NCBI GenBank assembly: GCA_947259005.1
Contig: CAMYKP010000012.1
Coordinates: 276,384 to 340,383, forward strand
Direction of reading: 5' to 3'
DNA: 64,000 nt
From: an uncultured Parasphingopyxis sp.
Lineage (GTDB): Bacteria; Pseudomonadota; Alphaproteobacteria; Sphingomonadales; Sphingomonadaceae
Both the position numbers and the translations under genes were made by a program. The notes beneath the pieces were generated by a model. That model had not been told where the DNA came from. It did not search any database and saw nothing but the letters and a program-made list of their open reading frames with translations. This document shows, one piece after another, positions 1 to 64,000 of the stretch; positions within the stretch are counted from its first letter, which is position 1; each line of letters opens with the position of its first letter.

Positions 1-204
1 CTGCAGCGACGAGAGATTGATTGGAATCCGATAAGGCAAACTTGGATTGACTTGTCGGATGCAAGGTTGTCCGAGTATGTCGATGCTCTCCCATTGCAGT
101 GGTCAGATGCAACCGAAGCCGTTGAGCAAGCCGTGAATCGAGTGAAAGGAGCACGAGAGAATATTGACAACGGAATCGCAGAACTTATTAGGATTTTACA
201 ATGA
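1..204 (+). CDS. C-terminal end of a HipA-like kinase (partial, cut by window edge)
   Basis: Frame 1 is open from the first base to a TGA at 202-204, giving the last 67 residues of a protein whose start lies outside the window. The residues include a PLQW motif and a helical tail ending in IRILQ. The stop overlaps the ATG of the next gene (ATGA, 201-204), so the two are translationally coupled. HipA-family kinase genes are often found directly upstream of DUF3037 genes. The identity of this fragment rests mainly on that context plus the tail pattern, so it is an inference. The DNA is poorer in GC than most of the window. Confidence 0.5.
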   Translation: MQRREIDWNPIRQTWIDLSDARLSEYVDALPLQWSDATEAVEQAVNRVKGARENIDNGIAELIRILQ

Positions 205-1079
205 CTTATCGTAAATCATACTCATATACTGTCTTAAGGTATATACACGATCCTCTTGCTGCTGAATTTATTAACGTTGGCATAGTCTTGTTTGCACCGG
301 TCTCATCCGACGGGAATGCTGAATTACATGTGCGTACCAAAAAAACGATTGGTCGAATGAGGACGATGTTTCCGGACCTTGATCGATCAAGCTACATTGC
401 GGCGATGCGGTCAGTTGATCGAGCGGTCAAGAAGCTAAGAAATTCTTTCCGGGATGAAGGTTTTCTACCGACGAAAAGAAGTGCGCTTAGTTTGGCATAC
501 CAAGCACTTCCGCGTGATGATTCTTCGCTTCAATGGTCGCCTATGGGATCGGGCCTAGCTTCTGATTTGTCAGAAGTATTCGATAAATTGTATCATCGGC
601 ACGTTACTTTGTACGATGTTAAGCAATCCCATCGACGTTCAGATGATGAGGTTTGGCGGCCAGTGCGAGAACGCCTTGCCCAACGCAAAATAAATTTGGA
701 GTTGCTGCCAAAAGTTATTGAAGGCGGTGACGATAAAATTGAGTTCCAGCACGCATGGAAGAACGGCGCATGGCACGTGTATGAACCGGTATCGATGGAT
801 TTGGCCGATGCTGATGGAATTTTCCGAAAGGCACATAGATGGCTTGGGCAACTTACATCTGTGAGTAAGGAGACTCATGAAGCGTTTGAGCCTCATTTTA
901 TAGTAGGCGCGCCAACCAATCCCAGGCTGTCAGATGCTTACGAAACGGCTAAGAACATTCTCCGGAAAGCTCCTGTTCCAGTGAAAATTTTCGATGAACA
1001 GCAAATTGATGTTCTGGTAGATCAGATTGAAGATGAATGGCGTGACCATGTTTCTTCCACGAGTAGCCGCCTAAATTAA
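201..1079 (+). CDS. DUF3037 domain protein
   Basis: The 292-residue protein opens with a YSYTVLRYIHDPLAAEF-type segment (residues 7-23) followed by NVGIVLFAP, the characteristic start of DUF3037 proteins. No signal peptide or membrane segment is visible. The biochemical role of DUF3037 is not established. Its recurring partner is a HipA-like kinase, which here is the gene directly upstream and overlaps by 4 bases, so the two probably work together. Toxin-antitoxin or defence roles are conceivable but unproven. Codon use is A/T-rich compared with genes after 2 kb, which suggests horizontal acquisition. Confidence 0.8.
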   Translation: MTYRKSYSYTVLRYIHDPLAAEFINVGIVLFAPVSSDGNAELHVRTKKTIGRMRTMFPDLDRSSYIAAMRSVDRAVKKLRNSFRDEGFLPTKRSALSLAYQALPRDDSSLQWSPMGSGLASDLSEVFDKLYHRHVTLYDVKQSHRRSDDEVWRPVRERLAQRKINLELLPKVIEGGDDKIEFQHAWKNGAWHVYEPVSMDLADADGIFRKAHRWLGQLTSVSKETHEAFEPHFIVGAPTNPRLSDAYETAKNILRKAPVPVKIFDEQQIDVLVDQIEDEWRDHVSSTSSRLN

Positions 1080-1169
1080 CAGTCATCGACTGTTAGTAGT
1101 ATAGTAAAATGATACCTTCGCTAACGCTTCAACCAACTGGAGGCGATAGCCACATCAGGAAGGGTTATT

Positions 1170-2069
1170 TTGGCAAAAGCTGTTTTCATTCATCGGGTCG
1201 ACTCCATCTATGAGGATGATCCCGAGAAGCAGTACCAATTTCCAAAACAATATTTGACGCGTGCCGAATCCGCTGTTGGCGATTGGATAGTCTACTACGA
1301 ACCCGTGAAGGTTGCCCAATCTCGGGGCTACTACGCCACTGCACGCCTCCAGCAGATCATTCCCGACCCCAAAGCCAGCGACATGTATCTCGCGATAATG
1401 GAGCAAGGAACCTATCTCGAATTTCCGAATGCGGTTCCATTCAGCGACGATGGCGGGCCAATAGAACAGGGTGTCCTGAACGAAGCGGGCGCAATATCAG
1501 GCCGCGCGCAATCGGCTGTCAGGCCGTTATCGGATAGGGACTTCAATCGCATCGTGTCCGCAGGGCTCGCTGAAAATGAGGATTTTCTTCCACGCGTTGA
1601 TGAAGAGTCTGTGGTCACCGAAGTTCGGGATAATCCGCAAGACTATATCTTTGAGCAAAGCCGGGAACGAGAGCTTGCTTCGGGATCGAGGATCATTCGT
1701 GATCGGGCTTTCCGGCAGGCCGTGCTCCGCGCTTATGATTGCACATGTGCGATCACCGGATGGAAGCTCATCAATGGCGGCGGACGGCCAGAGGTGCAGG
1801 CTGCCCATATCCGGCCAGTAGCGGAAAGCGGCCCAGACAAGATATCCAATGGAATAGCGCTATCGGGAACTGTGCATTGGATGTTTGATCGCGGGCTGAT
1901 AAGCCTGAATGATGATCATGAGATATTGGTCAGCCGTGCGAGCAACGATCCCAATAGCGTCTGGAAAATGGTCAATCCAAGCGGAAAGGCCATTGTGCCC
2001 GCCCGCGATGTCAATCAGCCGCATCCCGCTTTCTTGCGTTGGCACCGCGAAAATTGCTTCAAGGATTAG
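1170..2069 (+). CDS. HNH endonuclease family protein
   Basis: The 299-residue protein starts with TTG at 1170, chosen because AGGAAGGG (1157-1164) sits at good spacing. The C-terminal half carries an HNH_2-type nuclease motif: Cys193 in CAITG, His213 in AAHIRP, Asn227-Gly-Ile and His236-Trp-Met-Phe-Asp. The N-terminal ~100 residues contain GDWIVYYEP and GYYATARL strands resembling PUA/EVE-like modules that bind modified bases, but this resemblance is only suggestive. Likely role: DNA cleavage in a restriction or defence setting. It lies 90 bases after the DUF3037 gene on the same strand and ends directly against the convergent gene at 2070. Confidence 0.8.
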   Translation: MAKAVFIHRVDSIYEDDPEKQYQFPKQYLTRAESAVGDWIVYYEPVKVAQSRGYYATARLQQIIPDPKASDMYLAIMEQGTYLEFPNAVPFSDDGGPIEQGVLNEAGAISGRAQSAVRPLSDRDFNRIVSAGLAENEDFLPRVDEESVVTEVRDNPQDYIFEQSRERELASGSRIIRDRAFRQAVLRAYDCTCAITGWKLINGGGRPEVQAAHIRPVAESGPDKISNGIALSGTVHWMFDRGLISLNDDHEILVSRASNDPNSVWKMVNPSGKAIVPARDVNQPHPAFLRWHRENCFKD

Positions 2070-2960
2070 TCACCCCTCCCCCCGCCTCTCCATCGCCTTT
2101 AGCTCCGCCACATGGCCGCTCTGATTCAGCAGCGGCTTGCCGTCTTTCGCGCCCTGCCATGCGGCTGTGCGCGCGGCGGCGAGCATTTTGGTGAGGGGGC
2201 TGGTGCGCCGTTCCTTGTCATCGCCGTCCAGCCAGGGGCGTTCGGGGTCGCGCCGGCCATTGGCGATATCCATCAGGTCCATCGTCCTGCCGCCGCACTC
2301 GATCAGGATCTCGATATGGGTGAGCTGGCGGGCGTAAAAGTCCGCATTGTCCAGATCGCCCTCGGCCCGCGCCTCGCGCTCCATCTGCACGCGGTTGCGA
2401 TAATGGATGAGCATGATTTCAAGGACGCGCTTGCGGTCTTCCAGGTCCGCCTCCCACTGCTCCCGCGCGCTGGTTTCGGGGGCCTTGGTGCCTTCGCGCC
2501 CCGGCTTGCCGAACCGCTCCGGCATGCGGTGCTGAAGCTGCCACATGGTGAGGCGCTCGTTAAAGGTGCGGCGCTCGGCAACCTGTTTGCCTTCATGCAT
2601 GATTGGCACGGGGACGCCGTGGATCGCGCGGTCCAGCGCGGCATCCGACAGGATATGGGTGCCATAATCGAGCGCGCGCTCCCAGGCGGCGCGGAACTCG
2701 GCGGCGTCCGGGTGAAGGCGCAGCTGATAGGCGCCTTCCTTGGCCATGTTGACGGCGGCGGCGGCGCGGGTGACCGATCCGGTGCGGGCGAGCGCCTCGA
2801 TAAAGCCGCGCTGCCGCTTTGCCGTCCAGCCGTCATGGCGCTTGTGCTTGCGCGGAACGGGGTTGAAATCGAGGGCGGGCCTGAGCGCGGCAAACCGGCC
2901 CTCGCCAAGATAGCCGGTGGCGCGGCAGCGATCGCAGAGGATGGGGGTGCGGTTCTTCAT
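2070..2960 (-). CDS. Conserved protein with HTH resembling terminase small subunits
   Basis: The 296-residue product starts at the ATG at 2960, preceded by AAGGAAG. An in-frame start at 3014 would add 18 residues but lacks a better ribosome site. It begins with a CDRC pair and then has a helix-turn-helix-like stretch (GFIEALARTGSVTRAAAAV, about residues 52-70) of the type seen in phage terminase small subunits and related DNA-binding proteins. The rest is charged and helical, with a long central helix. The function is unknown. No large terminase or other phage gene is adjacent, so a phage role is not supported. Its stop abuts that of the HNH gene with no spacer. Confidence 0.6.
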   Translation of the reverse strand: MKNRTPILCDRCRATGYLGEGRFAALRPALDFNPVPRKHKRHDGWTAKRQRGFIEALARTGSVTRAAAAVNMAKEGAYQLRLHPDAAEFRAAWERALDYGTHILSDAALDRAIHGVPVPIMHEGKQVAERRTFNERLTMWQLQHRMPERFGKPGREGTKAPETSAREQWEADLEDRKRVLEIMLIHYRNRVQMEREARAEGDLDNADFYARQLTHIEILIECGGRTMDLMDIANGRRDPERPWLDGDDKERRTSPLTKMLAAARTAAWQGAKDGKPLLNQSGHVAELKAMERRGEG

Positions 2961-3053
2961 GGGCGGGCTTCCTTTCCGCCAAGGGTATGGAAGCGAAGAT
3001 TTCCTATTTTGCAATGAGTTTTTTGGTCAGAACGTTGCTCGCGCAACGTCGCC

Positions 3054-3129
3054 GCACCAGCCCGCTCCCCCACCCGACCTCCCACAGGGTACACTCAATG
3101 GGAGGTCGGGTGGGGGAGCGGGCTGGTGC
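3054..3129. repeat. Perfect 31-bp inverted repeat with 14-base loop
   Basis: Bases 3054-3084 and 3099-3129 are exact reverse complements, separated by the 14 bases at 3085-3098. One arm is rich in C (CCCGCTCCCCCACCC) and the other in G. It lies between the start of the HTH gene and the Pho-type promoter of the porin. There is no T-tract, so it is more like a dispersed intergenic palindrome than a classic terminator. Confidence 0.9.
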
Positions 3130-3164
3130 CGCGCTCGAACGACTGTGAGAGTCTGACAAACCCA

Positions 3165-3215
3165 ATGTCATATAACCGCAACACAAAGCTCATCGTGTCG
3201 TAACATTTGCGTCAT
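3165..3215 (+). promoter_or_regulatory. Pho-box array, five half-sites in 11-bp phase, upstream of porin
   Basis: Seven-base units ATGTCAT, CCGCAAC, AGCTCAT, TCGTAAC and GCGTCAT begin at 3165, 3176, 3187, 3198 and 3209, each followed by a 4-base spacer. The 7+4 layout and the alternation of TCAT/AAC ends match the PhoB box of proteobacteria (CTGTCAT-like repeats every 11 bp). The last unit ends 37 bases before the porin start. PhoB activation under phosphate limitation is inferred. Confidence 0.7.
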
Positions 3216-3252
3216 AGAGCCGGGGCGAAATTGTCATCGGAGCTTCATCCAA

Positions 3253-4632
3253 ATGAAACATACCGCCCTTGCGCTGTCGGCCTGTGCCGCGGCGATGATC
3301 GTCAGCACACCGGCTCTCGCCGAAGATGTGCCGCCAGAGGTTCAGGCCGAACTGGAAGAATTGCGGAGCCGCGTGCAGACGCTGGAGGCCATGGTCGAGC
3401 AGCTGGTCGGGTCGCAGACCGCTGTCGCGAACCAGGCCGCCGAGGCCAGTGCGGCGGCGGTTGCGGCGCAGGCAGTCGCGACCGAGGCCAGCGAGGCCGT
3501 AGCGGCGGCTCCCGCCATCTCGATGGGCGCGGCGCCGCGGGTGCGCACCGAAAGCGGCTGGGACTTCCGGCCGTTCGGGCGCATCCAGTATGACATGGGC
3601 TATGTCAGCGGGCGGGACCGGCTGATGGACCCGGGGCTGGGCTGGTCGAACGAGCTACGGCGCGGACGGATCGGCGTGCAGGGCGCAATTCCGGGCGGTT
3701 TCGAATATAAGGTCGAGATCGATTTTGCCGACAATGACGTCGCGATCACCGATGCGCTGATCAGCTACGAGACCGGCAATGTCACCATCACGGCCGGCCA
3801 GCACAACAATTTCCAGTCGCTCGAGGAGCTGACGTCGAGCCGCTTCACCAGCTTTATCGAGCGGGCAGCCTTTACCGATGCCTTCGGGTTCGAGCGGCGG
3901 GTCGGGCTGTCGGTGAATTACGTCAATGGCGATTTCCGCTGGGACGGCGGAGTGTTCACCTCCAGCATCGACGATCTCACCAGCGACGAGCAGGACAGCT
4001 ATTCCTTCGATACGCGCGCGGTGTACAGCCCCGAAGTCGGCGGGGCGCAGCTCCATTTCGGCGGATCGCTTCACTGGCGGGACCTGCAGAGCCAGCCCGG
4101 CGCGCGCTATCGCCAGCGGCCGCTGGTCCACACGACCGACACCCGCCTGATCGCCACCCCCACCCTGCCCGTCACCGAAGAGACGAGCTATGGCCTGGAA
4201 GCGGCGGTGATCCGCGGGCCCTTCCATGCGGTGGCCGAGGTTCACTGGCTTGAGGCGGAGCTGTTCGGGATGGACGATCCGACCTTTTTCGGCGGCTATG
4301 CCGAGGCCGGCCTCTTCCTCACGCCGGGTGACTCGCGCGGCTATTCAGGCGGCAAGTTCAACCGCACCCGCCCCGCCCGCACGGTCGACGAAGGCGGGAT
4401 CGGCGCGGTACAGCTCAACGTCCGCTACGACTATCTCGACCTCAACGATGCGGGCGTGATTGGCGGGCAGCAGAACCTGATCGGCGCGTCGGTGATCTGG
4501 ACGCCGGTCGATCATGCGCGGCTGTCGCTCAGCTATGGCCATATCGAATATGACGACGCCGCAATCCCGGCCGGCTTCGACAGGAACTATTCGGTCGACA
4601 GCTTCGGCATCCGCGCCGAGGTGGATTTCTAG
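3253..4632 (+). CDS. Phosphate-selective-type outer membrane porin (OprO/OprP family)
   Basis: The 459-residue protein has a signal peptide (residues 1-23, ending ALA). A short coiled coil follows (EVQAELEELRSRVQTLEAMV), then an Ala-rich linker and a beta-barrel from about residue 95 to the terminal Phe. The barrel has the family's features, such as FRPFGRIQYDMGY, ELRRGRIGVQG and YKVEIDFADNDVAITDALI. OprP-type porins are trimeric channels selective for phosphate or polyphosphate, and the leading coiled coil fits trimer formation. The five-unit Pho box upstream and nearby phoU support phosphate uptake. The stop shares a CTAG with the convergent S41 peptidase gene. Confidence 0.88.
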   Translation: MKHTALALSACAAAMIVSTPALAEDVPPEVQAELEELRSRVQTLEAMVEQLVGSQTAVANQAAEASAAAVAAQAVATEASEAVAAAPAISMGAAPRVRTESGWDFRPFGRIQYDMGYVSGRDRLMDPGLGWSNELRRGRIGVQGAIPGGFEYKVEIDFADNDVAITDALISYETGNVTITAGQHNNFQSLEELTSSRFTSFIERAAFTDAFGFERRVGLSVNYVNGDFRWDGGVFTSSIDDLTSDEQDSYSFDTRAVYSPEVGGAQLHFGGSLHWRDLQSQPGARYRQRPLVHTTDTRLIATPTLPVTEETSYGLEAAVIRGPFHAVAEVHWLEAELFGMDDPTFFGGYAEAGLFLTPGDSRGYSGGKFNRTRPARTVDEGGIGAVQLNVRYDYLDLNDAGVIGGQQNLIGASVIWTPVDHARLSLSYGHIEYDDAAIPAGFDRNYSVDSFGIRAEVDF

Positions 4633-5654
4633 CGCTCGGCCCCGGCGGCGCGCTCGAGCGCCACTGCCATGGCTTCATCGGCATCGGTTTCGATATCGGG
4701 CGCGATTCCGACGCCCTCGATCCTCCCGGTTGCCAGCGAGACATAGTCGGCAATAGGCAGCGACAATTGCAGCCCCTGGGAAATGTCGTACATTTTCTGG
4801 GACAGCATTTCCCCCGCTGTCCGCTCGCCGATCTGAACGGCCCTGCCAGACGCTTTCAGGGCATCGGTAGCGAGTTCCGCCGCGCTGGCGGTCCTCTGGC
4901 TCGTCAGCACGAAAACGGGTCCTTCGAAAATCGGTGCCATCGGTTCCAGCTGGACCTTCACCAGCGCATCATTCTGGGCATCATGCCAGAAGGCCCGGAT
5001 AGACCAGCCCTGCCACGGAGCAACGTCGAGAGCATCGTCGCGCGTCGGGGGGCCGTCATGCACGGATGACCAGCGCTGCGACGTAAACAGGCCGGCATCG
5101 AAGGGCTCGTTGATCAAGTGGCCGATCAGCGGACGAATGGCGAATGCACCGCCGCCATTTTCCCTAAGATCGATAATCAGCGCCGATGCGCCGCGTTCCG
5201 TAAGCGCGTCAAAAGCCGCATCGATCTGTTCGATCGTATCGAGGCCCATCATCGTGGTTACCGTCAATATCGCGACGTCACCATTCCATGTGAGGACGGC
5301 GCCGTCACCGCCGACGCGTATCGTGTCGAGATAGGCGGCGACGTCATCTGCACTGGCCTGAGCGACTGCCAGGCTGACATGGGAAAAGGGCCCGTCGCGC
5401 CAGATCCGGTTGAAATTCGAGACAAAGTCTTCCCGGCTTTGCGGCTGCGCCGCCAGTGTCGCAACGCGGGCCTCGATCGCCCGATATGACGGATCGTCGA
5501 GCACCGACGGGTTATAATGATAGCGATGCATGGTTTCGGATATTGCCGCCGCAGCGTCTTCAAAAGTCTGCAGGTCCGGCGATGGCGAGACGGTCTCCGC
5601 AGACGCGGCGCCTCCCGCGCATATCATGCACAGGGCCACGATCAGTGATTTCAT
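4629..5654 (-). CDS. S41-family peptidase, exported
   Basis: The 341-residue protein has a signal peptide (about residues 1-19, ending SAE). The C-terminal S41/tail-specific protease core has the nucleophile Ser257 in TSQRTASAAE, then GERTAGE (276-282) and the late motif GVGIAPDIE. ALIIDLRENGGG (159-169) is the strand and glycine loop typical of the family. No PDZ domain is evident. It likely acts in the periplasm on peptides or misfolded proteins. A 14-bp dyad sits 13 bases upstream of its start and probably controls it. The 3' end overlaps the porin stop by 4 bases. Confidence 0.85.
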   Translation of the reverse strand: MKSLIVALCMICAGGAASAETVSPSPDLQTFEDAAAAISETMHRYHYNPSVLDDPSYRAIEARVATLAAQPQSREDFVSNFNRIWRDGPFSHVSLAVAQASADDVAAYLDTIRVGGDGAVLTWNGDVAILTVTTMMGLDTIEQIDAAFDALTERGASALIIDLRENGGGAFAIRPLIGHLINEPFDAGLFTSQRWSSVHDGPPTRDDALDVAPWQGWSIRAFWHDAQNDALVKVQLEPMAPIFEGPVFVLTSQRTASAAELATDALKASGRAVQIGERTAGEMLSQKMYDISQGLQLSLPIADYVSLATGRIEGVGIAPDIETDADEAMAVALERAAGAER

Positions 5655-5667
5655 GTCTTCATCATCC

Positions 5668-5703
5668 TGCGTTATTGTATTGTTGTACTAATACAATAAC
5701 GCA
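5668..5703 (-). promoter_or_regulatory. Perfect 14-bp dyad upstream of S41 peptidase
   Basis: TGCGTTATTGTATT (5668-5681) is exactly mirrored by AATACAATAACGCA (5690-5703) around an 8-base centre. It is AT-rich, symmetric and close to the start codon at 5654, as expected for a repressor operator overlapping the promoter or leader. The cognate regulator is not identifiable from this window. Confidence 0.65.
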
Positions 5704-5722
5704 GTAATACCGGGCGTCAAGC

Positions 5723-6421
5723 CTAGGCGGCGAGCTGTTCGGTTTCCGTATCGCGGACCTTGGGCAGGGCGCCGGTAACGGTATAGGTCACCATCTCGGC
5801 GATATTCGTCGCCTGGTCGCCGATCCGTTCCAGATGCTTGCTGATGAACAGCAGATGCGCGGCCTGGCTGATCTGGCCCGGCTCCTCGATCATGAACTCG
5901 ATCAGGGCCTGGGTCAGCTCGTCATGCAGATCGTCGACAATATCGTCACGCGCGCACACATCGTCGGCAAGCTTGACGTCGCCGTCCGCATAGGCCCGCA
6001 CGACATCGACGAGCATGTCTTTCGCCGCATCGTTCATCGCGCCGATCATCTTGCGCAGCTTTTTCGGATATTTGGCGGTGACGCTCGACACGCGCCGCGC
6101 AATGTTGCGCGCGTAGTCGGCCGTCCGCTCAAGCAGCGCAGCGATCTTGATCGCAGACACCAGAACCCGCAGGTCGTCCGCCATCGGCGCGCGCAGCGCG
6201 ATCACATTGACGGCGGCCGCCTCGATCTGGGCGGCGAGCGTATCGATGTCCCGGTCGGCAACCACCACCTGGCCGGCAAGGTCCGTATCGCGCTGCTCCA
6301 GCGCCCGGATCGCGTCGGCCATGGCCAGCGACGTGCGCCAGCCCAGCTCCAATATATTGGCGCGCAGCTCGTTCAGCTCGTCGTCAAACGCCGACACTGT
6401 ATGTTTCACTTCACCCGTCAT
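5723..6421 (-). CDS. phoU: Phosphate signalling protein PhoU
   Basis: The 232-residue protein carries two PhoU repeats, each a three-helix bundle. Motifs include ALEQRDTDLAGQVV, REDLRVL-like ADDLRVLVSAIKIAALLERTAD and HLERIGDQATNIAE. PhoU is a cytoplasmic negative regulator linking the Pst transporter to the PhoR/PhoB two-component system. The ATG at 6421 is preferred over the in-frame GTG at 6430, because GGAG lies about 8 bases before the ATG but directly against the GTG. Unusually, no pstB or pst permease genes are adjacent. A Pho box lies upstream, so it is probably transcribed as its own Pho-regulated unit. Confidence 0.93.
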   Translation of the reverse strand: MTGEVKHTVSAFDDELNELRANILELGWRTSLAMADAIRALEQRDTDLAGQVVVADRDIDTLAAQIEAAAVNVIALRAPMADDLRVLVSAIKIAALLERTADYARNIARRVSSVTAKYPKKLRKMIGAMNDAAKDMLVDVVRAYADGDVKLADDVCARDDIVDDLHDELTQALIEFMIEEPGQISQAAHLLFISKHLERIGDQATNIAEMVTYTVTGALPKVRDTETEQLAA

Positions 6422-6453
6422 GACGGTCACTCCAATATACGCGAATTACAAAT

Positions 6454-6471
6454 ATGACATTTATGTTACAA
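6454..6471 (-). promoter_or_regulatory. Pho box upstream of phoU
   Basis: Read on the minus strand the site is TTGTAAC, spacer ATAA, ATGTCAT: two 7-base units in 11-bp phase. It lies 32 bases before the phoU start. A further TGTCAT just upstream is out of phase by one base. PhoB binding is inferred from the match to the consensus. Confidence 0.7.
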
Positions 6472-6481
6472 TAAATGACAC

Positions 6482-6503
6482 GCAAGTGCAATCGGGGAGT
6501 TTT
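6482..6503. repeat. 22-base repeat, copy 1 (second copy 16961-16982)
   Basis: The stretch containing AGTGCAATCGGGGAGTTTT is identical for 22 bases with 16961-16982. Both copies lie in intergenic DNA next to gene ends. Its nature is unknown; it could be the conserved end of a longer, decayed element. Confidence 0.7.
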
Positions 6504-6698
6504 GAAGAGCCGCACGCTCAATGCCCATGGTAATAGAAAACGGCCGTTGAGACGGAGCGACTGGGCTTTCTGCATTTGGGCCGATTTTGGACTGACCCGC
6601 TTTCTGACCAGAGGAATAAGACAGCTGCCATTAGTTCTATCGTTGGCGGAACGGCTGCATACGACCCATTGCGGACATTGAGTGATTCAAGACCAATT

Positions 6699-6722
6699 GT
6701 CCGCTTTGCGCCCAAAGCGGAC
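6699..6722. repeat. Hairpin repeat GTCCGCTTTG-CGCC-CAAAGCGGAC, copy 1
   Basis: Ten-base arms around a 4-base loop form a perfect hairpin, 9 bases downstream of the winged-helix regulator stop. The identical 24 bases occur at 10365-10388. There is no T-tract. It is best read as a dispersed intergenic repeat that may also act as an mRNA 3'-end structure. Confidence 0.75.
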
Positions 6723-6731
6723 GTTGCATAA

Positions 6732-8264
6732 TTACTTCGGCCAAACCTCGCGCAGCAGTTCGACAAACTCCTCCATCGTCGTGCCCGGCGGTATCTGAAA
6801 TACGAAACGTTCGACAGCGGCAATGGACTGATCGACGGTGATGTGTGACTCGATCTCCAGTCCCTCGCGTATCTTCTCACTGGCCTCCTCCATCCGTCCC
6901 ATCAGCATCAAAGGCCAGGCGCGCGCTATTCGGACCTGATGGTAGTTGGGATTGCGAAGGACGGCTTCTTCCAATGCCTCGAGACTTGCCTCGTAGTTTC
7001 CTAGCCGCAATTCCGCATGCCCACGATAACTTGCCCAATTCGCGTATCGGGGGTGATGCGGGGCCTCCTGTTCGGCGGTGCGGATCAGCTCGACGCCAGC
7101 GGGATCCCGTTCCAGCAGGCACAGTTGCCAGCCATACACGGCGCGCGAATGTGGATTGTTCGGATCGAGTTCGACAGCCCGCGCAAGGGGCGGCACGGCT
7201 TGATCCGCCCGTCCTGTCATCGTCGCCAATATGCCAGCAGCGGTCAGGACATCGGGCAGATTGGGTGCGATGGATTGCGCTTTCTGGAGATGCTCCTCGG
7301 CTTCGGCAAAGGTTACCACCGGATCGTCGGTCCAGAGACTCGTGATGTTCTGGCCGAGCTGCACGGTTAGCGCGGCATGCGCGGATGCATTGTCCGGATC
7401 GATTTCCAGCGCGGCGCGAAGATGCGCAACGATCCTGTCGGCGGCATCGCGGTTATAGGTCCAGCGTTCCGCCTCGGCGGCCTGGATATGCTCATAGGCG
7501 GTCAAATTGAAATCGGGGCGGTCAAGAATAGTCTTGAGGCCGGCGACCTCCACTTCGCTGTTGATCGATGTCGCGATGGCGAGGACGATCTCGTCCTGCA
7601 CCTCAAAAAACTGATCGAGCTTGGCGGTATATTTCTGCGCCCAGATATTCTGGCCCGTCTGGGCTTCGACGACAGACGCGCGCAGGCGAATATCGTGACC
7701 CTGCGCCTGAAACGTCCCTGTCGTGAGAAACCGAACGCCGAGTTCGCACGCGATGTCCTGCAGGGGTTTCTCCTCCCCGCTGTAGCGAATGGCCGAACTA
7801 TAGGGAGCCACGCGCTGGCTCGGGACGCGCGACAGGAGGTTCGTCATGTCCAGGCATAGGCCGTCCGCCAGAAACCCGGTCGATTGATCAGGCGACAGAT
7901 TGGCGAACGGCAAGACGGCAAGTGAGCGGCCAAACCGGTCGGGACTGGCCGCGCTACCTTGAGCCCAGGTGCGCAGCCGATAGCCGCGCTTGGGTATCGT
8001 CTCGATATGACGGTTTTTGCTCCGCCTGTCGCCCAGCGCCTTTCTGAGCAGCGAGATCGCGCGCGACAGTCGTTCATCGCCGCCATAGGCGACGCCCCAT
8101 ACCTGATCGATCAGCGCCTCGCGGCTGACAACCTTGCCCCTTTGGTCCAGCAGTGCCTGCAGCACGTCGAGCACCTTGGGTTCGGCCGTATAGCGCCCCG
8201 CTTTTCCCTCAATCGTCAGGCGGCTGAAATCGACCCTGGCCTCTCCTATCCGGACGATTTCCAC
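6732..8264 (-). CDS. OmpR/CadC-type winged-helix regulator with TolB-like and TPR domains
   Basis: The start is the GTG at 8264, preceded by GGAGGAGA at ideal spacing; the longer reading from 8318 lacks such a site. The 510-residue product has an N-terminal winged helix of the OmpR type, ending in KNRHIETIPKRGYRL. A TolB/FlgO-like domain follows (RSLAVLPFANLS...FLADGLCLDMTNLLSR), then TPR repeats to the C-terminus, with no membrane segment between. Such proteins are fused regulators of the CadC/HilA style. Its target may be the divergent DUF3303-kinase pair 182 bases away, but this is inference. The 3' end is followed by a hairpin repeat. Confidence 0.85.
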   Translation of the reverse strand: MEIVRIGEARVDFSRLTIEGKAGRYTAEPKVLDVLQALLDQRGKVVSREALIDQVWGVAYGGDERLSRAISLLRKALGDRRSKNRHIETIPKRGYRLRTWAQGSAASPDRFGRSLAVLPFANLSPDQSTGFLADGLCLDMTNLLSRVPSQRVAPYSSAIRYSGEEKPLQDIACELGVRFLTTGTFQAQGHDIRLRASVVEAQTGQNIWAQKYTAKLDQFFEVQDEIVLAIATSINSEVEVAGLKTILDRPDFNLTAYEHIQAAEAERWTYNRDAADRIVAHLRAALEIDPDNASAHAALTVQLGQNITSLWTDDPVVTFAEAEEHLQKAQSIAPNLPDVLTAAGILATMTGRADQAVPPLARAVELDPNNPHSRAVYGWQLCLLERDPAGVELIRTAEQEAPHHPRYANWASYRGHAELRLGNYEASLEALEEAVLRNPNYHQVRIARAWPLMLMGRMEEASEKIREGLEIESHITVDQSIAAVERFVFQIPPGTTMEEFVELLREVWPK

Positions 8265-8446
8265 GCTGAGCTCTCCTCCACCTCGAGCCGTTCTGCGCCA
8301 TGCCAGGCGCGCGGTCAAACTGGAGCGGGCGCCCGATGCCGGCGCCCTAAGAAAATCCTAAGGCCGGCCACAGGACTTCGCCGGAACCTCCTACCAGAAC
8401 GCAATGGGCGGCGAAAATACGCCATCGCATCGGGAGAGATTTCATC

Positions 8447-8749
8447 ATGTTGTTCATGAGCAAATGGGAAACATCGCCAGAATATCGCAGCAGCAATTTT
8501 CAGGCGTTTTCAAGACTGCCGGACGGCGACCCTGTCGCCGACGGTGACGACAGCCTGCAGCTATTGGGCCGGTGGCACGACCTTGCCGGCATGTCGGGCG
8601 TCGCCATCTTCGCCTGCGACGATCCTGAAGCGATCGCACGCTGGGAGATAGCCTGGTCGGCGACGATGGACGTCGAAATCACTCCGGTCGTGGACGATGC
8701 CGGAGCGAAGGCGATCGGCGCGGCGCTCCAGGAGGGAGCAGGCCAATGA
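8447..8749 (+). CDS. DUF3303 family small protein
   Basis: The 100-residue cytoplasmic protein begins MLFMSKWE and contains LLGRWHDLAGMSGVAIFACDD and EWSATMDVEITPVV-like segments. These match DUF3303, a small ferredoxin-like-fold family of unknown function resembling stress-response alpha/beta-barrel proteins. GGGAGAG lies about 9 bases before the ATG. The stop overlaps the next gene start (ATGA, 8746-8749), so both are probably translated together. Confidence 0.75.
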   Translation: MLFMSKWETSPEYRSSNFQAFSRLPDGDPVADGDDSLQLLGRWHDLAGMSGVAIFACDDPEAIARWEIAWSATMDVEITPVVDDAGAKAIGAALQEGAGQ

Positions 8750-9927
8750 CCCTCGATGTCGCCTTCAACCCCTCCCCAAGCGCGCCCCCGATCGACGAAC
8801 GCTGCGCGTCTCCCAGCGCATCTTCGGCGACAAATATCCGCATTCCGACCAATGTAGAGGAGGTCTCGACGGATTGGCTGAACGCCGCGCTCGCGCCGTA
8901 TCTCGACGGCCATGCCGTCGTTCAAAGTCATGCCGAGCCGTTCAGCGACCCCGGCCAGACGGCGGACGTCGTCGATGTCAGGCTCAGCTTTGACAGCGAC
9001 GCGTGCCCGCTGCCGACTCGGATGATCGCGAAGCTGGCGGCGTCCGATCCCGAGACACGTGATATGTGCAGGATATTCAAACACTATGAGCGCGAGGCCG
9101 GTTTCTACAAATCCTTTGAGAGCGACGGACTTCCGCTCGTCAAATGTTTCCATGCGGATCACGATCCCGCGACGATGGACATGGTGATCCTGATGGAGCA
9201 TCTCGCGCCGTCATACTCGCCCGGCTATGCGATCAGCGTGGACCAGATCCGCCTGGCGGTCCGGGAAGTGGCCTTGCTCCACGCGCGCTGGTGGAATGAC
9301 GACTCCCTCAAGCGTCAGCCGGCCCTTGTCCAGTTGGACGACGAGGATCATTGGTTGAATGTGATGGAAGGCGGCCTCAAATCTTGCGAAACAGTCCGGC
9401 GTATCTTGGGTGACGACTGCGAGATCAGCATCGCGGCTATGGAAGCCTTTTCGGCTAATTTCAACGCCGCATTGGCCCATGTGCAGGCACGGCCTTTCGC
9501 GCTCCAGCATTGCGACTATCACGCCAAGCAGCTGTTCTTTCCCAAGGACGGCGAAGGGCGGTTCGCCATCATCGATTGGCAATTCTCGGTCGCCGGGCCG
9601 GCTGCATGGGACATCGCACGGCTTGTGAATCTCGGCCTCGACAGTGCAACGCGCAGTGAAGTTGAGGACGGGCTTATCGCTGAATATCTGGATCTTCTGG
9701 CGGCCAACGGTGTCGAGGATTACGGCCGCGAGAATTTCATGACCGACTATAAGTTCGGCGTGTTCCTGACCCAGTTGATAAACTTCATCGCGGTCAGCGA
9801 GACAGACAAAGCGCTGCTTGAGCGCGAATGCGCCGAATGCGGTCTCGACTGGAAAGAGGTCTGGCTGATGCGTGGCGAGCGCATGATTCGGGAGCTGGAC
9901 GTGCCTGGCTTTTTGCGATCCTTGTGA
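8746..9927 (+). CDS. Ecdysteroid-kinase-like / APH-fold phosphotransferase
   Basis: The 393-residue protein shows the aminoglycoside-phosphotransferase-type kinase fold. ALQHCDYHAKQLFF is the catalytic loop (HxDxHxxQ form), and AIIDWQFSVAGPAAWDIARL is the metal-binding DW motif. VILMEHLAP marks the hinge. These features fit the EcKinase-like family that is common in sphingomonads and mycobacteria. The true substrate is unknown; steroids, alcohols or acyl compounds are possible. It is coupled to the upstream DUF3303 gene by a 4-base overlap. Confidence 0.78.
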   Translation: MTLDVAFNPSPSAPPIDERCASPSASSATNIRIPTNVEEVSTDWLNAALAPYLDGHAVVQSHAEPFSDPGQTADVVDVRLSFDSDACPLPTRMIAKLAASDPETRDMCRIFKHYEREAGFYKSFESDGLPLVKCFHADHDPATMDMVILMEHLAPSYSPGYAISVDQIRLAVREVALLHARWWNDDSLKRQPALVQLDDEDHWLNVMEGGLKSCETVRRILGDDCEISIAAMEAFSANFNAALAHVQARPFALQHCDYHAKQLFFPKDGEGRFAIIDWQFSVAGPAAWDIARLVNLGLDSATRSEVEDGLIAEYLDLLAANGVEDYGRENFMTDYKFGVFLTQLINFIAVSETDKALLERECAECGLDWKEVWLMRGERMIRELDVPGFLRSL

Positions 9928-10102
9928 CGGATGACTTCAGACCCGGCTCAGACCATGTCGGTACTCAGCTCAGCTAGAGGTTACTGCAACATCAGGGCGG
10001 TCAGACATTCCATGCATATGGCATGAAATTCGAATGTCCGCTTTTGGCCAGTGGCGGACATCAAAGCGGCCCTGAAACAATGTCCGCTAACCACCCAATA
10101 GC

Positions 10103-10324
10103 TGACATCGCGCCTTGCGAGGGCCAGGAAAGCTGGCGGTCCGCTTTTGGGGAAACGGTAAAAACACCTTGAATGTCTGGTACTAGGGCGCAAAGCAGGT
10201 GATGGATCTCTTAATGCCAGAGTCTACAATGGGCCGAAAACAGGCATCCAGACTGACGCACATTTCCGCCGCCACAAAAAAAGCCGGGCAGTTTCCCGCC
10301 CGGCCCTTCTTTGCAAATGGTTGC
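10103..10324. repeat. ~220-bp direct repeat, copy A (copy B 12023-12244)
   Basis: From about CATCGCGCCTTGCGAG through the terminator to TTGCAAATGG, this segment aligns with 12023-12244 in the same orientation. Long blocks are identical, for example GGAAAGCTGGCGGTCCGC. The least conserved part is the middle (10215-10265). The copies flank the TPR gene. No coding function is evident. Confidence 0.8.
10275..10304 (-). terminator. Rho-independent terminator downstream of TPR gene
   Basis: On the minus strand the stem GCCGGGC...GCCCGGC (10283-10289 with 10298-10304) is followed by a T-run (the A-run 10275-10282 on the plus strand). It lies about 130 bases after the TPR stop. Near-identical terminators follow the barrel gene (12195-12224) and pstS (24404-24435). 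Confidence 0.8.
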
Positions 10325-10364
10325 ATACGATCCTTAACGGAAATTGGGCTTGAGGCAGAATACC

Positions 10365-10388
10365 GTCCGCTTTGCGCCCAAAGCGGAC
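10365..10388. repeat. Hairpin repeat GTCCGCTTTG-CGCC-CAAAGCGGAC, copy 2
   Basis: Identical 24-base hairpin to 6699-6722, with perfect 10-base arms. It lies 46 bases downstream of the TPR gene stop, between that stop and the terminator. Confidence 0.75.
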
Positions 10389-10434
10389 ACGGCTAGAATC
10401 AGCATGCAAGCGGCTAATCTGAATCCCTATGCCC

Positions 10435-11847
10435 TCAGGCGCGGCTCCAGCGCGCAGCGGGAGGGGTCCTGCACATTCGCGATGGCATTCGAACTTCCTC
10501 ACCGCCTCTGATAACAATGTCCGTCACTATCATGCAGGTCCTGCCAGCCGTTTCTTGGGATGCGCCCGCCGTCTGGGCTCGCGCTAGCTGCTGCACTGTT
10601 ACGAGGTTTTCGCGCGCGGCCAGACCATTTTCATCCTGCGCGTCTGGCGTGCGATCAGTGTATTCCAGAACCTCGCGATACAGGTCCTCCGCCTCCGAGT
10701 AACGACCCTGTTCCTGAAGCGAGACGGCGAGGTTAGTTTTAGCGGCCAAGGCTTCCGGAGCATCGGACCCAAGCTCTGCTTCTGCAACTTGCATAGAACG
10801 GCGCGCCAGCTGTTCGGCTTCCTGATTCCTACCCTCTGCGACCAACAAGCTCGCAAGATTGTTTCGGTTTAGAACTGTATTGGGATGGCTTGCTCCAACC
10901 GTGCGTTCTTGGGCTTCCAGTGCCCTTCGATAGAATTGTTCCGCCTCCGTGTTTCGGCCCTGATCGTGGTAAAGTACGGCTAGGTTGCCGATTGAGACGA
11001 GCGTATCGGGATGCTCGGCGCCCAAAGTCGTTTCCCGGAGTTCAACAATCATTTGGAGAAGTTCCTGTGCCTCGGCGAGCAGGTCTGCTTCATACAACAT
11101 CCGCGCAATATTGTTCGCTCCGTCAAGCGTTACGGGATGCTCCAAACCCAATTCACGCTCACTGGTTTCAAAAGCTTGCGTAAAAAGGGATAAGGCCTCT
11201 TCGAACCGGCCTTGCTCCCAATATAGAGTTGCCAAATTGTTCATCGTTGTCAGTGTCCCGGGGTGCCCGGGACCCAAGGTGCGTTCAGCAGTTTGGAGCG
11301 CCCGCAGATAATGTGGCTCGGCTTGCCTCAACTGACCCCTTTGCAGGTAAAGCGTGGCCAGATTATTCACCATAGCCAGCGTGAAATTATGATCCGGACC
11401 CAAGACACGCTCAAAACCGTTCAGCGCCCGCCGAATAAGCGGTTCCGCTTCGGCATCGCGGCCCTGATTAAAACGCAAAGCAGCCAGATTTGCGACGGTC
11501 TCCAACGTGTCGCTATGTTCGGGGCCAAGGGTTCGTTCCTGGGCTTCAAGCGTTCTCCGGATAAGTAATTCCGCCTCTGCGTAGCGCCCCATGGCGATTT
11601 GTGCCGATGCCAAATGCGTAAGCCATGAAAGCGTCTCCTGATGCTCAGGCCCCAGGGTGCGTTCACTTTCCTCAAACTGTTGCCTGGCCAGTTCTTCGGC
11701 CTCTGCATATTGGCCGGCGTCGTAAAGTTCTTGTCCTCTGTCCTCCAAACTCTGTTGAGCTCCAGCTGGTACTGCCCACATCAAGGCGAAAGAGAGCAAG
11801 ACGACAAAGGAAGACAGATTTACCAGATGGCTCATCCGTTGAAGCAA
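10435..11847 (-). CDS. Exported tetratricopeptide protein (kinesin-light-chain-like TPRs)
   Basis: The 470-residue protein has a signal peptide ending in VPAGAQQ (about residue 31). It is followed by eight or nine 42-residue TPR units with the recurring ERTLGPEHxxTL and NNLAxLYxxQGRxxEAE patterns. It is probably a periplasmic protein-interaction scaffold; no enzymatic domain is visible. The start is uncertain: TTG at 11847 gives the full frame, and an ATG four codons later is equally possible. The gene is noticeably poorer in GC than its neighbours and lies between two copies of a ~220-bp repeat, which suggests it arrived or duplicated as a unit. Confidence 0.8.
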   Translation of the reverse strand: MLQRMSHLVNLSSFVVLLSFALMWAVPAGAQQSLEDRGQELYDAGQYAEAEELARQQFEESERTLGPEHQETLSWLTHLASAQIAMGRYAEAELLIRRTLEAQERTLGPEHSDTLETVANLAALRFNQGRDAEAEPLIRRALNGFERVLGPDHNFTLAMVNNLATLYLQRGQLRQAEPHYLRALQTAERTLGPGHPGTLTTMNNLATLYWEQGRFEEALSLFTQAFETSERELGLEHPVTLDGANNIARMLYEADLLAEAQELLQMIVELRETTLGAEHPDTLVSIGNLAVLYHDQGRNTEAEQFYRRALEAQERTVGASHPNTVLNRNNLASLLVAEGRNQEAEQLARRSMQVAEAELGSDAPEALAAKTNLAVSLQEQGRYSEAEDLYREVLEYTDRTPDAQDENGLAARENLVTVQQLARAQTAGASQETAGRTCMIVTDIVIRGGEEVRMPSRMCRTPPAARWSRA

Positions 11848-12022
11848 GTTTTCGTGAGCGATTGTGGCCTCTCCTTAGCTTTCTCCAGCAGACTTTCGCA
11901 CAGGCCATGTGTGATTGAAACCTGGACTGGTTAGATGTGGCGGATCCAGTATGCCTAAGACGAACTTCATTTGCCGCACGCCAATTTGCGCACGTCCGTT
12001 TTCCACCCTTTCCACCCATAGC

Positions 12023-12244
12023 GGACGTCGCGCCTTGCGAGAGCCAGGAAAGCTGGCGGTCCGCTTTTGGGGAAACGGGAAAACACCTTGAATGTCTGGT
12101 ACAGGGGCGCAAAGCAGGCGATCGATCTCTTAATGCCCAATGTCCGCAATGGGTCGAAAACGGACATCCGGGCTGACACAGATCTCCGCCGCGCACAAAA
12201 AAGCCGGGCAGTTTCCCGCCCGGCTGTTCTTGCAAATTGGCTGC
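12023..12244. repeat. ~220-bp direct repeat, copy B (copy A 10103-10324)
   Basis: Same orientation as copy A, with small insertions and deletions. Its right end, from the CCGCC before the A-run onward, also matches the DNA at the pstS 3' end near 24394. It therefore joins two kinds of homology at the terminator. Confidence 0.8.
12195..12224 (-). terminator. Rho-independent terminator, copy at barrel-gene end
   Basis: Stem GCCGGGC/GCCCGGC (12203-12209 with 12218-12224), with the T-run on the minus strand (A-run 12197-12202). It lies about 120 bases beyond the stop of the barrel gene, with the pstS remnant between. Confidence 0.75.
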
Positions 12245-12330
12245 TTTCCTGGCTTTCGGGGTCGGCAGTCGTCAGCGCCCTCATCGCCTCGGCGGTGGCG
12301 GCGTTGATCGCGCTGACATCGTCCGGACGT
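12240..12330 (-). pseudogene. Remnant of a pstS 3' end
   Basis: Read on the minus strand, 12326-12252 encodes PDDVSAINAATAEAMRALTT then ADPES. The intact PstS ends PDDVRATNAAIAEAMTALTA then ADFES. The codon after the final Ser is CAG where pstS has its TAG stop. The homology continues through the adjoining terminator, so the two loci share roughly 140 bases. The fragment has no start and no upstream coding region, because the barrel gene's 3' end replaces it. It is a decayed or recombined paralog end. Confidence 0.8.
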
Positions 12331-12342
12331 GCGTATCCCGCA

Positions 12343-14856
12343 TCAGATCCGCCACAAAAAGCCGATCCGGAACAGGTTTTCGTTATGGTCGAAGCCGTCC
12401 ACGGACAAATCCGCCGCCACGTCGTAGCTGCGATAATCGGTCAGGCTATAGTCGAGGCGCAGCCGCAATCTTGTGCCGATACCGACTTCCATGCCCGCGC
12501 CGAAACGCAATCCCGTTTCGGTTTCGCGCGACCTGACAGAGGTGGACGATGTGGCATAGGGTATGTCGAAGCGTGTCCGCACGGCCCCGACATGGCCATA
12601 AAACAGCGCTGAATCGCTCACGACATATCCGAGCCGGGCGCGGGCGCCGAACGAATATTCATGCTCTGCGGAATATATCCGGCCGGTCGGATCCCGTTCG
12701 ATATTCCAGTCGATATTGGAGATATCGGCTTCCACCTCGGCGCCGATGTAAATGCGGGAAAAGACCGCCCCTCCTCCGGCGAACATGCCGATCATCGGGC
12801 CCTGGCTTGCGCGCTGGATATCGATCGCCGTCATGCCCTGGCGCGTCCCGAGGTTGCGACTGACAAGCGTTCCATGCCCAAACTGCCCGCCGATGAAGAA
12901 CCCCGAAAAATCGGTGGGGGCAACGTCATTCTCTTCCGCCTGGCCAGCGCCGAAACGCACGCCGCCGCCGATCCGCACCTGGCTCTCCGATGTCGAAAAA
13001 TTGTCGAAATCCCCGCTGCCGGTCGGGATATCCTTGTCGCCGTAGGAAATGAGGACATACTCCATGCGGATAAAGCCGCGCCGGCCTGCAGCAGCATCGA
13101 TGCCCAGCCCGAATTCAAGGCCCGTCTGGCGGTCGTCTTCAGCATAGTTCAGGCCGCCATGATCGTAACGCGTACGGAAATTGGTGCTGACAATGCCGAA
13201 CCTGCCATAGGCAAGATCGCGGCCCGGCAGGACATATCCCAACCGTCCGGCAAGGCCGATGCGGTCTTTTTCTTCCAGCGAGAAAACGCGGCTGGCGGTA
13301 TGTTGCCAGTCCGGCCCATCCAACTGGCCGTTCGCTTCGATCCCGATATAGAGGTTGTCGATCAGGGCGCCGTAGCCAATGGCAGCGCCATAGCTCGCTC
13401 CATGATCTCCGAAGTCCGCCGTATTGCTGCCCGGCCCGCGAGGACCGTCCAGCCCGGTTGCAATGGCGCCGTGGCCGAGAGTCAGCGCGATATAGCCGCC
13501 GCCGGGCATGGTCCGGGCGCTCAGATCCGGTGCGCCATCCCCTGCAAAACCGGGGCGCAGCTGCGCGCCCAGCCTGAACAGGAAACGGTTCCGGTCATAA
13601 TCGAATCCTGCCGCATTCGAACTGCGCTGCGCCAGATTATATTCCACGCCGAAGAACAGATGGCGCTGGAACCAGTAACGCCCCCAGAGATTTGCCCCGG
13701 TCACGAATTCGGACCGGGCGTCGCCCTGATAATCATAATGGGACCCGCGCAGGTCAAAGCCCGCAGACAGCCGTGAGGCGACCGTGGACCTGAGAGACAG
13801 GCTGCCACTCGTCAATATATAGGCCGATGCGCCCGGCAGCGTCGTCTCTTCGATGCTCCGCTCTACCCGCAGTGCAGCGGATAACCCGTCCGATCCGCGC
13901 CAGTTGAGCGCGGCGCCGAAATCCATCGCTGAAATGTCGCTGAGGCGGAAATCGTCATAATCCTGGTGCATATAGCCGACAAATATTTCGCCGCTCAGCC
14001 TCGGCGAGAAGGTATGACGGATACCGCCGACAGCGGCGAAACCTTCCGAATTGCGCCGATATCCGAAATCGTCGAGAAGGTTGTCATAGTCGCGATTGTC
14101 ATAGGATCCCTGGACGAACAGTTCAGCGCCCGAATCCAGCACATGGCCGATGCGCACGCCAAGCTCCGCCTGTGTCCGGTCACGGTCGTCATTGTTGATC
14201 GTGCCGCCGAGCGCCGGAACATCCGAAAAATCGAAACGGTTCACCGTGCCGACAAAGCGCGCCAGCACCGGTTCCGTACGGAGGCGGACCGCCAGAAAAC
14301 CGTACGCCCTTTCATATTCCGTCGGCTCCAGGCCATTGACGGCTTCCGGCGAGGCCCGGTTTTCGTGATCCCACCGATAGTCGCCCCCTGCCAGCACGGA
14401 GAATGACGGCGACAGTCGAAGCCGGGTTTCGACGCCGATCAGCCAGTCCTCGTAATTCTCGCTTTCATTGTCCGCATAGCGCCCGATCTCGGCCGAACTC
14501 CGCAAGGTCAGGCGATCGCCGCCGGAGCCCGTTGAAAAACCCAGGGCCGGACGTGCCACGAAAAGCATGTCATCGACTTCGCTACTGCGCGTGGCGAATA
14601 TATTGTCATCATAACCGGCGTCGAGATGCAGGGACGCATCGAAACGGCTGCTCGAACTTGGCGCGGGAGTGGTAAACTCAGGCGCTGTCGTTTCCGGAGC
14701 GTCCTGGGCAAAGGTAGGGGCCGAAATCGCGGCCATCGTTGCCAGTAGCAGCGCCCTGAATGTCCGGCGTGACGGACAGGGTGTGGCGAGCAGACTGAAT
14801 GGCCGGCCGTTCGGCGACCCAAATTCATATTCCAATATTTTTCCCCGATGGTGCAC
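12343..14856 (-). CDS. Large outer-membrane protein: BBP2-like barrel fused to two OMP beta-barrel domains
   Basis: The frame gives 837 residues from a GTG three bases after the upstream lipoprotein stop. That start has no ribosome site, and a later start just before the signal segment (RALLLATMAAISAPTFAQD) is likely. Residues ~60-440 resemble the BBP2/putative beta-barrel porin 2 family (HLDAGYDDNIFATRSSEVDD). Residues ~450-640 and ~645-837 each look like an independent small Opa/OmpA-type barrel, both with IGIEA/IGAEVEA, LGYV and RLDYSL/RMEYVL strands. The protein ends in an aromatic-containing FLWRI. Three barrels in one chain are unusual. BBP2 proteins are often linked to exopolysaccharide export, but no such genes are adjacent. 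Confidence 0.7.
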   Translation of the reverse strand: MHHRGKILEYEFGSPNGRPFSLLATPCPSRRTFRALLLATMAAISAPTFAQDAPETTAPEFTTPAPSSSSRFDASLHLDAGYDDNIFATRSSEVDDMLFVARPALGFSTGSGGDRLTLRSSAEIGRYADNESENYEDWLIGVETRLRLSPSFSVLAGGDYRWDHENRASPEAVNGLEPTEYERAYGFLAVRLRTEPVLARFVGTVNRFDFSDVPALGGTINNDDRDRTQAELGVRIGHVLDSGAELFVQGSYDNRDYDNLLDDFGYRRNSEGFAAVGGIRHTFSPRLSGEIFVGYMHQDYDDFRLSDISAMDFGAALNWRGSDGLSAALRVERSIEETTLPGASAYILTSGSLSLRSTVASRLSAGFDLRGSHYDYQGDARSEFVTGANLWGRYWFQRHLFFGVEYNLAQRSSNAAGFDYDRNRFLFRLGAQLRPGFAGDGAPDLSARTMPGGGYIALTLGHGAIATGLDGPRGPGSNTADFGDHGASYGAAIGYGALIDNLYIGIEANGQLDGPDWQHTASRVFSLEEKDRIGLAGRLGYVLPGRDLAYGRFGIVSTNFRTRYDHGGLNYAEDDRQTGLEFGLGIDAAAGRRGFIRMEYVLISYGDKDIPTGSGDFDNFSTSESQVRIGGGVRFGAGQAEENDVAPTDFSGFFIGGQFGHGTLVSRNLGTRQGMTAIDIQRASQGPMIGMFAGGGAVFSRIYIGAEVEADISNIDWNIERDPTGRIYSAEHEYSFGARARLGYVVSDSALFYGHVGAVRTRFDIPYATSSTSVRSRETETGLRFGAGMEVGIGTRLRLRLDYSLTDYRSYDVAADLSVDGFDHNENLFRIGFLWRI

Positions 14857-14859
14857 GAA

Positions 14860-15447
14860 CTAGTCCGGCCGCTGGATGGAAGGCTCCAGATCGGCGACAA
14901 CCTGACGGGCGTCAAAGGCCTTGCGGCCATCGCCCGGAGGGCGCCCCTGGTGCATTATGATTTCCGCCTGAGCGTCGAATCTCTCGACGGTGCGAATGTC
15001 GACCCGGTTGGTCCAGAATGCACCGCCCCATTCCGGATGCCAGATCCGCCAGCCCACATTCGGGCGATAATAGCGCCAATGTGGCCGCCAATAGGGATAG
15101 GCCGGGCCGTACCATGGGCTGTAGCGGAAATCCGGCTCGACATAGGTCCGGGCATCGCGTTCGGTCATCCGGTCCACGATGACGAACCAGTCATATCCGT
15201 TTTCCAGGGTCAGCTCCGCCGCACGGTACAGGAGATAGCCTTCAACCCGATCCCGCGATGTCAGGGTATTGCCCGCGAATTCGACCCGGCAGCGATTTGC
15301 TTCAAAGCATTCTTCCGAATATCCCCCCGACACCGCCTGACCGGCGACATTGGGTTGATAGGGGGTGGCGGTGACGCACGCCGCAAGAGCCAGCAGCGCG
15401 GTGCATACAGCGACAAGCCGCCCGGATCGATTCGACAGTGAAGGCAT
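14860..15447 (-). CDS. Lipoprotein of the CC0125/CC1285 family
   Basis: The 195-residue protein has a lipobox (LALAAC, Cys at about residue 24). It also has the family's core: RDRVEGYLLYRAAELTLENG followed by WFVIVDRM. A Trp/Tyr/Pro-rich stretch (YSPWYGPAYPYWRPHWRYY) follows, and a C-terminal segment with VERFDAQAEI. These are outer-membrane-attached proteins of unknown function common in alphaproteobacteria. GGGAGA precedes the ATG. The gene sits between an exported acidic protein and the three-barrel protein, with only three bases to the latter, so the three are likely one operon. Confidence 0.82.
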   Translation of the reverse strand: MPSLSNRSGRLVAVCTALLALAACVTATPYQPNVAGQAVSGGYSEECFEANRCRVEFAGNTLTSRDRVEGYLLYRAAELTLENGYDWFVIVDRMTERDARTYVEPDFRYSPWYGPAYPYWRPHWRYYRPNVGWRIWHPEWGGAFWTNRVDIRTVERFDAQAEIIMHQGRPPGDGRKAFDARQVVADLEPSIQRPD

Positions 15448-15519
15448 CCCGGATTCTCCCTTTCCGGTGGCGTGGCCGGCCCTTGCGAGCCAGCCTGCCC
15501 CGGATCAGCTGGTTTCGCC

Positions 15520-16830
15520 TTAATCAACCGGATCGGTTGGCTCTTCGATCGGTTCATCTGGCCCCCCACCGTTCGAACCGGTCGAGATCGGAACTTCATA
15601 TTCATGGATGAACTCGACGACCGCACGGGCGTCGTCAGCGGCCTGCGCAAATGCGGTCAGCGTGCCTGCATCGGAAAAGTCCACACTGCCGAAAACGGCT
15701 TCGTAGACGTTTACGACGGTCGGCTCCCACGACCCGTCGGGCTGCTGCACCAGCACCTCAACCGTGATATTCTCATAGGCATCGGACCGGTCATAGCTGA
15801 ATTCGCTAAAATCCATGACCGAATAGGTCACGCTGCCCTGGGACTCCGTATTGATGCCGAGAAAGGCGTTGATATAGGCGACTTCGTCGGTAACCAGTTC
15901 GCCGGTCTTGTCGCTCGCGGCTGCAAGGAACGACGTAGCAGAGACCAGATCGGCGAGCGTAAAGACGCCATCGACCAGATGATCGAATTCGGTGCCCGGC
16001 AGGTCTTCCACGCCGGGGATCGTGCCGGTCGTCATCAACGCCACATAGATGGCCAGATTTTCAAGCGGTGAGTCGATCGTCCGGGTAACACCGTCAACCG
16101 TCAGCACCAGACGGCCCGCGGCATCGAGCGACACCTCGGTCGCATCGTTGAGAAGCGTGACGACTTCCTGTGCCCGGCGATCCAGAACGCTGTTCGGCGC
16201 ACGTCCCACATTGAGCCGGCCCAGCTCCACTTCGATCGCGAGAGACGGATCGACCGGAGCGCCTTCCTCATCGAGCGGAATCGGATTTCCGTCGGCATCG
16301 ATCGGCTGCACCCAACCCTCCGGCGTCAGGATAGGAATGCCATTTTCATCGCGCAGGATGACGTAGAGGTCCCCGAACAGGTCGCCCCTTGTGCTGCCGG
16401 CCGTAGAGGGCCTGCCGCCGCGATCATTGGGGCCACCGCCGCCGCCGGCCCAATCCGGACGATCCGAATCGTCCCCATCGTCATCGCCGGCAATATCGCG
16501 GAAAATGTCATCCATGTTGTTATAATGGCCGCGTCCCGAGCCGCTCCCCGGCAAACGATTGCCGCGCTGGCCTTGCGATCCGTGATCGGAGCCGGACCCA
16601 TGGTCCGAACCGGAGTCATGATCCGAACCGGAATCATGGTCCGAATGATCCGAATCGGCGTCGCTATGCCCGCCATCGCTGTGTCCGCCACCGGATTGCT
16701 GCACCTTGACCAGCGCGGGACTGGTTTCCGCAGCCAATGCGGGCGCGCCCCCACCGATTGCTATCAGCGCGATAGCGGCAACGCCGGCCCGGAGAATCTT
16801 GAACTGGGTGGCTTTTTCAGAGATCGACAT
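15520..16830 (-). CDS. Exported protein with Ser/Asp/His/Gly-rich region, function unknown
   Basis: The start at 16830 is supported by AGGTGA and by a clean signal peptide ending in APALAAE; the longer frame from 16950 adds 40 implausible residues. The 436-residue product continues with a low-complexity segment of about 50 residues built from HSDGG, DSDHSDHD and SGSDHG units. An Asp/Gly-rich linker and a folded region (~residues 150-430) follow. The His/Asp repeats could bind divalent metal or calcium, but no known domain is recognised. It is first in a group with the lipoprotein and barrel genes, behind an FNR-type box. Confidence 0.7.
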   Translation of the reverse strand: MSISEKATQFKILRAGVAAIALIAIGGGAPALAAETSPALVKVQQSGGGHSDGGHSDADSDHSDHDSGSDHDSGSDHGSGSDHGSQGQRGNRLPGSGSGRGHYNNMDDIFRDIAGDDDGDDSDRPDWAGGGGGPNDRGGRPSTAGSTRGDLFGDLYVILRDENGIPILTPEGWVQPIDADGNPIPLDEEGAPVDPSLAIEVELGRLNVGRAPNSVLDRRAQEVVTLLNDATEVSLDAAGRLVLTVDGVTRTIDSPLENLAIYVALMTTGTIPGVEDLPGTEFDHLVDGVFTLADLVSATSFLAAASDKTGELVTDEVAYINAFLGINTESQGSVTYSVMDFSEFSYDRSDAYENITVEVLVQQPDGSWEPTVVNVYEAVFGSVDFSDAGTLTAFAQAADDARAVVEFIHEYEVPISTGSNGGGPDEPIEEPTDPVD

Positions 16831-16936
16831 ATTTTCACCTGTGGTTGTGGTTCCGTAAAAACTGCTCGGCTGTCGTCGCACCGACAAGACCGACCAGCAT
16901 GCACGGGCACTCCTAAACCGTCTCGGATACGCCGAA

Positions 16937-16950
16937 TTGATCCCGATCAA
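16937..16950 (-). promoter_or_regulatory. FNR/FixK-type anaerobox upstream of the acidic exported protein operon
   Basis: TTGATCCCGATCAA is a perfect match to TTGAT-N4-ATCAA, and the dyad extends one base on each side (16936-16951). It lies 106 bases upstream of the start at 16830. In alphaproteobacteria this is the target of FnrL/FixK regulators that respond to low oxygen. Regulation is inferred from the motif alone. Confidence 0.6.
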
Positions 16951-16960
16951 TGACGGGCGT

Positions 16961-16982
16961 GCAAGTGCAATCGGGGAGTTTT
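16961..16982. repeat. 22-base repeat, copy 2
   Basis: Identical to 6482-6503. It lies between the FNR-type box and the 3' end of the MMPL gene. Confidence 0.7.
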
Positions 16983-17005
16983 TATGGGCCGTCCCGGTAA
17001 GTCTC

Positions 17006-19303
17006 TTATTGTCTGGCTGAGTATTTTTGTATCAGCGCCAGGCTTGGGGGTAACAGGAAGAGATCGGCGATCAGCGCCAGCACGAAAACGGCGATGCACA
17101 ATTCGCCAAAATACCGCATCGTTGGCATGGCGCTGAAAAGTGTCGACGCAATGCCGATTGAGAGTATCGCCGTTGTGGCGATCAAAGCCGGTGCGATCCG
17201 TATCATCGCATCCGCAATGGTATGGGTCTGGTCTTCCCCGTTTTCCTTTTCCTGAATCCGATAGCGATTGAGAACATGGATCGTGTCGTCGACGGCAATT
17301 CCAAAGGCAATGGATAGAGCAAGGGCGCTGGTGAATTGGAGGTTCCAGTCCATTAAGGAAAGCCATGCTCCGACCGCCAGAATAGGCAAGATATTGGGCA
17401 AGATCGCAGCAAGTCCGAACGCCCATCGACCAAACCAAAGGCCAATCAAAAGCGGGCAAGCCAGGGCCGCTATCAGAAAGCTGATGGTGAGCTGCCGTAT
17501 CATGGTATCGGACAGTTCGGCTGCAAGAACGGTCAGGCCGGTTGCTTGGCCGACATCGAGAGTGTTCGTGCCGGCTTGCGCCGCAATGGTTTCGACCCGG
17601 TCAGCCAGCGCGCGAATTTCCGCGGGATCGGTATCCGGAATCATTACCCGCACCAGGAGGCCGCTGCCATCGCGCGCGATAATCGAATCCGAAACAATCG
17701 CCGGGAGCGGCGCCAGCGCAAGCGTCAGCGTGTTCCAGCCGGGAAATTCGCCGCGTTCCTCAAGGGCGCGGTTCAGTGATTCCGCAGAGACGATGCTGTG
17801 CTCAGGCAGGGCTGCTTCAAGCGCCTCATGGACGAGCCGTACGTCGTCAAGCGCCGCCCCGGATAGGGGCATATCCGGATCATGCGAGCTAAGCGGAAGA
17901 TCTATCGACTGCACCGGCCCGCTGATGGTTTCGGCCTGGTCGAGGGCGATCATCATCTCATCCTGCGCGTCGATAAACTCGAAGTAACGGAAATCGGTTT
18001 TGAGCGGGAGAAAGACTGCAACCAAAACTATGCAGATCGCAATTCCGCCAGCGAGCGCCGATAGCGGTCGGCGAAGGACGCCGCCCATGGTTTTGAGCGT
18101 CATGGGGGCGCTGAAGTTCCGAGGCCTGGCCTTACAGAATGCGCTGCGGATCAGGCCGACTTTCCAGGCGAGTATGAAGACCAGCGGATGCACGAAAAGC
18201 ACGGTGGCCAGCGCAATGCCGACCCCCAATATGCCACTGATCGACAGCGACTGGATAAGCGGCGATTCGGAATAATAGAGCCCCGCAAAGGCCAGCATGG
18301 TTGTCAGCGAAGTCAGGATGCAGGGAGGTCCTGTCTCTCTAAGAATATGTCGGATGGAAATATCCAACGTGCCGGTCTCAGCGGATTTTCTGCAAAATTC
18401 ATATGTCATGTGAATACAGTCCGCCGTTGCCAGGACGAGAATGAGCACGGGCAAGGCGTTGCGCACGGTATTCATTTCAAATCCCAGCAACCCAAACGCA
18501 CCGAGCGAGAGCATCAGCGCAATCACCGGCGCGATACCGTTGAGCAGAGCAATCCAGAATGAGCGGAATATGACGAGCGATATCATGAAGCCGAGCAACG
18601 CCCCGACGCCATTGAGCAAGGTCTGATCCCGGACAATTCCCTCGATCACCCGCTCGCGAACGGGCACCATTCCGGTCAGTTCGATGCGCATCCCGCCAGT
18701 GTCAGCGCGCGCAAGCGTTTGCCGGATCTCGGCCAGAACCGGGCGGGCATCGGCCAAGTTCTGCATCCTGTCGTCCAAGGGCATTGCCATGACCGTTTGC
18801 CGTCCGTCGGCCGAAATGAGCGACCGGCTGGATCGAACTCCAACCGGCACGCTTTCGCCCGCCGTTTGAACACTGGGCAAATCGGCAAGATCGCTTGCGG
18901 AAAACGCGCCAACATCGCCTGCGTCGGGATTGATCGTGTTGACGCCGAAAATCGAAAACATGGCTTCTATGCCGTCGATCTTCTGCAGATCCAAAACAAG
19001 ATCGCGTAGCGCGGGAAGTTGAGCCTCTCCGAGCCCGGTATCGGCGGTGATGAGCAGCACCGCGGTCGTGTCGCTCTGGGCAAAATTCTCTACATGGTTT
19101 GAATAGGTCTCATATTCGGCGCGCGATGAAGAAAAAATCGAGCGCATTCCGTCATCGAACTCGATCTGTGACGCGCCAAACGCGGCCACTGCGGCAAGAC
19201 CCACCAGGATGGTGGCAAGGATGTGCGGCGCAGAAAGGGCAAGCGACGCGACACGATCGAGGATACCCGTTAAACGCGCCACCGAGCGGGTCTCTGAAAC
19301 CAT
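17006..19303 (-). CDS. MMPL/RND-superfamily transporter
   Basis: The 765-residue inner-membrane protein has the duplicated RND layout. There is one membrane helix near residues 25-45, a periplasmic loop to ~215, and a five-helix block (GALLGFMISLVIFRSFWIALL onward). The second half repeats this, with a loop and a block ending in FVLALIADLFLLPPSLALI. FGIAVDDTIHVLNRY is the conserved fourth-helix-type motif carrying the Asp pair. MMPL-type proteins export lipids or other hydrophobic compounds using the proton gradient. It overlaps the 3' end of the upstream SRPBCC gene by 34 bases, which suggests a joint role in moving a hydrophobic ligand. Confidence 0.85.
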   Translation of the reverse strand: MVSETRSVARLTGILDRVASLALSAPHILATILVGLAAVAAFGASQIEFDDGMRSIFSSSRAEYETYSNHVENFAQSDTTAVLLITADTGLGEAQLPALRDLVLDLQKIDGIEAMFSIFGVNTINPDAGDVGAFSASDLADLPSVQTAGESVPVGVRSSRSLISADGRQTVMAMPLDDRMQNLADARPVLAEIRQTLARADTGGMRIELTGMVPVRERVIEGIVRDQTLLNGVGALLGFMISLVIFRSFWIALLNGIAPVIALMLSLGAFGLLGFEMNTVRNALPVLILVLATADCIHMTYEFCRKSAETGTLDISIRHILRETGPPCILTSLTTMLAFAGLYYSESPLIQSLSISGILGVGIALATVLFVHPLVFILAWKVGLIRSAFCKARPRNFSAPMTLKTMGGVLRRPLSALAGGIAICIVLVAVFLPLKTDFRYFEFIDAQDEMMIALDQAETISGPVQSIDLPLSSHDPDMPLSGAALDDVRLVHEALEAALPEHSIVSAESLNRALEERGEFPGWNTLTLALAPLPAIVSDSIIARDGSGLLVRVMIPDTDPAEIRALADRVETIAAQAGTNTLDVGQATGLTVLAAELSDTMIRQLTISFLIAALACPLLIGLWFGRWAFGLAAILPNILPILAVGAWLSLMDWNLQFTSALALSIAFGIAVDDTIHVLNRYRIQEKENGEDQTHTIADAMIRIAPALIATTAILSIGIASTLFSAMPTMRYFGELCIAVFVLALIADLFLLPPSLALIQKYSARQ

Positions 19304-19833
19304 TTCAGGTTATGCGGAAAGGTCGGTCGCGCCCTCCTGGATGCCCGATCCTTGAAATTGTCCGCATCCAACATCCGTTCCAGCCCATTCTTGCCCTGGC
19401 GCATCGCCCATTGATGGTTCCAGACAAATACGGGTTTCAGAATTTTCAGAAAGGGACGGATATAGGGCTGGCAAACATCGACCGTCCATTCAACGAAGAC
19501 CCGCGTGGTCTGGTCTTGCGGGCTCAGCCGGATGGTGCCGACGCCATTGAAATCGCCCTCGGTCCGGACAACGAGCTGATCGTCGGAAACTTCGGATATA
19601 TTGGCGATAAACTGGAAGGTGTGAGGCAACAGACCCTTGGTGAAACAGCGGAGCCTGAAGCCTTCCCTGTTTACGCCCCCGCGATCTATTTCCTCGACAT
19701 ACAGAAAGACGGGAGACCACCAGCGGGTGATAGCCAGGGGATCATGTATGACGGACCTCAGCTTTGCGACGGGATGGTTGAGCTCCCACGCCGATGTGAC
19801 GAGAAATGATTCATGAGATCTCGCCGATGGCAA
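19270..19833 (-). CDS. SRPBCC (START-like) family protein
   Basis: The 187-residue protein resembles the polyketide-cyclase/START-like fold that binds hydrophobic ligands. Examples are the opening TSAWELNHPVAKLRSVIHDP, the middle strand VVRTEGDFNGVGTIRLS and the long C-terminal helix KNGLERMLDA. The start is TTG at 19833, with GGGGGA about 6 bases before it. The last 12 codons are read through the start of the MMPL transporter gene in another frame. The ligand is unknown. Confidence 0.72.
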   Translation of the reverse strand: MPSARSHESFLVTSAWELNHPVAKLRSVIHDPLAITRWWSPVFLYVEEIDRGGVNREGFRLRCFTKGLLPHTFQFIANISEVSDDQLVVRTEGDFNGVGTIRLSPQDQTTRVFVEWTVDVCQPYIRPFLKILKPVFVWNHQWAMRQGKNGLERMLDADNFKDRASRRARPTFPHNLKWFQRPARWRV

Positions 19834-20062
19834 AGCTATCCCCCGTTTCCCGAATGCTAAGCCAAAACGCTATAATAAAGCGCAGTCCATTGCAATTTTG
19901 CGGCCCAGCACCGCGAGGCCAGAGATTTGCGCCATGCTGCACTCATCGCCTCGAAAGCGATCGAAAACCTCCTCTTGCGGACCGATTCAGGACATCGCAT
20001 TTTCGGAGGTGTACGGAACAGTTATTGGCCCGCTTCCAGGAGGACGGCAGGCGTACGCACGA

Positions 20063-21349
20063 TCATCCTTCGCCGGATGCGCGCGAAGCGGCTCGGCGGG
20101 TGCGCCAGCCCCAGATCAATCCGATCAGCAGAATGATGATGGCGCCGATAGCGATGATGCGGATCGTGCTTCCCAGCTCCATGACAAACAGCAGATTGTC
20201 TACATTGCCGGTTTTCCAGAAAACCCACTCCCCGGCGATGCGGGTTGCGAGCAGGCGGCTCCCCGTTTCAAGGATGACGATACCGTCTCCCGTATCCGGA
20301 TCGATCCGCGCCGCAGTGTTGATCGCCGGTTCGTTATTGCCGTCATGGCCAAGGATGAAATCGCCCCGGTTGTTCGGCGCATAGAGCATCACGCCGAGCC
20401 CCCAGATGTCGGCGCCCATTTGCCGGGCATGGGGCACGCGCATGTCGCGGAGCGTTTCAGGTGCCAGAACACCCTCACCGACCGGCGATGCCTGGGGTGA
20501 TTGTGCCTGCAGGAACAGCGCCATGTCTCCTGCGCTGGTGTGCAGCGAAGTTGCGGCGAGCGAGGTATAGCGCCGCAACGGCTCCGGTTCGCCATCCGCA
20601 TTATAGTTGGTGGCAAGTCCGAGGGCTGCCGCTTCGTCCAGATCGAAGGTGGTCCGCATCATGCCGAGCGGTTCGAATATGCGCTGGCGCATATAGTCGC
20701 TGAAAGACTGGCCGGAGGCTTCTTCGATTATGAGCTGCAAAAGCGTGTATCCGCCGCCTGAATAGTTCCATTCCTCGCCGGGCTGTGCGGCGACCCGCAC
20801 GCGGCCATTGGCATCGGGGGACGCATCGGCCGCCTGGGTCAGGGATTCCTCGAGCGACGGGACCGTTTCACCGGCATCGAAGCCCGAATAGCCCAGCCCG
20901 TCATCGAGGCCGGCCATATGGCTCAGCAGCCGTCTGACGGTCACGCCATCATTGTCATAGGGGCTGGGCGGCAACTGCCAGCGGGTCAGATAATCCGAAA
21001 CCGGCGCATCGAGATCGATGGCACCATCTTCGACCAGCGCCATTACGCCCCATGCGGTCAGCCATTTGCTCAGCGAGGCCACCTGGAACAGGGAGTCGGG
21101 GCCGACCGGAACTCCGGTTGACGAAAAATGACTTTCGACGACCTCGCCATCCTCGATGAGCAGGAGGCCGATATTCCCGTCATGTTCGGTCTCGATGATC
21201 GTCTGCGCCGCAGCGACGAAAGCCGCCGGAGACTCCGACTGAGTCAGGGGTTGCCGCCCCCAACCTTCGCTGGCGCCGAAAAACACCAGCGCTCCCCATG
21301 CGACCATCGCCATGACAGTCGCAAAGCCGATTACCATAAATCTGATCAT
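20063..21349 (-). CDS. Class C beta-lactamase-like serine hydrolase, membrane anchored
   Basis: The 428-residue protein starts with an N-terminal signal or anchor helix (MIRFMVIGFATVMAMVAWGALVFF). The penicillin-binding fold has the catalytic SxxK in VASLSKWLTAW and the YxG/N motif in WNYSGGGYTLLQ. A C-terminal membrane helix (IIAIGAIIILLIGLIWGW) is followed by a basic tail. It probably acts as an esterase, peptidase or cell-wall hydrolase in the periplasm; resistance is not implied. It is the last gene of the minus-strand group facing the TetR gene. Confidence 0.85.
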   Translation of the reverse strand: MIRFMVIGFATVMAMVAWGALVFFGASEGWGRQPLTQSESPAAFVAAAQTIIETEHDGNIGLLLIEDGEVVESHFSSTGVPVGPDSLFQVASLSKWLTAWGVMALVEDGAIDLDAPVSDYLTRWQLPPSPYDNDGVTVRRLLSHMAGLDDGLGYSGFDAGETVPSLEESLTQAADASPDANGRVRVAAQPGEEWNYSGGGYTLLQLIIEEASGQSFSDYMRQRIFEPLGMMRTTFDLDEAAALGLATNYNADGEPEPLRRYTSLAATSLHTSAGDMALFLQAQSPQASPVGEGVLAPETLRDMRVPHARQMGADIWGLGVMLYAPNNRGDFILGHDGNNEPAINTAARIDPDTGDGIVILETGSRLLATRIAGEWVFWKTGNVDNLLFVMELGSTIRIIAIGAIIILLIGLIWGWRTRRAASRASGEG

Positions 21350-21419
21350 CTCTGTTCCCCATGTTCAATTTTCACAGTTCCGTTGAAATCCGACCAGCGC
21401 CGATCGCGATACGGGCGGT

Positions 21420-21989
21420 TTAAACCGGGCCGGGCAGCCCGAACAGTTCAAGGTCCGCCCGCGTGTAGCGCTGAGGGATATGTTGCGGGCAATTCCAGTC
21501 GAATGCCTCGATGGTGATGATAATCGCGCGCTCGACCACCGCATCATAATCCCTGTCCTGCAACTGGCTGACTATCTCCGGCCGTTCCCCGGCGTCGACC
21601 AGGGTTGCGCGGCCCCAGATTTTTAGCCGTCGCCGGTTCGGGTAATCCATCAGTATCAGGGCAATTCGGTCATTGGACCCAAGATTGCCGGTGCTCAGAT
21701 ACTGCCGGTTTCCCCGATAATCGGCATAACCAATTCGTGTCTCGTCGAGCACCTTGAGAAATCCGGCCGGCCCGCCGCGAAACTGGACATAAGGCCAGCC
21801 TGTTTCCGACACGGTGGCCTGATAAAAGCCATCCCGTTCCGCAATAAATACGCTTTCCCGCTCGCTCAGCCTGTTGCCGCCATCCAATTCGGGCCCCAGC
21901 AATCTGGCATAGCTGGCGGCGGAGCCCTGGCGTTCCTGCACCGCACGGACGGAGGGAGTGAAGGCTATTTCGGCGAAAGCACGAGGCAT
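21420..21989 (-). CDS. Pyridoxamine 5'-phosphate oxidase-like flavin protein
   Basis: The 189-residue protein has the split-barrel FMN-binding fold: ERDGFYQATVSETGWPYVQFRGGP, YADYRGNRQYLSTGNLGSN and IALILMDYPNRRRLKIWGRATL. These match the PNPOx-like family with a short N-terminal extension (FTPSVRAVQERQGS). The substrate is unknown; such proteins reduce or oxidise small compounds using FMN or F420. It lies 29 bases after the DUF1348 gene, within a TetR-flanked set of detoxification-like enzymes. Confidence 0.85.
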   Translation of the reverse strand: MPRAFAEIAFTPSVRAVQERQGSAASYARLLGPELDGGNRLSERESVFIAERDGFYQATVSETGWPYVQFRGGPAGFLKVLDETRIGYADYRGNRQYLSTGNLGSNDRIALILMDYPNRRRLKIWGRATLVDAGERPEIVSQLQDRDYDAVVERAIIITIEAFDWNCPQHIPQRYTRADLELFGLPGPV

Positions 21990-22018
21990 GATTGCGCTCC
22001 TCAGAATTTACGGCGTTG

Positions 22019-22426
22019 CTACAGGCGGCGTTCGGATTCATCGATCGCCTCATCGTTGATGCTCGCATAACGGCGGCGCATCAGGCCATCGGGATCGAAT
22101 TCCCACATCTCGTTGCCATGGCTGCGCCACCACTGGCCGTTCAGGTCGCGCGATTCATATTCGAAGCGAACCGCGATCCGGTTTTCGGTAAAAGCCCAGA
22201 GCTTTTTCCTCAGCCGGTATTCCGTCTCGCGCGTCCATTTTTCCCTGAGGAACGTGCGGATTTCGCCACGCCCTGTCAGAAAGCGGTCACGATTTCGCCA
22301 TTCGGAATCCTCCGAATAGGCGAGCGCAACCCGGTCCGGGTCGCAGCTGTTCCATGCATCTTCGGCTGCCTGGACCTTCGCCCGGGCGCTGGCTTCGGTA
22401 AAGGGCGGGAGGATGGGTTGCGGCAT
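22019..22426 (-). CDS. DUF1348 / NTF2-like protein
   Basis: The 135-residue protein matches the DUF1348 group of the SnoaL/NTF2-like superfamily: [36 protein letters not shown] and [13 protein letters not shown]. These are small cone-shaped barrels of unknown activity, often encoded with oxidoreductases and TetR regulators. GGAGAAAC precedes the ATG. A GC-rich hairpin (22451-22489) lies 25 bases upstream, as also happens before the next gene up. Confidence 0.88.
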
Positions 22427-22450
22427 CGTGTTTCTCCGATGGAAAAGGGT

Positions 22451-22489
22451 GGCGGCCGGGAGGGGGAGAGGGGGCGTTTCCCGGCCGCC
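22451..22489 (-). other. Intercistronic hairpin 1 in the TetR-facing operon
   Basis: GGCGGCCGGGA (22451-22461) and TCCCGGCCGCC (22479-22489) form an 11-bp perfect stem 25 bases upstream of the DUF1348 start. A closely related stem lies before the AhpD-like gene (23094-23125). There is no T-run, so an mRNA processing or stability element is more likely than a terminator. Confidence 0.7.
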
Positions 22490-22501
22490 GGGGCAATTGG
22501 A

Positions 22502-23068
22502 TCAGGCGGCGCGCGCCAGGTCGGGAGACCAGCTGTTCGGTGCGAAGGCAGCGTCAATATCGGTTTCCGCGATATGGTTGGTATAGTTGGACATCACCTT
22601 GAGAGCGGTCCCGAGGATAACCTCAAGCACCGCCTGCCGGGTGTAGCCGGCATCCAGGAAAGCCTGGACATCGGCATCTTGCGGCCAGCCGCGGGTCTCG
22701 TTGATGACGGCAGCGAAGGTGCGCAGCGCTTCCAGTTTTGCGTCGGCAATCGGCGAGCCCGCACGCAGGGCTTCGATCACATCGGCCGGAACGCCGGCCC
22801 CCTGCGAAATCGTCGTGTGAGCGGCCATGCAATAGGTGCAGCCGTTCAGCCGATTGTTGGTCATCAGGATGATCTGCCGCTCGGTTTCGCTGAGGTCGGA
22901 TTTATCGAAGATCCCGGCAAGCGTCATATAGCCTTCGAGAATTGCCGGCGCTTCGGCCATTGTGCCGAGCAGGTTGGGCACGAAGCCAAAGGCTCTCCCT
23001 GCGGCTTCGAGCAGCGGCTTGGCGGCTTCGGGCGCGGTTTCGCGTGTATGGGTCGTAAAGTTGGTCAT
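22502..23068 (-). CDS. AhpD-like carboxymuconolactone decarboxylase-family protein
   Basis: The 188-residue all-helical protein carries the redox motif CTYCMAAHTT (CxxC plus His), as in AhpD-type alkylhydroperoxidases, and the flanking LSETERQIILMTNN. It probably reduces peroxides or serves as a thiol peroxidase. The ATG is preceded by GGAGA and shares one base with the stop of the upstream ORF (TAATG). It is in a group with PNPOx-like and DUF1348 genes next to twin TetR operators, consistent with inducible detoxification. Confidence 0.88.
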   Translation of the reverse strand: MTNFTTHTRETAPEAAKPLLEAAGRAFGFVPNLLGTMAEAPAILEGYMTLAGIFDKSDLSETERQIILMTNNRLNGCTYCMAAHTTISQGAGVPADVIEALRAGSPIADAKLEALRTFAAVINETRGWPQDADVQAFLDAGYTRQAVLEVILGTALKVMSNYTNHIAETDIDAAFAPNSWSPDLARAA

Positions 23069-23478
23069 TATTCGTCTCCTTCAGGGTTAGGGTGGCGGCC
23101 GGGGAGGGTGCGGGCCCCGGCCGCCGGGGCGTCGATCGCGAGAGGGCACGCAATCGAATAAGGTCGGCATCCGCACGGCGATGAAATCTTCGATTCCATC
23201 GAGCGCACATTGGCCGGTGTCGAGCAGGTGAGTTTCTTGGAAACCGCAACGCGGCGATAAGGTTCGACACTATCCGCCAGGGCATCCGGGTCATTGGGGC
23301 CCTGGAAAAGCGGAGCCTGCCGCTGATGGTCCTCCGCCACAGGCGTGGACGCCAACGCGACCGAGCTCAGTGAAAGTGTCAGGAGCGTCGCAAGGAAAGC
23401 TATCGTGAAAACCAGAGAGGAAAAAACAAAATAGCGGAGATTGCTCGTCCTGCGATGAGATTTGTAGCCAGTACGCAT
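23068..23478 (-). CDS. Small exported or membrane-anchored protein, function unknown
   Basis: The frame of 136 residues from the ATG at 23478 begins with a basic stretch and a strong hydrophobic segment, YFVFSSLVFTIAFLATLLTL, followed by SSVALAS, a plausible signal peptide. The remainder is Cys/Pro-containing and unlike any family I know. The C-terminal third runs through a GC-rich hairpin (23094-23125), so that part may be fortuitous coding. The stop is coupled to the AhpD gene (TAATG), which favours real translation. It is the first gene after the two TetR-type operators. Confidence 0.5.
   Translation of the reverse strand: MRTGYKSHRRTSNLRYFVFSSLVFTIAFLATLLTLSLSSVALASTPVAEDHQRQAPLFQGPNDPDALADSVEPYRRVAVSKKLTCSTPANVRSMESKISSPCGCRPYSIACPLAIDAPAAGARTLPGRHPNPEGDE
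23094..23125 (-). other. Intercistronic hairpin 2 in the TetR-facing operon
   Basis: GGCGGCCGGGG (23094-23104) pairs with CCCCGGCCGCC (23115-23125), an 11-bp stem 25 bases upstream of the AhpD-like gene start. It is almost the same stem as 22451-22489, and lies in the same position relative to the next gene. Confidence 0.7.
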
Positions 23479-23520
23479 GATGCCTTCCCGTTCCAATTTG
23501 ATCGAGTTCGACGACTCAGG

Positions 23521-23569
23521 TTAACCGATCTGTTAAGGTGTCATTTACAGACATTGACTGATCGGTCAA
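23521..23569. promoter_or_regulatory. Two tandem TetR-type operator palindromes
   Basis: TTAACCGATCTGTTAA (23521-23536) and TTGACTGATCGGTCAA (23554-23569) are both dyads around GATC. They share the pattern TTRAC-N-GATC-N-GTYAA, with centres 33 bp apart, about three helical turns. They lie between the minus-strand operon start (23478) and the TetR gene (23770). The TetR product is the obvious candidate ligand, controlling the operon and perhaps itself. Confidence 0.7.
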
Positions 23570-23769
23570 CTTAAATTTGATATTTTTTTGGCAAAGTGGC
23601 GGGCCACACACATCAAACCTGCCTCGCTTCTGTCACGCCATAATTTCATCTTACTGTTTTATATGTATATTTTCTATTTCCTGGGCGGGAGGATAAAGCA
23701 TGCCCCTTGCGTTGCCGGATCGAAACGATATGTACCGATCAGTTTTCTTTTCGATTTGGGATTTCCGTC

Positions 23770-24354
23770 ATGAGCGCGTCTAAAAGAGACGATCTGGTCC
23801 AGAACGCCCTGAAGGTCTTTTACAAGGGCGGGTTTCACGCAATCGGCATGGACCGGCTGGCCAGGGACACCGGCGTTTCGAAAACGGCGATTTACAAACA
23901 TTTCCGGACCAAGGAGGATCTGATCCTTGCCACATTGCGGTTGCGCGATGAACAGTTTCGCAACTGGCTGCGGCGCAGGATGGAGGCTCTGGCGACTGAT
24001 CCGAGGGATCAGCTTCTCGCCATGTTCGATGCGCTGGCCGAATGGTTTGAAGAACCGGGCTTTCAAAGCTGCATGTTCGTAAAGGCATCAGCCGAATATC
24101 AGGAAAGGGGCCACCCGATCCATGCGACGGCCGCAGAGCATAAAAGGCTGCTGGCGGTCTATTTTGCGGAAATCGCGCGAAAAGCCGGCGCTTCCGATCC
24201 GGAAGGGCTCGCGTGGCAATTGCTCATCGTAAAAGAAGGGGCGATTGTTCTGGCGCATCTCCATGATCAGCAAAAGGTTGCCGCAGACGCCAAGGCGGTA
24301 GCCCAGCTTATTATCGACAGCGCGATCCCCGGAGGATCCGGCAAGGTCGATTGA
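23770..24354 (+). CDS. TetR/AcrR-family transcriptional regulator
   Basis: The 194-residue protein starts at the ATG at 23770 (MSASKRDDLVQNALKVFYKGG); an earlier in-frame start at 23707 would add an atypical N-terminus. The helix-turn-helix is MDRLARDTGVSKTAIYKHF. The C-terminal domain has YQERGHPIHATAAEHKRLL, typical of TetR_C groups that repress redox or detoxification genes. The twin GATC-centred palindromes between it and the divergent operon are its likely operators. The inducing ligand is unknown. Confidence 0.9.
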   Translation: MSASKRDDLVQNALKVFYKGGFHAIGMDRLARDTGVSKTAIYKHFRTKEDLILATLRLRDEQFRNWLRRRMEALATDPRDQLLAMFDALAEWFEEPGFQSCMFVKASAEYQERGHPIHATAAEHKRLLAVYFAEIARKAGASDPEGLAWQLLIVKEGAIVLAHLHDQQKVAADAKAVAQLIIDSAIPGGSGKVD

Positions 24355-24403
24355 TCGCAATCATCGAAGCGCTAACGGTCCGCATTTGGTCCACCGCCGC
24401 GCA

Positions 24404-24435
24404 CAAAAAAAGGCCGGGCAGTTTCCCGCCCGGCC
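24404..24435 (-). terminator. Rho-independent terminator of pstS (partly bidirectional)
   Basis: GGCCGGGC (24412-24419) and GCCCGGCC (24428-24435) form an 8-bp stem. On the minus strand the stem is followed by a run of T (A-run 24405-24411), 23 bases after the pstS stop. On the plus strand TTTCTT follows, so it may also stop TetR transcription weakly. Confidence 0.88.
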
Positions 24436-24458
24436 TTTCTTGCAGTCGGCTGTTTAAC

Positions 24459-25505
24459 CTAGCTTTCGAAGTCGGCGGCCGTCAGCGCTGTCATCGCTTC
24501 GGCGATGGCGGCATTGGTTGCGCGGACATCGTCCGGATTGGCGATCATGCCTTCTTCGACGAGATAGCCGTCAGGCCCCCAGGCGGAGACATATTCGGCG
24601 ACGAACTCGCGGAGGCCGCGGATCGCCTGCAGGTGATTGCCCTTGATATATACGAACAGCGGCCGCGCGCCCGGATATTCGAAGCTCGCGATGCTGTCAT
24701 AGGTCGGGGCAACGCCGTCGATCGACACGCCGACAACCTGGCCTTCATTCTGTTCGAGGAAGCTGTAACCGAGCAGCCCGAGATAACCGGGGTTCTGGGC
24801 GACGCGCTGGATGATCAGATTGTCATTCTCGCCCGCCTCGATAAAGGCCTGGTCTTCGCGGATCGTGGTGCAGACCTGATCCTTGCGATCCTCATCCTCT
24901 TCCTCGAGCGCGGCCATGGCCGGATTGGCATCGCAGCCCGCTTCCATGATCAGCTCGATAAAGGCATCGCGCGTGCCGCTGGTCGTCGGCGGGCCGTAAA
25001 CGCGGATCGGGATATTGGGGAGCGAAGCATCGATATCCGACCAGTTTTCGGCCGTCTGCTCTTCGCCATAAGGCTCTGCTGCCAGCGCTTCGTAGATCTG
25101 CGCACGGGTCAGGCTCATGCCCGGGCCGTCCGGCGATTCCACGACCGCCAGCCCGTCAATGCCGACCTGCAGCTCGATGATCTGGTCGACGCCATTTTCC
25201 TGGCAGGTTTCGAATTCCGTGATTTTCATCCGGCGCGATGCATTGGCGACATCGGGATGCTCGTCGCCAACGCCGGCGCAGAACAGTTCCATCCCGCCGC
25301 CCGTACCGGTCGATTCCACGACCGGCGAGCCGAATTGCGGGTTGTTGCGGGCGAAATTCTCCGCAACCGCACGGGTGAAGGGGTATACGGTCGAGCTGCC
25401 GACAACCGTGATAGCGCTTGCGCCACCATCATTGCCGCCGCCGCCGCAGCCGGCCAGGGTCAAGGCCATAGCCGTCATCAGTCCTGAAATAAGGGGAGCG
25501 CGCAC
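24459..25505 (-). CDS. pstS: Phosphate-binding lipoprotein PstS
   Basis: The start is the GTG at 25505, six bases after GGAGG; the ATG at 25517 would overlap that ribosome site. The 348-residue product has a lipobox (LTLAGC, Cys20). The PstS core follows: ITVVGSSTVYPFTRAVAENF, VVESTGTGGGMELFCAG, INDASRRMK-like VANASRRMKITE and YGPPTTSGTRDAFIE. It captures phosphate for the Pst ABC transporter on the outer face of the inner membrane. No pstCAB follows; a strong terminator ends the unit. A three-unit Pho box lies 66 bases upstream. A decayed copy of its 3' end occurs at 12240-12330. Confidence 0.92.
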   Translation of the reverse strand: MRAPLISGLMTAMALTLAGCGGGGNDGGASAITVVGSSTVYPFTRAVAENFARNNPQFGSPVVESTGTGGGMELFCAGVGDEHPDVANASRRMKITEFETCQENGVDQIIELQVGIDGLAVVESPDGPGMSLTRAQIYEALAAEPYGEEQTAENWSDIDASLPNIPIRVYGPPTTSGTRDAFIELIMEAGCDANPAMAALEEEDEDRKDQVCTTIREDQAFIEAGENDNLIIQRVAQNPGYLGLLGYSFLEQNEGQVVGVSIDGVAPTYDSIASFEYPGARPLFVYIKGNHLQAIRGLREFVAEYVSAWGPDGYLVEEGMIANPDDVRATNAAIAEAMTALTAADFES

Positions 25506-25571
25506 ATTATCCTCCATGTTTGATGTGCAAAAAGGGGCACACCCAACCGGGTCACCCTTGAAGCGCCTAAT

Positions 25572-25600
25572 GCGACATCTATGTGACACTGGAGTTACAA
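25572..25600 (-). promoter_or_regulatory. Pho box (three units) upstream of pstS
   Basis: Read on the minus strand: TTGTAAC, TCCA, GTGTCAC, ATAG, ATGTCGC, i.e. three 7-base units in 11-bp phase. This is the layout of PhoB boxes and the clearest of the three in the window by position and sequence. Confidence 0.8.
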
Positions 25601-25687
25601 AGACGGGTATGATTTGCCTGCCCGAATGCGGCGGGTCGACATGCGCATTTGCTTCCCGCCCCCAAGGAAATCGACTAGAACACTCTG

Positions 25688-26782
25688 ATGGCCCTTGAAG
25701 ACCTCACCTCCAAACCGTTCTTCGTGGACAAGAACAGGGCATTCTGGGTGCTCCAGTCGGTCGGCTGGTCCGGCTATTTCGTGCTGCGTGCGCTGGGCGG
25801 GATCGCCAACAATATGGGGCCGCTGTTCATTTTGCCCACGGCAATCGCCACGGCGACCGGATACTGCCTGACCCTGATCATGGCGGTGATCTTCCGCCAG
25901 CTCATCACCCGCGCGCCGCGCGTGACCTGGGGCGGGTCGGTCACGGTCGTGCTGATTGCCTCGGCGATCTTCTCCTTCATCGAGGTCTGGGCCTTCACCG
26001 CCTTTTACCGCGGCGGCGAAATGCCTTCGGGATTGCAGTTTTTCGGAGCCATCCTGCTCGACTTCACCCTGCTCGTCGCCTGGTCGGGCCTGTATTACGG
26101 CATCAATTTCTACATCCTGATCGAGGAGCAGAATGACCAGCTGCTGCGGCTGGAAACGCAAAGCTCCAACGCCCAGCTCGCCATGCTGCGCTACCAGCTC
26201 AATCCGCATTTCCTGTTCAACACGCTCAATTCGATCTCGACCCTGGTGCTGCTGAAACAGACGGAGCGCGCCAATGCGATGCTGTCCCGCCTCTCCTCTT
26301 TCCTGCGCTACACGCTCGCCAATGAGCCGACGGCAAGGGTGCCGCTGGCGCAGGAGGTTGAAACCCTGAAGCTCTATCTCGAAATAGAGAGGATGAGATT
26401 TGAAGACCGCCTCCGCCCGACATTCGATATCGACCCTAGGGTGACCCGGGCGCGCCTGCCCTCCCTGCTGCTGCAGCCGCTCGTCGAAAATGCCATCAAA
26501 TATGCGGTGACGCCGCAGGAAGAAGGGGCCGAAATCCGCATTTCGGCGCAACAGGTCGGAAATCGCGTGCAGATCGCCGTGTCCGACACCGGACCGGGCT
26601 TGCAAGAGAAAGCGATAGCGCGCCAAGCTTCGACAGGCGTTGGGCTTGCCAATATCCGGGACCGGCTGGTCCAGGCATTTGGCGAGGAACAACGATTTGA
26701 CATTGAAACGAACGAAGAGGGCGGTTTTCGTGTCCTAATCGAGATACCGCTCCAGTTCGACCAGGCAAAGGAAGCCGCATGA
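25688..26782 (+). CDS. LytS/YehU-type sensor histidine kinase
   Basis: The 364-residue protein has four membrane helices in residues ~22-145 and no recognisable extracellular sensor. A short coiled linker leads to the His_kinase domain with His174 in RYQLNPHFLFNTLNSIS. The ATPase domain has LVENAIKYAV, DTGPGLQ and GVGLANIRDRL. The C-terminus overlaps the response regulator start by 4 bases (ATGA). It is divergent from pstS, but its LytTR partner argues for an envelope or virulence-type output, not PhoB control. The signal is unknown. Confidence 0.88.
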   Translation: MALEDLTSKPFFVDKNRAFWVLQSVGWSGYFVLRALGGIANNMGPLFILPTAIATATGYCLTLIMAVIFRQLITRAPRVTWGGSVTVVLIASAIFSFIEVWAFTAFYRGGEMPSGLQFFGAILLDFTLLVAWSGLYYGINFYILIEEQNDQLLRLETQSSNAQLAMLRYQLNPHFLFNTLNSISTLVLLKQTERANAMLSRLSSFLRYTLANEPTARVPLAQEVETLKLYLEIERMRFEDRLRPTFDIDPRVTRARLPSLLLQPLVENAIKYAVTPQEEGAEIRISAQQVGNRVQIAVSDTGPGLQEKAIARQASTGVGLANIRDRLVQAFGEEQRFDIETNEEGGFRVLIEIPLQFDQAKEAA

Positions 26783-27579
26783 CCATCCGCGCAATTATCG
26801 TCGACGATGAGCCTCTCGCCATTCAGGGCCTGCAGCTCAGGCTCGAACCGCATGCCGATGTCGAAATTGTCGACACCTGCACCAATGGCCGCGAAGCCAT
26901 CCGCTCGGTCAAGACTCACAAGCCCGATCTGGTGTTTCTCGACATCCAGATGCCGGGGTTCGACGGCTTTTCCGTCGTCCAGGGCCTGATGGATATCGAA
27001 CCCCCGCTGTTCGTGTTCGTCACCGCCTATTCCGATCATGCGATCCGCGCTTTCGAGGCGCAGGCGGTCGACTATCTGATGAAGCCGGTAGAGGATGACC
27101 GGCTGGCCGATACGCTGGCCCGGGTCCGCGAAAGGCTGGCCGAGAAGAACAGCAGCGAGGAAATATCCCGGCTGCGCGAAGTGCTCTCCGAAGTCGCGCC
27201 CGATGCGGCCGAAGACCTGGCCGCCGAAGGCGAAGCGCCGTCGGCAAGCCGCTATGAGAAACTGATCAACGTCAAGGATCGCGGCCAGATATTCCGCGTC
27301 GATGTGGGCAGCATAGAACGGATCGATGCGGCCGGCGACTATATGTGCATCTATACCGGGGACAATACGCTGATCCTGCGCGAGACGATGAAGGATCTCG
27401 AAAAACGCCTCGATCCGCGCACCTTCCAGCGCGTTCACCGCTCGACCATCGTCAACCTCGACCTGGTCCGCCAGGTGAAACCGCACACCAATGGCGAATG
27501 TTTCCTCGTGCTCGATTCAGGCGCGCAGGTGAAAGTCAGCCGCAGCTACAGGGACGTGGTGGCAAGGTTTGTGCATTAG
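26779..27579 (+). CDS. LytTR-family response regulator
   Basis: The 266-residue protein has a receiver domain with Asp10-Glu11, phospho-acceptor Asp55 in FLDIQMPG and Lys in YLMKPVED. A linker and a LytTR DNA-binding domain follow (about residues 155-266; INVKDRGQIFRVDVGSIERI, HRSTIVNLDLV, VKVSRSYRDVVARF). It forms a two-component system with the kinase upstream. LytTR regulators bind pairs of short direct repeats; none was recognised in the nearby gaps, so targets are unknown. Confidence 0.9.
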   Translation: MTIRAIIVDDEPLAIQGLQLRLEPHADVEIVDTCTNGREAIRSVKTHKPDLVFLDIQMPGFDGFSVVQGLMDIEPPLFVFVTAYSDHAIRAFEAQAVDYLMKPVEDDRLADTLARVRERLAEKNSSEEISRLREVLSEVAPDAAEDLAAEGEAPSASRYEKLINVKDRGQIFRVDVGSIERIDAAGDYMCIYTGDNTLILRETMKDLEKRLDPRTFQRVHRSTIVNLDLVRQVKPHTNGECFLVLDSGAQVKVSRSYRDVVARFVH

Positions 27580-27747
27580 GGGACAGAGGCGGCGTTGGCG
27601 GTAATCGCGGCACTACCGACGTTCAACTACGGAACACCGGGCGTCCGCAATGCACCACAGATGCAGGCTTCCCTGCCAGGCTGGCTCTTAGAACTGCCGT
27701 CGCCTTGATCCGGCCCGCGCCAACCGGCAGTCGCCTAGCCGCTATGG

Positions 27748-29295
27748 TTAGCAGCCGTCATATGGATCGCCTGCAACCGGTTCGACGCTTGTCTCGATCA
27801 GCTCTCGGGTTTCCGCGACCGGCGCATTCGCGCCAGGGCCATCATGGATGGTTACGGTCATCAACTGCACATCAATCACGATGCGATTATTGGGCGTACC
27901 GCTGCCAATCCGGGGCACCAAGACGATCGACCGAAAATTGCGATACCATTCCTGGTAAAGGCCGCAGCGCACGCCCTCGCGGGCGTCGACCCAGTTTCCA
28001 ACCGTTCCTCTGCGCAACTGGCCCCCGGTATAATTCGCTCGCGTCATATCGACGACGACAAATTCGGACGGCATGGTCGTCCACTCATGGTTCGGGCCCG
28101 CCATCGTCAGAAGATGTTGATGGTCCACAACACCGTTGGTTGAAAAAATCCCGAGGAAACGCCCGCTGAGCACGACCTCCGCGAAGACATCATCCTCTTC
28201 ATTATACAGGATGAGCGTGTCGGTGTTGCTGTCTACGACGTTGTAGACAAGGTCTTGGGAACCACGAACGGGGACATCGGGTGCCATAGGCATTTGCCGC
28301 CACAGGCCCTCGGGCGTCCGTGTGAAAATGCCGCTGTGATATTGGACCGTCTCCACGGGAAAGGGTGCGGACGCGCCATCGAGCCGCGGTTCTTCAAGCG
28401 GGGCAGGCCGTGTATCGCAGTCGCTCATCGGATCGGAAATCCGTTCGGCCGACAATCCCGTTAGACGAAGGTTTGCCGATTGCGACTGCCCTCCCGCTCC
28501 CGGCTGGATGGAGGTCAACATCATCCTGTCGAGGTTGACCATCAGCTGCACGTCGCTGTTCTCGTTCCATAATTCGAAATAGCCCCTGTCCCGATGCCGC
28601 AACCTGTAGAGCGTGCACTGGCCATTATCGTCGTGCCTGATCCATCGGCCAAACAGGCTGCGGCGCAGCTGACCGCCTTCGAAGTCGGCAGTTTCGAGCT
28701 CGTCCATTCCGACGCGCGCCGGGCGCGGATAAGTGCGGGGAACAGCCTCCATTGCGGTAATCTGATGGGTGCGACCGGCAACCCCGTCGGCAGCGCCGAC
28801 ACTGATCTCCCTCGTCGGTGCGGTGATATTGGCTTGCACGTTGCGCGCTGCATCATGCAAGATGATCTGGTTCGGCAAGGCCATGACCAGATCATAGGTG
28901 AAGACTTCGCCGCTATCCCTTGTTTCGGTCCAGCCAGCTGCGGACTCCTGGAAAACGCCGCCATCATATCGGATGGTGGTCGCGTCATCCAATGCCGCAC
29001 CCTCGACGCGAACCGGCGAGCCGGGTGGCGGCGCAGGCGGCGGCAGGAGAATGTCACATTCAGACGCCTCATTTCCTTCCGTTGTCCGCCATTCTCCGGT
29101 CCATCTGCCATTGCGTTCGTCAGCAAGCGCCGTGCACCGGACATCGGCTTCCGCATCGTCCCCAATCAGGGTCGTCGTTACGATTTCTTGCCCGAATGCA
29201 GGCATCGCCCACGCGCTCAGCATTGCAGTGCTCAACAGCAGCAACGCCCGTTGCGGCTTGGTGCTGCGCACGCAGCCAGTCTTCGAAAATGTCAT
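27748..29295 (-). CDS. Exported protein with internally duplicated A-B-A-B domains, function unknown
   Basis: The start at 29295 (GGGGGG upstream) gives 515 residues with a signal peptide ending in MPAFGQE. The mature protein shows two tandem copies of a two-part unit. Part A contains IRYDGGVFQE...TYDLVMALPNQIILHD in the first copy and VQYHSGIFTR...LVYNVVDSNTDTLILYN in the second. Part B contains FEGGQLRRSLFGRWIRHDD then CTLY, and YTGGQLRRGTVGNWVDARE then CGLY. No known family is recognised. It is transcribed divergently from the ECF sigma gene (276 bases between starts), so it may be a target or partner of that sigma-kinase pair. Confidence 0.72.
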   Translation of the reverse strand: MTFSKTGCVRSTKPQRALLLLSTAMLSAWAMPAFGQEIVTTTLIGDDAEADVRCTALADERNGRWTGEWRTTEGNEASECDILLPPPAPPPGSPVRVEGAALDDATTIRYDGGVFQESAAGWTETRDSGEVFTYDLVMALPNQIILHDAARNVQANITAPTREISVGAADGVAGRTHQITAMEAVPRTYPRPARVGMDELETADFEGGQLRRSLFGRWIRHDDNGQCTLYRLRHRDRGYFELWNENSDVQLMVNLDRMMLTSIQPGAGGQSQSANLRLTGLSAERISDPMSDCDTRPAPLEEPRLDGASAPFPVETVQYHSGIFTRTPEGLWRQMPMAPDVPVRGSQDLVYNVVDSNTDTLILYNEEDDVFAEVVLSGRFLGIFSTNGVVDHQHLLTMAGPNHEWTTMPSEFVVVDMTRANYTGGQLRRGTVGNWVDAREGVRCGLYQEWYRNFRSIVLVPRIGSGTPNNRIVIDVQLMTVTIHDGPGANAPVAETRELIETSVEPVAGDPYDGC

Positions 29296-29571
29296 AAAGC
29301 CCCCCCTGTGTAGCGAAATCCATACAGGTTCGGACCACCAATACCAGAAAAGGATCAAAGCGGTTCGCGGCGATCGGCCGGCGCCCCAACAGTGCATGCC
29401 CTGCATCTTCCGGGCGATCCCGCTTGTGGCGTTCACCTAAGGGCCGCGGGCGGCACCCTCTCGGTGACCAAGGTCCTGGCAACAATCATCGCGCATAGTG
29501 CGGTTTCGCATTTAAGGGGAGCGTCACGGAGCCAGTTGCCTATAAAGCATTTATCATGCAATTTGGCGGAC

Positions 29572-30126
29572 ATGGTGGCTGCTCAATATCCGTCCGCCCA
29601 GCTGCGTTACGAGTGGCAAGATGGCAATCAGCCGGCGCAGGGCGAGCTGGTCGAAAAACTGTACCCCTGGCTGAACCAGACAGCCGCCAAGCTGCTTTCC
29701 AAGGAATATGACGTCTCCCTCGCCAGCGGCGATCTGGTGCATGAGGCCACGCTAAAGCTGCTCAATAGCGGTTATGGAGAATGGAAGGACCGGCCCCATT
29801 TTCTCGCTCTCGCTTCAAAGATCATGCGGCAGGTCCTGATCGATCACGTCAGGGCCAAGCGCACGGACAAGCGGGATCATCATCGCGTGACGCTGATGAC
29901 GCATCTCGAAAAACCGCCCAGTGCGGACGTGCAAGCCCTGCACGAAGCGCTACTGCGGCTGGCGGCAATCGACGCAACAAAATCCGAAATTGTCGAGATG
30001 CGGTATTTCGGGGGCATGAGCATCGCCGACATTGCAGAGGTGCTCGATCTTTCCGAGCGCACCGTGAAGCGTCGCTGGGCATCGGCGCGTGCCTGGTTGA
30101 TGGATGCGATACAAAACGCATTGTGA
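29572..30126 (+). CDS. ECF-type RNA polymerase sigma factor (Sigma70_ECF, PF07638-like)
   Basis: The 184-residue product starts at ATG 29572 (or GTG 29575); the reading from 29392 adds 60 unrelated residues. Region 2 runs through ASGDLVHEATLKLL and WKDRPHFLALASKIMRQVLIDHVRA. Region 4 is IVEMRYFGGMSIADIAEVLDLSERTVKRRWASARAWL. This is the ECF subgroup commonly encoded beside Ser/Thr kinases. No anti-sigma gene is seen; instead the stop overlaps a membrane kinase start by 4 bases (GTGA). Activation by phosphorylation is plausible; Thr60 sits within region 2.2. Confidence 0.88.
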   Translation: MVAAQYPSAQLRYEWQDGNQPAQGELVEKLYPWLNQTAAKLLSKEYDVSLASGDLVHEATLKLLNSGYGEWKDRPHFLALASKIMRQVLIDHVRAKRTDKRDHHRVTLMTHLEKPPSADVQALHEALLRLAAIDATKSEIVEMRYFGGMSIADIAEVLDLSERTVKRRWASARAWLMDAIQNAL

Positions 30127-32483
30127 AGACCGATCCGGATCTCGACCGCCGGGCCATGGAGCTGCTTGAGGCGGCGTTGGAAAACCCGAAGGGAGACCGC
30201 CGCGACTGGATAGAAAATGCCGCTGCTGGCGAAACCAGCCTGCGCGACCGGACGTGGCAGCTTTTGCGCGCGCATGACGAGGCCGAAGGAATATTGGCGA
30301 CCGGGGGGCCGGATTTCGATGACGATTCCGCCGAGCACCCCGAGCGGATCGGCGCCTATCGCGTTGTCGAGCTGCTCGGACAGGGCGGAATGGGCGCCGT
30401 TTTCAAGGCTGAGCGCGAGGCCGGCGATTTCGATCACGAGGTTGCGATCAAGGTCATTCGCCCCGGGGCGCTTTCAGATGTTCTGGTAGAACGCTTCGAA
30501 CGCGAAAGGCAGATCCTCGCCAGCCTCTCGCACCCCGGCATCGCACGCCTTTACGACGGCGGCACAACCGATGAAGGCGGACCCTATTTCGTCATGGAGT
30601 TCATCGACGGCTTGTCGATCCTGAAATGGGCCGAAGAACGGGGGCTGTCGCTGAATGATCGACTGAATTTGCTGGTACAGGTGTGCGATGCCGTCGGTTT
30701 TGCCCATCAGAACCTCATCGTGCATCGGGACCTGACACCCCGGAACGTCCTTGTGACGGAAGATGGTACGCCCAAACTCATCGATTTCGGCATCGCCAAA
30801 CCCCAGGAAGACGAACTTCCGGCCCGGGCAGGTGAAACACCGCTTGGACATCTCAGCCTGACGCCGGGTTTTGCAGCACCCGAGCGCTATGCCGGAGCGC
30901 CGCCCAACACGCTGACCGACATATTCTCGCTTGGCAAACTCCTCGAGCGGCTGACCGAGGAGGAACCCGGCGATCCCGATCTCGCGGCGATCATCGCCAA
31001 GGCGGCAGCGGAAGAACCGGAGGATCGCTATCCGAGCGCGAGCGCGCTGGCACGCGATATCGAAAGGTGCCGTGACAATTATCCCGTCGAAGTGAGGAAG
31101 GGCGGGCGCTGGCACATATTTCGCAAGTTTTTCGCCCGCAACCGGGCTTCGGTGCTGACCGGGCTCGCCACGATCTTCCTGCTTATCGGGGCTTTTGCGG
31201 TTACGATTTACGCCTATTCGCAGGCCCAGGAGCAGCGCGCCCGGGCCGAAGCCCGCTTTGCCGAAACACGCGCCATTGCCCGTTCGATGATGTTCGACGT
31301 CTATGACGAAGTCAGCCTCGTGCCGGGTTCCGTGAGAGCCCGACTGTTGCTTGCCGATACGGCGCAGCGCTATCTTGAATCGCTTGCCGCCGACGCCAGT
31401 GCCGATGTCGACCTGCGTTACGAGGCGGCCCAGGGTTATTTCCGACTGGCCGAGGTGATCGGCGCACGGATCGGCGGCGGCAATGTAGGGCTGACTTCCC
31501 GGGCGCAGCAATCCTATGCCCGGTCGCGCGCGCTGCTCGAGACATTGCATGCCGAATATCCCGAACGACGCGATATCCAGTCATCGCTCGGCCAGGTAAT
31601 CGCGGTGATGGCAGACAGCGCGCTGTTCTCCGACGGCAATTTCGAGATCGCGAAGGCCAATGCGGCAGAATCGCGCCGGCTGCTCAACGATCTGCCCGAG
31701 CTTGATGCAAACAGCGCCGGGGCACTGGTCATGACCTATCTCCACGAAGGCAATGCGCTCGCCTGGGAGGGGGAACCCGAACCGGCTGGGGTTATCTATC
31801 GCGCAGGCCTGGAGCGATCGGAGGCGCTTCCGGCGGAGCTGCAGGCCAGCCCCGATGTGCGGCGCGCACATGCCGAACTGCTGAGGATGATGGGAGCCTA
31901 TCATGCCTATTTCCAACGGCCCGACGAGGCGCGCCGCGTGCTCGACGAATCATTGCGGATGCACAGGCTGGTGGCGCGCCAGTCGGATTATGCGCCGCGG
32001 GACATTTTCGGGCTCGTTACGGTACTCAACACGGTAGCCCAGAGGGCTTTTGCAAGCGGCGATGTCGAACGCGCGGATACACTGGCGACCGAGGCGGTCG
32101 CGAGGAGCCGCCAGGGGATCGATGCCAGCCCCAACGATGCCGGCCTGCTGGAACTTTTCACTTCGGTCGCCATCTTCAGGGGGCATCTTCTGGCCGCGCG
32201 CGGCCGGGCCGAGGAAGCCGTGGAGCTGGTGGACGAGGCGATCGCCATGAAACGCGCGCTGATCCGGCGATCGGGGAATGTCGTTTCAGGACCGATGACG
32301 CTGGCGGTGCGTCTGCAGGAGGCTTCGGAAGTCTATCTGCTTGTCGGCAGAAGGGCCCGGGCCTGCACGGTAATGCGCGAGGCGGTCGGCATCATGCGAG
32401 ATTATGAGGAGACCGCCGAACTGCCGATCGCCAATCGCACGAACAATCTCGATCCGATGCTCGAGGCACTCCAGGACTGCTGA
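30123..32483 (+). CDS. Membrane Ser/Thr protein kinase with TPR-like sensor domain
   Basis: The 786-residue product starts at GTG 30123, overlapping the sigma stop; the frame is open further upstream, but that lies inside the sigma gene. It has a Gly loop LGQGGMGAVFKAE, Lys110 in VAIKV, the catalytic loop HRDLTPRNVL (201-210), DFG at 221-223 and an APERY segment. The usual Lys of HRDLKP is Thr here. One membrane helix (ASVLTGLATIFLLIGAFAV, ~340-360) is followed by about 400 residues of helical TPR-like repeats. It probably phosphorylates the sigma factor encoded with it. Confidence 0.9.
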   Translation: MKTDPDLDRRAMELLEAALENPKGDRRDWIENAAAGETSLRDRTWQLLRAHDEAEGILATGGPDFDDDSAEHPERIGAYRVVELLGQGGMGAVFKAEREAGDFDHEVAIKVIRPGALSDVLVERFERERQILASLSHPGIARLYDGGTTDEGGPYFVMEFIDGLSILKWAEERGLSLNDRLNLLVQVCDAVGFAHQNLIVHRDLTPRNVLVTEDGTPKLIDFGIAKPQEDELPARAGETPLGHLSLTPGFAAPERYAGAPPNTLTDIFSLGKLLERLTEEEPGDPDLAAIIAKAAAEEPEDRYPSASALARDIERCRDNYPVEVRKGGRWHIFRKFFARNRASVLTGLATIFLLIGAFAVTIYAYSQAQEQRARAEARFAETRAIARSMMFDVYDEVSLVPGSVRARLLLADTAQRYLESLAADASADVDLRYEAAQGYFRLAEVIGARIGGGNVGLTSRAQQSYARSRALLETLHAEYPERRDIQSSLGQVIAVMADSALFSDGNFEIAKANAAESRRLLNDLPELDANSAGALVMTYLHEGNALAWEGEPEPAGVIYRAGLERSEALPAELQASPDVRRAHAELLRMMGAYHAYFQRPDEARRVLDESLRMHRLVARQSDYAPRDIFGLVTVLNTVAQRAFASGDVERADTLATEAVARSRQGIDASPNDAGLLELFTSVAIFRGHLLAARGRAEEAVELVDEAIAMKRALIRRSGNVVSGPMTLAVRLQEASEVYLLVGRRARACTVMREAVGIMRDYEETAELPIANRTNNLDPMLEALQDC

Positions 32484-32558
32484 CGTTCTGTGGTCACAAG
32501 AAACGAGGGGACGCGCCCTGCTTGAGCCGCTAGAACATTCGGCAGGGAGACCATTATC

Positions 32559-33332
32559 ATGACCGACCAGCTAGACCGCGCCCGCACATTCCGCGCCCTG
32601 CATGTTCCGGGCGATCCGCTCATACTGTTCAATATCTGGGATGCGGGCAGCGCGCTGGCGGTGGCCAAGGCCGGCGCCAGGGCGCTGGCGACGGGCAGTG
32701 CGTCCGTGGCGGGTGCGCGCGGCTATACGGATGCGGAATCGCTGCCCATGCAGCAGGCGCTGACCAATGCCGAGCGCATCGTCGAGGCGGTCGATCTGCC
32801 GCTGACGGTGGATTTCGAGGGCGGCTATGCGGTGGAGCCTGTGCTCGTCGCCGTCCATGCCGCCGCCATGATCGAGACCGGCGCGATCGGCATCAATTTC
32901 GAGGACCAGGTGATCGGCGGCACCGGGCTTCATCCGATCGAGCTGCAGGTCGAGCGCATTGCCGCGATCCGCACCGTGGCGGAAAATGCGGGCGTGGATT
33001 TCTTCGTCAACGCGCGCACGGATATGTGGCTGGGCGCCGGGCGCTCGACGGTTGCCGAAGAGGCGCGCTTCGACGAGGCCGTTACCCGCGCCAAGGCCTA
33101 TGCCGATGCCGGGGCGAGCGGCTTTTTCGCGCCGGGGCTGACCGATGAGAGCGAGATCGCGGCCCTGTGCGAGGCCTGCCCGCTGCCGGTGAATGCGATG
33201 ATGTTCGATGCCATGCCCAGCCATAAGCGGCTCGGCGAACTGGGCGTTGCCCGGATCAGCCATGGCCCGGGCCCGTGGCGGGACGCGATGACCGCGCTGA
33301 CCGAGGCTGCAAAGGCGGTTTTCGAGGGGTGA
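32559..33332 (+). CDS. Isocitrate lyase/PEP mutase family protein
   Basis: The 257-residue TIM-barrel protein has FNIWDAGSALAVAKAGARALATGSASV, VDFEGGYA, GIGINFEDQV and FFVNARTDMWL. These place it with oxaloacetate hydrolase/methylisocitrate-lyase-like members of the superfamily. The family's catalytic Cys loop (KKCGH) is absent, as in the short bacterial PEPM-like group that includes 2,4-dihydroxypentanoate- and carboxyvinyl-carboxyphosphonate-type enzymes. The substrate is unknown. GGGAGAC lies about 9 bases before the ATG. It appears to be a single-gene unit after the kinase. Confidence 0.82.
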   Translation: MTDQLDRARTFRALHVPGDPLILFNIWDAGSALAVAKAGARALATGSASVAGARGYTDAESLPMQQALTNAERIVEAVDLPLTVDFEGGYAVEPVLVAVHAAAMIETGAIGINFEDQVIGGTGLHPIELQVERIAAIRTVAENAGVDFFVNARTDMWLGAGRSTVAEEARFDEAVTRAKAYADAGASGFFAPGLTDESEIAALCEACPLPVNAMMFDAMPSHKRLGELGVARISHGPGPWRDAMTALTEAAKAVFEG

Positions 33333-33397
33333 TCGCCGGCGACGTGGCGCGTCGCGGCGTTTAATGGCATATCCCTCCCAACAGCCGGGGGGCTTCA

Positions 33398-34636
33398 ATG
33401 GCGTTGCTGCACAGATTCGACGATCCCGATACCGAGAAACGCTATGTGACGAGCGAGCGGGCGGCGCGGATTCCGGCGAGCCGGGCGCTCATTCTCATAG
33501 GCCTTGCCACCTTCCTCTCCTACCTGACGCTCAACCCGATGTATTTCCCGCGCGAAGGCGTGATCGCCTATAATATCGCCGCCGGGTTGTTCATGGCTGT
33601 GCTCGGCGCCTTTTTCCTGCTGACCCGGACGCGCTTCTATCTCGAGAAAGTCTGGGTCGACCTCCTCCTCTTCACCGCACTCACCGTGGCCATGGCGCTG
33701 CTGATAGAGGCACTGGCCGCACAGGCGGAGATTACCGGCATTTCACGGTTCGGAATGGCGGTCATCAATATGGGCATATTGGTCGTTTTCGCCGGTATCG
33801 GCTTCGTCGCGACGACACGGCTCTATTTGCTCTGGGCCGCCACATTGCTTGTCCTCTATATCCTGTTCCTGCTGCAGGCCGACCGGAGCATCATCTCCAA
33901 AGTCTATACGCTGACCAATTTCACCACCTTCTTCGTGTTCGCGACCTTCGTGAACTGGGATATCGACCGCCGCGCCCGCAAAACCTTTGCGGCGAACGAG
34001 GCGCTCGCGGCTGAAAAGGCGAAGACGGAAGAGCTGCTCTACAATGTCCTGCCGCAGGAAGTCGCCGCGCGGCTGCGCGCGGGCGAAGCCGTCGCCGATG
34101 CCTTTTCTGACGTGTCGGTGATCTTCGTCGACATTGTCGGCTTTTCGGGGCTGGCGAAAAGGCTGTCGCCCGGCCATCTGGTGCAGACTCTCAACCGCTT
34201 CTTCCTGCTCGCAGATACCTGCGCGGAGCGCCACGGCATCGAGAAGGTGAAGACGATCGGCGACGCCTATCTCGCCGTCACGGGCGGCACGGCTTCGTCA
34301 GGCGGCGGCGCGCAGGCGGCGATCGCGTTCGGCTGCGAACTGATCGCCGAGACGCAGAAGCTGGCGGAAGAGGAAGGTGTCGACATCAAATTGCGTGTCG
34401 GCATTCATTCGGGGCCGGTGGTCGGCGGCGTCGTGGGATCGAGCCGTCTCGCCTATGATTATTGGGGCGACACGATGAACATCGCCAGCCGAATCGAAGG
34501 GGTCGCCGAACATAACGGCATCGCCGTGTCCGCCGCGACCTATTTTCAGGCCCGCCCGCATTTCGACTTCGAAGCCGGAGAGACGCTCACCCTTAAAGGC
34601 GTCGGCGACACCGAGATTTACCGGGTGAAGCTGTAA
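33398..34636 (+). CDS. Class III adenylate cyclase with six-helix membrane domain
   Basis: The 412-residue protein has about six membrane helices (residues ~30-185) and a short coiled linker with LLYNVLPQEVAARL, the conserved entry to cyclase domains. The catalytic domain has metal-binding Asp in VIFVDIVGFS, KVKTIGDAYLAVTG (second Asp plus substrate Lys) and YDYWGDTMNIASRIE (Asp for adenine; Asn and Arg for the transition state). All residues expected for an active ATP cyclase are present. It makes cAMP at the inner membrane; the signal is unknown. Confidence 0.9.
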   Translation: MALLHRFDDPDTEKRYVTSERAARIPASRALILIGLATFLSYLTLNPMYFPREGVIAYNIAAGLFMAVLGAFFLLTRTRFYLEKVWVDLLLFTALTVAMALLIEALAAQAEITGISRFGMAVINMGILVVFAGIGFVATTRLYLLWAATLLVLYILFLLQADRSIISKVYTLTNFTTFFVFATFVNWDIDRRARKTFAANEALAAEKAKTEELLYNVLPQEVAARLRAGEAVADAFSDVSVIFVDIVGFSGLAKRLSPGHLVQTLNRFFLLADTCAERHGIEKVKTIGDAYLAVTGGTASSGGGAQAAIAFGCELIAETQKLAEEEGVDIKLRVGIHSGPVVGGVVGSSRLAYDYWGDTMNIASRIEGVAEHNGIAVSAATYFQARPHFDFEAGETLTLKGVGDTEIYRVKL

Positions 34637-34638
34637 GT

Positions 34639-34661
34639 CCCCTCTCCCAAGGGGAGAAGGG
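34639..34661. terminator. Short hairpin between convergent cyclase and P450 genes
   Basis: CCCTCTCCC, AA, GGGGAGAAGGG forms an imperfect hairpin in the 31-base convergent gap. It resembles the hairpin at 39745-39766, a recurring intergenic motif. There is no long T-run, so terminator function is plausible but weak. Confidence 0.5.
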
Positions 34662-34667
34662 AAAGGT

Positions 34668-35933
34668 TTAGTATTCGCTGAGTTCGACCATCATCTTCTT
34701 ATAGCCATGGACGAAACAGGCCGCGACGCGGTCAGGCTCTTCGACGACATTCACGCGCAGGCGGCGGGCCGCCATTTCCTCCAGCAGGATGCGCAGCTGT
34801 AGTTCGGCCAGCCGCGCACCGACGCAGCGATGGATGCCATAGCCGAAAGCAAGATGCCGCCCGGCCTTGGGGCGATCGATGATGATGTCGTCCGGACGCT
34901 CGAACTTGGTCTCGTCCCGGTTGCCCGACAGATACCAGAGGATCATCTTGTCGCCTTCGCTGATCTCATGGCCGAAAAGATTGTGATCCTGGGTTGCCGT
35001 GCGCCGCATATGGGCGAGCGGCGTCTGCCAGCGGATCAGCTCCTGCACGGCATTGGGGATGAGATCGGGATTCTGTTCCAACTTGGCGCGCTCGTCCGGA
35101 AAGGCGTTGAGGCCATAGGCAAAGCCGGACATGGAATTGCGCGTCGTATCGTTGCCGCCGACGATCAGCAGGATCAGATTCCCCATATAGGTGAACTGGT
35201 CCATGCCGCTCATCGCTTCGGAATGGATCATGCGGGAAATGAGATCGGGGGCCTCATCCTTTTCCGCGCGTTCATTCCACAGATTCTGGAAATAGGCGCC
35301 CATCTCGAACAGATGCTCAACGCGCTGCTTGCTCATCTCGGGATCGTTGCCGAGCTCGACATCGCCGGCCCAGTCCGACCAGAAGGTCAGCTTGCGGCGA
35401 TCTTCCCAGGGGAAATCGAACAATGTGGCGAGCATCTGCGTCGTCAGTTCGATCGACACCAGGTCAACCCAGTCAAACGCCTCGCCGCGCGGCATCGCAT
35501 CGAGAATTTCGGCGGTGCGGGACCGGATCACCGTCGACAGCCGCGTCATTTCCGCCGGGGTAAAGGCCGGTGCGACAACACGGCGCTGATCGGTATGGTC
35601 GGGCCGGTCCATCGCGATGAACATCGGCAGGATCAGCTCTTCGCCGTTGGGCAGCAGATCATTATTGTCGAGGATCGTGATGCCATCCGCCGAGGAATAG
35701 ATATCGGGCAGCGCCTCGACATGCTGGATCGGCGTATAGGTGGTGACGTTCCAGTAATCGCCGTGATGGGAGCCGGTGACCTTGTTGATCGGGGCCGTCT
35801 CGCGCATTTCCTTGAAGATCGGCTGCCAGCGGTCTTCGGTGTAGATTTCCGGGACGCTGACATCCCAGGGATGCGGCGCCTCAACGACAACGGTTTCGAC
35901 TTTTTCTTCAGCCGGAGCTGCAGCGGTGGCCAT
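34668..35933 (-). CDS. Cytochrome P450, CYP153-like (downstream paralog)
   Basis: The 421-residue soluble P450 starts at ATG 35933, five bases after GGGAGAG. The I helix is LLIVGGNDTTRNSMSG, the ExxR helix lies in NAVQELIRWQTPLAHMRR, and the heme loop is HLAFGYGIHRCVGARLAE with the Cys ligand. These and AFDWVDLVSIELTTQMLATLFDFPWEDRR are characteristic of CYP153 terminal alkane hydroxylases. It needs a ferredoxin and a reductase, and neither is encoded nearby. It lies 82 bases after a second CYP153-like gene. Substrates are probably alkanes or similar aliphatic chains, by family inference. Confidence 0.88.
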   Translation of the reverse strand: MATAAAPAEEKVETVVVEAPHPWDVSVPEIYTEDRWQPIFKEMRETAPINKVTGSHHGDYWNVTTYTPIQHVEALPDIYSSADGITILDNNDLLPNGEELILPMFIAMDRPDHTDQRRVVAPAFTPAEMTRLSTVIRSRTAEILDAMPRGEAFDWVDLVSIELTTQMLATLFDFPWEDRRKLTFWSDWAGDVELGNDPEMSKQRVEHLFEMGAYFQNLWNERAEKDEAPDLISRMIHSEAMSGMDQFTYMGNLILLIVGGNDTTRNSMSGFAYGLNAFPDERAKLEQNPDLIPNAVQELIRWQTPLAHMRRTATQDHNLFGHEISEGDKMILWYLSGNRDETKFERPDDIIIDRPKAGRHLAFGYGIHRCVGARLAELQLRILLEEMAARRLRVNVVEEPDRVAACFVHGYKKMMVELSEY

Positions 35934-36015
35934 AATCACTCTCCCATTTGTCTTCCCGGCGGATTTTTCCGTCTCGGTATCGGTGAAGCCAGATTCAGCT
36001 CCGGCCCGTATCGCC

Positions 36016-37356
36016 TCAATATTTTGAGAGCGTTACCGGCATTGTCTTGTAGCCATGCACGAAGTTCGAGTTCACCCGCTCGATATCTCCGGTGATGGTC
36101 GGGCGCAGGCGCCGTGCGGCCATTTCCTCGAACAGCACCTGCAGCTGGAGCTCGGCAAGGCGGGCGCCGACGCAGCGATGGATGCCATAGCCGAAGGAAA
36201 TCTGCCGCCGCGCATTTTCACGGTCGACGATCCAGTCATTGGGATTTTCGAACACGCTCTCGTCGCGATTGGCCGAGATGTACCACAGGATCATCCGGTC
36301 GCCCTTCTTGATCTGCTTGCCGGCCAGTTCGGTGTCTTCCATGGCCGTGCGCCGCATATGGGCGAGCGGCGTCTGCATGCGGATGGTCTCGGAAACCGCA
36401 TTCTTGATCAGGTCCGGATTCTCTTCAAGCTTACGGGCCTGTTCGGGAAACTGGTTCATGAAATAGACGGCGCCCGACATCGAGTTGCGCGTCGTATCGT
36501 TGCCCCCGACGATCAGCAGCGTGATATTGCCGAGGAAATTACGCTCGTCCATATCGCCCAGCGCGTCGCTATGCGCCATCATCGAGAGGAGATCGGGGCC
36601 GGGATCGCTTTCCTTGCGCTGTTTCCACAGGGCCTGGAAATAGGCTGCCGCTTCCCACATCGCTTCGGCGCGCTTGGGGCCAAGCTCGGGGTCCATCGCG
36701 GCCACCACATCGCCCATCCAGTCCGACCAGTAAGTCAGCTTGCGCCGGTCTTCCCAGGGGAAGCCGAACAGGATGGCGAGCATGCCTGTCGTCAGTTCGA
36801 TCGACACCTTGTCGACCCAGTCGAATTCCTCACCGATCGGCAGGCTGTCCAGCAGTTCGCACGTCCGGGCGCGGACATTCTCGTCGAGACGGCTCATCTC
36901 GCTCGGCGTGAAAGCCGGGGATACGGTGCGGCGCTGCGCCGTGTGTTCGGGGCGGTCCATGCCGATGAACATCGGCAGCGCCATGGTTTCGTCATCCGAT
37001 GAATCGAGAATGGTGAACCCGCCATTGCGCCATGAGGAGCTGTAGATTTCCGGCAGCGATTCGACTTCTATCAGCGGCTTGTAGGTCGTTACCGACCAGA
37101 AGGCGCCATAGATGCTGTCCTTGCAGTAATGGATCGGATCCTCGCGGCGCAACTTTTCGAAAACCGGCTGCCAGCGATCGAGCGCATAAAGTTCGGGGCG
37201 GCTGACATCGATATCCTCAAGCGGCGTATCGACCGTCGCCAGCGGTTTTTCGAGGGTCGAGCGATCAATGCCGTCGCGAAATTCGCGCGCCCATTCTTCC
37301 CGATAAAGCTGCTCCGGGGTCTTTTCCGGAACCGTATGTGCTGGATGCGTCGCCAT
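36016..37356 (-). CDS. Cytochrome P450, CYP153-like (upstream paralog)
   Basis: The 446-residue protein starts at ATG 37356 behind GGAGACA; the frame from 37404 adds 16 residues without a ribosome site. Motifs parallel the downstream copy: ITLLIVGGNDTTRNSMSGAV, SETIRMQTPLAHMRRTAMED and ISFGYGIHRCVGARLAELQ. HYCKDSIYGAFWSVTTYKPL is closer to the classical CYP153A consensus than the paralog's sequence. It is predicted to hydroxylate the terminal carbon of medium-chain alkanes or fatty chains. A TTGACA-type dyad lies 110 bases upstream. Confidence 0.9.
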   Translation of the reverse strand: MATHPAHTVPEKTPEQLYREEWAREFRDGIDRSTLEKPLATVDTPLEDIDVSRPELYALDRWQPVFEKLRREDPIHYCKDSIYGAFWSVTTYKPLIEVESLPEIYSSSWRNGGFTILDSSDDETMALPMFIGMDRPEHTAQRRTVSPAFTPSEMSRLDENVRARTCELLDSLPIGEEFDWVDKVSIELTTGMLAILFGFPWEDRRKLTYWSDWMGDVVAAMDPELGPKRAEAMWEAAAYFQALWKQRKESDPGPDLLSMMAHSDALGDMDERNFLGNITLLIVGGNDTTRNSMSGAVYFMNQFPEQARKLEENPDLIKNAVSETIRMQTPLAHMRRTAMEDTELAGKQIKKGDRMILWYISANRDESVFENPNDWIVDRENARRQISFGYGIHRCVGARLAELQLQVLFEEMAARRLRPTITGDIERVNSNFVHGYKTMPVTLSKY

Positions 37357-37466
37357 ATTTGTCTCCTCAGTGGCGCGCGCTACAGAATATCCTCTGTGCC
37401 ACACCTCGATCTCACCCCTATTTCTATAGGGTTTAATTTATCGGTAGCAAATCGAGACTGACACAA

Positions 37467-37482
37467 TTGACACAAATGTCAA
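37467..37482 (-). promoter_or_regulatory. 16-bp dyad upstream of the CYP153 pair
   Basis: TTGACACAAATGTCAA is a perfect 6-base inverted repeat around CAAA, with a further TGACACAA directly beside it. It lies 110 bases upstream of the CYP153 start at 37356 and 28 bases from the stop of the ABC permease gene. Operator function is inferred from symmetry and place. Confidence 0.5.
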
Positions 37483-37510
37483 TAGTTGAAATCCCGTATT
37501 GGCCGACCGA

Positions 37511-38749
37511 TCAGGCCGGTTTGCCTCTCAGCCTTGCGCCGATCCGCCCGAACAGCGAAGGCCCGGACTTCAGTACGCCCTTGCGGAACCAGCGCGCGCC
37601 AAGGGCAATGGTAATCGAAACCCAGAGCAGCTGCCAGCCAATCGCGGCGGCATGCGGCCAGAGGCTGGGATTGGATGCGCCCTTAGCAACCATGGCGAAC
37701 GGCGAACTGAACGGGAAAAGCTCGGCAAACAGGGCAAGCGTACTGCCCGGCTGCGCGGCCGCCGCCGAAGCCAGGCCGAACATTGCCATCTGGAAAAAGG
37801 TGATCGGCAGCGACAGCATCTGGATTTCGCGCATCGAATTGGCCTGCCCGCCAACTGCAAGGAATACCGAACCCAGCAGCAGATAGCCCATCGCGAAATA
37901 GATGACCGCCAGCGCAAGGAAGGGGCCGAACCCGATTGCGGGATCGAGCATGGTCAGCGCCGCGCCGCTATTCGGCAGCGCGGTTATCGCGAGGATCGCC
38001 AGCGTACCCCAAAAGGCGACGAAGAGCAGCGCCACCCCGAACAGGCCGATCAGCTTGCCGAGAAACACCGCTTCCAGCGGCACGGCGGCGGCAAGGATTT
38101 CGATGACCTTGTTGCCCTTTTCCTCGGCCAGTACGCTTACCGTCTGCCCGGCCAGCAACAGGGTCAGCAGAAACAGTATGAACAGCGCGGTGAAGCCCAG
38201 GGACTGCTGCCCGCCAATTGTCGCGCTTGTACGCGCAAATGTTTCCCGCTCAATCTCGAAGACCAGTTCGCCCGGCCCCGTGCCCGCGCGGCGGTCGCGC
38301 ATCGCCGTATCGGCGAGCAGCGCCAGATAGTCGGCACCGCGCCCGCCCCCGGCCCCATAGATGATGTGCGGCCTGTCGGGGAAACCGAAAAGCACGGCGG
38401 AAACATCGATGTTGCTCTCTGTGAAGAGAGCGCGGGCCTGTTGTTCGAGATCGTCGCCCTGCGGTTCGCGGCGTTCCAGCGCGGCGGGCGCTATGGCGGG
38501 CGGAAAAGTCACCCGGATGCGCGTATCGGCCGCCTCGATATACGCCCCGTAATCTGCATCCGCGATGACAAGGAGCCGCTGGGCATCGTCCCCGCTATCG
38601 GCAATCATCCGCGCGCCCGTGCCGCCGACCATGGCAAAGATCAACATGAACAGCGGGGCAAGCAGGAACATCAGGAATGCAGGCGTCGCGACGGTCGCGA
38701 TGAAATCTCGGCGCGCGATCACGGCGGCCTGGCGCAGATGGTTGCTCAT
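37511..38749 (-). CDS. ABC-2 type transporter permease (NatB-like)
   Basis: The 412-residue inner-membrane protein has a first helix near residues 22-45 (TPAFLMFLLAPLFMLIFAMVG), a large periplasmic loop to ~200 and five or six helices in the C-terminal half. TVSVLAEEKGNKVIEILAAAVPLEAVFLGKL is the ABC-2 membrane family hallmark. It pairs with the ATPase encoded upstream with a 4-base overlap (ATGA). Similar pairs export sodium, drugs or lipids; the substrate is unknown. Confidence 0.87.
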   Translation of the reverse strand: MSNHLRQAAVIARRDFIATVATPAFLMFLLAPLFMLIFAMVGGTGARMIADSGDDAQRLLVIADADYGAYIEAADTRIRVTFPPAIAPAALERREPQGDDLEQQARALFTESNIDVSAVLFGFPDRPHIIYGAGGGRGADYLALLADTAMRDRRAGTGPGELVFEIERETFARTSATIGGQQSLGFTALFILFLLTLLLAGQTVSVLAEEKGNKVIEILAAAVPLEAVFLGKLIGLFGVALLFVAFWGTLAILAITALPNSGAALTMLDPAIGFGPFLALAVIYFAMGYLLLGSVFLAVGGQANSMREIQMLSLPITFFQMAMFGLASAAAAQPGSTLALFAELFPFSSPFAMVAKGASNPSLWPHAAAIGWQLLWVSITIALGARWFRKGVLKSGPSLFGRIGARLRGKPA

Positions 38750-39684
38750 GCCGCCTCCTCCGTTTCGCTTTCCATCCGCTCGACGGTTTCCTCGCCGACC
38801 AGCTTGACGAACACGTCGTGCAGGCTGGGCCGTTCGAGCGAGAGACCGGCGATACCGTGCCCGCTTTCGAGCAGCATCGCGAGCAGCGCCTCCATGCCGC
38901 TTTCCGGCACATCGAAAACATAACCGCCATTTTCGCGCACGGCATCGGCAGGCAGCAGCGCGGCGAGCGCCTCGCCCTTGTCGCGCGGCGTATAATGGGC
39001 CTGCATGGGTAGCGTGGCCCGCGCCTCATCGACGCTGCCTTCATAGCGCAGCCTGCCGCCCGCGATGATCGCCAGCCGATCGCACAGGCGCTCGGCATGG
39101 CCCATGACATGGGTGGAGAAGAGGATCGTCGCGCCGCGATCGCGCTCGGCAAGGATCAGCGCTTCGAGCCGCTCCTGATTGACCGGGTCCAAACCGGAGA
39201 AGGGCTCGTCGAGAACGATCAGTTCGGGTTTGTGAACGATCGAACCGAGCAGCTGCACGAACTGCGCCATGCCTTTCGACAGTTTCTTGATCTTGTCATT
39301 GGTCGCGTGACCAAGCCCGGCCTCCGCAAGCAGGGTTTCGGCCCGCGTCCGACCTTCGGCCCAGGGCAGGCCGCGCAACGCGCCCATGAAGGCAATGGCT
39401 TCCCTTGCCTTCATGCCGGGATAGAGACCGCGCTCCTCGGGCAGATAGCCAATCCGGTTGCTGACGCTGCGCGGCTGCGTTGTGCCGAGCAGCTGACGAG
39501 TGCCGCTATCGGGATCGATGATCCCGAGCAGCATCCGCAGGGTCGTTGTCTTGCCCGCGCCATTTGGCCCGAGAATCCCGTAAATACTGCCTTGCGGCAC
39601 CGAGATATCGACACCGTCCACGGCGCGCTTGGCACCGAAATTCTTGACAAGGGCTGTGGCGGACAATGCAGGTTCGACAGTCAT
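38746..39684 (-). CDS. ABC transporter ATP-binding protein (NatA-like)
   Basis: The 312-residue ATPase has Walker A GPNGAGKTTT and an ABC signature written LSKGMAQ instead of LSGGQ. Walker B is ELIVLDEPFSGLDP, and the switch His is in FSTHVMGHAERLCDR. An extra C-terminal domain of about 80 residues follows, as in NatA-like exporters. It energises the permease encoded next to it. The signature variation is common in this subfamily and does not by itself argue against activity. Confidence 0.9.
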   Translation of the reverse strand: MTVEPALSATALVKNFGAKRAVDGVDISVPQGSIYGILGPNGAGKTTTLRMLLGIIDPDSGTRQLLGTTQPRSVSNRIGYLPEERGLYPGMKAREAIAFMGALRGLPWAEGRTRAETLLAEAGLGHATNDKIKKLSKGMAQFVQLLGSIVHKPELIVLDEPFSGLDPVNQERLEALILAERDRGATILFSTHVMGHAERLCDRLAIIAGGRLRYEGSVDEARATLPMQAHYTPRDKGEALAALLPADAVRENGGYVFDVPESGMEALLAMLLESGHGIAGLSLERPSLHDVFVKLVGEETVERMESETEEAA

Positions 39685-39744
39685 ATCCGGGCCTTAACCG
39701 CCCGATGGTTAAGAGGCCACCAACAAAACCAATCCCGCTTGCCT

Positions 39745-39914
39745 CCCCTCTCCCAAGGGGAGAGGGTTGCGCAGACTTGGTCTTGCGGGACGCAAGGCCT
39801 AGTCGAAGCTGGGTGAGGGGATCGAATCTTTCGGTAGAGTCGCAACCCCTCATCCAATTCCAGCTAATCTCCTTCGTCGATAAGCCTCCATATCCTTCTC
39901 CCCATGGGAGAAGG
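39745..39914. repeat. Cluster of intergenic inverted repeats
   Basis: Three dyads lie in this gap. CCCTCTCCC with GGGAGAGGG is at 39746-39766, GAGGGG with CCCCTC at 39815-39851, and CCTTCTCCC with GGGAGAAGG at 39894-39914. The layout, with strong short hairpins at both ends and a weaker one inside, looks like a dispersed non-coding element. No gene is seen in the 280-base gap. Confidence 0.65.
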
Positions 39915-39964
39915 GGTAAGACACGGTATTTCCGCCGGCATCGGAATGACGGTAAGGAAGCGAT

Positions 39965-41029
39965 ATGGACAATCGCCCTACCCTCTCCACCCGCCTGAAG
40001 GCGCAGGCGCTGGCCGAAGGCTTTGCCGCGTGCGGCGTTGCGCTTGCCGATGCCGCGCCCGAAACCGCCGCGCGGCTGCGGCAATGGCTGGCGGAGGGCG
40101 CGCATGGCGACATGCTCTGGATGGAAAGCCGTGCCCATCACCGCGAACGCCCCAAGGCGCTCTGGCCGGAGGTAAATTCGCTCATCATGCTCGGCATGAG
40201 CTATGCGCCGAAAGACGATCCGATGCGGCTGGAGGGCGAAACGGACATTGGCCGCATCTCCGTCTATGCGCAGGGCAAGGACTATCACGACATCGTCAAA
40301 AAGGCGCTGAAGCGCCTCGCCCGCTGGCTTATTGCGGAAGCGGCGAAGGACGGCGCGGAAGCGGACGTCAAAGTGTTTGTCGATACGGCTCCCGTGATGG
40401 AGAAGCCGCTGTCGGAGGCCGCCGGAATTGGCTGGCAGGGCAAGCACACCAACCTGCTGAGCCGCGAAAACGGCAACTGGCTGTTCCTCGGCGCGATCTA
40501 CACGACGCTCGATCTTGACGCGGATAGGCCCGCGACCGACCGCTGCGGCTCCTGCACCGCCTGCCAGAGCGCCTGCCCGACCGACGCCTTCCCCGCGCCC
40601 TACCGTTTGGACGCGCGGCGCTGCATCTCCTATCTCACCATCGAACATGCCGGCCCGATCCCGCACGAATTCCGCGAGGCAATGGGCAACCGCATCTATG
40701 GCTGCGACGATTGCCTTGCCGTCTGCCCGTGGAACAAGTTCGCGGACCAGGCCCGCGCCAACAAGGCGTTTGCACCCCGCGCGGAACTCGCCGCGCCGGC
40801 CCTCGCCGATCTGCTGGCCCTCGACGATGAGGGATTTCGCGCCGTCTTCTCCGGCTCGCCCATCAAGCGGATCGGGCGGCACCGGATGGTGAGAAATTGC
40901 CTGATCGCGGCGGGCAATAGCGGGGATGGAGCGTTGGTGGAGCCTGTGCGGGCGTTGCTCGATGATCCGGATGCGGTTGTGCGGGAAGCTGCCGAATGGG
41001 CAATGGAGCGGCTGGAGGTCTGTCGATGA
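39965..41029 (+). CDS. queG: Epoxyqueuosine reductase QueG
   Basis: The 354-residue enzyme performs the last step of queuosine synthesis, reducing epoxyqueuosine in tRNA with cobalamin. It has two 4Fe-4S clusters: [12 protein letters not shown] and [11 protein letters not shown]. Other QueG features are [44 protein letters not shown] and [15 protein letters not shown]. The C-terminal HEAT-like segment (about residues 276-347) is repeated almost exactly downstream at 41446-41658. The stop overlaps a small unrelated ORF by 4 bases. A queuosine-precursor transporter lies at 57 kb. Confidence 0.95.
40789..41001. repeat. 213-bp direct repeat, copy 1 (3' part of queG)
   Basis: Aligns without gaps with 41446-41658 at a fixed offset of 657 bases. 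I count about ten differences over 213 bases, roughly 95% identity. It encodes the QueG C-terminal residues from about [19 protein letters not shown] to EAAEWA. Confidence 0.92.
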
Positions 41030-41445
41030 AAGACTATACCGAAGAAGCCGAGGAACTATTCCGCCGGTTCGCTGATAGACACGGCTTTCACTACGAAATC
41101 GAGCGCGACGTTCCAATGGAAGTCTGCTGGATATTTCCTGCACAAGACGGGCTGTCCCTTCCAATCACGCTTGGACTCCAAAATTCAGACGAACTCAATT
41201 TCGGCGTTTCCGATTTTTGGTCCTATTTCTTTCCCGTTACGGATGTTGCCGACCAGTTCGAAAGCATCATAAATGCTTGGGTTTCTGGCGATGCCAGAGT
41301 AGCTGTAACAGGTATTCGAAGCCGGCTCCTGCAAATCAGGGAAGGTGACAAATGGAAATCCGTCTATGGCGCTAACGGCTGTCTTTTCCCATTCAGACTG
41401 CGGCCATTTCGATTTATAACGAACTCGTTGTCGTCAGCCGATTAA
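41026..41445 (+). CDS. Small hypothetical protein inserted between queG 3'-end copies
   Basis: The 139-residue product starts at the ATG overlapping the queG stop (ATGA, 41026-41029). It begins [20 protein letters not shown] and contains [12 protein letters not shown] and [20 protein letters not shown]. It has no signal peptide or membrane helix. I do not recognise a family; the general look, a compact acidic alpha/beta protein of ~140 residues, resembles immunity-type or SMI1-like proteins only loosely. Base composition is poorer in GC than queG. Its place between two copies of the queG 3' end indicates arrival together with one copy. Confidence 0.65.
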
Positions 41446-41677
41446 CGCCGTGCCCGCCCTCGCCGATCTGCTGGCCCTCGACGATGCAGGATTTCGCGCT
41501 GTCTTCTCAGGCTCGCCCATCAAGCGGATCGGGCGGGACCGGATGGTGAGAAATTGCCTGATCGCGGCGGGCAATAGCGGGGATGGAGCGTTGGTGGAGC
41601 CTGTGCGGGCGTTGCTCGACGATCCGGATTCGGTTGTGCGGGAAGCCGCCGAATGGGCGATTGCCAAGTTAACTTGA
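41446..41677 (+). pseudogene. Duplicated 3' end of queG (direct repeat copy 2)
   Basis: Bases 41446-41658 are about 95% identical to 40789-41001, and the frame then ends in IAKLT and a stop at 41675-41677. The frame is open from a GTG at 41450, but no ribosome site precedes it. Only the C-terminal ~75 residues of QueG are encoded, without any catalytic part. It probably represents the original queG terminus, displaced by insertion of a unit carrying another queG end plus the 139-residue ORF. Confidence 0.85.
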
Positions 41678-41679
41678 GG

Positions 41680-41958
41680 CTATTGCTCCGTCAGGTCAGC
41701 TCCACACCGATGGCAATGAGGCGTGGGGATTGACCGAGAAATTCTGCTTGGGAACGGGATGATGGGTTCCCCACACTCGGAGCAGGAAAAGGTCGAACGG
41801 TACAATCGAAACATAGCGATATACCAGCCGATCATCAGCGCCATAAGCACCCAAAAAGCTATCGCGATATCGAGTAAAATTCCGATAGGTATTAACAGGA
41901 GAACCGTCACGCCCGGCCCCCAAAGATAGAACCAAAGTGCTTTCCTGTATTTGTTCAC
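41680..41958 (-). CDS. Small membrane protein with zinc-ribbon tail
   Basis: The 92-residue protein has two adjacent membrane helices (ALWFYLWGPGVTVLLLIPIG and LLDIAIAFWVLMALMIGWYI). A cytoplasmic tail follows with two Cys pairs (CSECGEP and CHRCGAD) forming a probable zinc ribbon. The function is unknown. It starts with GTG, overlapping the stop of the upstream lipoprotein gene (GTGA). It converges on the duplicated queG end with a 2-base gap. Base composition is poorer in GC than the flanking genes. Confidence 0.7.
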   Translation of the reverse strand: MNKYRKALWFYLWGPGVTVLLLIPIGILLDIAIAFWVLMALMIGWYIAMFRLYRSTFSCSECGEPIIPFPSRISRSIPTPHCHRCGADLTEQ

Positions 41959-42308
41959 CGCCGCGCCAGCGCCTCGACACAGGCAGCCCGATCCACATCC
42001 TCGCCCGCGGCATTGCGGGCATCGACATAGGTGACAACCGGCTCGCGGCCGCTGCGTTCGGGATAGAGATAGGTGTCGAGCACGCAGCTGGTGCCCCGAA
42101 ACTGCAATTTACGCGCACCGGCTTCGCGGAAATCCTGGTCCGGATCGCCGAACAGGCGCGTCAATCCCGCCGCATCCTGGCCGATCACGCGTTCCAGGCC
42201 GACCGTAGTGGTCATCGGCCGGCTCGTCGTGGTGGGGACCGGTGTCGGCGCGGTCGCACAGCCGGCGAGCGCCACCAGCCCCGAAATCGCTATCGTCTTA
42301 CGCATCAT
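41955..42308 (-). CDS. Small lipoprotein, function unknown
   Basis: The 117-residue protein has a lipobox (VALAGC, Cys about residue 17). A Thr/Pro-rich spacer follows, then a compact domain with GLERVIGQDAAGLTRLFGDPDQDFREAGARKLQFRG. This resembles short SmpA/OmlA-like (BamE-type) lipoproteins and is common in alphaproteobacteria. The LFGxPxxxRxEG-like pattern and two Cys (CVLD, AACVEAL) are visible. It overlaps the EI24 gene by 11 bases upstream and the zinc-ribbon gene downstream. Confidence 0.7.
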   Translation of the reverse strand: MMRKTIAISGLVALAGCATAPTPVPTTTSRPMTTTVGLERVIGQDAAGLTRLFGDPDQDFREAGARKLQFRGTSCVLDTYLYPERSGREPVVTYVDARNAAGEDVDRAACVEALARR

Positions 42309-42984
42309 CTTTCATGCCTCCGTGCAGCATATGGGCTGCCATGGCCGCACTGAGAAGCGGCGCGAACAGATTGACCACAGGAATCACGAACAGGGCCGCC
42401 GCGACAAGCCCGATCTGCATCCGTCTGCCGCGCGTCTCTCTCTTCCAGTCGCGCCACTGGTCGCGCGGGACATGGCGGATCGCCACCAGCTCGCCCAGAT
42501 CCTGCGCCAGCAGCAGCGCATTGACCGCGAGGAACAGCATGATCGTGCCGACGCCCGTCACCAGCAGGAGGATATAGAGCGGCGCGGCGAGCAGGTTCCA
42601 GCCGATTGCCCGGCCCACCGATGCGAGCGCCACGCGCATCTGCGTGCCATAGCTTGCCGGCTGCGCGGCCATCGCCTTGTCCGGATAATGTTTGCGCTCC
42701 ACCGCATCGACAATCTCGTCGGTGAAGAAGCTGATGACGCCCATCGCGACCGCGCGGAACAGCAGCCAGAAGCTGACAAAGGCGATGATCGCAGCGCTAG
42801 CCGCCGCTGCGAGCCCGCCGCTTTCACCCCAGCCGAGCCAGGCGAACAGCCCGACCAGCAACCAGTAGGTGACGACGCCGAAGACCAGGAACAGGATGAT
42901 CGTCAGCGCGACCGACTTGGCCAGCACTTTGAGGAAGGCGGGATCGGCAAGCTGGCCGATGGACAGGAGGAGGGCGCGAAACAT
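42298..42984 (-). CDS. EI24/CysZ-like membrane protein
   Basis: The 228-residue protein from ATG 42984 begins FRALLLSIGQLADPAFLKVLAKSV, the typical EI24/CysZ start, and has about four membrane helices. The hydrophilic stretch TDEIVDAVERKHYPDKAMA lies between the second and third. CysZ of enterobacteria is a sulfate channel; the alphaproteobacterial relatives are not characterised. A longer reading from TTG 43020 is possible. It is first in a three-gene minus-strand group with the small lipoprotein and the zinc-ribbon protein. Confidence 0.85.
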   Translation of the reverse strand: MFRALLLSIGQLADPAFLKVLAKSVALTIILFLVFGVVTYWLLVGLFAWLGWGESGGLAAAASAAIIAFVSFWLLFRAVAMGVISFFTDEIVDAVERKHYPDKAMAAQPASYGTQMRVALASVGRAIGWNLLAAPLYILLLVTGVGTIMLFLAVNALLLAQDLGELVAIRHVPRDQWRDWKRETRGRRMQIGLVAAALFVIPVVNLFAPLLSAAMAAHMLHGGMKDDA

Positions 42985-43105
42985 GGCCAGCCTGATGGAG
43001 TCATGCGGGGCGCGCGTCAATCATGCGGTTGCGCGCCGCCCGGTGCACGGCTAGGGCCTGCGCACCTATTTGCCTCTCCCAAAAACATTGCTGGAGCCTG
43101 CCCCC

Positions 43106-44104
43106 ATGTCCGAACCCACCCTAGATATTGTCGCCATCGGCAACGCCATTGTCGACGTAATCGCAAAGGCCGATGACGCATTCATCGCCAGCGAAGGGCT
43201 GAGCAAGGGTTCGATGCAATTGCTGTTCACGACCGAGGAGGCCGAAGCCCTTTACGCCAAAATGGGGCCCGGCGTGGAAGCCAGCGGCGGCTCGGCAGCC
43301 AACACTATCGCAGGGATTGCTGCACTGGGCGGCAAGGCCGGCTTTATCGGCCAGGTTGCCGATGACGAACTGGGCGATGTTTTCCGGCACGATATCACGG
43401 CGCTCGGCGTGAAATTCGATACGCCCGCACGGGCCGGCGAACCGGCATCGGCGCGCTGCCTGATCCTCGTGACGCCCGATGGCGAGCGGACGATGAACAC
43501 CTTTCTCGGCGCATCGCAGCACCTGCCCCCGGCCGCGCTCGATACCGATCTCATTGAAAGCGGCGCGATCCTCTATCTGGAAGGCTATCTCTGGGATCCC
43601 GAGGAACCGCGCGCGGCGATGGATAAGGCCATCGACATCGCCCATGACGCCGGGCGCCGTGTCGCCTTCACCCTCTCCGACGGCTTCTGCGTCGACCGGC
43701 ACCGCGACGGTTTCGAGGACCTGCTGGACAAGGGCCGGATCGACATCCTGTTCGCCAATGAAGACGAGATCAAATCACTGAACGAAACGCAGGACTTCGA
43801 AGCCGCTGTTGCCGCAACCGCCGCCAAGACCCCGTTGCTGGTGGTCACGCGCAGCGAGAAGGGCGCGATTGCGGTACAGGATGGCAAGCGTTTTGCGGTC
43901 AGCGCAGAACCGATCGACAGGGTAGTCGACGCGACGGGCGCGGGCGACCAGTTCGCCGCCGGTTTCCTTGTCGGGCAGGCCGAAGGCCGCTCGATCGAAG
44001 ACAGCCTCACCATGGGCGCCGTCTGCGCGGCCGAAGTGATCCAGCATTACGGCCCGCGGCCCGAGGCCGATATCCGGGCGCTGGTCACCAAAAGGCTGGG
44101 CTGA
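43106..44104 (+). CDS. Adenosine kinase-like PfkB-family sugar kinase (copy 1)
   Basis: The 332-residue protein starts at ATG 43106 behind GGAG. PfkB features include AIGNAIVDVIAKADD, the substrate segment SGGSAANTIAGIAALGGKAGFIGQVADDELG and the anion hole with catalytic Asp in DATGAGDQFAAGFLVG. The form fits adenosine kinases of alphaproteobacteria, which phosphorylate adenosine to AMP in purine salvage. It is clearly homologous to the second kinase at 56320-57306. It is transcribed alone, divergent from the EI24 gene. Confidence 0.88.
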   Translation: MSEPTLDIVAIGNAIVDVIAKADDAFIASEGLSKGSMQLLFTTEEAEALYAKMGPGVEASGGSAANTIAGIAALGGKAGFIGQVADDELGDVFRHDITALGVKFDTPARAGEPASARCLILVTPDGERTMNTFLGASQHLPPAALDTDLIESGAILYLEGYLWDPEEPRAAMDKAIDIAHDAGRRVAFTLSDGFCVDRHRDGFEDLLDKGRIDILFANEDEIKSLNETQDFEAAVAATAAKTPLLVVTRSEKGAIAVQDGKRFAVSAEPIDRVVDATGAGDQFAAGFLVGQAEGRSIEDSLTMGAVCAAEVIQHYGPRPEADIRALVTKRLG

Positions 44105-44141
44105 CACGCCGTAAACCGTGATGAAGGACGGGAGGTCCCGC

Positions 44142-45710
44142 CTAGGGATCGACACCCGGCGTCTGCGGGGCGAGATCCTCGATCTCGACCTCATGAACCT
44201 CGACATGCCCCCTGCCGAGATGGCTCGTGCGATATCCGTAAAGCCAATAAACGAGGAACCCGAGAACCGCCCAGACCGGCAGCATGAGCATCGCAGCCGA
44301 TGGCAGGTTCAGGAACAGGAACACGCATCCGCCGATCGCCGAAGGCCCGACCAGCCATAGCATCGGCACGCGGAAATGCCGCTTGCGCCCCGGGTCCGTC
44401 CGCCGCAACAGCATCACGGCGATAGCAACCATGGCAAAGGCGTAGAGCGTCCCGGCATTGGCGATGTCCGCCAGTTGCCCGACCGGGAAAAAGGCCGCGC
44501 CGAGCGCCACCACAATGCCCGTTATCGCGGTCACGACATAAGGGGTTTTCCATTTGGGATGAACCTTGGCCAGCCCTTCGGGGAGCAGCCCGTCCCTCGC
44601 CATGACGAAGAAGATCCGGGTCTGGGCGAACAGCAGCACCAGAATGACCGAAGGCAGGGCGACGAAAGCCGCGATACCCAGCAAATTGCCAATCTGGGAA
44701 AAGCCTATCTGACGCAGCACATGCGCCAGCGCTTCATTTGAACAGACCAGCGCCTCGGAATATTGGGGAAGCGCGCACTGCCGGGCGAGTTCTTCCGATC
44801 CGGCCGGGAATGGCACACCGCCCGGCCCCATGATCGGCTGGCCGCCGATCGTACCGATCGCGCCCGCCGCAACCAATATGTAGAAAACCGTGCAGAAGAG
44901 CAGCGATCCGATCAGCCCAATCGGCACGTTGCGCTGAGGGTTCCTGGTTTCTTCTGCAGCGGTCGAGACAGCGTCGAAACCGACATAGGCAAAGAAGATC
45001 GTCGCCGCCGCGCCAACTGCACCCACCCCGGTTCCGAACCCGCCGAACATGCCGGCAGGCAGGAAGGGGTTGAAGCGCTGCATCTCGACCTGCGGCAGGG
45101 TCAGTGCGATGAACGCCGTCAGCGCGGTGACCTTGATCACGACGAGGACAGTGTTGACCTTGGCGCTTTCGTTCGTGCCGATCATCAGCAGCCAGGTCAC
45201 GAGCAGCGCAATCACCAGGGCCGGCAGGTTGATGAATCCGCCCGGCGCGCCACCCAGCACGACCGGCCCGGCGCTGAGCCAGGCTGGCAGGTGCAGCCCG
45301 AGAAATTCGTTCAGGATCGTGCCGGTAAAATAACCCGACCAACCGACCGAAACCGCACTTGCGGCAATCGCATATTCGAGGATCAGCGCCCAGCCGACCG
45401 TCCAGGCGAGAAACTCGCCCATCGTCGCATAGCTATAGGTATAGGCCGATCCGGCGACCGGGATCATCGCGGCAATTTCGGCGTAGCAGAGCGCCGCTAC
45501 GATACAGACGGCCCCGGCGATGACAAAGGCCAGCATGAGCCCCGGCCCGGCCTTTTGCGCACCGGCGGCGGTCAGCACGAAAATGCCGGTGCCGATAATA
45601 CAGCCGACCCCGAACAGCATCAGCTGGATTGGGCCCAGTGTCCGGTGCAGCGCCTTTTTCTCGGCGGTCTCCATGATCGCGTCGAGAGGCTTGATCCGTC
45701 CAAAAATCAT
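44142..45710 (-). CDS. APC-superfamily amino acid permease (CAT/YfnA-like)
   Basis: The 522-residue inner-membrane protein has about 12-14 helices. GVGCIIGTGIFVLTAAGAQKAGPG is the first-helix Gly motif, followed by AVCIVAALCYAEIAAMIPVAGSAYTYSYA; FFAYVGFDAVSTAAEETRNPQRNVP is the cationic-amino-acid-transporter signature. It should import amino acids by cation symport. The start at 45710 is chosen over 45731 for the family-typical N-terminus. It lies downstream of, and 118 bases from, an NSS transporter gene on the same strand, so the two may share amino-acid or amine uptake. Confidence 0.9.
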   Translation of the reverse strand: MIFGRIKPLDAIMETAEKKALHRTLGPIQLMLFGVGCIIGTGIFVLTAAGAQKAGPGLMLAFVIAGAVCIVAALCYAEIAAMIPVAGSAYTYSYATMGEFLAWTVGWALILEYAIAASAVSVGWSGYFTGTILNEFLGLHLPAWLSAGPVVLGGAPGGFINLPALVIALLVTWLLMIGTNESAKVNTVLVVIKVTALTAFIALTLPQVEMQRFNPFLPAGMFGGFGTGVGAVGAAATIFFAYVGFDAVSTAAEETRNPQRNVPIGLIGSLLFCTVFYILVAAGAIGTIGGQPIMGPGGVPFPAGSEELARQCALPQYSEALVCSNEALAHVLRQIGFSQIGNLLGIAAFVALPSVILVLLFAQTRIFFVMARDGLLPEGLAKVHPKWKTPYVVTAITGIVVALGAAFFPVGQLADIANAGTLYAFAMVAIAVMLLRRTDPGRKRHFRVPMLWLVGPSAIGGCVFLFLNLPSAAMLMLPVWAVLGFLVYWLYGYRTSHLGRGHVEVHEVEIEDLAPQTPGVDP

Positions 45711-45828
45711 TGCACTGCCCCAGAGGCACACGGGATGGCCGGGAAGGCCAGGCGGCTCTTGAAGGGGCGCAGATTATGCTCTTTTTCGCGCCGCGCAATC
45801 GAATTTTACTGCGACGGGAAACGAATTC

Positions 45829-47259
45829 TTATTGGGGCACCAATCCCGGAAACAGGCCGAAAACCAAAATCAGGCCAACCGCAATCGGGCTGACCCAGGC
45901 GACCAGAAAACGCCACACGCCGAACATCGCGCCCTCAAGCCCCGATTCATTCTCGACAAGCTTTTTGTCGGCGCGCCAGCCTACGAAAATCGCCGTCAGG
46001 AGCGCGGCCACCGGGAGCATCACCTTGCCCGTAAAGCCGTCTACCGTGTCGAGAATATCGGCTTCGGCGAAGATATTCCAGAAACCCAGCGGGCGAACGT
46101 CCGAAAGTATATTATAGCCTAGAGCACAGAGCACGCCGATCAGGAACGCGCAGAATGCGAATATCCCGGCCGACTTTCCGCGCGACCAGCCCCGCTCGTT
46201 GATCCCCCAGCTTGTCGGGCCTTCGAGCAGCGAAATCGAACTGGTGAGGGCGGCAAAGAAGATCAGCACGAAGAAGAGGAAGCCGATCAGCGATCCTGCG
46301 GGCATCTGCTGGAAGGCGACGGGAAGCGACTGGAAGACAAGGGTTGGCCCCGCCGCCGGATCAAGACCGACAGCAAAGACGATCGGGAAGATCATCAGGC
46401 CTGCGATAATCGCGACCCCCGTATCGGCAAAGGCGATCATCGCCGCCGTCGGCGCAAGCTTCGTCTCGCGGCTGACATAGGCGCCATAGGTCATCAGCGC
46501 AGCCGAGCCGAGGCTCATTGAAAAGAGCGCCTGCCCCAATGCCTCGTTCATGGCCTGTGCGGTGAGGCGGGAAAAATCAGGCTGGAACATGAAAGCCAGC
46601 GTTTCCGTCATGTCGCCGACCACGGCACCATAGATCGTGATGCCGATCAGCAGGACGAAAAAGGCCGGCATCAGCCATATCGCCGCCTTCTCGATCCCGT
46701 CATGCACGCCGCTGGCGACCACCCAGAAGGTTACGCCCATAAACACCACATGCATGGCAATGAGCATCCACGGATTGCCAAGCAGTCCGCCCAGCCGGCC
46801 CTGCACTGTCTCTGCGGCCTCGCCCTGGAATGCAGAGGCGAAGGGATCGCCTGACGCCAGCGCGCCGAAGAAATCCACTCCCATCACGCCGACATAGTAA
46901 AACACCCAGCCTGCAACGACGCTGTAAAAGGAAACGATCAGGAACGCGGTAATGATCTCGACCCAGCCCAGCACGGCCCATCGGCTGCTGCGCCCGGATG
47001 CCGCCGCGACGTTGCGCGTACTGCCCACGGCATCGCTGCGCCCGGCCCGGCCGACCAGAATTTCGGAAAGAACCAGCGGCAAGCCGATCAGGACCACGCA
47101 GCCGATATAGAAAAGAACGAACGCACCGCCGCCATTTTCACCGGCCAGCGTGGGAAAGCGCCAGACATTGCCGAGCCCGACAGCGGCACCGATTGCCGCC
47201 AATATAAAGGCCCATCGCGAGGACCAGCCCTCGCTTGTCTGATGCGTTGCTGCCACCAC
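45829..47259 (-). CDS. Sodium:neurotransmitter symporter (NSS/SNF) family transporter
   Basis: The 476-residue protein has about 11-12 helices. Its opening SSRWAFILAAIGAAVGLGNVWRFPTLAGENGGGAFV is the NSS first-helix signature with sodium- and substrate-binding residues. A later SLSLGSAALMTYGAYVSRET corresponds to helix 6. It probably takes up amino acids or similar amines driven by sodium. The start has VAATHQTSEGW before the first helix. It is followed on the same strand by the APC permease. Confidence 0.9.
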   Translation of the reverse strand: MVAATHQTSEGWSSRWAFILAAIGAAVGLGNVWRFPTLAGENGGGAFVLFYIGCVVLIGLPLVLSEILVGRAGRSDAVGSTRNVAAASGRSSRWAVLGWVEIITAFLIVSFYSVVAGWVFYYVGVMGVDFFGALASGDPFASAFQGEAAETVQGRLGGLLGNPWMLIAMHVVFMGVTFWVVASGVHDGIEKAAIWLMPAFFVLLIGITIYGAVVGDMTETLAFMFQPDFSRLTAQAMNEALGQALFSMSLGSAALMTYGAYVSRETKLAPTAAMIAFADTGVAIIAGLMIFPIVFAVGLDPAAGPTLVFQSLPVAFQQMPAGSLIGFLFFVLIFFAALTSSISLLEGPTSWGINERGWSRGKSAGIFAFCAFLIGVLCALGYNILSDVRPLGFWNIFAEADILDTVDGFTGKVMLPVAALLTAIFVGWRADKKLVENESGLEGAMFGVWRFLVAWVSPIAVGLILVFGLFPGLVPQ

Positions 47260-47300
47260 GAAAACTCTCCCCTATTCTTTTGTTATGTAAACCCTAACCT

Positions 47301-47681
47301 CTAGCTGCGCGCAAGCATAGGCCCGAGCGGTTTTCCGCCAAACAGATGGACATGGAGATGCGGAACCTCCTGATGGCCATGGCCGCCGATATTGGCGAGG
47401 AGCCGGTAGCCGGGTTCGACGAGGCCCATGTCTCGGGCAATCTTCCCGACCGTGCGGACGAAATAGGCGATCTCGGCATCGGGCGCCTTGGCGGAAAAAT
47501 CGTCCCAGCTCACATATTCGCCCTTGGGGATGACGAGCACATGGATCGGCGCCTGCGGGTTGATGTCCTTGAAAGCGAGGACGTGATCGTCCTCATACAC
47601 CGTCTCGTTCGGAATCTCGCCGCGCAGAATCTTGGCGAAGATATTGTCCGGGTCATAGGGCTGGGTGGCATCGATCGGCAT
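47301..47681 (-). CDS. HIT family protein (HINT-like)
   Basis: The 126-residue protein has ILRGEIPNETVYEDDHVLAFKDINPQAPIHVLVIPK and the catalytic histidine triad in HLHVHLFGG. These belong to the HINT group, nucleoside phosphoramidases that hydrolyse AMP linked to amines or lysine. It is soluble and cytoplasmic. ATG 47681 is preceded by GGATTATCC-like bases only, but the N-terminus matches the family. It lies 41 bases before the NSS gene start, so it could be cotranscribed. Confidence 0.93.
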   Translation of the reverse strand: MPIDATQPYDPDNIFAKILRGEIPNETVYEDDHVLAFKDINPQAPIHVLVIPKGEYVSWDDFSAKAPDAEIAYFVRTVGKIARDMGLVEPGYRLLANIGGHGHQEVPHLHVHLFGGKPLGPMLARS

Positions 47682-47785
47682 GGATAATCCTTTGTCGTTG
47701 GCTTGCGCTATCCTATGATCGCGGTCACAGCATATCCAGTGCGGTCGTGATAGCGCCGTTGTCTGACATCAAGGGGGAGAATGTA

Positions 47786-48241
47786 ATGGGGATGATACGC
47801 ACGGCTGCACTTCTGGCTGCGCTGAGCCTGCCCATGGCCGCACAGGCGCAACCGACCGACTTCGAGGATTGCGAAAATGCCTGGGCCGCCCAGCTTCAGA
47901 ATCTGGTGATAGGCGAGAATGGCGAAGGTATCCGGACATATTATGACGGAGCCGTCACCCTTTTACAGATCGACACGATCGAACCGGCTGCAGCATCGGG
48001 CGGGATCATCGTGATGATGTGGACCGGCTCCGAACTCAGCGATATCGAGCGGCACTGCTGGGTGACTTCAGGCCATAGCGGGATCGATGTCGACGCAACC
48101 GAATCCAGCTACGATCCGGCCGAAGGGCTGACCCTGTCCGTTCCGACTAGCAGATACAGCCAGGACGATGGCAGCCTGATCGAGGGGACACTCCGGTTCC
48201 GCCTCAACGCCGATGCGGGTACTTTGACGCCGCTCTACTGA
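47786..48241 (+). CDS. Small exported protein, function unknown
   Basis: The start at ATG 47786 is supported by GGGGGAGA and a signal peptide, MIRTAALLAALSLPMAAQAQ. The mature part of ~130 residues has two Cys (DCENAWAAQL and RHCWVTSG) that could form a disulfide. It is rich in predicted beta strands (GAVTLLQIDTIEP, GIIVMMWTGSEL, GTLRFRLNADAG). No family is recognised. It is transcribed alone, converging on the MaoC gene with a 14-base gap. Confidence 0.65.
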   Translation: MGMIRTAALLAALSLPMAAQAQPTDFEDCENAWAAQLQNLVIGENGEGIRTYYDGAVTLLQIDTIEPAAASGGIIVMMWTGSELSDIERHCWVTSGHSGIDVDATESSYDPAEGLTLSVPTSRYSQDDGSLIEGTLRFRLNADAGTLTPLY

Positions 48242-48255
48242 GCCGGGATCGAGGT

Positions 48256-48714
48256 TCAGGCCTGCGGTTTCTTCTTCTGCAGGCCGGATCGCTTGCAGGT
48301 CGCGACAAGATCGCCATGCTGGTTATAGGCCCGGTGCTCGAACGTCACGATCCCCTGATCGGGGCGGGACTTGGACTCGCGCAGGCCGACAACCTCGGTT
48401 TCCACTCGCACGGTATCGCCGTGGAAGAGCGGCTTTGGAAAGCGGACATCGTCCCAGCCGAGATTGGCCACAGCCGTGCCGAGCGTCGTATCGCCGACCG
48501 ATACGCCGACCATTAGCGAGAGCGTGAAGCAGCTGTTGACGATCCGCGTGCCGAATTCGGTTTCGGTCCGGCAATATTCCTCGTCGAGGTGAAGCTGGGC
48601 CGGGTTGTGCGTCATTGTCGTGAACAGCACATTGTCTGTCTCGGTGATCGTCCGGCGGATCGGATGATCGAAAACCTGCCCCACTTCGAGTTCGTCGAAC
48701 CATTTGCCTGCCAT
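48256..48714 (-). CDS. MaoC-like (R)-hydratase family protein
   Basis: The 152-residue protein from ATG 48714 (GGAG about 8 bases upstream) has the hot-dog hydratase fold. [28 protein letters not shown] is the hydratase loop with the Asp/His pair, and [19 protein letters not shown] the central helix. Members hydrate 2-enoyl-CoA or act as mesaconyl/itaconyl-type CoA hydratases; the substrate is not clear. Its neighbourhood includes a CoA-transferase, crotonase and thiolase-like operon at 49-53 kb, so branched-chain or terpenoid acyl-CoA catabolism is possible. Confidence 0.87.
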
Positions 48715-48878
48715 TGTCGTTGCTCCATTGGATGTTGCTTTCACCGCCCTTAGCAAGAAGAAACGCCCGCGAAAATCGATCCGGGCCGCGTGCTGCGGAG
48801 AAATTCACGGATTTGGCTGCCGACTGATCAAGATTTACGCTCCCTTGCGCCAAGGCGCGTCCGGTTTATAGCGGCCCC

Positions 48879-49388
48879 ATGTCTACACCAACGCCAGATC
48901 ACCGTTCGGGCTCCGATAGCCGCACCTTACGCGACGCATTGGGCTGTTTCGGCACCGGCGTGACCATCGTCGCGACCCTGGACCGCGACGACAGGCCGGT
49001 CGGGCTGACAGCCAACAGCTTCACCTCGGTTTCGCTCGACCCCGAATTGCTGCTTGTCTGCCTGAACAAGAAATCGGCGACGCTGCCCTGGTTCAAACGC
49101 GCTGAAGCCTTCGCGGTCAATGTTCTCCATATCGGTCAGCAGGATGTCGCCCAGCGCTTTGCAACGCCGGACATCGACCGGTTTCGCGATACGGACTGGG
49201 AGGCATGGTCGACGGGCGTGCCGATGCTCTGCGACTCTCTCGCCAATTTCGAATGCGCGAAATTCGCCGAATATGACGGCGGCGACCACCTGATCCTGCT
49301 CGGTCGCGTGATCCGCGTCCGCTTTGATTCCGATCGCGATCCACTGCTCTATTTTCGCGGCACCTATCGCGAGCTGCATTTCGACTAA
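48879..49388 (+). CDS. Flavin reductase family protein (HpaC/FMN-binding)
   Basis: The 169-residue protein has RDALGCFGTGVTIVATLDRDDRPVGLTANSFTSVSLDPELLLVCLNKKSATLPWFKRAEAFAVNVL, the split-barrel flavin-reductase signature. DGGDHLILLGRVIRVRFD follows. It supplies reduced FMN or FAD to a two-component monooxygenase. No monooxygenase component is adjacent. It diverges from the MaoC gene and converges on the thiolase-like gene with a 3-base gap. Confidence 0.88.
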   Translation: MSTPTPDHRSGSDSRTLRDALGCFGTGVTIVATLDRDDRPVGLTANSFTSVSLDPELLLVCLNKKSATLPWFKRAEAFAVNVLHIGQQDVAQRFATPDIDRFRDTDWEAWSTGVPMLCDSLANFECAKFAEYDGGDHLILLGRVIRVRFDSDRDPLLYFRGTYRELHFD

Positions 49389-49391
49389 ATC

Positions 49392-50927
49392 TCAGTCGGC
49401 GAAGGTAAAGATATTGCGATTGTCGTCTTCGCCGCGAACCAATATCCTCCGCCCGAACGGTTCACCCTCCTGCAGCACTGCCAGCGTCTCGGCGTCGTCC
49501 GGCGCAGCCCGGGCTACGAACCGTTCGCCGCTTTCGACCTGACCGACGACCGCGCCGACTGTCTCCGTCTTGCCCGGCACAACGGTAAAAGTCTCGACCA
49601 CACCTTCGCCGACCATCTCCTCGATCGTGTCGACCTCGTCCTGATCGCGATCGACATCGGCATAGCGTTCGGCATCGGGCCATGCTGCTGGCCGGGCCGA
49701 ATAGATACCGACAGCGTTTTTATGCATCACCCCGCCATTGGCGTTGACCAGCGCATAGCTGTTTCGATCCGCGCGCAGACGCATGACCGCCTCGGCGATG
49801 GCATGGGCAGAATAGTTGTTTCCGGCACCGCCAAAGAACGGCAAGCCGCCGGTCAAGGTCAATCCGCGCGGATCGTCCGGCGCAATGCCGAAGGCGTCGA
49901 TAATGTTAAACAACGGAATGGCAAAACAGCTGTAAAGATCGAAATAGGATATATCGTCCATTGCGATCCCGGTTATTTCGAGAGCCAAACTGACAGACTT
50001 TATGGCTGTGGTGCTCTTGCCCAGATCGGGCCGTGACAGCACGGTGGTTTCCGCAGCCTGGGTCGCCGCGTGAATATAGATCCACTTTTCCTCGGGAATA
50101 CCAAGTTCTCGGGCCTTGCCCACCGAGGCGATCAGGATCGCGGCCGCTTGATTGACCTGATCGCGAGCCACAGTCATGCGTGCATAGGGTTCGGCAAGTA
50201 TACGGTTACGCTTGGTGACGGTCGCCAGTTCCTCAACAGAACGCGCAACCGGCGACGCTGCATAGGGGTTTTTCGCCGCAACGTCGCTGAACGGCGCGAA
50301 AAGTTTGGCGATGTCCAAGCGATACTCATCCAACGATCTGCCGAGATCGGCGCGGCGGCGATTTTCGAACAGCGCATAGAGCGGGATGACGGTGCGCAGA
50401 CCGTTATAGCGCAACATGCGTTCAAACAGATTGCCAATCCCGAAGCCGCGATCTTCAAGCTGGCCGTCCACCTCTTCAGACCAGTCTCGCTGTTCGCCCT
50501 TGGCCATCAGGGTCAGGACCGTCGAAATGGCTTCCGACCCCACAATAGCGGCAACTTGGGACCGACCCTCCGCTATATCCGTAGCCAATTCACCGACCAT
50601 TTTCTGATTGCCCTGCCCGCCGACAATTTCGAGAATCGCGCGTTCGGGATTGGCCCCAACCCGCGCGCCATAGGAACGCGGAGGATTGTTAGACTTGCCG
50701 AACGGCACCGGTGCCCGCGGTGTCGAAATCTCGAACTGACGTATCGCCGCAATCGTATCAATGGCACCCACAACATCGCCCTCGGCACCGCAATCGGCAA
50801 TCGCCGCCGCCAGAGCCTTGCCGCCAAGGTCCATCGGCGAGAGAGCCTGATAGCCCGCGTCATCGGGGCGCTCTGCAAACTGGCCGACACCGATGATAAC
50901 AGGTGTCGTATCTGGAATAACTGTCAT
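49392..50927 (-). CDS. Thiolase-like protein (TLP1/SCP2-like) without the usual nucleophile Cys
   Basis: The 511-residue protein is annotated in relatives as acetyl-CoA acetyltransferase. It has the thiolase fold and an extra C-terminal domain of about 90 residues (VVETFTVVPGKTETVGAVVGQ...GRRILVRGEDD) of the OB type. At the position of the nucleophile (GxCSSG in classical thiolases) it reads IVGGQGNQKMVG, with no Cys. The downstream LYSCFAIP and the late NNYSAHAIAEAVMRL His are kept. Relatives such as mycobacterial TLP1 also lack the Cys and thiolase activity. It is last in a CoA-transferase/crotonase/thiolase-like operon, with a one-base overlap upstream. Confidence 0.82.
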   Translation of the reverse strand: MTVIPDTTPVIIGVGQFAERPDDAGYQALSPMDLGGKALAAAIADCGAEGDVVGAIDTIAAIRQFEISTPRAPVPFGKSNNPPRSYGARVGANPERAILEIVGGQGNQKMVGELATDIAEGRSQVAAIVGSEAISTVLTLMAKGEQRDWSEEVDGQLEDRGFGIGNLFERMLRYNGLRTVIPLYALFENRRRADLGRSLDEYRLDIAKLFAPFSDVAAKNPYAASPVARSVEELATVTKRNRILAEPYARMTVARDQVNQAAAILIASVGKARELGIPEEKWIYIHAATQAAETTVLSRPDLGKSTTAIKSVSLALEITGIAMDDISYFDLYSCFAIPLFNIIDAFGIAPDDPRGLTLTGGLPFFGGAGNNYSAHAIAEAVMRLRADRNSYALVNANGGVMHKNAVGIYSARPAAWPDAERYADVDRDQDEVDTIEEMVGEGVVETFTVVPGKTETVGAVVGQVESGERFVARAAPDDAETLAVLQEGEPFGRRILVRGEDDNRNIFTFAD

Positions 50928-51694
50928 TACTTGAACTCCGGTTGTTGCTTTCCGAGAAACGCCGCTGCGCCCCGGATGAAATCTTCGCCCTGAAAGGCAT
51001 CTGCGAACTGGGCTTCCGTTTCGGCATCGTCATCGGCCTGCCCGTCCAGTATCCGGCGGACGATTGCCTTGCTCATGATCTGGCTGTGCGCGGAAACGGA
51101 TATCATGGTTTCGGCCAGCGAAGCCGCCTCTTCATGCGGATCGCCGGCGAGGATCGTGACCAGTCCGATATCGCGCGCCTCTTCCGCAGACATAAGCTGC
51201 CCGGTAAACAGGATGCGCTTTGCCTGTGAAGGGCCGACCAGATCGACAAGCAGCTTGGTGTCGTGCAGCGAATAGACAAGACCGAGCTTGGCCGGGGTGA
51301 TGCCGAAGCGCGCCCTGGGGCCTGCCACCCTTATGTCGCAGGCAATCGCGATGCCGCAGCCTCCGCCGATACAGTCATGATCAACAATCGCGATGGTCGG
51401 CTTGGGCGCGCGGGCCAGCTCATGCTGGACCCGGCGGATCGCCGCCTGGTTGCGGGAGCGCCATTCGGGATCATCGGCCCCAGCTGCGAATTCCCCGATA
51501 TCGGCGCCCGCGCTGAACGCGCTGTCCTTCCGGCTGGCGCGCACCATCATCACCCGGATCGCCGGATCGTCCATCGCTTCGGCGAGCAGTTCTGGAAACA
51601 GCTCCCACATCTGCTGCGAAAAGGCGTTATGCTTGTCCGGCCGGTCGATGGTCAGATGCACGATCCTGCCGGACTTTTCGAGACGCAGCGTCAT
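50927..51694 (-). CDS. Enoyl-CoA hydratase/isomerase-family (crotonase) protein
   Basis: The 255-residue protein starts at ATG 51694, overlapping the CoA-transferase stop (ATGA); the longer frame runs inside that gene. Crotonase motifs are IDRPDKHNAFSQQMW, AFSAGADIGEF (oxyanion hole) and CIGGGCGIAIACDIRVA. The two catalytic glutamates of enoyl-CoA hydratase are replaced: Gly114 stands where GGGCEL has Glu, and Ala135 where FGxPE has Glu. It may therefore catalyse a different crotonase reaction or have a non-hydratase role. Confidence 0.85.
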   Translation of the reverse strand: MTLRLEKSGRIVHLTIDRPDKHNAFSQQMWELFPELLAEAMDDPAIRVMMVRASRKDSAFSAGADIGEFAAGADDPEWRSRNQAAIRRVQHELARAPKPTIAIVDHDCIGGGCGIAIACDIRVAGPRARFGITPAKLGLVYSLHDTKLLVDLVGPSQAKRILFTGQLMSAEEARDIGLVTILAGDPHEEAASLAETMISVSAHSQIMSKAIVRRILDGQADDDAETEAQFADAFQGEDFIRGAAAFLGKQQPEFK

Positions 51695-52779
51695 CCGTCC
51701 TGATCCAGTTCCGGGGCAGGCCGGACCGGCAGGCCCGGTTCCTTCAGGAAGCGGATCGCCGGGCCGATCTGGTGCGTGCCATCCCGTTCGACCAGCATAG
51801 CGCGTTCGGTCACCAGATCGCTGTCCAGCGCTTCGCGGAAATCGAGAACCGGTGAGAAGGCAACATCCTTGTCGGCAAACCATGCCTCCCATTCGTCGCG
51901 CGTTTTCGTGGCGAAAGTCTCGCCGAGAAAGGCGCGCAACGGGGCTTGCGCTGCCCCGGCATCTGCCTCGCCCAGCGGAATGAGATCGGGCCGGTCCAGC
52001 GCCTCGAGAAGATTGCGGACAAACTTCATTTCCCGCGCGCCAAGGACCACGAAACGATCATCTTTCGTCTTGTACACACTGTAAAAAGCCGCGCCACCGA
52101 GCGAACGCTGGGACTGGGATCGCGGAGTTTCGCCGCCGCTGACTGCGCTTCCGGCCGTATGCGCGCCCCAGGGCAGCATCGAATCGAACATCGTCGCGTC
52201 GATATAGTCCCCCTGCCCGCTTTTCTCCCGCCCGATCAGCGCCATAAGGATAGCCGACAGCGCGGTCAGCCCGGCCGCCATGTCCCCCGATGCGACACCG
52301 GGAACAACCGGCGCTCCATCCGGGCCGTCATTGACCGACAGGAAACCGGTCAGCGCCTGGACCGCAAGATCATGCGCCGGATGATGCGCCATCGCGCCTT
52401 CCTGCCCGAAGGCCGAGATGGAACAGTAAACGATACGCGGATTGATTGCGGACACAGCGGCATAGTCGAAGCCGAGCCGCTGCATCACGCCGGGCCGAAA
52501 CCCTTCGACAAACACATCGGCCTCGGCAATCAGCTCGTGCAGCCGCGCCTTGCCGTCTTCGCTCTTCAGGTCGAGAACGATGCTTTTCTTGCCGCGGTTG
52601 AGGCTGCGGAACCAGACGGACTGGCCGGCCTCCATCGGCGGCATGTCGCGCGCCGGATCGCCGGCTGCCGGTTCGATCTTGATGACCTCAGCCCCTTGAT
52701 CCGCCATCATCATCGTCGCCATCGGCCCCGGCAGGAATAACGACAGGTCTATTACCTTTATACCGTCCAGCTTCGCCAT
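51691..52779 (-). CDS. CaiB/BaiF family (class III) CoA-transferase
   Basis: The 362-residue protein begins MAKLDGIKVIDLSLFLPGPMATMMMADQGAEVIKIEP, the classic family start. The catalytic Asp lies in HHPAHDLAVQALTGF, where formyl-CoA transferases have YDxxxQ. No ribosome site is visible; an in-frame ATG at 52833 is an alternative start adding 18 residues. It transfers CoA between carboxylic acids, activating a substrate for degradation by the enzymes encoded downstream (crotonase and thiolase-like), to which it is coupled by overlaps. Confidence 0.87.
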   Translation of the reverse strand: MAKLDGIKVIDLSLFLPGPMATMMMADQGAEVIKIEPAAGDPARDMPPMEAGQSVWFRSLNRGKKSIVLDLKSEDGKARLHELIAEADVFVEGFRPGVMQRLGFDYAAVSAINPRIVYCSISAFGQEGAMAHHPAHDLAVQALTGFLSVNDGPDGAPVVPGVASGDMAAGLTALSAILMALIGREKSGQGDYIDATMFDSMLPWGAHTAGSAVSGGETPRSQSQRSLGGAAFYSVYKTKDDRFVVLGAREMKFVRNLLEALDRPDLIPLGEADAGAAQAPLRAFLGETFATKTRDEWEAWFADKDVAFSPVLDFREALDSDLVTERAMLVERDGTHQIGPAIRFLKEPGLPVRPAPELDQDG

Positions 52780-52997
52780 CGGATCAAACGGTGCCGCCCG
52801 GTGCGGGAGCACGAAGCTGCCCCTGTAAGACATGGCCAAATCGTTCGCGCATTCTCGTTCCTCATTGATATCAGGCACCGAAAAATACGCCGCCGCTTTC
52901 CCTGCCTTGAGCGCCGGAGGCGTTTCGTCAAGCCTCTCTTTTGGTCTCCGGGCGGAACAATATTGGTCAAGCGGCATGTCTCGTCTAGGGTCGGAAG

Positions 52998-53462
52998 ATG
53001 GAACGCTACGAACATACACCGGCAGAGCTTGTTGCCCGCGCGCGTGAAGCGGCGGCGAAGGCCCATGCGCCCTATTCGGGATTTTCCGTCGGCTGCGCGA
53101 TCGAGGCGGAGGATGGCAGTATCGCCATTGGCAGCAATATGGAAAATGCCTGTTACCGGCTCGGCACCTGCGCCGAGATTTCGGCCCTGACATCGGCCCA
53201 GCAGGAGTTCGGGCTCGACAAGATACGGCGGATCGCAGTCGCCGGTGGCCATATCGGCGCGGGTGGAGCGCTGACCGGGGAACAGACAGTGCTGCCCTGC
53301 GGTGGATGCCGGCAGGCGATTGCCGAAGCCCGCGATCTTTCCGGTTTCGATATTGAGATCATCGCGGCATCCGGCGATGGCGGCGCAATATCCACCCACC
53401 GGATTTCGGCCCTGCTCCCGGCGAGTTTCGGCGCCGACAATCTGGACGATGCGCAAGACTAG
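52998..53462 (+). CDS. cdd: Cytidine deaminase
   Basis: The 154-residue zinc enzyme has YSGFSVGCAIEAEDG, NMENACY, TCAEISAL (Cys58, Glu60 as proton shuttle) and PCGGCRQAIAE, completing the zinc site. It converts cytidine and deoxycytidine to uridine forms in pyrimidine salvage. The start ATG is behind GGAAG. The stop shares CTAG with the convergent 2OG-oxygenase gene. It faces a cluster with a nucleoside transporter, a LOG hydrolase and an adenosine kinase, so the region is nucleoside oriented. Confidence 0.92.
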   Translation: MERYEHTPAELVARAREAAAKAHAPYSGFSVGCAIEAEDGSIAIGSNMENACYRLGTCAEISALTSAQQEFGLDKIRRIAVAGGHIGAGGALTGEQTVLPCGGCRQAIAEARDLSGFDIEIIAASGDGGAISTHRISALLPASFGADNLDDAQD

Positions 53463-54394
53463 ACCAGATTGATCTCGCGCAGCCGCTGCAGGAGATATTC
53501 ATGCGCGGAGATCGGCTCGGGATAGCGGTTGGGATTGTCTTCCGAGATGCAGCTCGGCAGGGTTTCGATCATGTAATCGGGCCGGAAATGCAGGAAGAAC
53601 GGCATCGAGTATCGCGCGTGACCACGCCGTTCGGGCGGCGGATTGACGACCCGGTGCGTGGTCGAGGGCAGCACATGGTTGGTCAGCCGCTGGAGCATAT
53701 CGCCGATATTGACGGCAAGCTCGCCCTCCTTCGGCGTCACCGGCAGCCAGTTGCCGTTCCTGTCCAGCAACTCGAGACCGGCCTCCTCGGCGCCCAATAA
53801 AAGCGTGATCGTATTGATGTCTTCGTGCGCCGCTGCACGCACGCCGGGCGCATCGGCGGGAACCGGCGGATAATGGATCAGGCGCATCACCGAATTGCCG
53901 TCTTCCACCGTATCCTCGAAAAAATCGGGCGCGAGGCCGAGATAAGTCGCGATCGCCGAGAGTATCCGCCGCCCGCTTTCGTCAAAGGCCGCGAAAAGCC
54001 TCTCAAACGTGTCATGAAAACCCGCCACTTCGTCGGGCCAGATATTGGGAGGCATCAGATCGGCAAAGCGATGCCCTTCGGGCAGCGTGCGGCCGACATG
54101 CCAAAATTCCTTCAGATCATATTCGGTGGCGTCCTTCGCGGTTTCGATGCCGAACGGCGTGTAGCCACGCGCCCCGCCGCCGCCTTTTATGAAATAGCGG
54201 CGCTTCACCTCTTCGGGCAGCGCGAAAAACTCCCGCATCCTGACATCGGCTTCGGCGATCAGATCGGCAGGCACACCGTGATCGGAAACAACCGCAAAGC
54301 CATAGGTGGAAAAGGACCGGCCGATTTCCTGCGCAAAACTGAGCGCGTCACTATCCGCATCGCGAAGGGAAACCGAGGCAATCGTATCGGGCAA
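53459..54394 (-). CDS. Isopenicillin N synthase-family 2OG-Fe(II) oxygenase
   Basis: The 311-residue protein has an N-terminal DIOX_N region (FAQEIGRSFSTYGFAVVSDHGVP) and the C-terminal jelly roll. HEDINTITLLLGAEEAGLEL supplies the HxD of the iron site, STTHRVVNPP the distal His, and ARYSMPFFLHFRPD the RxS that binds 2-oxoglutarate. It hydroxylates or desaturates an unknown small molecule. It is last in a run adenosine kinase, LOG, CNT transporter and this gene, 48 bases after the transporter, which hints at a nucleoside- or base-related substrate. Confidence 0.88.
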   Translation of the reverse strand: MPDTIASVSLRDADSDALSFAQEIGRSFSTYGFAVVSDHGVPADLIAEADVRMREFFALPEEVKRRYFIKGGGGARGYTPFGIETAKDATEYDLKEFWHVGRTLPEGHRFADLMPPNIWPDEVAGFHDTFERLFAAFDESGRRILSAIATYLGLAPDFFEDTVEDGNSVMRLIHYPPVPADAPGVRAAAHEDINTITLLLGAEEAGLELLDRNGNWLPVTPKEGELAVNIGDMLQRLTNHVLPSTTHRVVNPPPERRGHARYSMPFFLHFRPDYMIETLPSCISEDNPNRYPEPISAHEYLLQRLREINLV

Positions 54395-54442
54395 GAGGCA
54401 ATCCTGTGGGCAATCAGTGGAAAGGGAATCGCGCCAGCTTTA

Positions 54443-55681
54443 TCAGCTCAGCAATAATCCGGCGAGTGCAGCGCTCATCAGGTTGGCGAGCGACCCGGCG
54501 GCCAGCGCCTTCAAGCCGAGCCTGGCGATGACCGGCCGCTGGTTGGGCGCGAGCCCGCCGGTAACCGCCATCTGGATCGCAATCGAGAGCAGATTGGCAA
54601 ATCCGCACAGGGCAAATGTTACAATTGCGACGCTGCGCTCCGATAGTCCGCCTTCACCTGCACCGAGCGCGATAAAGGCGACAAATTCGTTGAGGACAAC
54701 CTTGGTGCCGAACAGGCCGCCAGCCGCCAGTGCCTCATCCCATGGTACGCCGATCAGATACATGATCGGTGCAAAAACATAACCGACAAGCTGCTGGAAA
54801 CTGAGTTCCGGGAAGCCGAACCAACCGCCAATGCCGCCAAGCAGCCCGTTTGCAAGCGCCACCAGGGCAACGAAAGCAAGCACCATCGCCCCAACCATGA
54901 CCGCAATCCGCACGCCGGTTTGTGCGCCCATGGAAGCCGCCATGATGATATTGACCGGCTTCTCCTCCTCATATTCGACATCGGCGGGGAGGACTGGCTC
55001 GGATGCCAGATCGGCAGGGTTGTCCGGCATTATGATCTTCGCCATCAGGATGCCGCCTGGCGCCGACATGAAGGCGGCAGCAAGCAGATAATCAATCTGT
55101 ATGCCCATTGCGGCATAGGCGGCGAGGATCGTTCCCGCGACACCCGCCATGCCAACACTCATAACGGTAAAAAGCTGCGACGGGGTAAGCCCGGCCAGAT
55201 AGGGCCTGATGACGAGAGGGGATTCGGATTGGCCGACAAAGATATTAGCCGCTGCACAGAGCGATTCGACTTTGCTGATCCCGGTAACCTTCTGGATAGC
55301 GCCGCCCACCCACCGGATCACGAACTGCATAATCCCGAGATAATAGAAAATCGAAACCAGCGACGCGAAGAAGATGATTACGGGCAATGCGGCAATGGCG
55401 AAGCTGTTGCCGCCGATCTCCGGATTTGCGAGGGGCCCGAAGATGAAGTTCGTTCCCTCCTGCGCATAACCAAGAAGGTTGGAAACACCGCGGGCCATCG
55501 CGGCAATGCCGGCCCGGCCCCAGTCCGTGTAGAGTACCAGTACGGCGATACCAGCCTGTAAACCGAACGCAGCTGTCACCACCCTCAGGCGAATCGCCTT
55601 GCGGTTGGAGGATAGCAGGAAAGCGGCCAGCAGGATCACCGCGATCCCGGCAAAGCTCATCGCAATGTTGGAAAGGTTCAT
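54443..55681 (-). CDS. Concentrative nucleoside transporter (CNT/NupC family)
   Basis: The 412-residue inner-membrane protein has about 10 helices and the CNT core. Core motifs are GLQAGIAVLVLYTDWGRAGI, AALPVIIFFASLVSIFYYLGIMQ, FVGQSESPLVIRPYLAGLTPSQLF and VLNEFVAFIALG. It imports nucleosides with protons or sodium. The ATG at 55681 lies one base after the LOG stop; a reading from 55741 would overlap that gene. It supplies substrate to the kinase and hydrolase encoded upstream. Confidence 0.92.
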   Translation of the reverse strand: MNLSNIAMSFAGIAVILLAAFLLSSNRKAIRLRVVTAAFGLQAGIAVLVLYTDWGRAGIAAMARGVSNLLGYAQEGTNFIFGPLANPEIGGNSFAIAALPVIIFFASLVSIFYYLGIMQFVIRWVGGAIQKVTGISKVESLCAAANIFVGQSESPLVIRPYLAGLTPSQLFTVMSVGMAGVAGTILAAYAAMGIQIDYLLAAAFMSAPGGILMAKIIMPDNPADLASEPVLPADVEYEEEKPVNIIMAASMGAQTGVRIAVMVGAMVLAFVALVALANGLLGGIGGWFGFPELSFQQLVGYVFAPIMYLIGVPWDEALAAGGLFGTKVVLNEFVAFIALGAGEGGLSERSVAIVTFALCGFANLLSIAIQMAVTGGLAPNQRPVIARLGLKALAAGSLANLMSAALAGLLLS

Positions 55682-55682
55682 A

Positions 55683-56252
55683 TTACCAGACCATCCCCTG
55701 TTCAGCCCCGTTTTCTGCAGTTTCGAGCTGTGTGATTGCATCGCCTATATCGGTGGACACAAGCAGGTGGCCGCGCCGTGCTGGCGAGATGAATCCGCTC
55801 TCGACGACATGGTCGATAAAGCTGATCAGCGAATCCCAGAACCCCGCAACATTGAGCAGCAGGAATGGCTTTGCATGATAGCCGAGCGCATTCCAGGACC
55901 AGGCTTCGAACAGTTCGTCCAGCGTACCGACGCCGCCCGGCATCGCGACAAAGCCGTCGCAAAGGTCCGTCATCTTGGCTTTGCGTTCATGCATGGAGGG
56001 CACGATATGCAGTTCCGTGAGGCCGCGATGTGCGACCTCCAGATCGACCAGGGCTTCCGGGATCACGCCATGCACTTCGCCTTTGGCTTCAAGCACGGCA
56101 TCGGCAATGATTCCCATCAGGCCCAGCCTGCCACCGCCATAGACCAGCCCGATATCCCGCGCCGCCATTTCCCGGCCCAGCGTTCGGGCGGCCTCGGCAA
56201 ATTGCGGTTCAACGCCTGAATTTGAACCACAATAAACGGCCAGTCTTCGCAT
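55683..56252 (-). CDS. LOG family protein (nucleoside 5'-monophosphate phosphoribohydrolase)
   Basis: The 189-residue protein from ATG 56252 (AGAGGGG upstream) begins MRRLAVYCGSNSG. It contains the PGGxGTxxE motif in FVAMPGGVGTLDELFEAWSW, with RLGLMGIIADAVL and ERKAKMTDLCDGF. LOG enzymes cleave AMP- or cytokinin-type ribotides into free base and ribose 5-phosphate. It sits between an adenosine kinase and a nucleoside transporter, fitting a route nucleoside to monophosphate to free base. Confidence 0.92.
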   Translation of the reverse strand: MRRLAVYCGSNSGVEPQFAEAARTLGREMAARDIGLVYGGGRLGLMGIIADAVLEAKGEVHGVIPEALVDLEVAHRGLTELHIVPSMHERKAKMTDLCDGFVAMPGGVGTLDELFEAWSWNALGYHAKPFLLLNVAGFWDSLISFIDHVVESGFISPARRGHLLVSTDIGDAITQLETAENGAEQGMVW

Positions 56253-56319
56253 GTGTATTTGCCCCTCTAAAGGCTGGTTTGGCGGTTGGCATGACGGCCG
56301 ACGCGCAACTTGTAAACGG

Positions 56320-57306
56320 TCAATTGCCCGCGAGTGGGAGCAGTTCTCCGCGCGGCCGCGCGCCATATTCGGCGATCACCTCGGCAGCCGCTGCGGCGCC
56401 CAGTGCAAGGCTGGCTTCAAGCGACCGCCCCCAGGCATGGGCGGCAAGAAAGCCGGCGGCAAACAGATCGCCCGCGCCGGTCGTATCGACAAGTGCGCGG
56501 GGTTTGACGGCCGGAACCGAAACAATTTCACCACCCCGGATCGCCATCGCCCCCTCGGCACCGCACGTGATCACGCAAAGATCGACATTTTTGGCCAGCG
56601 CAGCCATCGCGGCATCAAGATCGTCCGTGCCGGCAAGTGCGCGCACCTCATCTTCGTTGCCGAACAGGATGTCGACCCGGCCGCTCTCGACCAGCTCGGT
56701 AAAATCCGGGCGGTGGCGACCGATGCAGGCGATGTCCGACAGGGTGAACGCGACAGCCCGGCCCGCCTCATGCGCGAAATCCGCGGCCTTTTTCATGGCG
56801 ATGCGCGGTTTTGCGTGATCCCAGAGATAGGCTTCGAGATAGAGGATCGCGGCCCGGGCGATCTGGTCCGCGTCAATCGCATCAACCGAAAGATGCTCGG
56901 ATGCGCCGCGATAGGTGTTCATCGTGCGCTGGGCATCCGGCGTCACAAGGATCAGGCAGCGGCCTGTGCTGATGTCGCCAGCGAGCGACGGGGTGTCGAA
57001 CGTCACGCCCTGAGCGCGAATATCATGGGTGAAGATCGTGCCGAGCTGGTCCGGGCCAACCTGCCCCACAAAGGCCGCGCGGCCGCCTAGAGCGGCAATC
57101 CCCGCCATGCTGTTGGCGGCGGACCCGCCACTGGTTTCCTGGGCAGGACCCATCCGCGCGTAAAGCCGGTCAGCCTCGTCCGCGTCGAGAACCCGCATCG
57201 ATCCTTTCGGCACGCCTTCCGCGGCAAGCAGGCCATCATCGGCCGGCGCGATGACATCGACCACGGCATCGCCAATCGCCAGAACGTCATAATCGGTATC
57301 GGTCAA
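56320..57306 (-). CDS. Adenosine kinase-like PfkB-family sugar kinase (copy 2)
   Basis: The 328-residue protein starts with TTG at 57306 (AGAGAAG upstream). It keeps the same PfkB features as copy 1: AIGDAVVDVIAPADD, SGGSAANSMAGIAALGGRAAFVGQVG and DTTGAGDLFAAGFL. By eye it is roughly half identical to the protein at 43106-44104. It heads a minus-strand run with LOG, CNT and a 2OG oxygenase, and lies 57 bases from the divergent queuosine-precursor transporter. It probably phosphorylates adenosine or a modified adenosine. Confidence 0.87.
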   Translation of the reverse strand: MTDTDYDVLAIGDAVVDVIAPADDGLLAAEGVPKGSMRVLDADEADRLYARMGPAQETSGGSAANSMAGIAALGGRAAFVGQVGPDQLGTIFTHDIRAQGVTFDTPSLAGDISTGRCLILVTPDAQRTMNTYRGASEHLSVDAIDADQIARAAILYLEAYLWDHAKPRIAMKKAADFAHEAGRAVAFTLSDIACIGRHRPDFTELVESGRVDILFGNEDEVRALAGTDDLDAAMAALAKNVDLCVITCGAEGAMAIRGGEIVSVPAVKPRALVDTTGAGDLFAAGFLAAHAWGRSLEASLALGAAAAAEVIAEYGARPRGELLPLAGN

Positions 57307-57363
57307 ACGGCTTCTCTTTCCCTGGGTCTTTTGTTGGTTCGGCGAACAGGATAGGGGGTTGCG

Positions 57364-58029
57364 ATGTCGACTGTACCAACCCCGGCGCCGCTATCGCGCT
57401 CGCTCTTCATTTTTTCAATCCTTTATGGCGGGATGACCTGCATCGCGGGCGTGCTGGCCTTCAAGCAGGTCGCGCTCGGACCGCTGGCCGTCGAGGCAGG
57501 CATCTTCGCCTTCCTCATGCTGGTCGTCATCTCCAGCACCGTCGCGCAGCTCCACGGCCCCAAAACGGCGAACTGGCTCGTGCTGTTCGGCTTCTTCCCG
57601 CTGGCCTTGTCCGTCCTGCTGATATTCCTGGTTCTGTCGCTGCCAGCGTCGTCCGAGATGCCAGCGGAAAATATAACGGCGTTCGAGCGGGTGCTGTCGC
57701 AAACTCCGCGGATCATGATCGCCGGACCGATAGCCTACGGGGTTTCGCTGTTCCTCAACGTGAAGATTTTTGCCGCATTGCGCGGGACTGCCGGAGACAG
57801 CAGCATGGGCATGATGGTGCGCGGAGCGATTGCGTCCGCGCTCAGCCAGTCCATCGATACGGTAATCTTCATCACGGTGGCCTTTTACGGCCAGTTCCCG
57901 ATTGGCTCGCTGATCGCCGGGCAGATGCTCGCCAAGGTCGTGCTCTCGGCAATCCTCGTGCCGCCGCTTATCTTCGGGCTGGTAAAGCTGGCGAGGCGGC
58001 TCGATCGATCGCAAATCGCGGAAACATGA
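57364..58029 (+). CDS. yhhQ: Queuosine precursor transporter (VUT/YhhQ family)
   Basis: The 221-residue inner-membrane protein has about six helices. The family signature is in ALSQSIDTVIFITVAFYGQFP, with IAYGVSLFLNVKIFAAL before it and GQMLAKVVLSAILVPPLIF after. YhhQ proteins import preQ0/preQ1 or queuine for tRNA modification. It is transcribed alone, sharing a 57-base divergent promoter region with the adenosine kinase gene. With queG at 40 kb it indicates the organism both makes and salvages queuosine intermediates. Confidence 0.8.
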   Translation: MSTVPTPAPLSRSLFIFSILYGGMTCIAGVLAFKQVALGPLAVEAGIFAFLMLVVISSTVAQLHGPKTANWLVLFGFFPLALSVLLIFLVLSLPASSEMPAENITAFERVLSQTPRIMIAGPIAYGVSLFLNVKIFAALRGTAGDSSMGMMVRGAIASALSQSIDTVIFITVAFYGQFPIGSLIAGQMLAKVVLSAILVPPLIFGLVKLARRLDRSQIAET

Positions 58030-58296
58030 GCCGGCCAGCCTTGGTGACCCGCGAGAATATGCAACGTGGCACGCGGTAAACGCCATCACGCGAAAAAAAC
58101 TGTACCGTGTCCGAAATGCCGCGACGCCAGACAGGATTGACCGATGACGTGGGGGCATCCTGTAGTTGCGGCTGCCCCCTCCCGGAGAGGGATGGCGTCC
58201 GGGCTCCGCTGACCGCCTGCGCAACGCCTTGAATCCCCTTTTTTGTTGCTGACGGTCGTGTAAATAAGGTCGCAAAAGAGCCGAGGAGACCGTCTG

Positions 58297-59493
58297 ATGA
58301 ACTTGGAATTCAGCCCCGAGGAACAAGCGTTCCGCAACGAAGTGCGCGCCTTTATCGAAGAAAATTATCCCAAACAGGCCTCGGCTGACAGTTTGCGCGA
58401 CGATATGTCGGCGGAAGAGCTTGTCGCCTGGCACAAAATTCTGGGCGAAAAGGGCTGGTCGGTTCCCGCCTGGCCGGAGCAATATGGCGGCACCGGCTGG
58501 ACGCCGACCCAGCGTTACATCTGGGGCGAGGAAAATGCCCGGGTCAACGCGATAATGCCCCTGCCCTTCGGCGTCTCCATGGTCGGGCCGGTGATCTACA
58601 CCTTCGGAAACGAAGCCCAGAAGGAACAGCATCTCCCCGGCATCCGCAGCGGCGATGTCTGGTGGTGTCAGGGTTATTCCGAACCCGGCGCCGGTTCGGA
58701 TCTCGCTTCACTCAAGACCACGGCGGTGCGCGATGGCGATCATTATGTGATCAACGGCCAGAAAACATGGACGACGCTCGCGCAGCATGCCGATTGGGGC
58801 TTTTTCCTGTGCCGCACCGATCCGGATGCCGCGAAACCGCAGGAAGGCATCAGCTTCATTCTCGTCGACATGAAGACGCCCGGCATCGAGGTGCGGCCGA
58901 TCAAGCTCATCGATGGCGGCTATGAGGTCAACGAAACCTGGCTGACGGACGTGCGCGTTCCGGTCGAAAACCTGATCGGTGAGGAGAATAAGGGCTGGAC
59001 CTATGCCAAATTCCTGCTCGCCCACGAACGCTCCGGCATTGCCGGGGTTGCGCGCTCCAAGCGCGGCGTCGAACAGCTGCGCGAAATCGCCAAGTCCGAG
59101 GTTCTGGACGGCAAGCCGCTGATGCAGGATTTCGATTTCGCCCGGAAAGTCAGCCAGCTCGAAATCGATCTGGCCGCGCTCGAAATCACCGAGCTGCGCA
59201 CTCTGGCCGGTGAACAGGCAGGACGCGGCCCGGGGCCGGAAAGCTCGATCCTCAAGATCAAGGGCACCGAGATCCAGCAAAGGCTGACCGAGCTCGCTCT
59301 CGAAGCGGTCGGCCATTATGGCACGCCCTATTATCGCGCCGTCGCCGATGCCGGATCTAACGAATATCCGATCGGACCGGACTATGCGCAGCATAGCGCC
59401 GGATCCTATTTCAACATGCGCAAGACTTCGATCTATGGCGGGTCCAACGAGATCCAGCGCAACATCATCACCAAAATGATTCTCGGCCTCTAG
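58297..59493 (+). CDS. Acyl-CoA dehydrogenase, large subunit type (PimC-like)
   Basis: The 398-residue flavoenzyme has EQAFRNEVRAFIEENYP, WWCQGYSEPGAGSDLASLKTTA, GQKTWTTLAQHADW and the C-terminal YGGSNEIQRNIITKMILGL. It resembles the pimeloyl-CoA dehydrogenase large subunit and related enzymes that work as alpha2-beta2 heterotetramers. The next gene encodes the matching small subunit. Substrates could be dicarboxyl-, terpenoid- or steroid-side-chain acyl-CoAs. GAGGAGACC precedes the ATG. Confidence 0.9.
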   Translation: MNLEFSPEEQAFRNEVRAFIEENYPKQASADSLRDDMSAEELVAWHKILGEKGWSVPAWPEQYGGTGWTPTQRYIWGEENARVNAIMPLPFGVSMVGPVIYTFGNEAQKEQHLPGIRSGDVWWCQGYSEPGAGSDLASLKTTAVRDGDHYVINGQKTWTTLAQHADWGFFLCRTDPDAAKPQEGISFILVDMKTPGIEVRPIKLIDGGYEVNETWLTDVRVPVENLIGEENKGWTYAKFLLAHERSGIAGVARSKRGVEQLREIAKSEVLDGKPLMQDFDFARKVSQLEIDLAALEITELRTLAGEQAGRGPGPESSILKIKGTEIQQRLTELALEAVGHYGTPYYRAVADAGSNEYPIGPDYAQHSAGSYFNMRKTSIYGGSNEIQRNIITKMILGL

Positions 59494-59528
59494 TCAGAGC
59501 CTAAGCCAGAGAAGCCGGGAGAGAATTT

Positions 59529-60665
59529 GTGGATTTCAATTTTACCGACGAACAAACCATGGTGCGCGACAGCCTGAGCCGGCTGGTGCGCGAAAATTAC
59601 GATTTCGATACCCGTCGTGCGGCGATCGAAAGCGAAAGCGGCTGGCGGCCGGAAATCTGGGCGCAGCTGGCCGAACTTGGCCTGCTCGGCATGCCGTTTT
59701 CCGAAGCCGATGGCGGCTTTGGCGGCGGGGCGATCGATTCCCTGATCGTGATGGAAGAATTCGGCAAGGGCCTTGTGGTCGAGCCTTTCGTGCCGACCGT
59801 GGTCTGCGCCGGCGGATTCCTGAAGCACGCCGGAACCGATGCCCAAAAGGCCGAGCATATTGGCGGGATCGTCGATGGCAGCCGCATCTATGCGTTCGCC
59901 TATGCCGAGCCGCGCGGCCGCTATGACCTTGCCGATCTGGAGACAACGGCAAAGCGCGACGGCGAGAGCTATGTCCTCAACGGGCATAAGGCGGTCGTCA
60001 TCGGCGCGCCCTGGGCATCCCATCTGATCGTCACCGCGCGCACGTCCGGCGAGCGGCGGGACCGGGACGGCATCTCCGTGGTCGTCGTCGACAAATCAGC
60101 GGACGGCATTGTGACGCGCGACTATCCGACAGTCGATGGCCGCCGTGCATCGGAAGTCTATTTCGAGAATGTCGCCGTGCCAGCCGACGCGCTGATCGGT
60201 GAGGAGGGCAATGCCCTCCCCCTGATCGAGCTTGTCGCCGACGAGGCCATTGCCGCGCTCAGCGCCGAAGCCTGCGGGGCGATGAAAGTCGCGCATGAGA
60301 TGACGGTCGAATATTCGCGGCAGCGCAAGCAGTTCGGCACGCCTATCGGCAAGTTCCAGGTGCTGCAGCACCGGATGGTCGACATGTTCACCGAATATGA
60401 GCAGTCGGTTTCCATGGCCTATCTCGCGACGCTCAGGCTTGGCGAAGACGAGCATGTCCGCAAGCTTGCCTGCGCTGCCGCCAAGGTGCGGATCGGCCAG
60501 GCCGCGCATCATATCGGGCAGGAAGCGATCCAGATCCATGGCGGCATGGGCATGACGGACGAACTTGCCATCGGCCATTATTTCAAGCGCCTGACGGTCT
60601 ACGATTCCGAATTCGGCAATGTCGACCATCACATGAAACGGCATGTGGCGCTGAGCAGCAGCTAG
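59529..60665 (+). CDS. Acyl-CoA dehydrogenase, small subunit type (PimD-like)
   Basis: The 378-residue protein starts with GTG 59529 behind GGGAGAGA. It has FTDEQTMVRDSLSRLVRENYDF, FGGGAIDSLIVMEEFGKGL, QFGTPIGKFQVLQHRMVDMF and QIHGGMGMTDELAIGHYFKRL. The pattern matches the partner subunit of heterotetrameric acyl-CoA dehydrogenases, where one subunit carries most of the active site. The gap to the first subunit gene is 35 bases, so they form one operon. Confidence 0.88.
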   Translation: MDFNFTDEQTMVRDSLSRLVRENYDFDTRRAAIESESGWRPEIWAQLAELGLLGMPFSEADGGFGGGAIDSLIVMEEFGKGLVVEPFVPTVVCAGGFLKHAGTDAQKAEHIGGIVDGSRIYAFAYAEPRGRYDLADLETTAKRDGESYVLNGHKAVVIGAPWASHLIVTARTSGERRDRDGISVVVVDKSADGIVTRDYPTVDGRRASEVYFENVAVPADALIGEEGNALPLIELVADEAIAALSAEACGAMKVAHEMTVEYSRQRKQFGTPIGKFQVLQHRMVDMFTEYEQSVSMAYLATLRLGEDEHVRKLACAAAKVRIGQAAHHIGQEAIQIHGGMGMTDELAIGHYFKRLTVYDSEFGNVDHHMKRHVALSSS

Positions 60666-60733
60666 CCCTTGCAACTCATCCCGCCGCCATCCGCCCGAGT
60701 GGCGATGGCGGCGGCTGAGTCATTCATCCTGCG

Positions 60734-61873
60734 CTACTGACCCTTTTGCGGGCAGATCAGGAATTTTTCGCCGGTCGTCTTCGCATAATAGCGCGCGACG
60801 ATATCGGCTTGCAGCGCCTCGACGAGCGAGATTTCGTCCGTGTAATGGCTGGCAAAAGTCGTCTTGAGTTCGGCCACGACACGCGCGCGCAACCGTTCGC
60901 CGACCTCGGCACCGGCTTTGGCGAGGAAGTTCGGCAGCAACCAGCCCCCAACACCCCAGGCCATGCCATAGCCCCGGTTGAGCATTGTCGGCGAGACATC
61001 GAGGCCGCCGTAAAGATAGACCTGCTTGTGCGCGACCGACCCGTAAATGCTGTAAGCGCCCGGCGTGCGCGAAGCGGCCGCTTCCATCGCGCTCAAAATC
61101 GTCGACGCAAGGTCGCCGCCGCCTGTCGCATCAAAGGCCAAAGTTGCGCCGGTCGCGTGAATGGCATCGGTCAGGTCGGCCTGAAACGTCTCGCTGCTGC
61201 TGTCGCAGACATATTTGGCGCCCATATCCCGCAGCATCTGCGCCTGTTCAGGTCGGCGAACCACATTGACCAGCTCGACGCCGTCGGCCTGGCAGATGCG
61301 GTTGAGCATCTGGCCGAGATTGGAGGCGGCGGCCGTGTGTACCAGCGCCGTATGCCCTTCCATGCGCATCGTTTCGATCATCGACAGGGCCGTCAGCGGA
61401 TTGACGAAACAGGATGCGCCGTCCTTTGCCGTATGTTCCGGCAATAAGGCCATGCACATGCCGGCGGGAAGGCAGCGATATTCGGCATACATGGCGCCGC
61501 CCATCACAGCGACCGTCTTGCCCATCAAGGTCTGCGCCGCATCGTCTGCGCCCGCAGCAACAACGGTTCCGGCGCCTTCATTGCCAAGCGGCAAGGCCTG
61601 GCCAACCCGCGCTTTCATCACGGCCATGCCCTGCGGCGAAACCGGCGCGGTCAGCACTGTTTTACCACCTTCGCCGCTGGACGTGCACTCGGCCATCGTT
61701 GCCCAGCCGAACATCACACCCTGATCGGACGGGTTGATCGGGGACGCTTCCACCCTGACAAGAACCTCGCCGTCCCGTGGCGTGGGCATGGGCTGTTCAA
61801 CGAGTTCCATCCGAAGCTCTCCCCCCTCGGTTACGGTGGACATCATCTGCAGATAGGTTTCGGGTAGGGGCAT
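60734..61873 (-). CDS. Zinc-free MDR-type dehydrogenase/quinone-reductase-like protein
   Basis: The 379-residue protein starts at ATG 61873, with AGGAGA at ideal spacing. It has the MDR fold: GEVLVRVEASPINPSDQG, LPLGNEGAGTVVAAGAD, a nucleotide-binding stretch ALVHTAAASNLGQMLNRIC, and LAFDATGGGDLASTILSAM. The zinc ligands of alcohol dehydrogenases are not present, so an NADPH-dependent quinone or enone reductase is more likely. It converges on the acyl-CoA dehydrogenase pair and is divergent from katG. Confidence 0.85.
   Translation of the reverse strand: MPLPETYLQMMSTVTEGGELRMELVEQPMPTPRDGEVLVRVEASPINPSDQGVMFGWATMAECTSSGEGGKTVLTAPVSPQGMAVMKARVGQALPLGNEGAGTVVAAGADDAAQTLMGKTVAVMGGAMYAEYRCLPAGMCMALLPEHTAKDGASCFVNPLTALSMIETMRMEGHTALVHTAAASNLGQMLNRICQADGVELVNVVRRPEQAQMLRDMGAKYVCDSSSETFQADLTDAIHATGATLAFDATGGGDLASTILSAMEAAASRTPGAYSIYGSVAHKQVYLYGGLDVSPTMLNRGYGMAWGVGGWLLPNFLAKAGAEVGERLRARVVAELKTTFASHYTDEISLVEALQADIVARYYAKTTGEKFLICPQKGQ

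Positions 61874-64000
<2,127 letters not shown>

What the first reader, a model, noticed from the sequence alone, without database searches (positions are those of the whole stretch)
40789..41677. queG 3' end duplicated around a small foreign-looking ORF
A 213-base block at the end of queG recurs 657 bases downstream at ~95% identity. Between the copies lies a 139-residue ORF coupled to the upstream copy by ATGA. This is the expected outcome if a unit carrying another strain's queG end plus a neighbouring gene joined into queG, leaving a working gene and a displaced original terminus. It could mark a hotspot for gene exchange.
Basis: partly seen in the sequence, partly recalled or inferred. 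Interest (0 to 1): 0.62.

Follow-up and report, generated by a model that had tools for sequence, protein, structure and literature searches.

The report
Foreign gene added behind housekeeping gene
In a relative of Sphingomonas a small foreign gene has been joined to the end of the housekeeping gene queG, leaving the gene's former end behind as a remnant; it is a clear scar of gene uptake, of a kind already known mainly from toxin genes.

Summary
The repeat is real: 216 bp of the queG 3' end (40789-41004) recur at 41446-41661 with 205 of 216 bases identical, and a 139-codon ORF (41026-41445), joined to queG by ATGA, fills the gap exactly. In 8 of 9 same-genus genomes the locus is readable; all 8 have a single queG end followed within 6-179 bp by a convergent gene, without the ORF or the remnant. 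A second low-G+C ORF (41680-41958, minus) fills the rest of the slot. Best reading: additive capture by homology-facilitated illegitimate recombination. A donor piece, queG end plus ORF139, paired with resident queG; its far end was joined without homology, displacing the old end. A member of the same protein family sits in a mirror-image scar in Sphingomonas sp. Leaf17, between a full radical-SAM gene and a truncated 5' remnant of it; 13 other loci of the family show no such scar. ORF139's function is unknown: no family match, weak fold resemblance only. A known kind of footprint, here in a housekeeping gene.

The parts
39965..41029 (+). queG, full length (354 aa), ending in the donor-type 3' end
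   Evidence: NCBIfam TIGR00276 449.5 bits against a cut-off of 200, residues 11-349; no stop inside
40789..41004 (+). repeat copy 1, inside queG (inferred donor allele)
41014..41019 (+). GGAGGT, a ribosome-binding-site-like hexamer inside the last queG codons, 6 nt before the ORF139 ATG
   Evidence: read from the sequence; that it acts as a Shine-Dalgarno site is inference
41026..41445 (+). ORF139, low-G+C (48.6%) orphan gene, translationally coupled to queG by ATGA (41026-41029)
   Evidence: family conserved in sphingomonads
41445..41446 (.). inferred non-homologous joint: ORF139 stop codon against codon 276 of the displaced queG end
41446..41661 (+). repeat copy 2: displaced queG 3' end; frame stays open to the stop at 41675-41677; only the C-terminal part of QueG (TIGR00276 positions 264-336), no iron-sulphur domain
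41680..41958 (-). ORF92, low-G+C second foreign ORF (region 41662-41956 has 50.2% G+C), coupled by GTGA (41955-41958) to the gene at 41955-42308
   Evidence: absent from the 9 same-genus genomes searched; weak zinc-ribbon hits only
41955..42308 (-). conserved convergent neighbour (117 aa, lipoprotein-like start; the label is recalled), normally 6-179 bp from queG

Best explanation
A scar of additive gene capture. (1) In the ancestor queG was followed by a short spacer and the convergent 41955-42308 gene (shown for relatives). (2) One lineage gained ORF92 at the 3' end of that convergent gene (inferred from G+C, absence and the GTGA overlap). (3) In another strain about 5% diverged at this site, ORF139 had become attached to the queG stop codon, read by ATGA coupling (inferred). 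(4) A fragment of that strain, queG 3' part plus ORF139, entered the first lineage, paired with the resident queG by homology and crossed over inside it, while its far end, just behind the ORF139 stop, was joined without homology to codon 276 of the resident queG. The result is a full-length queG of hybrid origin, ORF139 behind it, and the resident queG end displaced downstream as a non-functional remnant beside ORF92. ORF139 gains a place behind a constitutive core gene without needing a promoter of its own. RecA-type recombination between the two copies could remove ORF139 and restore a single queG end (inferred).
For: Repeat and exact layout. Single queG end and short spacer in all 8 readable same-genus genomes; ninth genome G003 gave no queG hit. 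Low G+C of both ORFs, 48.6 and 50.2%, against 65.8-67.0% for queG, both copies and the neighbour; 2.9% of 500-bp windows of the contig lie below 52%, contig median 60.2%. The tails diverged before they met rather than one decaying: 6 states private to copy 1, 5 to copy 2, no indel or stop in the remnant, 6 synonymous sites against 4 changed codons. Both tails end like QueG (ERLEVCR / IAKLT) and continue into different genes. Independent mirror case: in Sphingomonas sp. Leaf17 an ORF139 relative lies between a full radical-SAM gene and a 79-aa 5' remnant of that gene; the remnant still adjoins the upstream DNA that lies beside this gene in at least 4 relatives (listing cut), so it is the displaced original; the full copy is 61% identical to it at protein level and its 5' 300 bp have 62.0% G+C against 69.7% for the rest. 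The model matches the published account of displaced effector ends and Rhs tips (passages of PMC5361080; PMC2935791) and of homology-assisted illegitimate recombination (passages of PMC2884548).
Against: No donor or recipient strain of the species could be examined, so crossover site, donor and order of events are inferred. Of 14 other loci of the family only Leaf17 shows a displaced gene end, so most members did not arrive with such a scar or have lost it. The longest identical run between the copies (82 bp) is slightly long for chance (p 0.055 uniform; 0.025 on variable sites; a post-hoc test of the same run gave 0.0014), hinting at later gene conversion. No G+C or identity step inside queG marks a crossover: nearest relative 87.5% for the first 824 bp, 84.0% for copy 1, 84.6% for copy 2. 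A ComEC-type gene is present, but the control found it also in genomes not known for competence, so uptake by transformation is not shown.
Confidence: 0.66

Rival explanations
1. Campbell-type integration: a small circle holding the queG end and ORF139 (657 bp if nothing was lost) integrated by one crossover in the queG end, as proposed for Rhs tips.
For: Gives the same final layout and needs only one homologous crossover; a circular intermediate is the published model for displaced Rhs tips (passages).
Against: Such a circle still needs a non-homologous joint between the ORF139 stop and codon 276 of queG to have formed earlier; no source of a 657-bp circle is known.
Confidence: 0.12
2. Tandem duplication of the queG end within the genome, with ORF139 inserted between the copies afterwards or carried in the duplicated segment.
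For: The copies are nearer to each other (95%) than to any relative searched (84% or less) and share 4 states seen in none of the 8 genus relatives.
Against: Needs two separate events; the copies end differently after 41004/41661 and run into different foreign genes; the remnant shows no excess decay; sister copies are equally expected from two alleles of one species.
Confidence: 0.14
3. Site-specific integration at the queG 3' end by an integrase-bearing element that carries a replacement gene end.
For: Replacement gene ends of this sort are known from islands that insert in gene 3' ends (recalled).
Against: The inserted stretch is fully used by ORF139, the remnant and ORF92; none has a recombinase match in the libraries searched (ORF139; ORF92), and 216 bp with 5% divergence is unlike a short attachment site.
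Confidence: 0.03
4. Assembly artefact: two strains' alleles joined in one contig.
For: No reads were available.
Against: The junction keeps both ORFs intact with exact start/stop overlaps and no surplus bases, lies about 43 kb from the contig end, and contamination is given as 0.03%; the Leaf17 parallel is in a named strain's assembly.
Confidence: 0.05

Closest known systems
Homology-facilitated illegitimate recombination (Acinetobacter baylyi, Streptococcus pneumoniae, Pseudomonas stutzeri)
   Same: One homologous and one non-homologous joint, net gain of foreign DNA, duplication of resident sequence at the joint
   Different: Seen here only as a scar; no donor DNA, RecA test or microhomology at the joint could be examined. 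The original papers were seen only as reference entries
Displaced effector ends and orphan immunity genes of Vibrio cholerae T6SS clusters (PMC5361080, passages)
   Same: Incoming module anchored in a conserved gene pushes the resident end downstream; arrays of leftovers
   Different: queG is a housekeeping enzyme, there is no toxin part, and ORF139 is not shown to be an immunity gene
Rhs C-terminal tip displacement (PMC2935791, passages)
   Same: Intact gene followed by a foreign low-G+C part and a truncated gene-end fragment of the same gene
   Different: No polymorphic toxin; the QueG protein itself is hardly changed by the event
Minimal mobile elements of Neisseria (definition recalled; search listing only)
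   Same: Accessory gene exchanged between strains through homology in flanking core genes
   Different: The slot is empty in 15 of 15 readable relatives, and the joint is additive, not a clean swap

Membership tests
Homology-facilitated illegitimate recombination footprint | resident sequence duplicated around foreign DNA, one copy inside a full-length gene | tested here: met
Homology-facilitated illegitimate recombination footprint | empty site without the duplication in relatives | tested here: met
   8 of 8 readable same-genus loci; G003 not readable
Homology-facilitated illegitimate recombination footprint | second joint without homology or with a few bases of microhomology | tested here: inconclusive
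   abrupt joint at 41445/41446 seen; the donor sequence beyond it is unknown
Homology-facilitated illegitimate recombination footprint | RecA-dependent anchoring, donor DNA identified | not testable with these tools
   no strains or reads
Polymorphic-toxin / T6SS / Rhs displacement arrays | conserved gene encodes a toxin or effector with exchangeable C-terminus | tested here: not met
   carrier is QueG, TIGR00276
Polymorphic-toxin / T6SS / Rhs displacement arrays | passenger is an immunity protein | tested here: inconclusive
   no sequence match; TriTu immunity protein 7zhm_C at Z 6.8, rmsd 2.8, 72 aligned, among unrelated folds
Integrative element at a gene 3' end | integrase or other recombinase in the unit | tested here: not met
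   unit holds ORF139, the remnant and ORF92 only; no recombinase match for the two ORFs (PADLOC for ORF139 only)
Hotspot / minimal mobile element at queG | different genes in the same slot in related genomes | tested here: not met
   15 of 15 readable slots among 29 loci hold no gene; within this one genome two foreign ORFs share the slot

The most novel reading that the evidence does not exclude
ORF139 and its relatives are promoter-less passenger genes that spread among sphingomonads by latching onto the ends of core genes: start codon fused to a core gene's stop (ATGA at queG here; GTGA at another core gene in G393), carried with a piece of that gene and inserted additively, at the cost of a displaced gene end (window; Leaf17). 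Other members move as a unit of about 490 bp between loci (94.1% identity over 492 bp at different neighbours, L062/L063), so core-gene ends would be one of two vehicles.
Probability: 0.15. Interest if true: 0.6.

Novelty: new member of a known kind. Interest (0 to 1): 0.38.

Why it matters
It shows that the displaced-end scar, described mainly for toxin loci, also occurs at housekeeping genes, and that one orphan protein family was involved twice, in opposite orientation, at two unrelated core genes. Such scars give a searchable signature (full gene, low-G+C orphan, truncated end of the same gene) for counting additive gene capture, which is otherwise hard to tell from clean insertion. It would also give ORF139 expression behind a core gene without a promoter of its own.

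Tried and rejected
Hotspot between species: rejected on 15 of 15 readable slots. Mobile-element carriage: no ORF139 match in plasmids (E 1e-3), phages (E 1e-2) or viral contigs (479 pattern matches, none confirmed); these are absences in those collections only. Defence or immunity assignment: no PADLOC, Pfam or PHROGs match for ORF139; in NCBIfam only BirA at E 0.019, far below its cut-off; no PDB sequence match. Fold: AlphaFold2 model with mean pLDDT 88.5, pTM 0.83; Foldseek gave nothing at E 0.001 in PDB or BFVD; VIA-align best Z 8.7 to the secretion chaperone SycT (rmsd 2.5, 79 aligned), 8.4 to the MotA C-terminal domain, 6.8 to TriTu immunity protein, 5.4 to YbjN, which the tool's own note calls near the level of common arrangements.

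Hairpin-bounded cassette idea for ORF139: several relatives are bounded by TGTCCGC...GCGGACA-like hairpins, but the window's ORF139 is not; the exact palindrome occurs at only 2 places in the own genome. Set aside as a side finding. Repeats near other family loci that are not gene ends: L059 (31-33 bp), L060 (25 bp), L064 (68 bp), inverted repeats at L063/L036 and L064/L037; small protein-level hits at L063 (18 aa) and L064 (26 and 15 aa); its multiple alignment mixed unoriented loci and was discarded; its BLAST part was used, and the loci were re-oriented (L018 was not oriented correctly there). The papers found were seen as listings, except PMC5361080, PMC2935791 and PMC2884548 (passages) and PMC3784515 (abstract and outline).

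Full report
Observation. It is classed in the same family as G486, which carries the Sphingomonas sp. Leaf17 sequence. queG is 39965-41029 (TIGR00276, 449.5 bits). Its bases 40789-41004 recur at 41446-41661 with 11 mismatches in 216. ORF139 (41026-41445) starts on the queG stop codon (ATGA) and its own stop is directly followed by the second copy; the second copy runs as an open frame to a stop at 41675-41677, two bases later ORF92 ends on the other strand, and ORF92 starts on the stop codon of the next core gene (GTGA, 41955-41958). The slot holds almost no non-coding DNA.

Comparison. QueG was sought in 98 genomes (own included): 94 have a match, and only the own genome has a separate second match to residues 276-350. 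Nine other genomes of the genus are held; G003 gave no queG match. In the other 8, queG is followed by the convergent neighbour gene with 6-179 bp between the aligned ends. Over 29 loci with 1.5-kb flanks, the neighbour is found in 16, once on the other side; in the remaining 15 the spacer is 6-179 bp and in the window it is about 926 bp. The other 13 loci could not be used for this question. ORF139 was found in 3 of 148, 8 of 397 and 7 of 376 genomes in overlapping samples, own included each time, and at 10 loci in the GTDB 220 contigs: 9 Sphingomonadales, 1 Caulobacterales. ORF92 gave 7 of 397, own included, the others at 28-36% identity.

Foreign origin. G+C is 48.6% for ORF139 and 50.2% for 41662-41956, against 65.8% (queG 5' part), 66.7% and 66.2% (copies) and 67.0% (neighbour). 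The contig median is lower, 60.2%, and 2.9% of its 500-bp windows lie below 52%, so the contrast with the genome at large is smaller than with the direct neighbours.

What the two tails say. Against 8 genus relatives, 6 states are private to copy 1, 5 to copy 2, and 4 are shared by both alone. The changes are 6 synonymous sites and 4 altered codons, without stop or indel. This is what two working alleles would show; a long-decaying remnant is less likely, though numbers are small. An 82-bp identical run is marginally long (p 0.055; p 0.025) and may mark gene conversion. The full-length gene carries the variant His in place of the Asp or Asn seen in the 8 genus relatives; L011 outside the genus has the same His, so this is no sign of damage.

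The Leaf17 parallel. In L066 (Sphingomonas sp. Leaf17; identical to G486) the ORF139 relative lies between a complete radical-SAM gene and a 5' fragment of such a gene, 79 aa long, ending abruptly. The fragment is 61% identical to the complete copy over residues 4-77; the DNA match is 73% over 161 columns. In at least four relatives (L106, L111, L122, L124; the printed list was cut) the DNA that adjoins the fragment lies directly beside the start of the intact gene, so the fragment is the original start and the complete copy with the ORF139 relative is the newcomer. The first 300 bp of the complete copy have 62.0% G+C, the rest 69.7%, the fragment 66.7%, compatible with a hybrid gene. This mirrors the queG case: there the 5' end is displaced, here the 3' end. 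A DNA-level and a protein-level test over 14 other family loci (about 12 sites, since L062/L065 and L033/L039 share neighbours) found such a displaced gene end only in Leaf17.

Mechanism. The layout needs one homologous joint somewhere in queG and one non-homologous joint at 41445/41446. Published passages describe this as homology-facilitated illegitimate recombination for V. cholerae effector modules (PMC5361080) and for small variable segments (PMC2884548); for Rhs tips a circular intermediate is proposed instead (PMC2935791). I prefer the linear version because the circle needs the same non-homologous joint beforehand. A ComEC-type protein is encoded but says little about competence. ORF139 is preceded by GGAGGT inside the last queG codons, 6 nt from its ATG, so translation by coupling is likely (inference).

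What ORF139 is. A conserved family (14 invariant columns over 14 sequences) with a confident model and no informative match. A small intracellular binding or immunity-like protein is possible on the weak similarity to secretion chaperones and TriTu; I give that no more than one chance in four.

Verdict. Known kind of footprint, new place.

Noticed in passing
window 10091-10318 and 12012-12237, around 10435-11847 (-): A second sandwich: a 230-bp direct repeat (87.8%) with terminator-like and TGTCCGC-type palindromes encloses a 470-aa ORF with TPR-like repeats (label recalled). The stretch 10366-11904 is 91.7% identical in G009, where queG is only about 79% identical, so it moved recently; its left limit coincides with a hairpin (z -4.3).
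   Followed up: partly
L059:2000-3700: Three consecutive small ORFs, one an ORF139 relative, separated by hairpins of the type AATGACCGCTTTCGACCCATTGCGGTCATT in direct orientation; looks like a cassette array, no recombinase sought.
   Followed up: partly
L062:3953-4443 and L063:3952-4443: An ORF139-family unit of 492 bp, 94.1% identical, lies at different neighbours in two assemblies, with hairpin-like ends.
   Followed up: partly
L039:1902-1905: The ORF139 relative in G393 starts on the stop codon of the preceding core gene by GTGA, like ATGA at queG.
   Followed up: no
window 34755-35630 and 36103-36978: Two tandem paralogous stretches, 70.8% identical over 877 bp, probably cytochrome P450 genes (label recalled).
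   Followed up: no
G016:C1:973148-974117: queG of G016 is matched in three pieces with a stop codon inside one, so it looks broken in that assembly.
   Followed up: no
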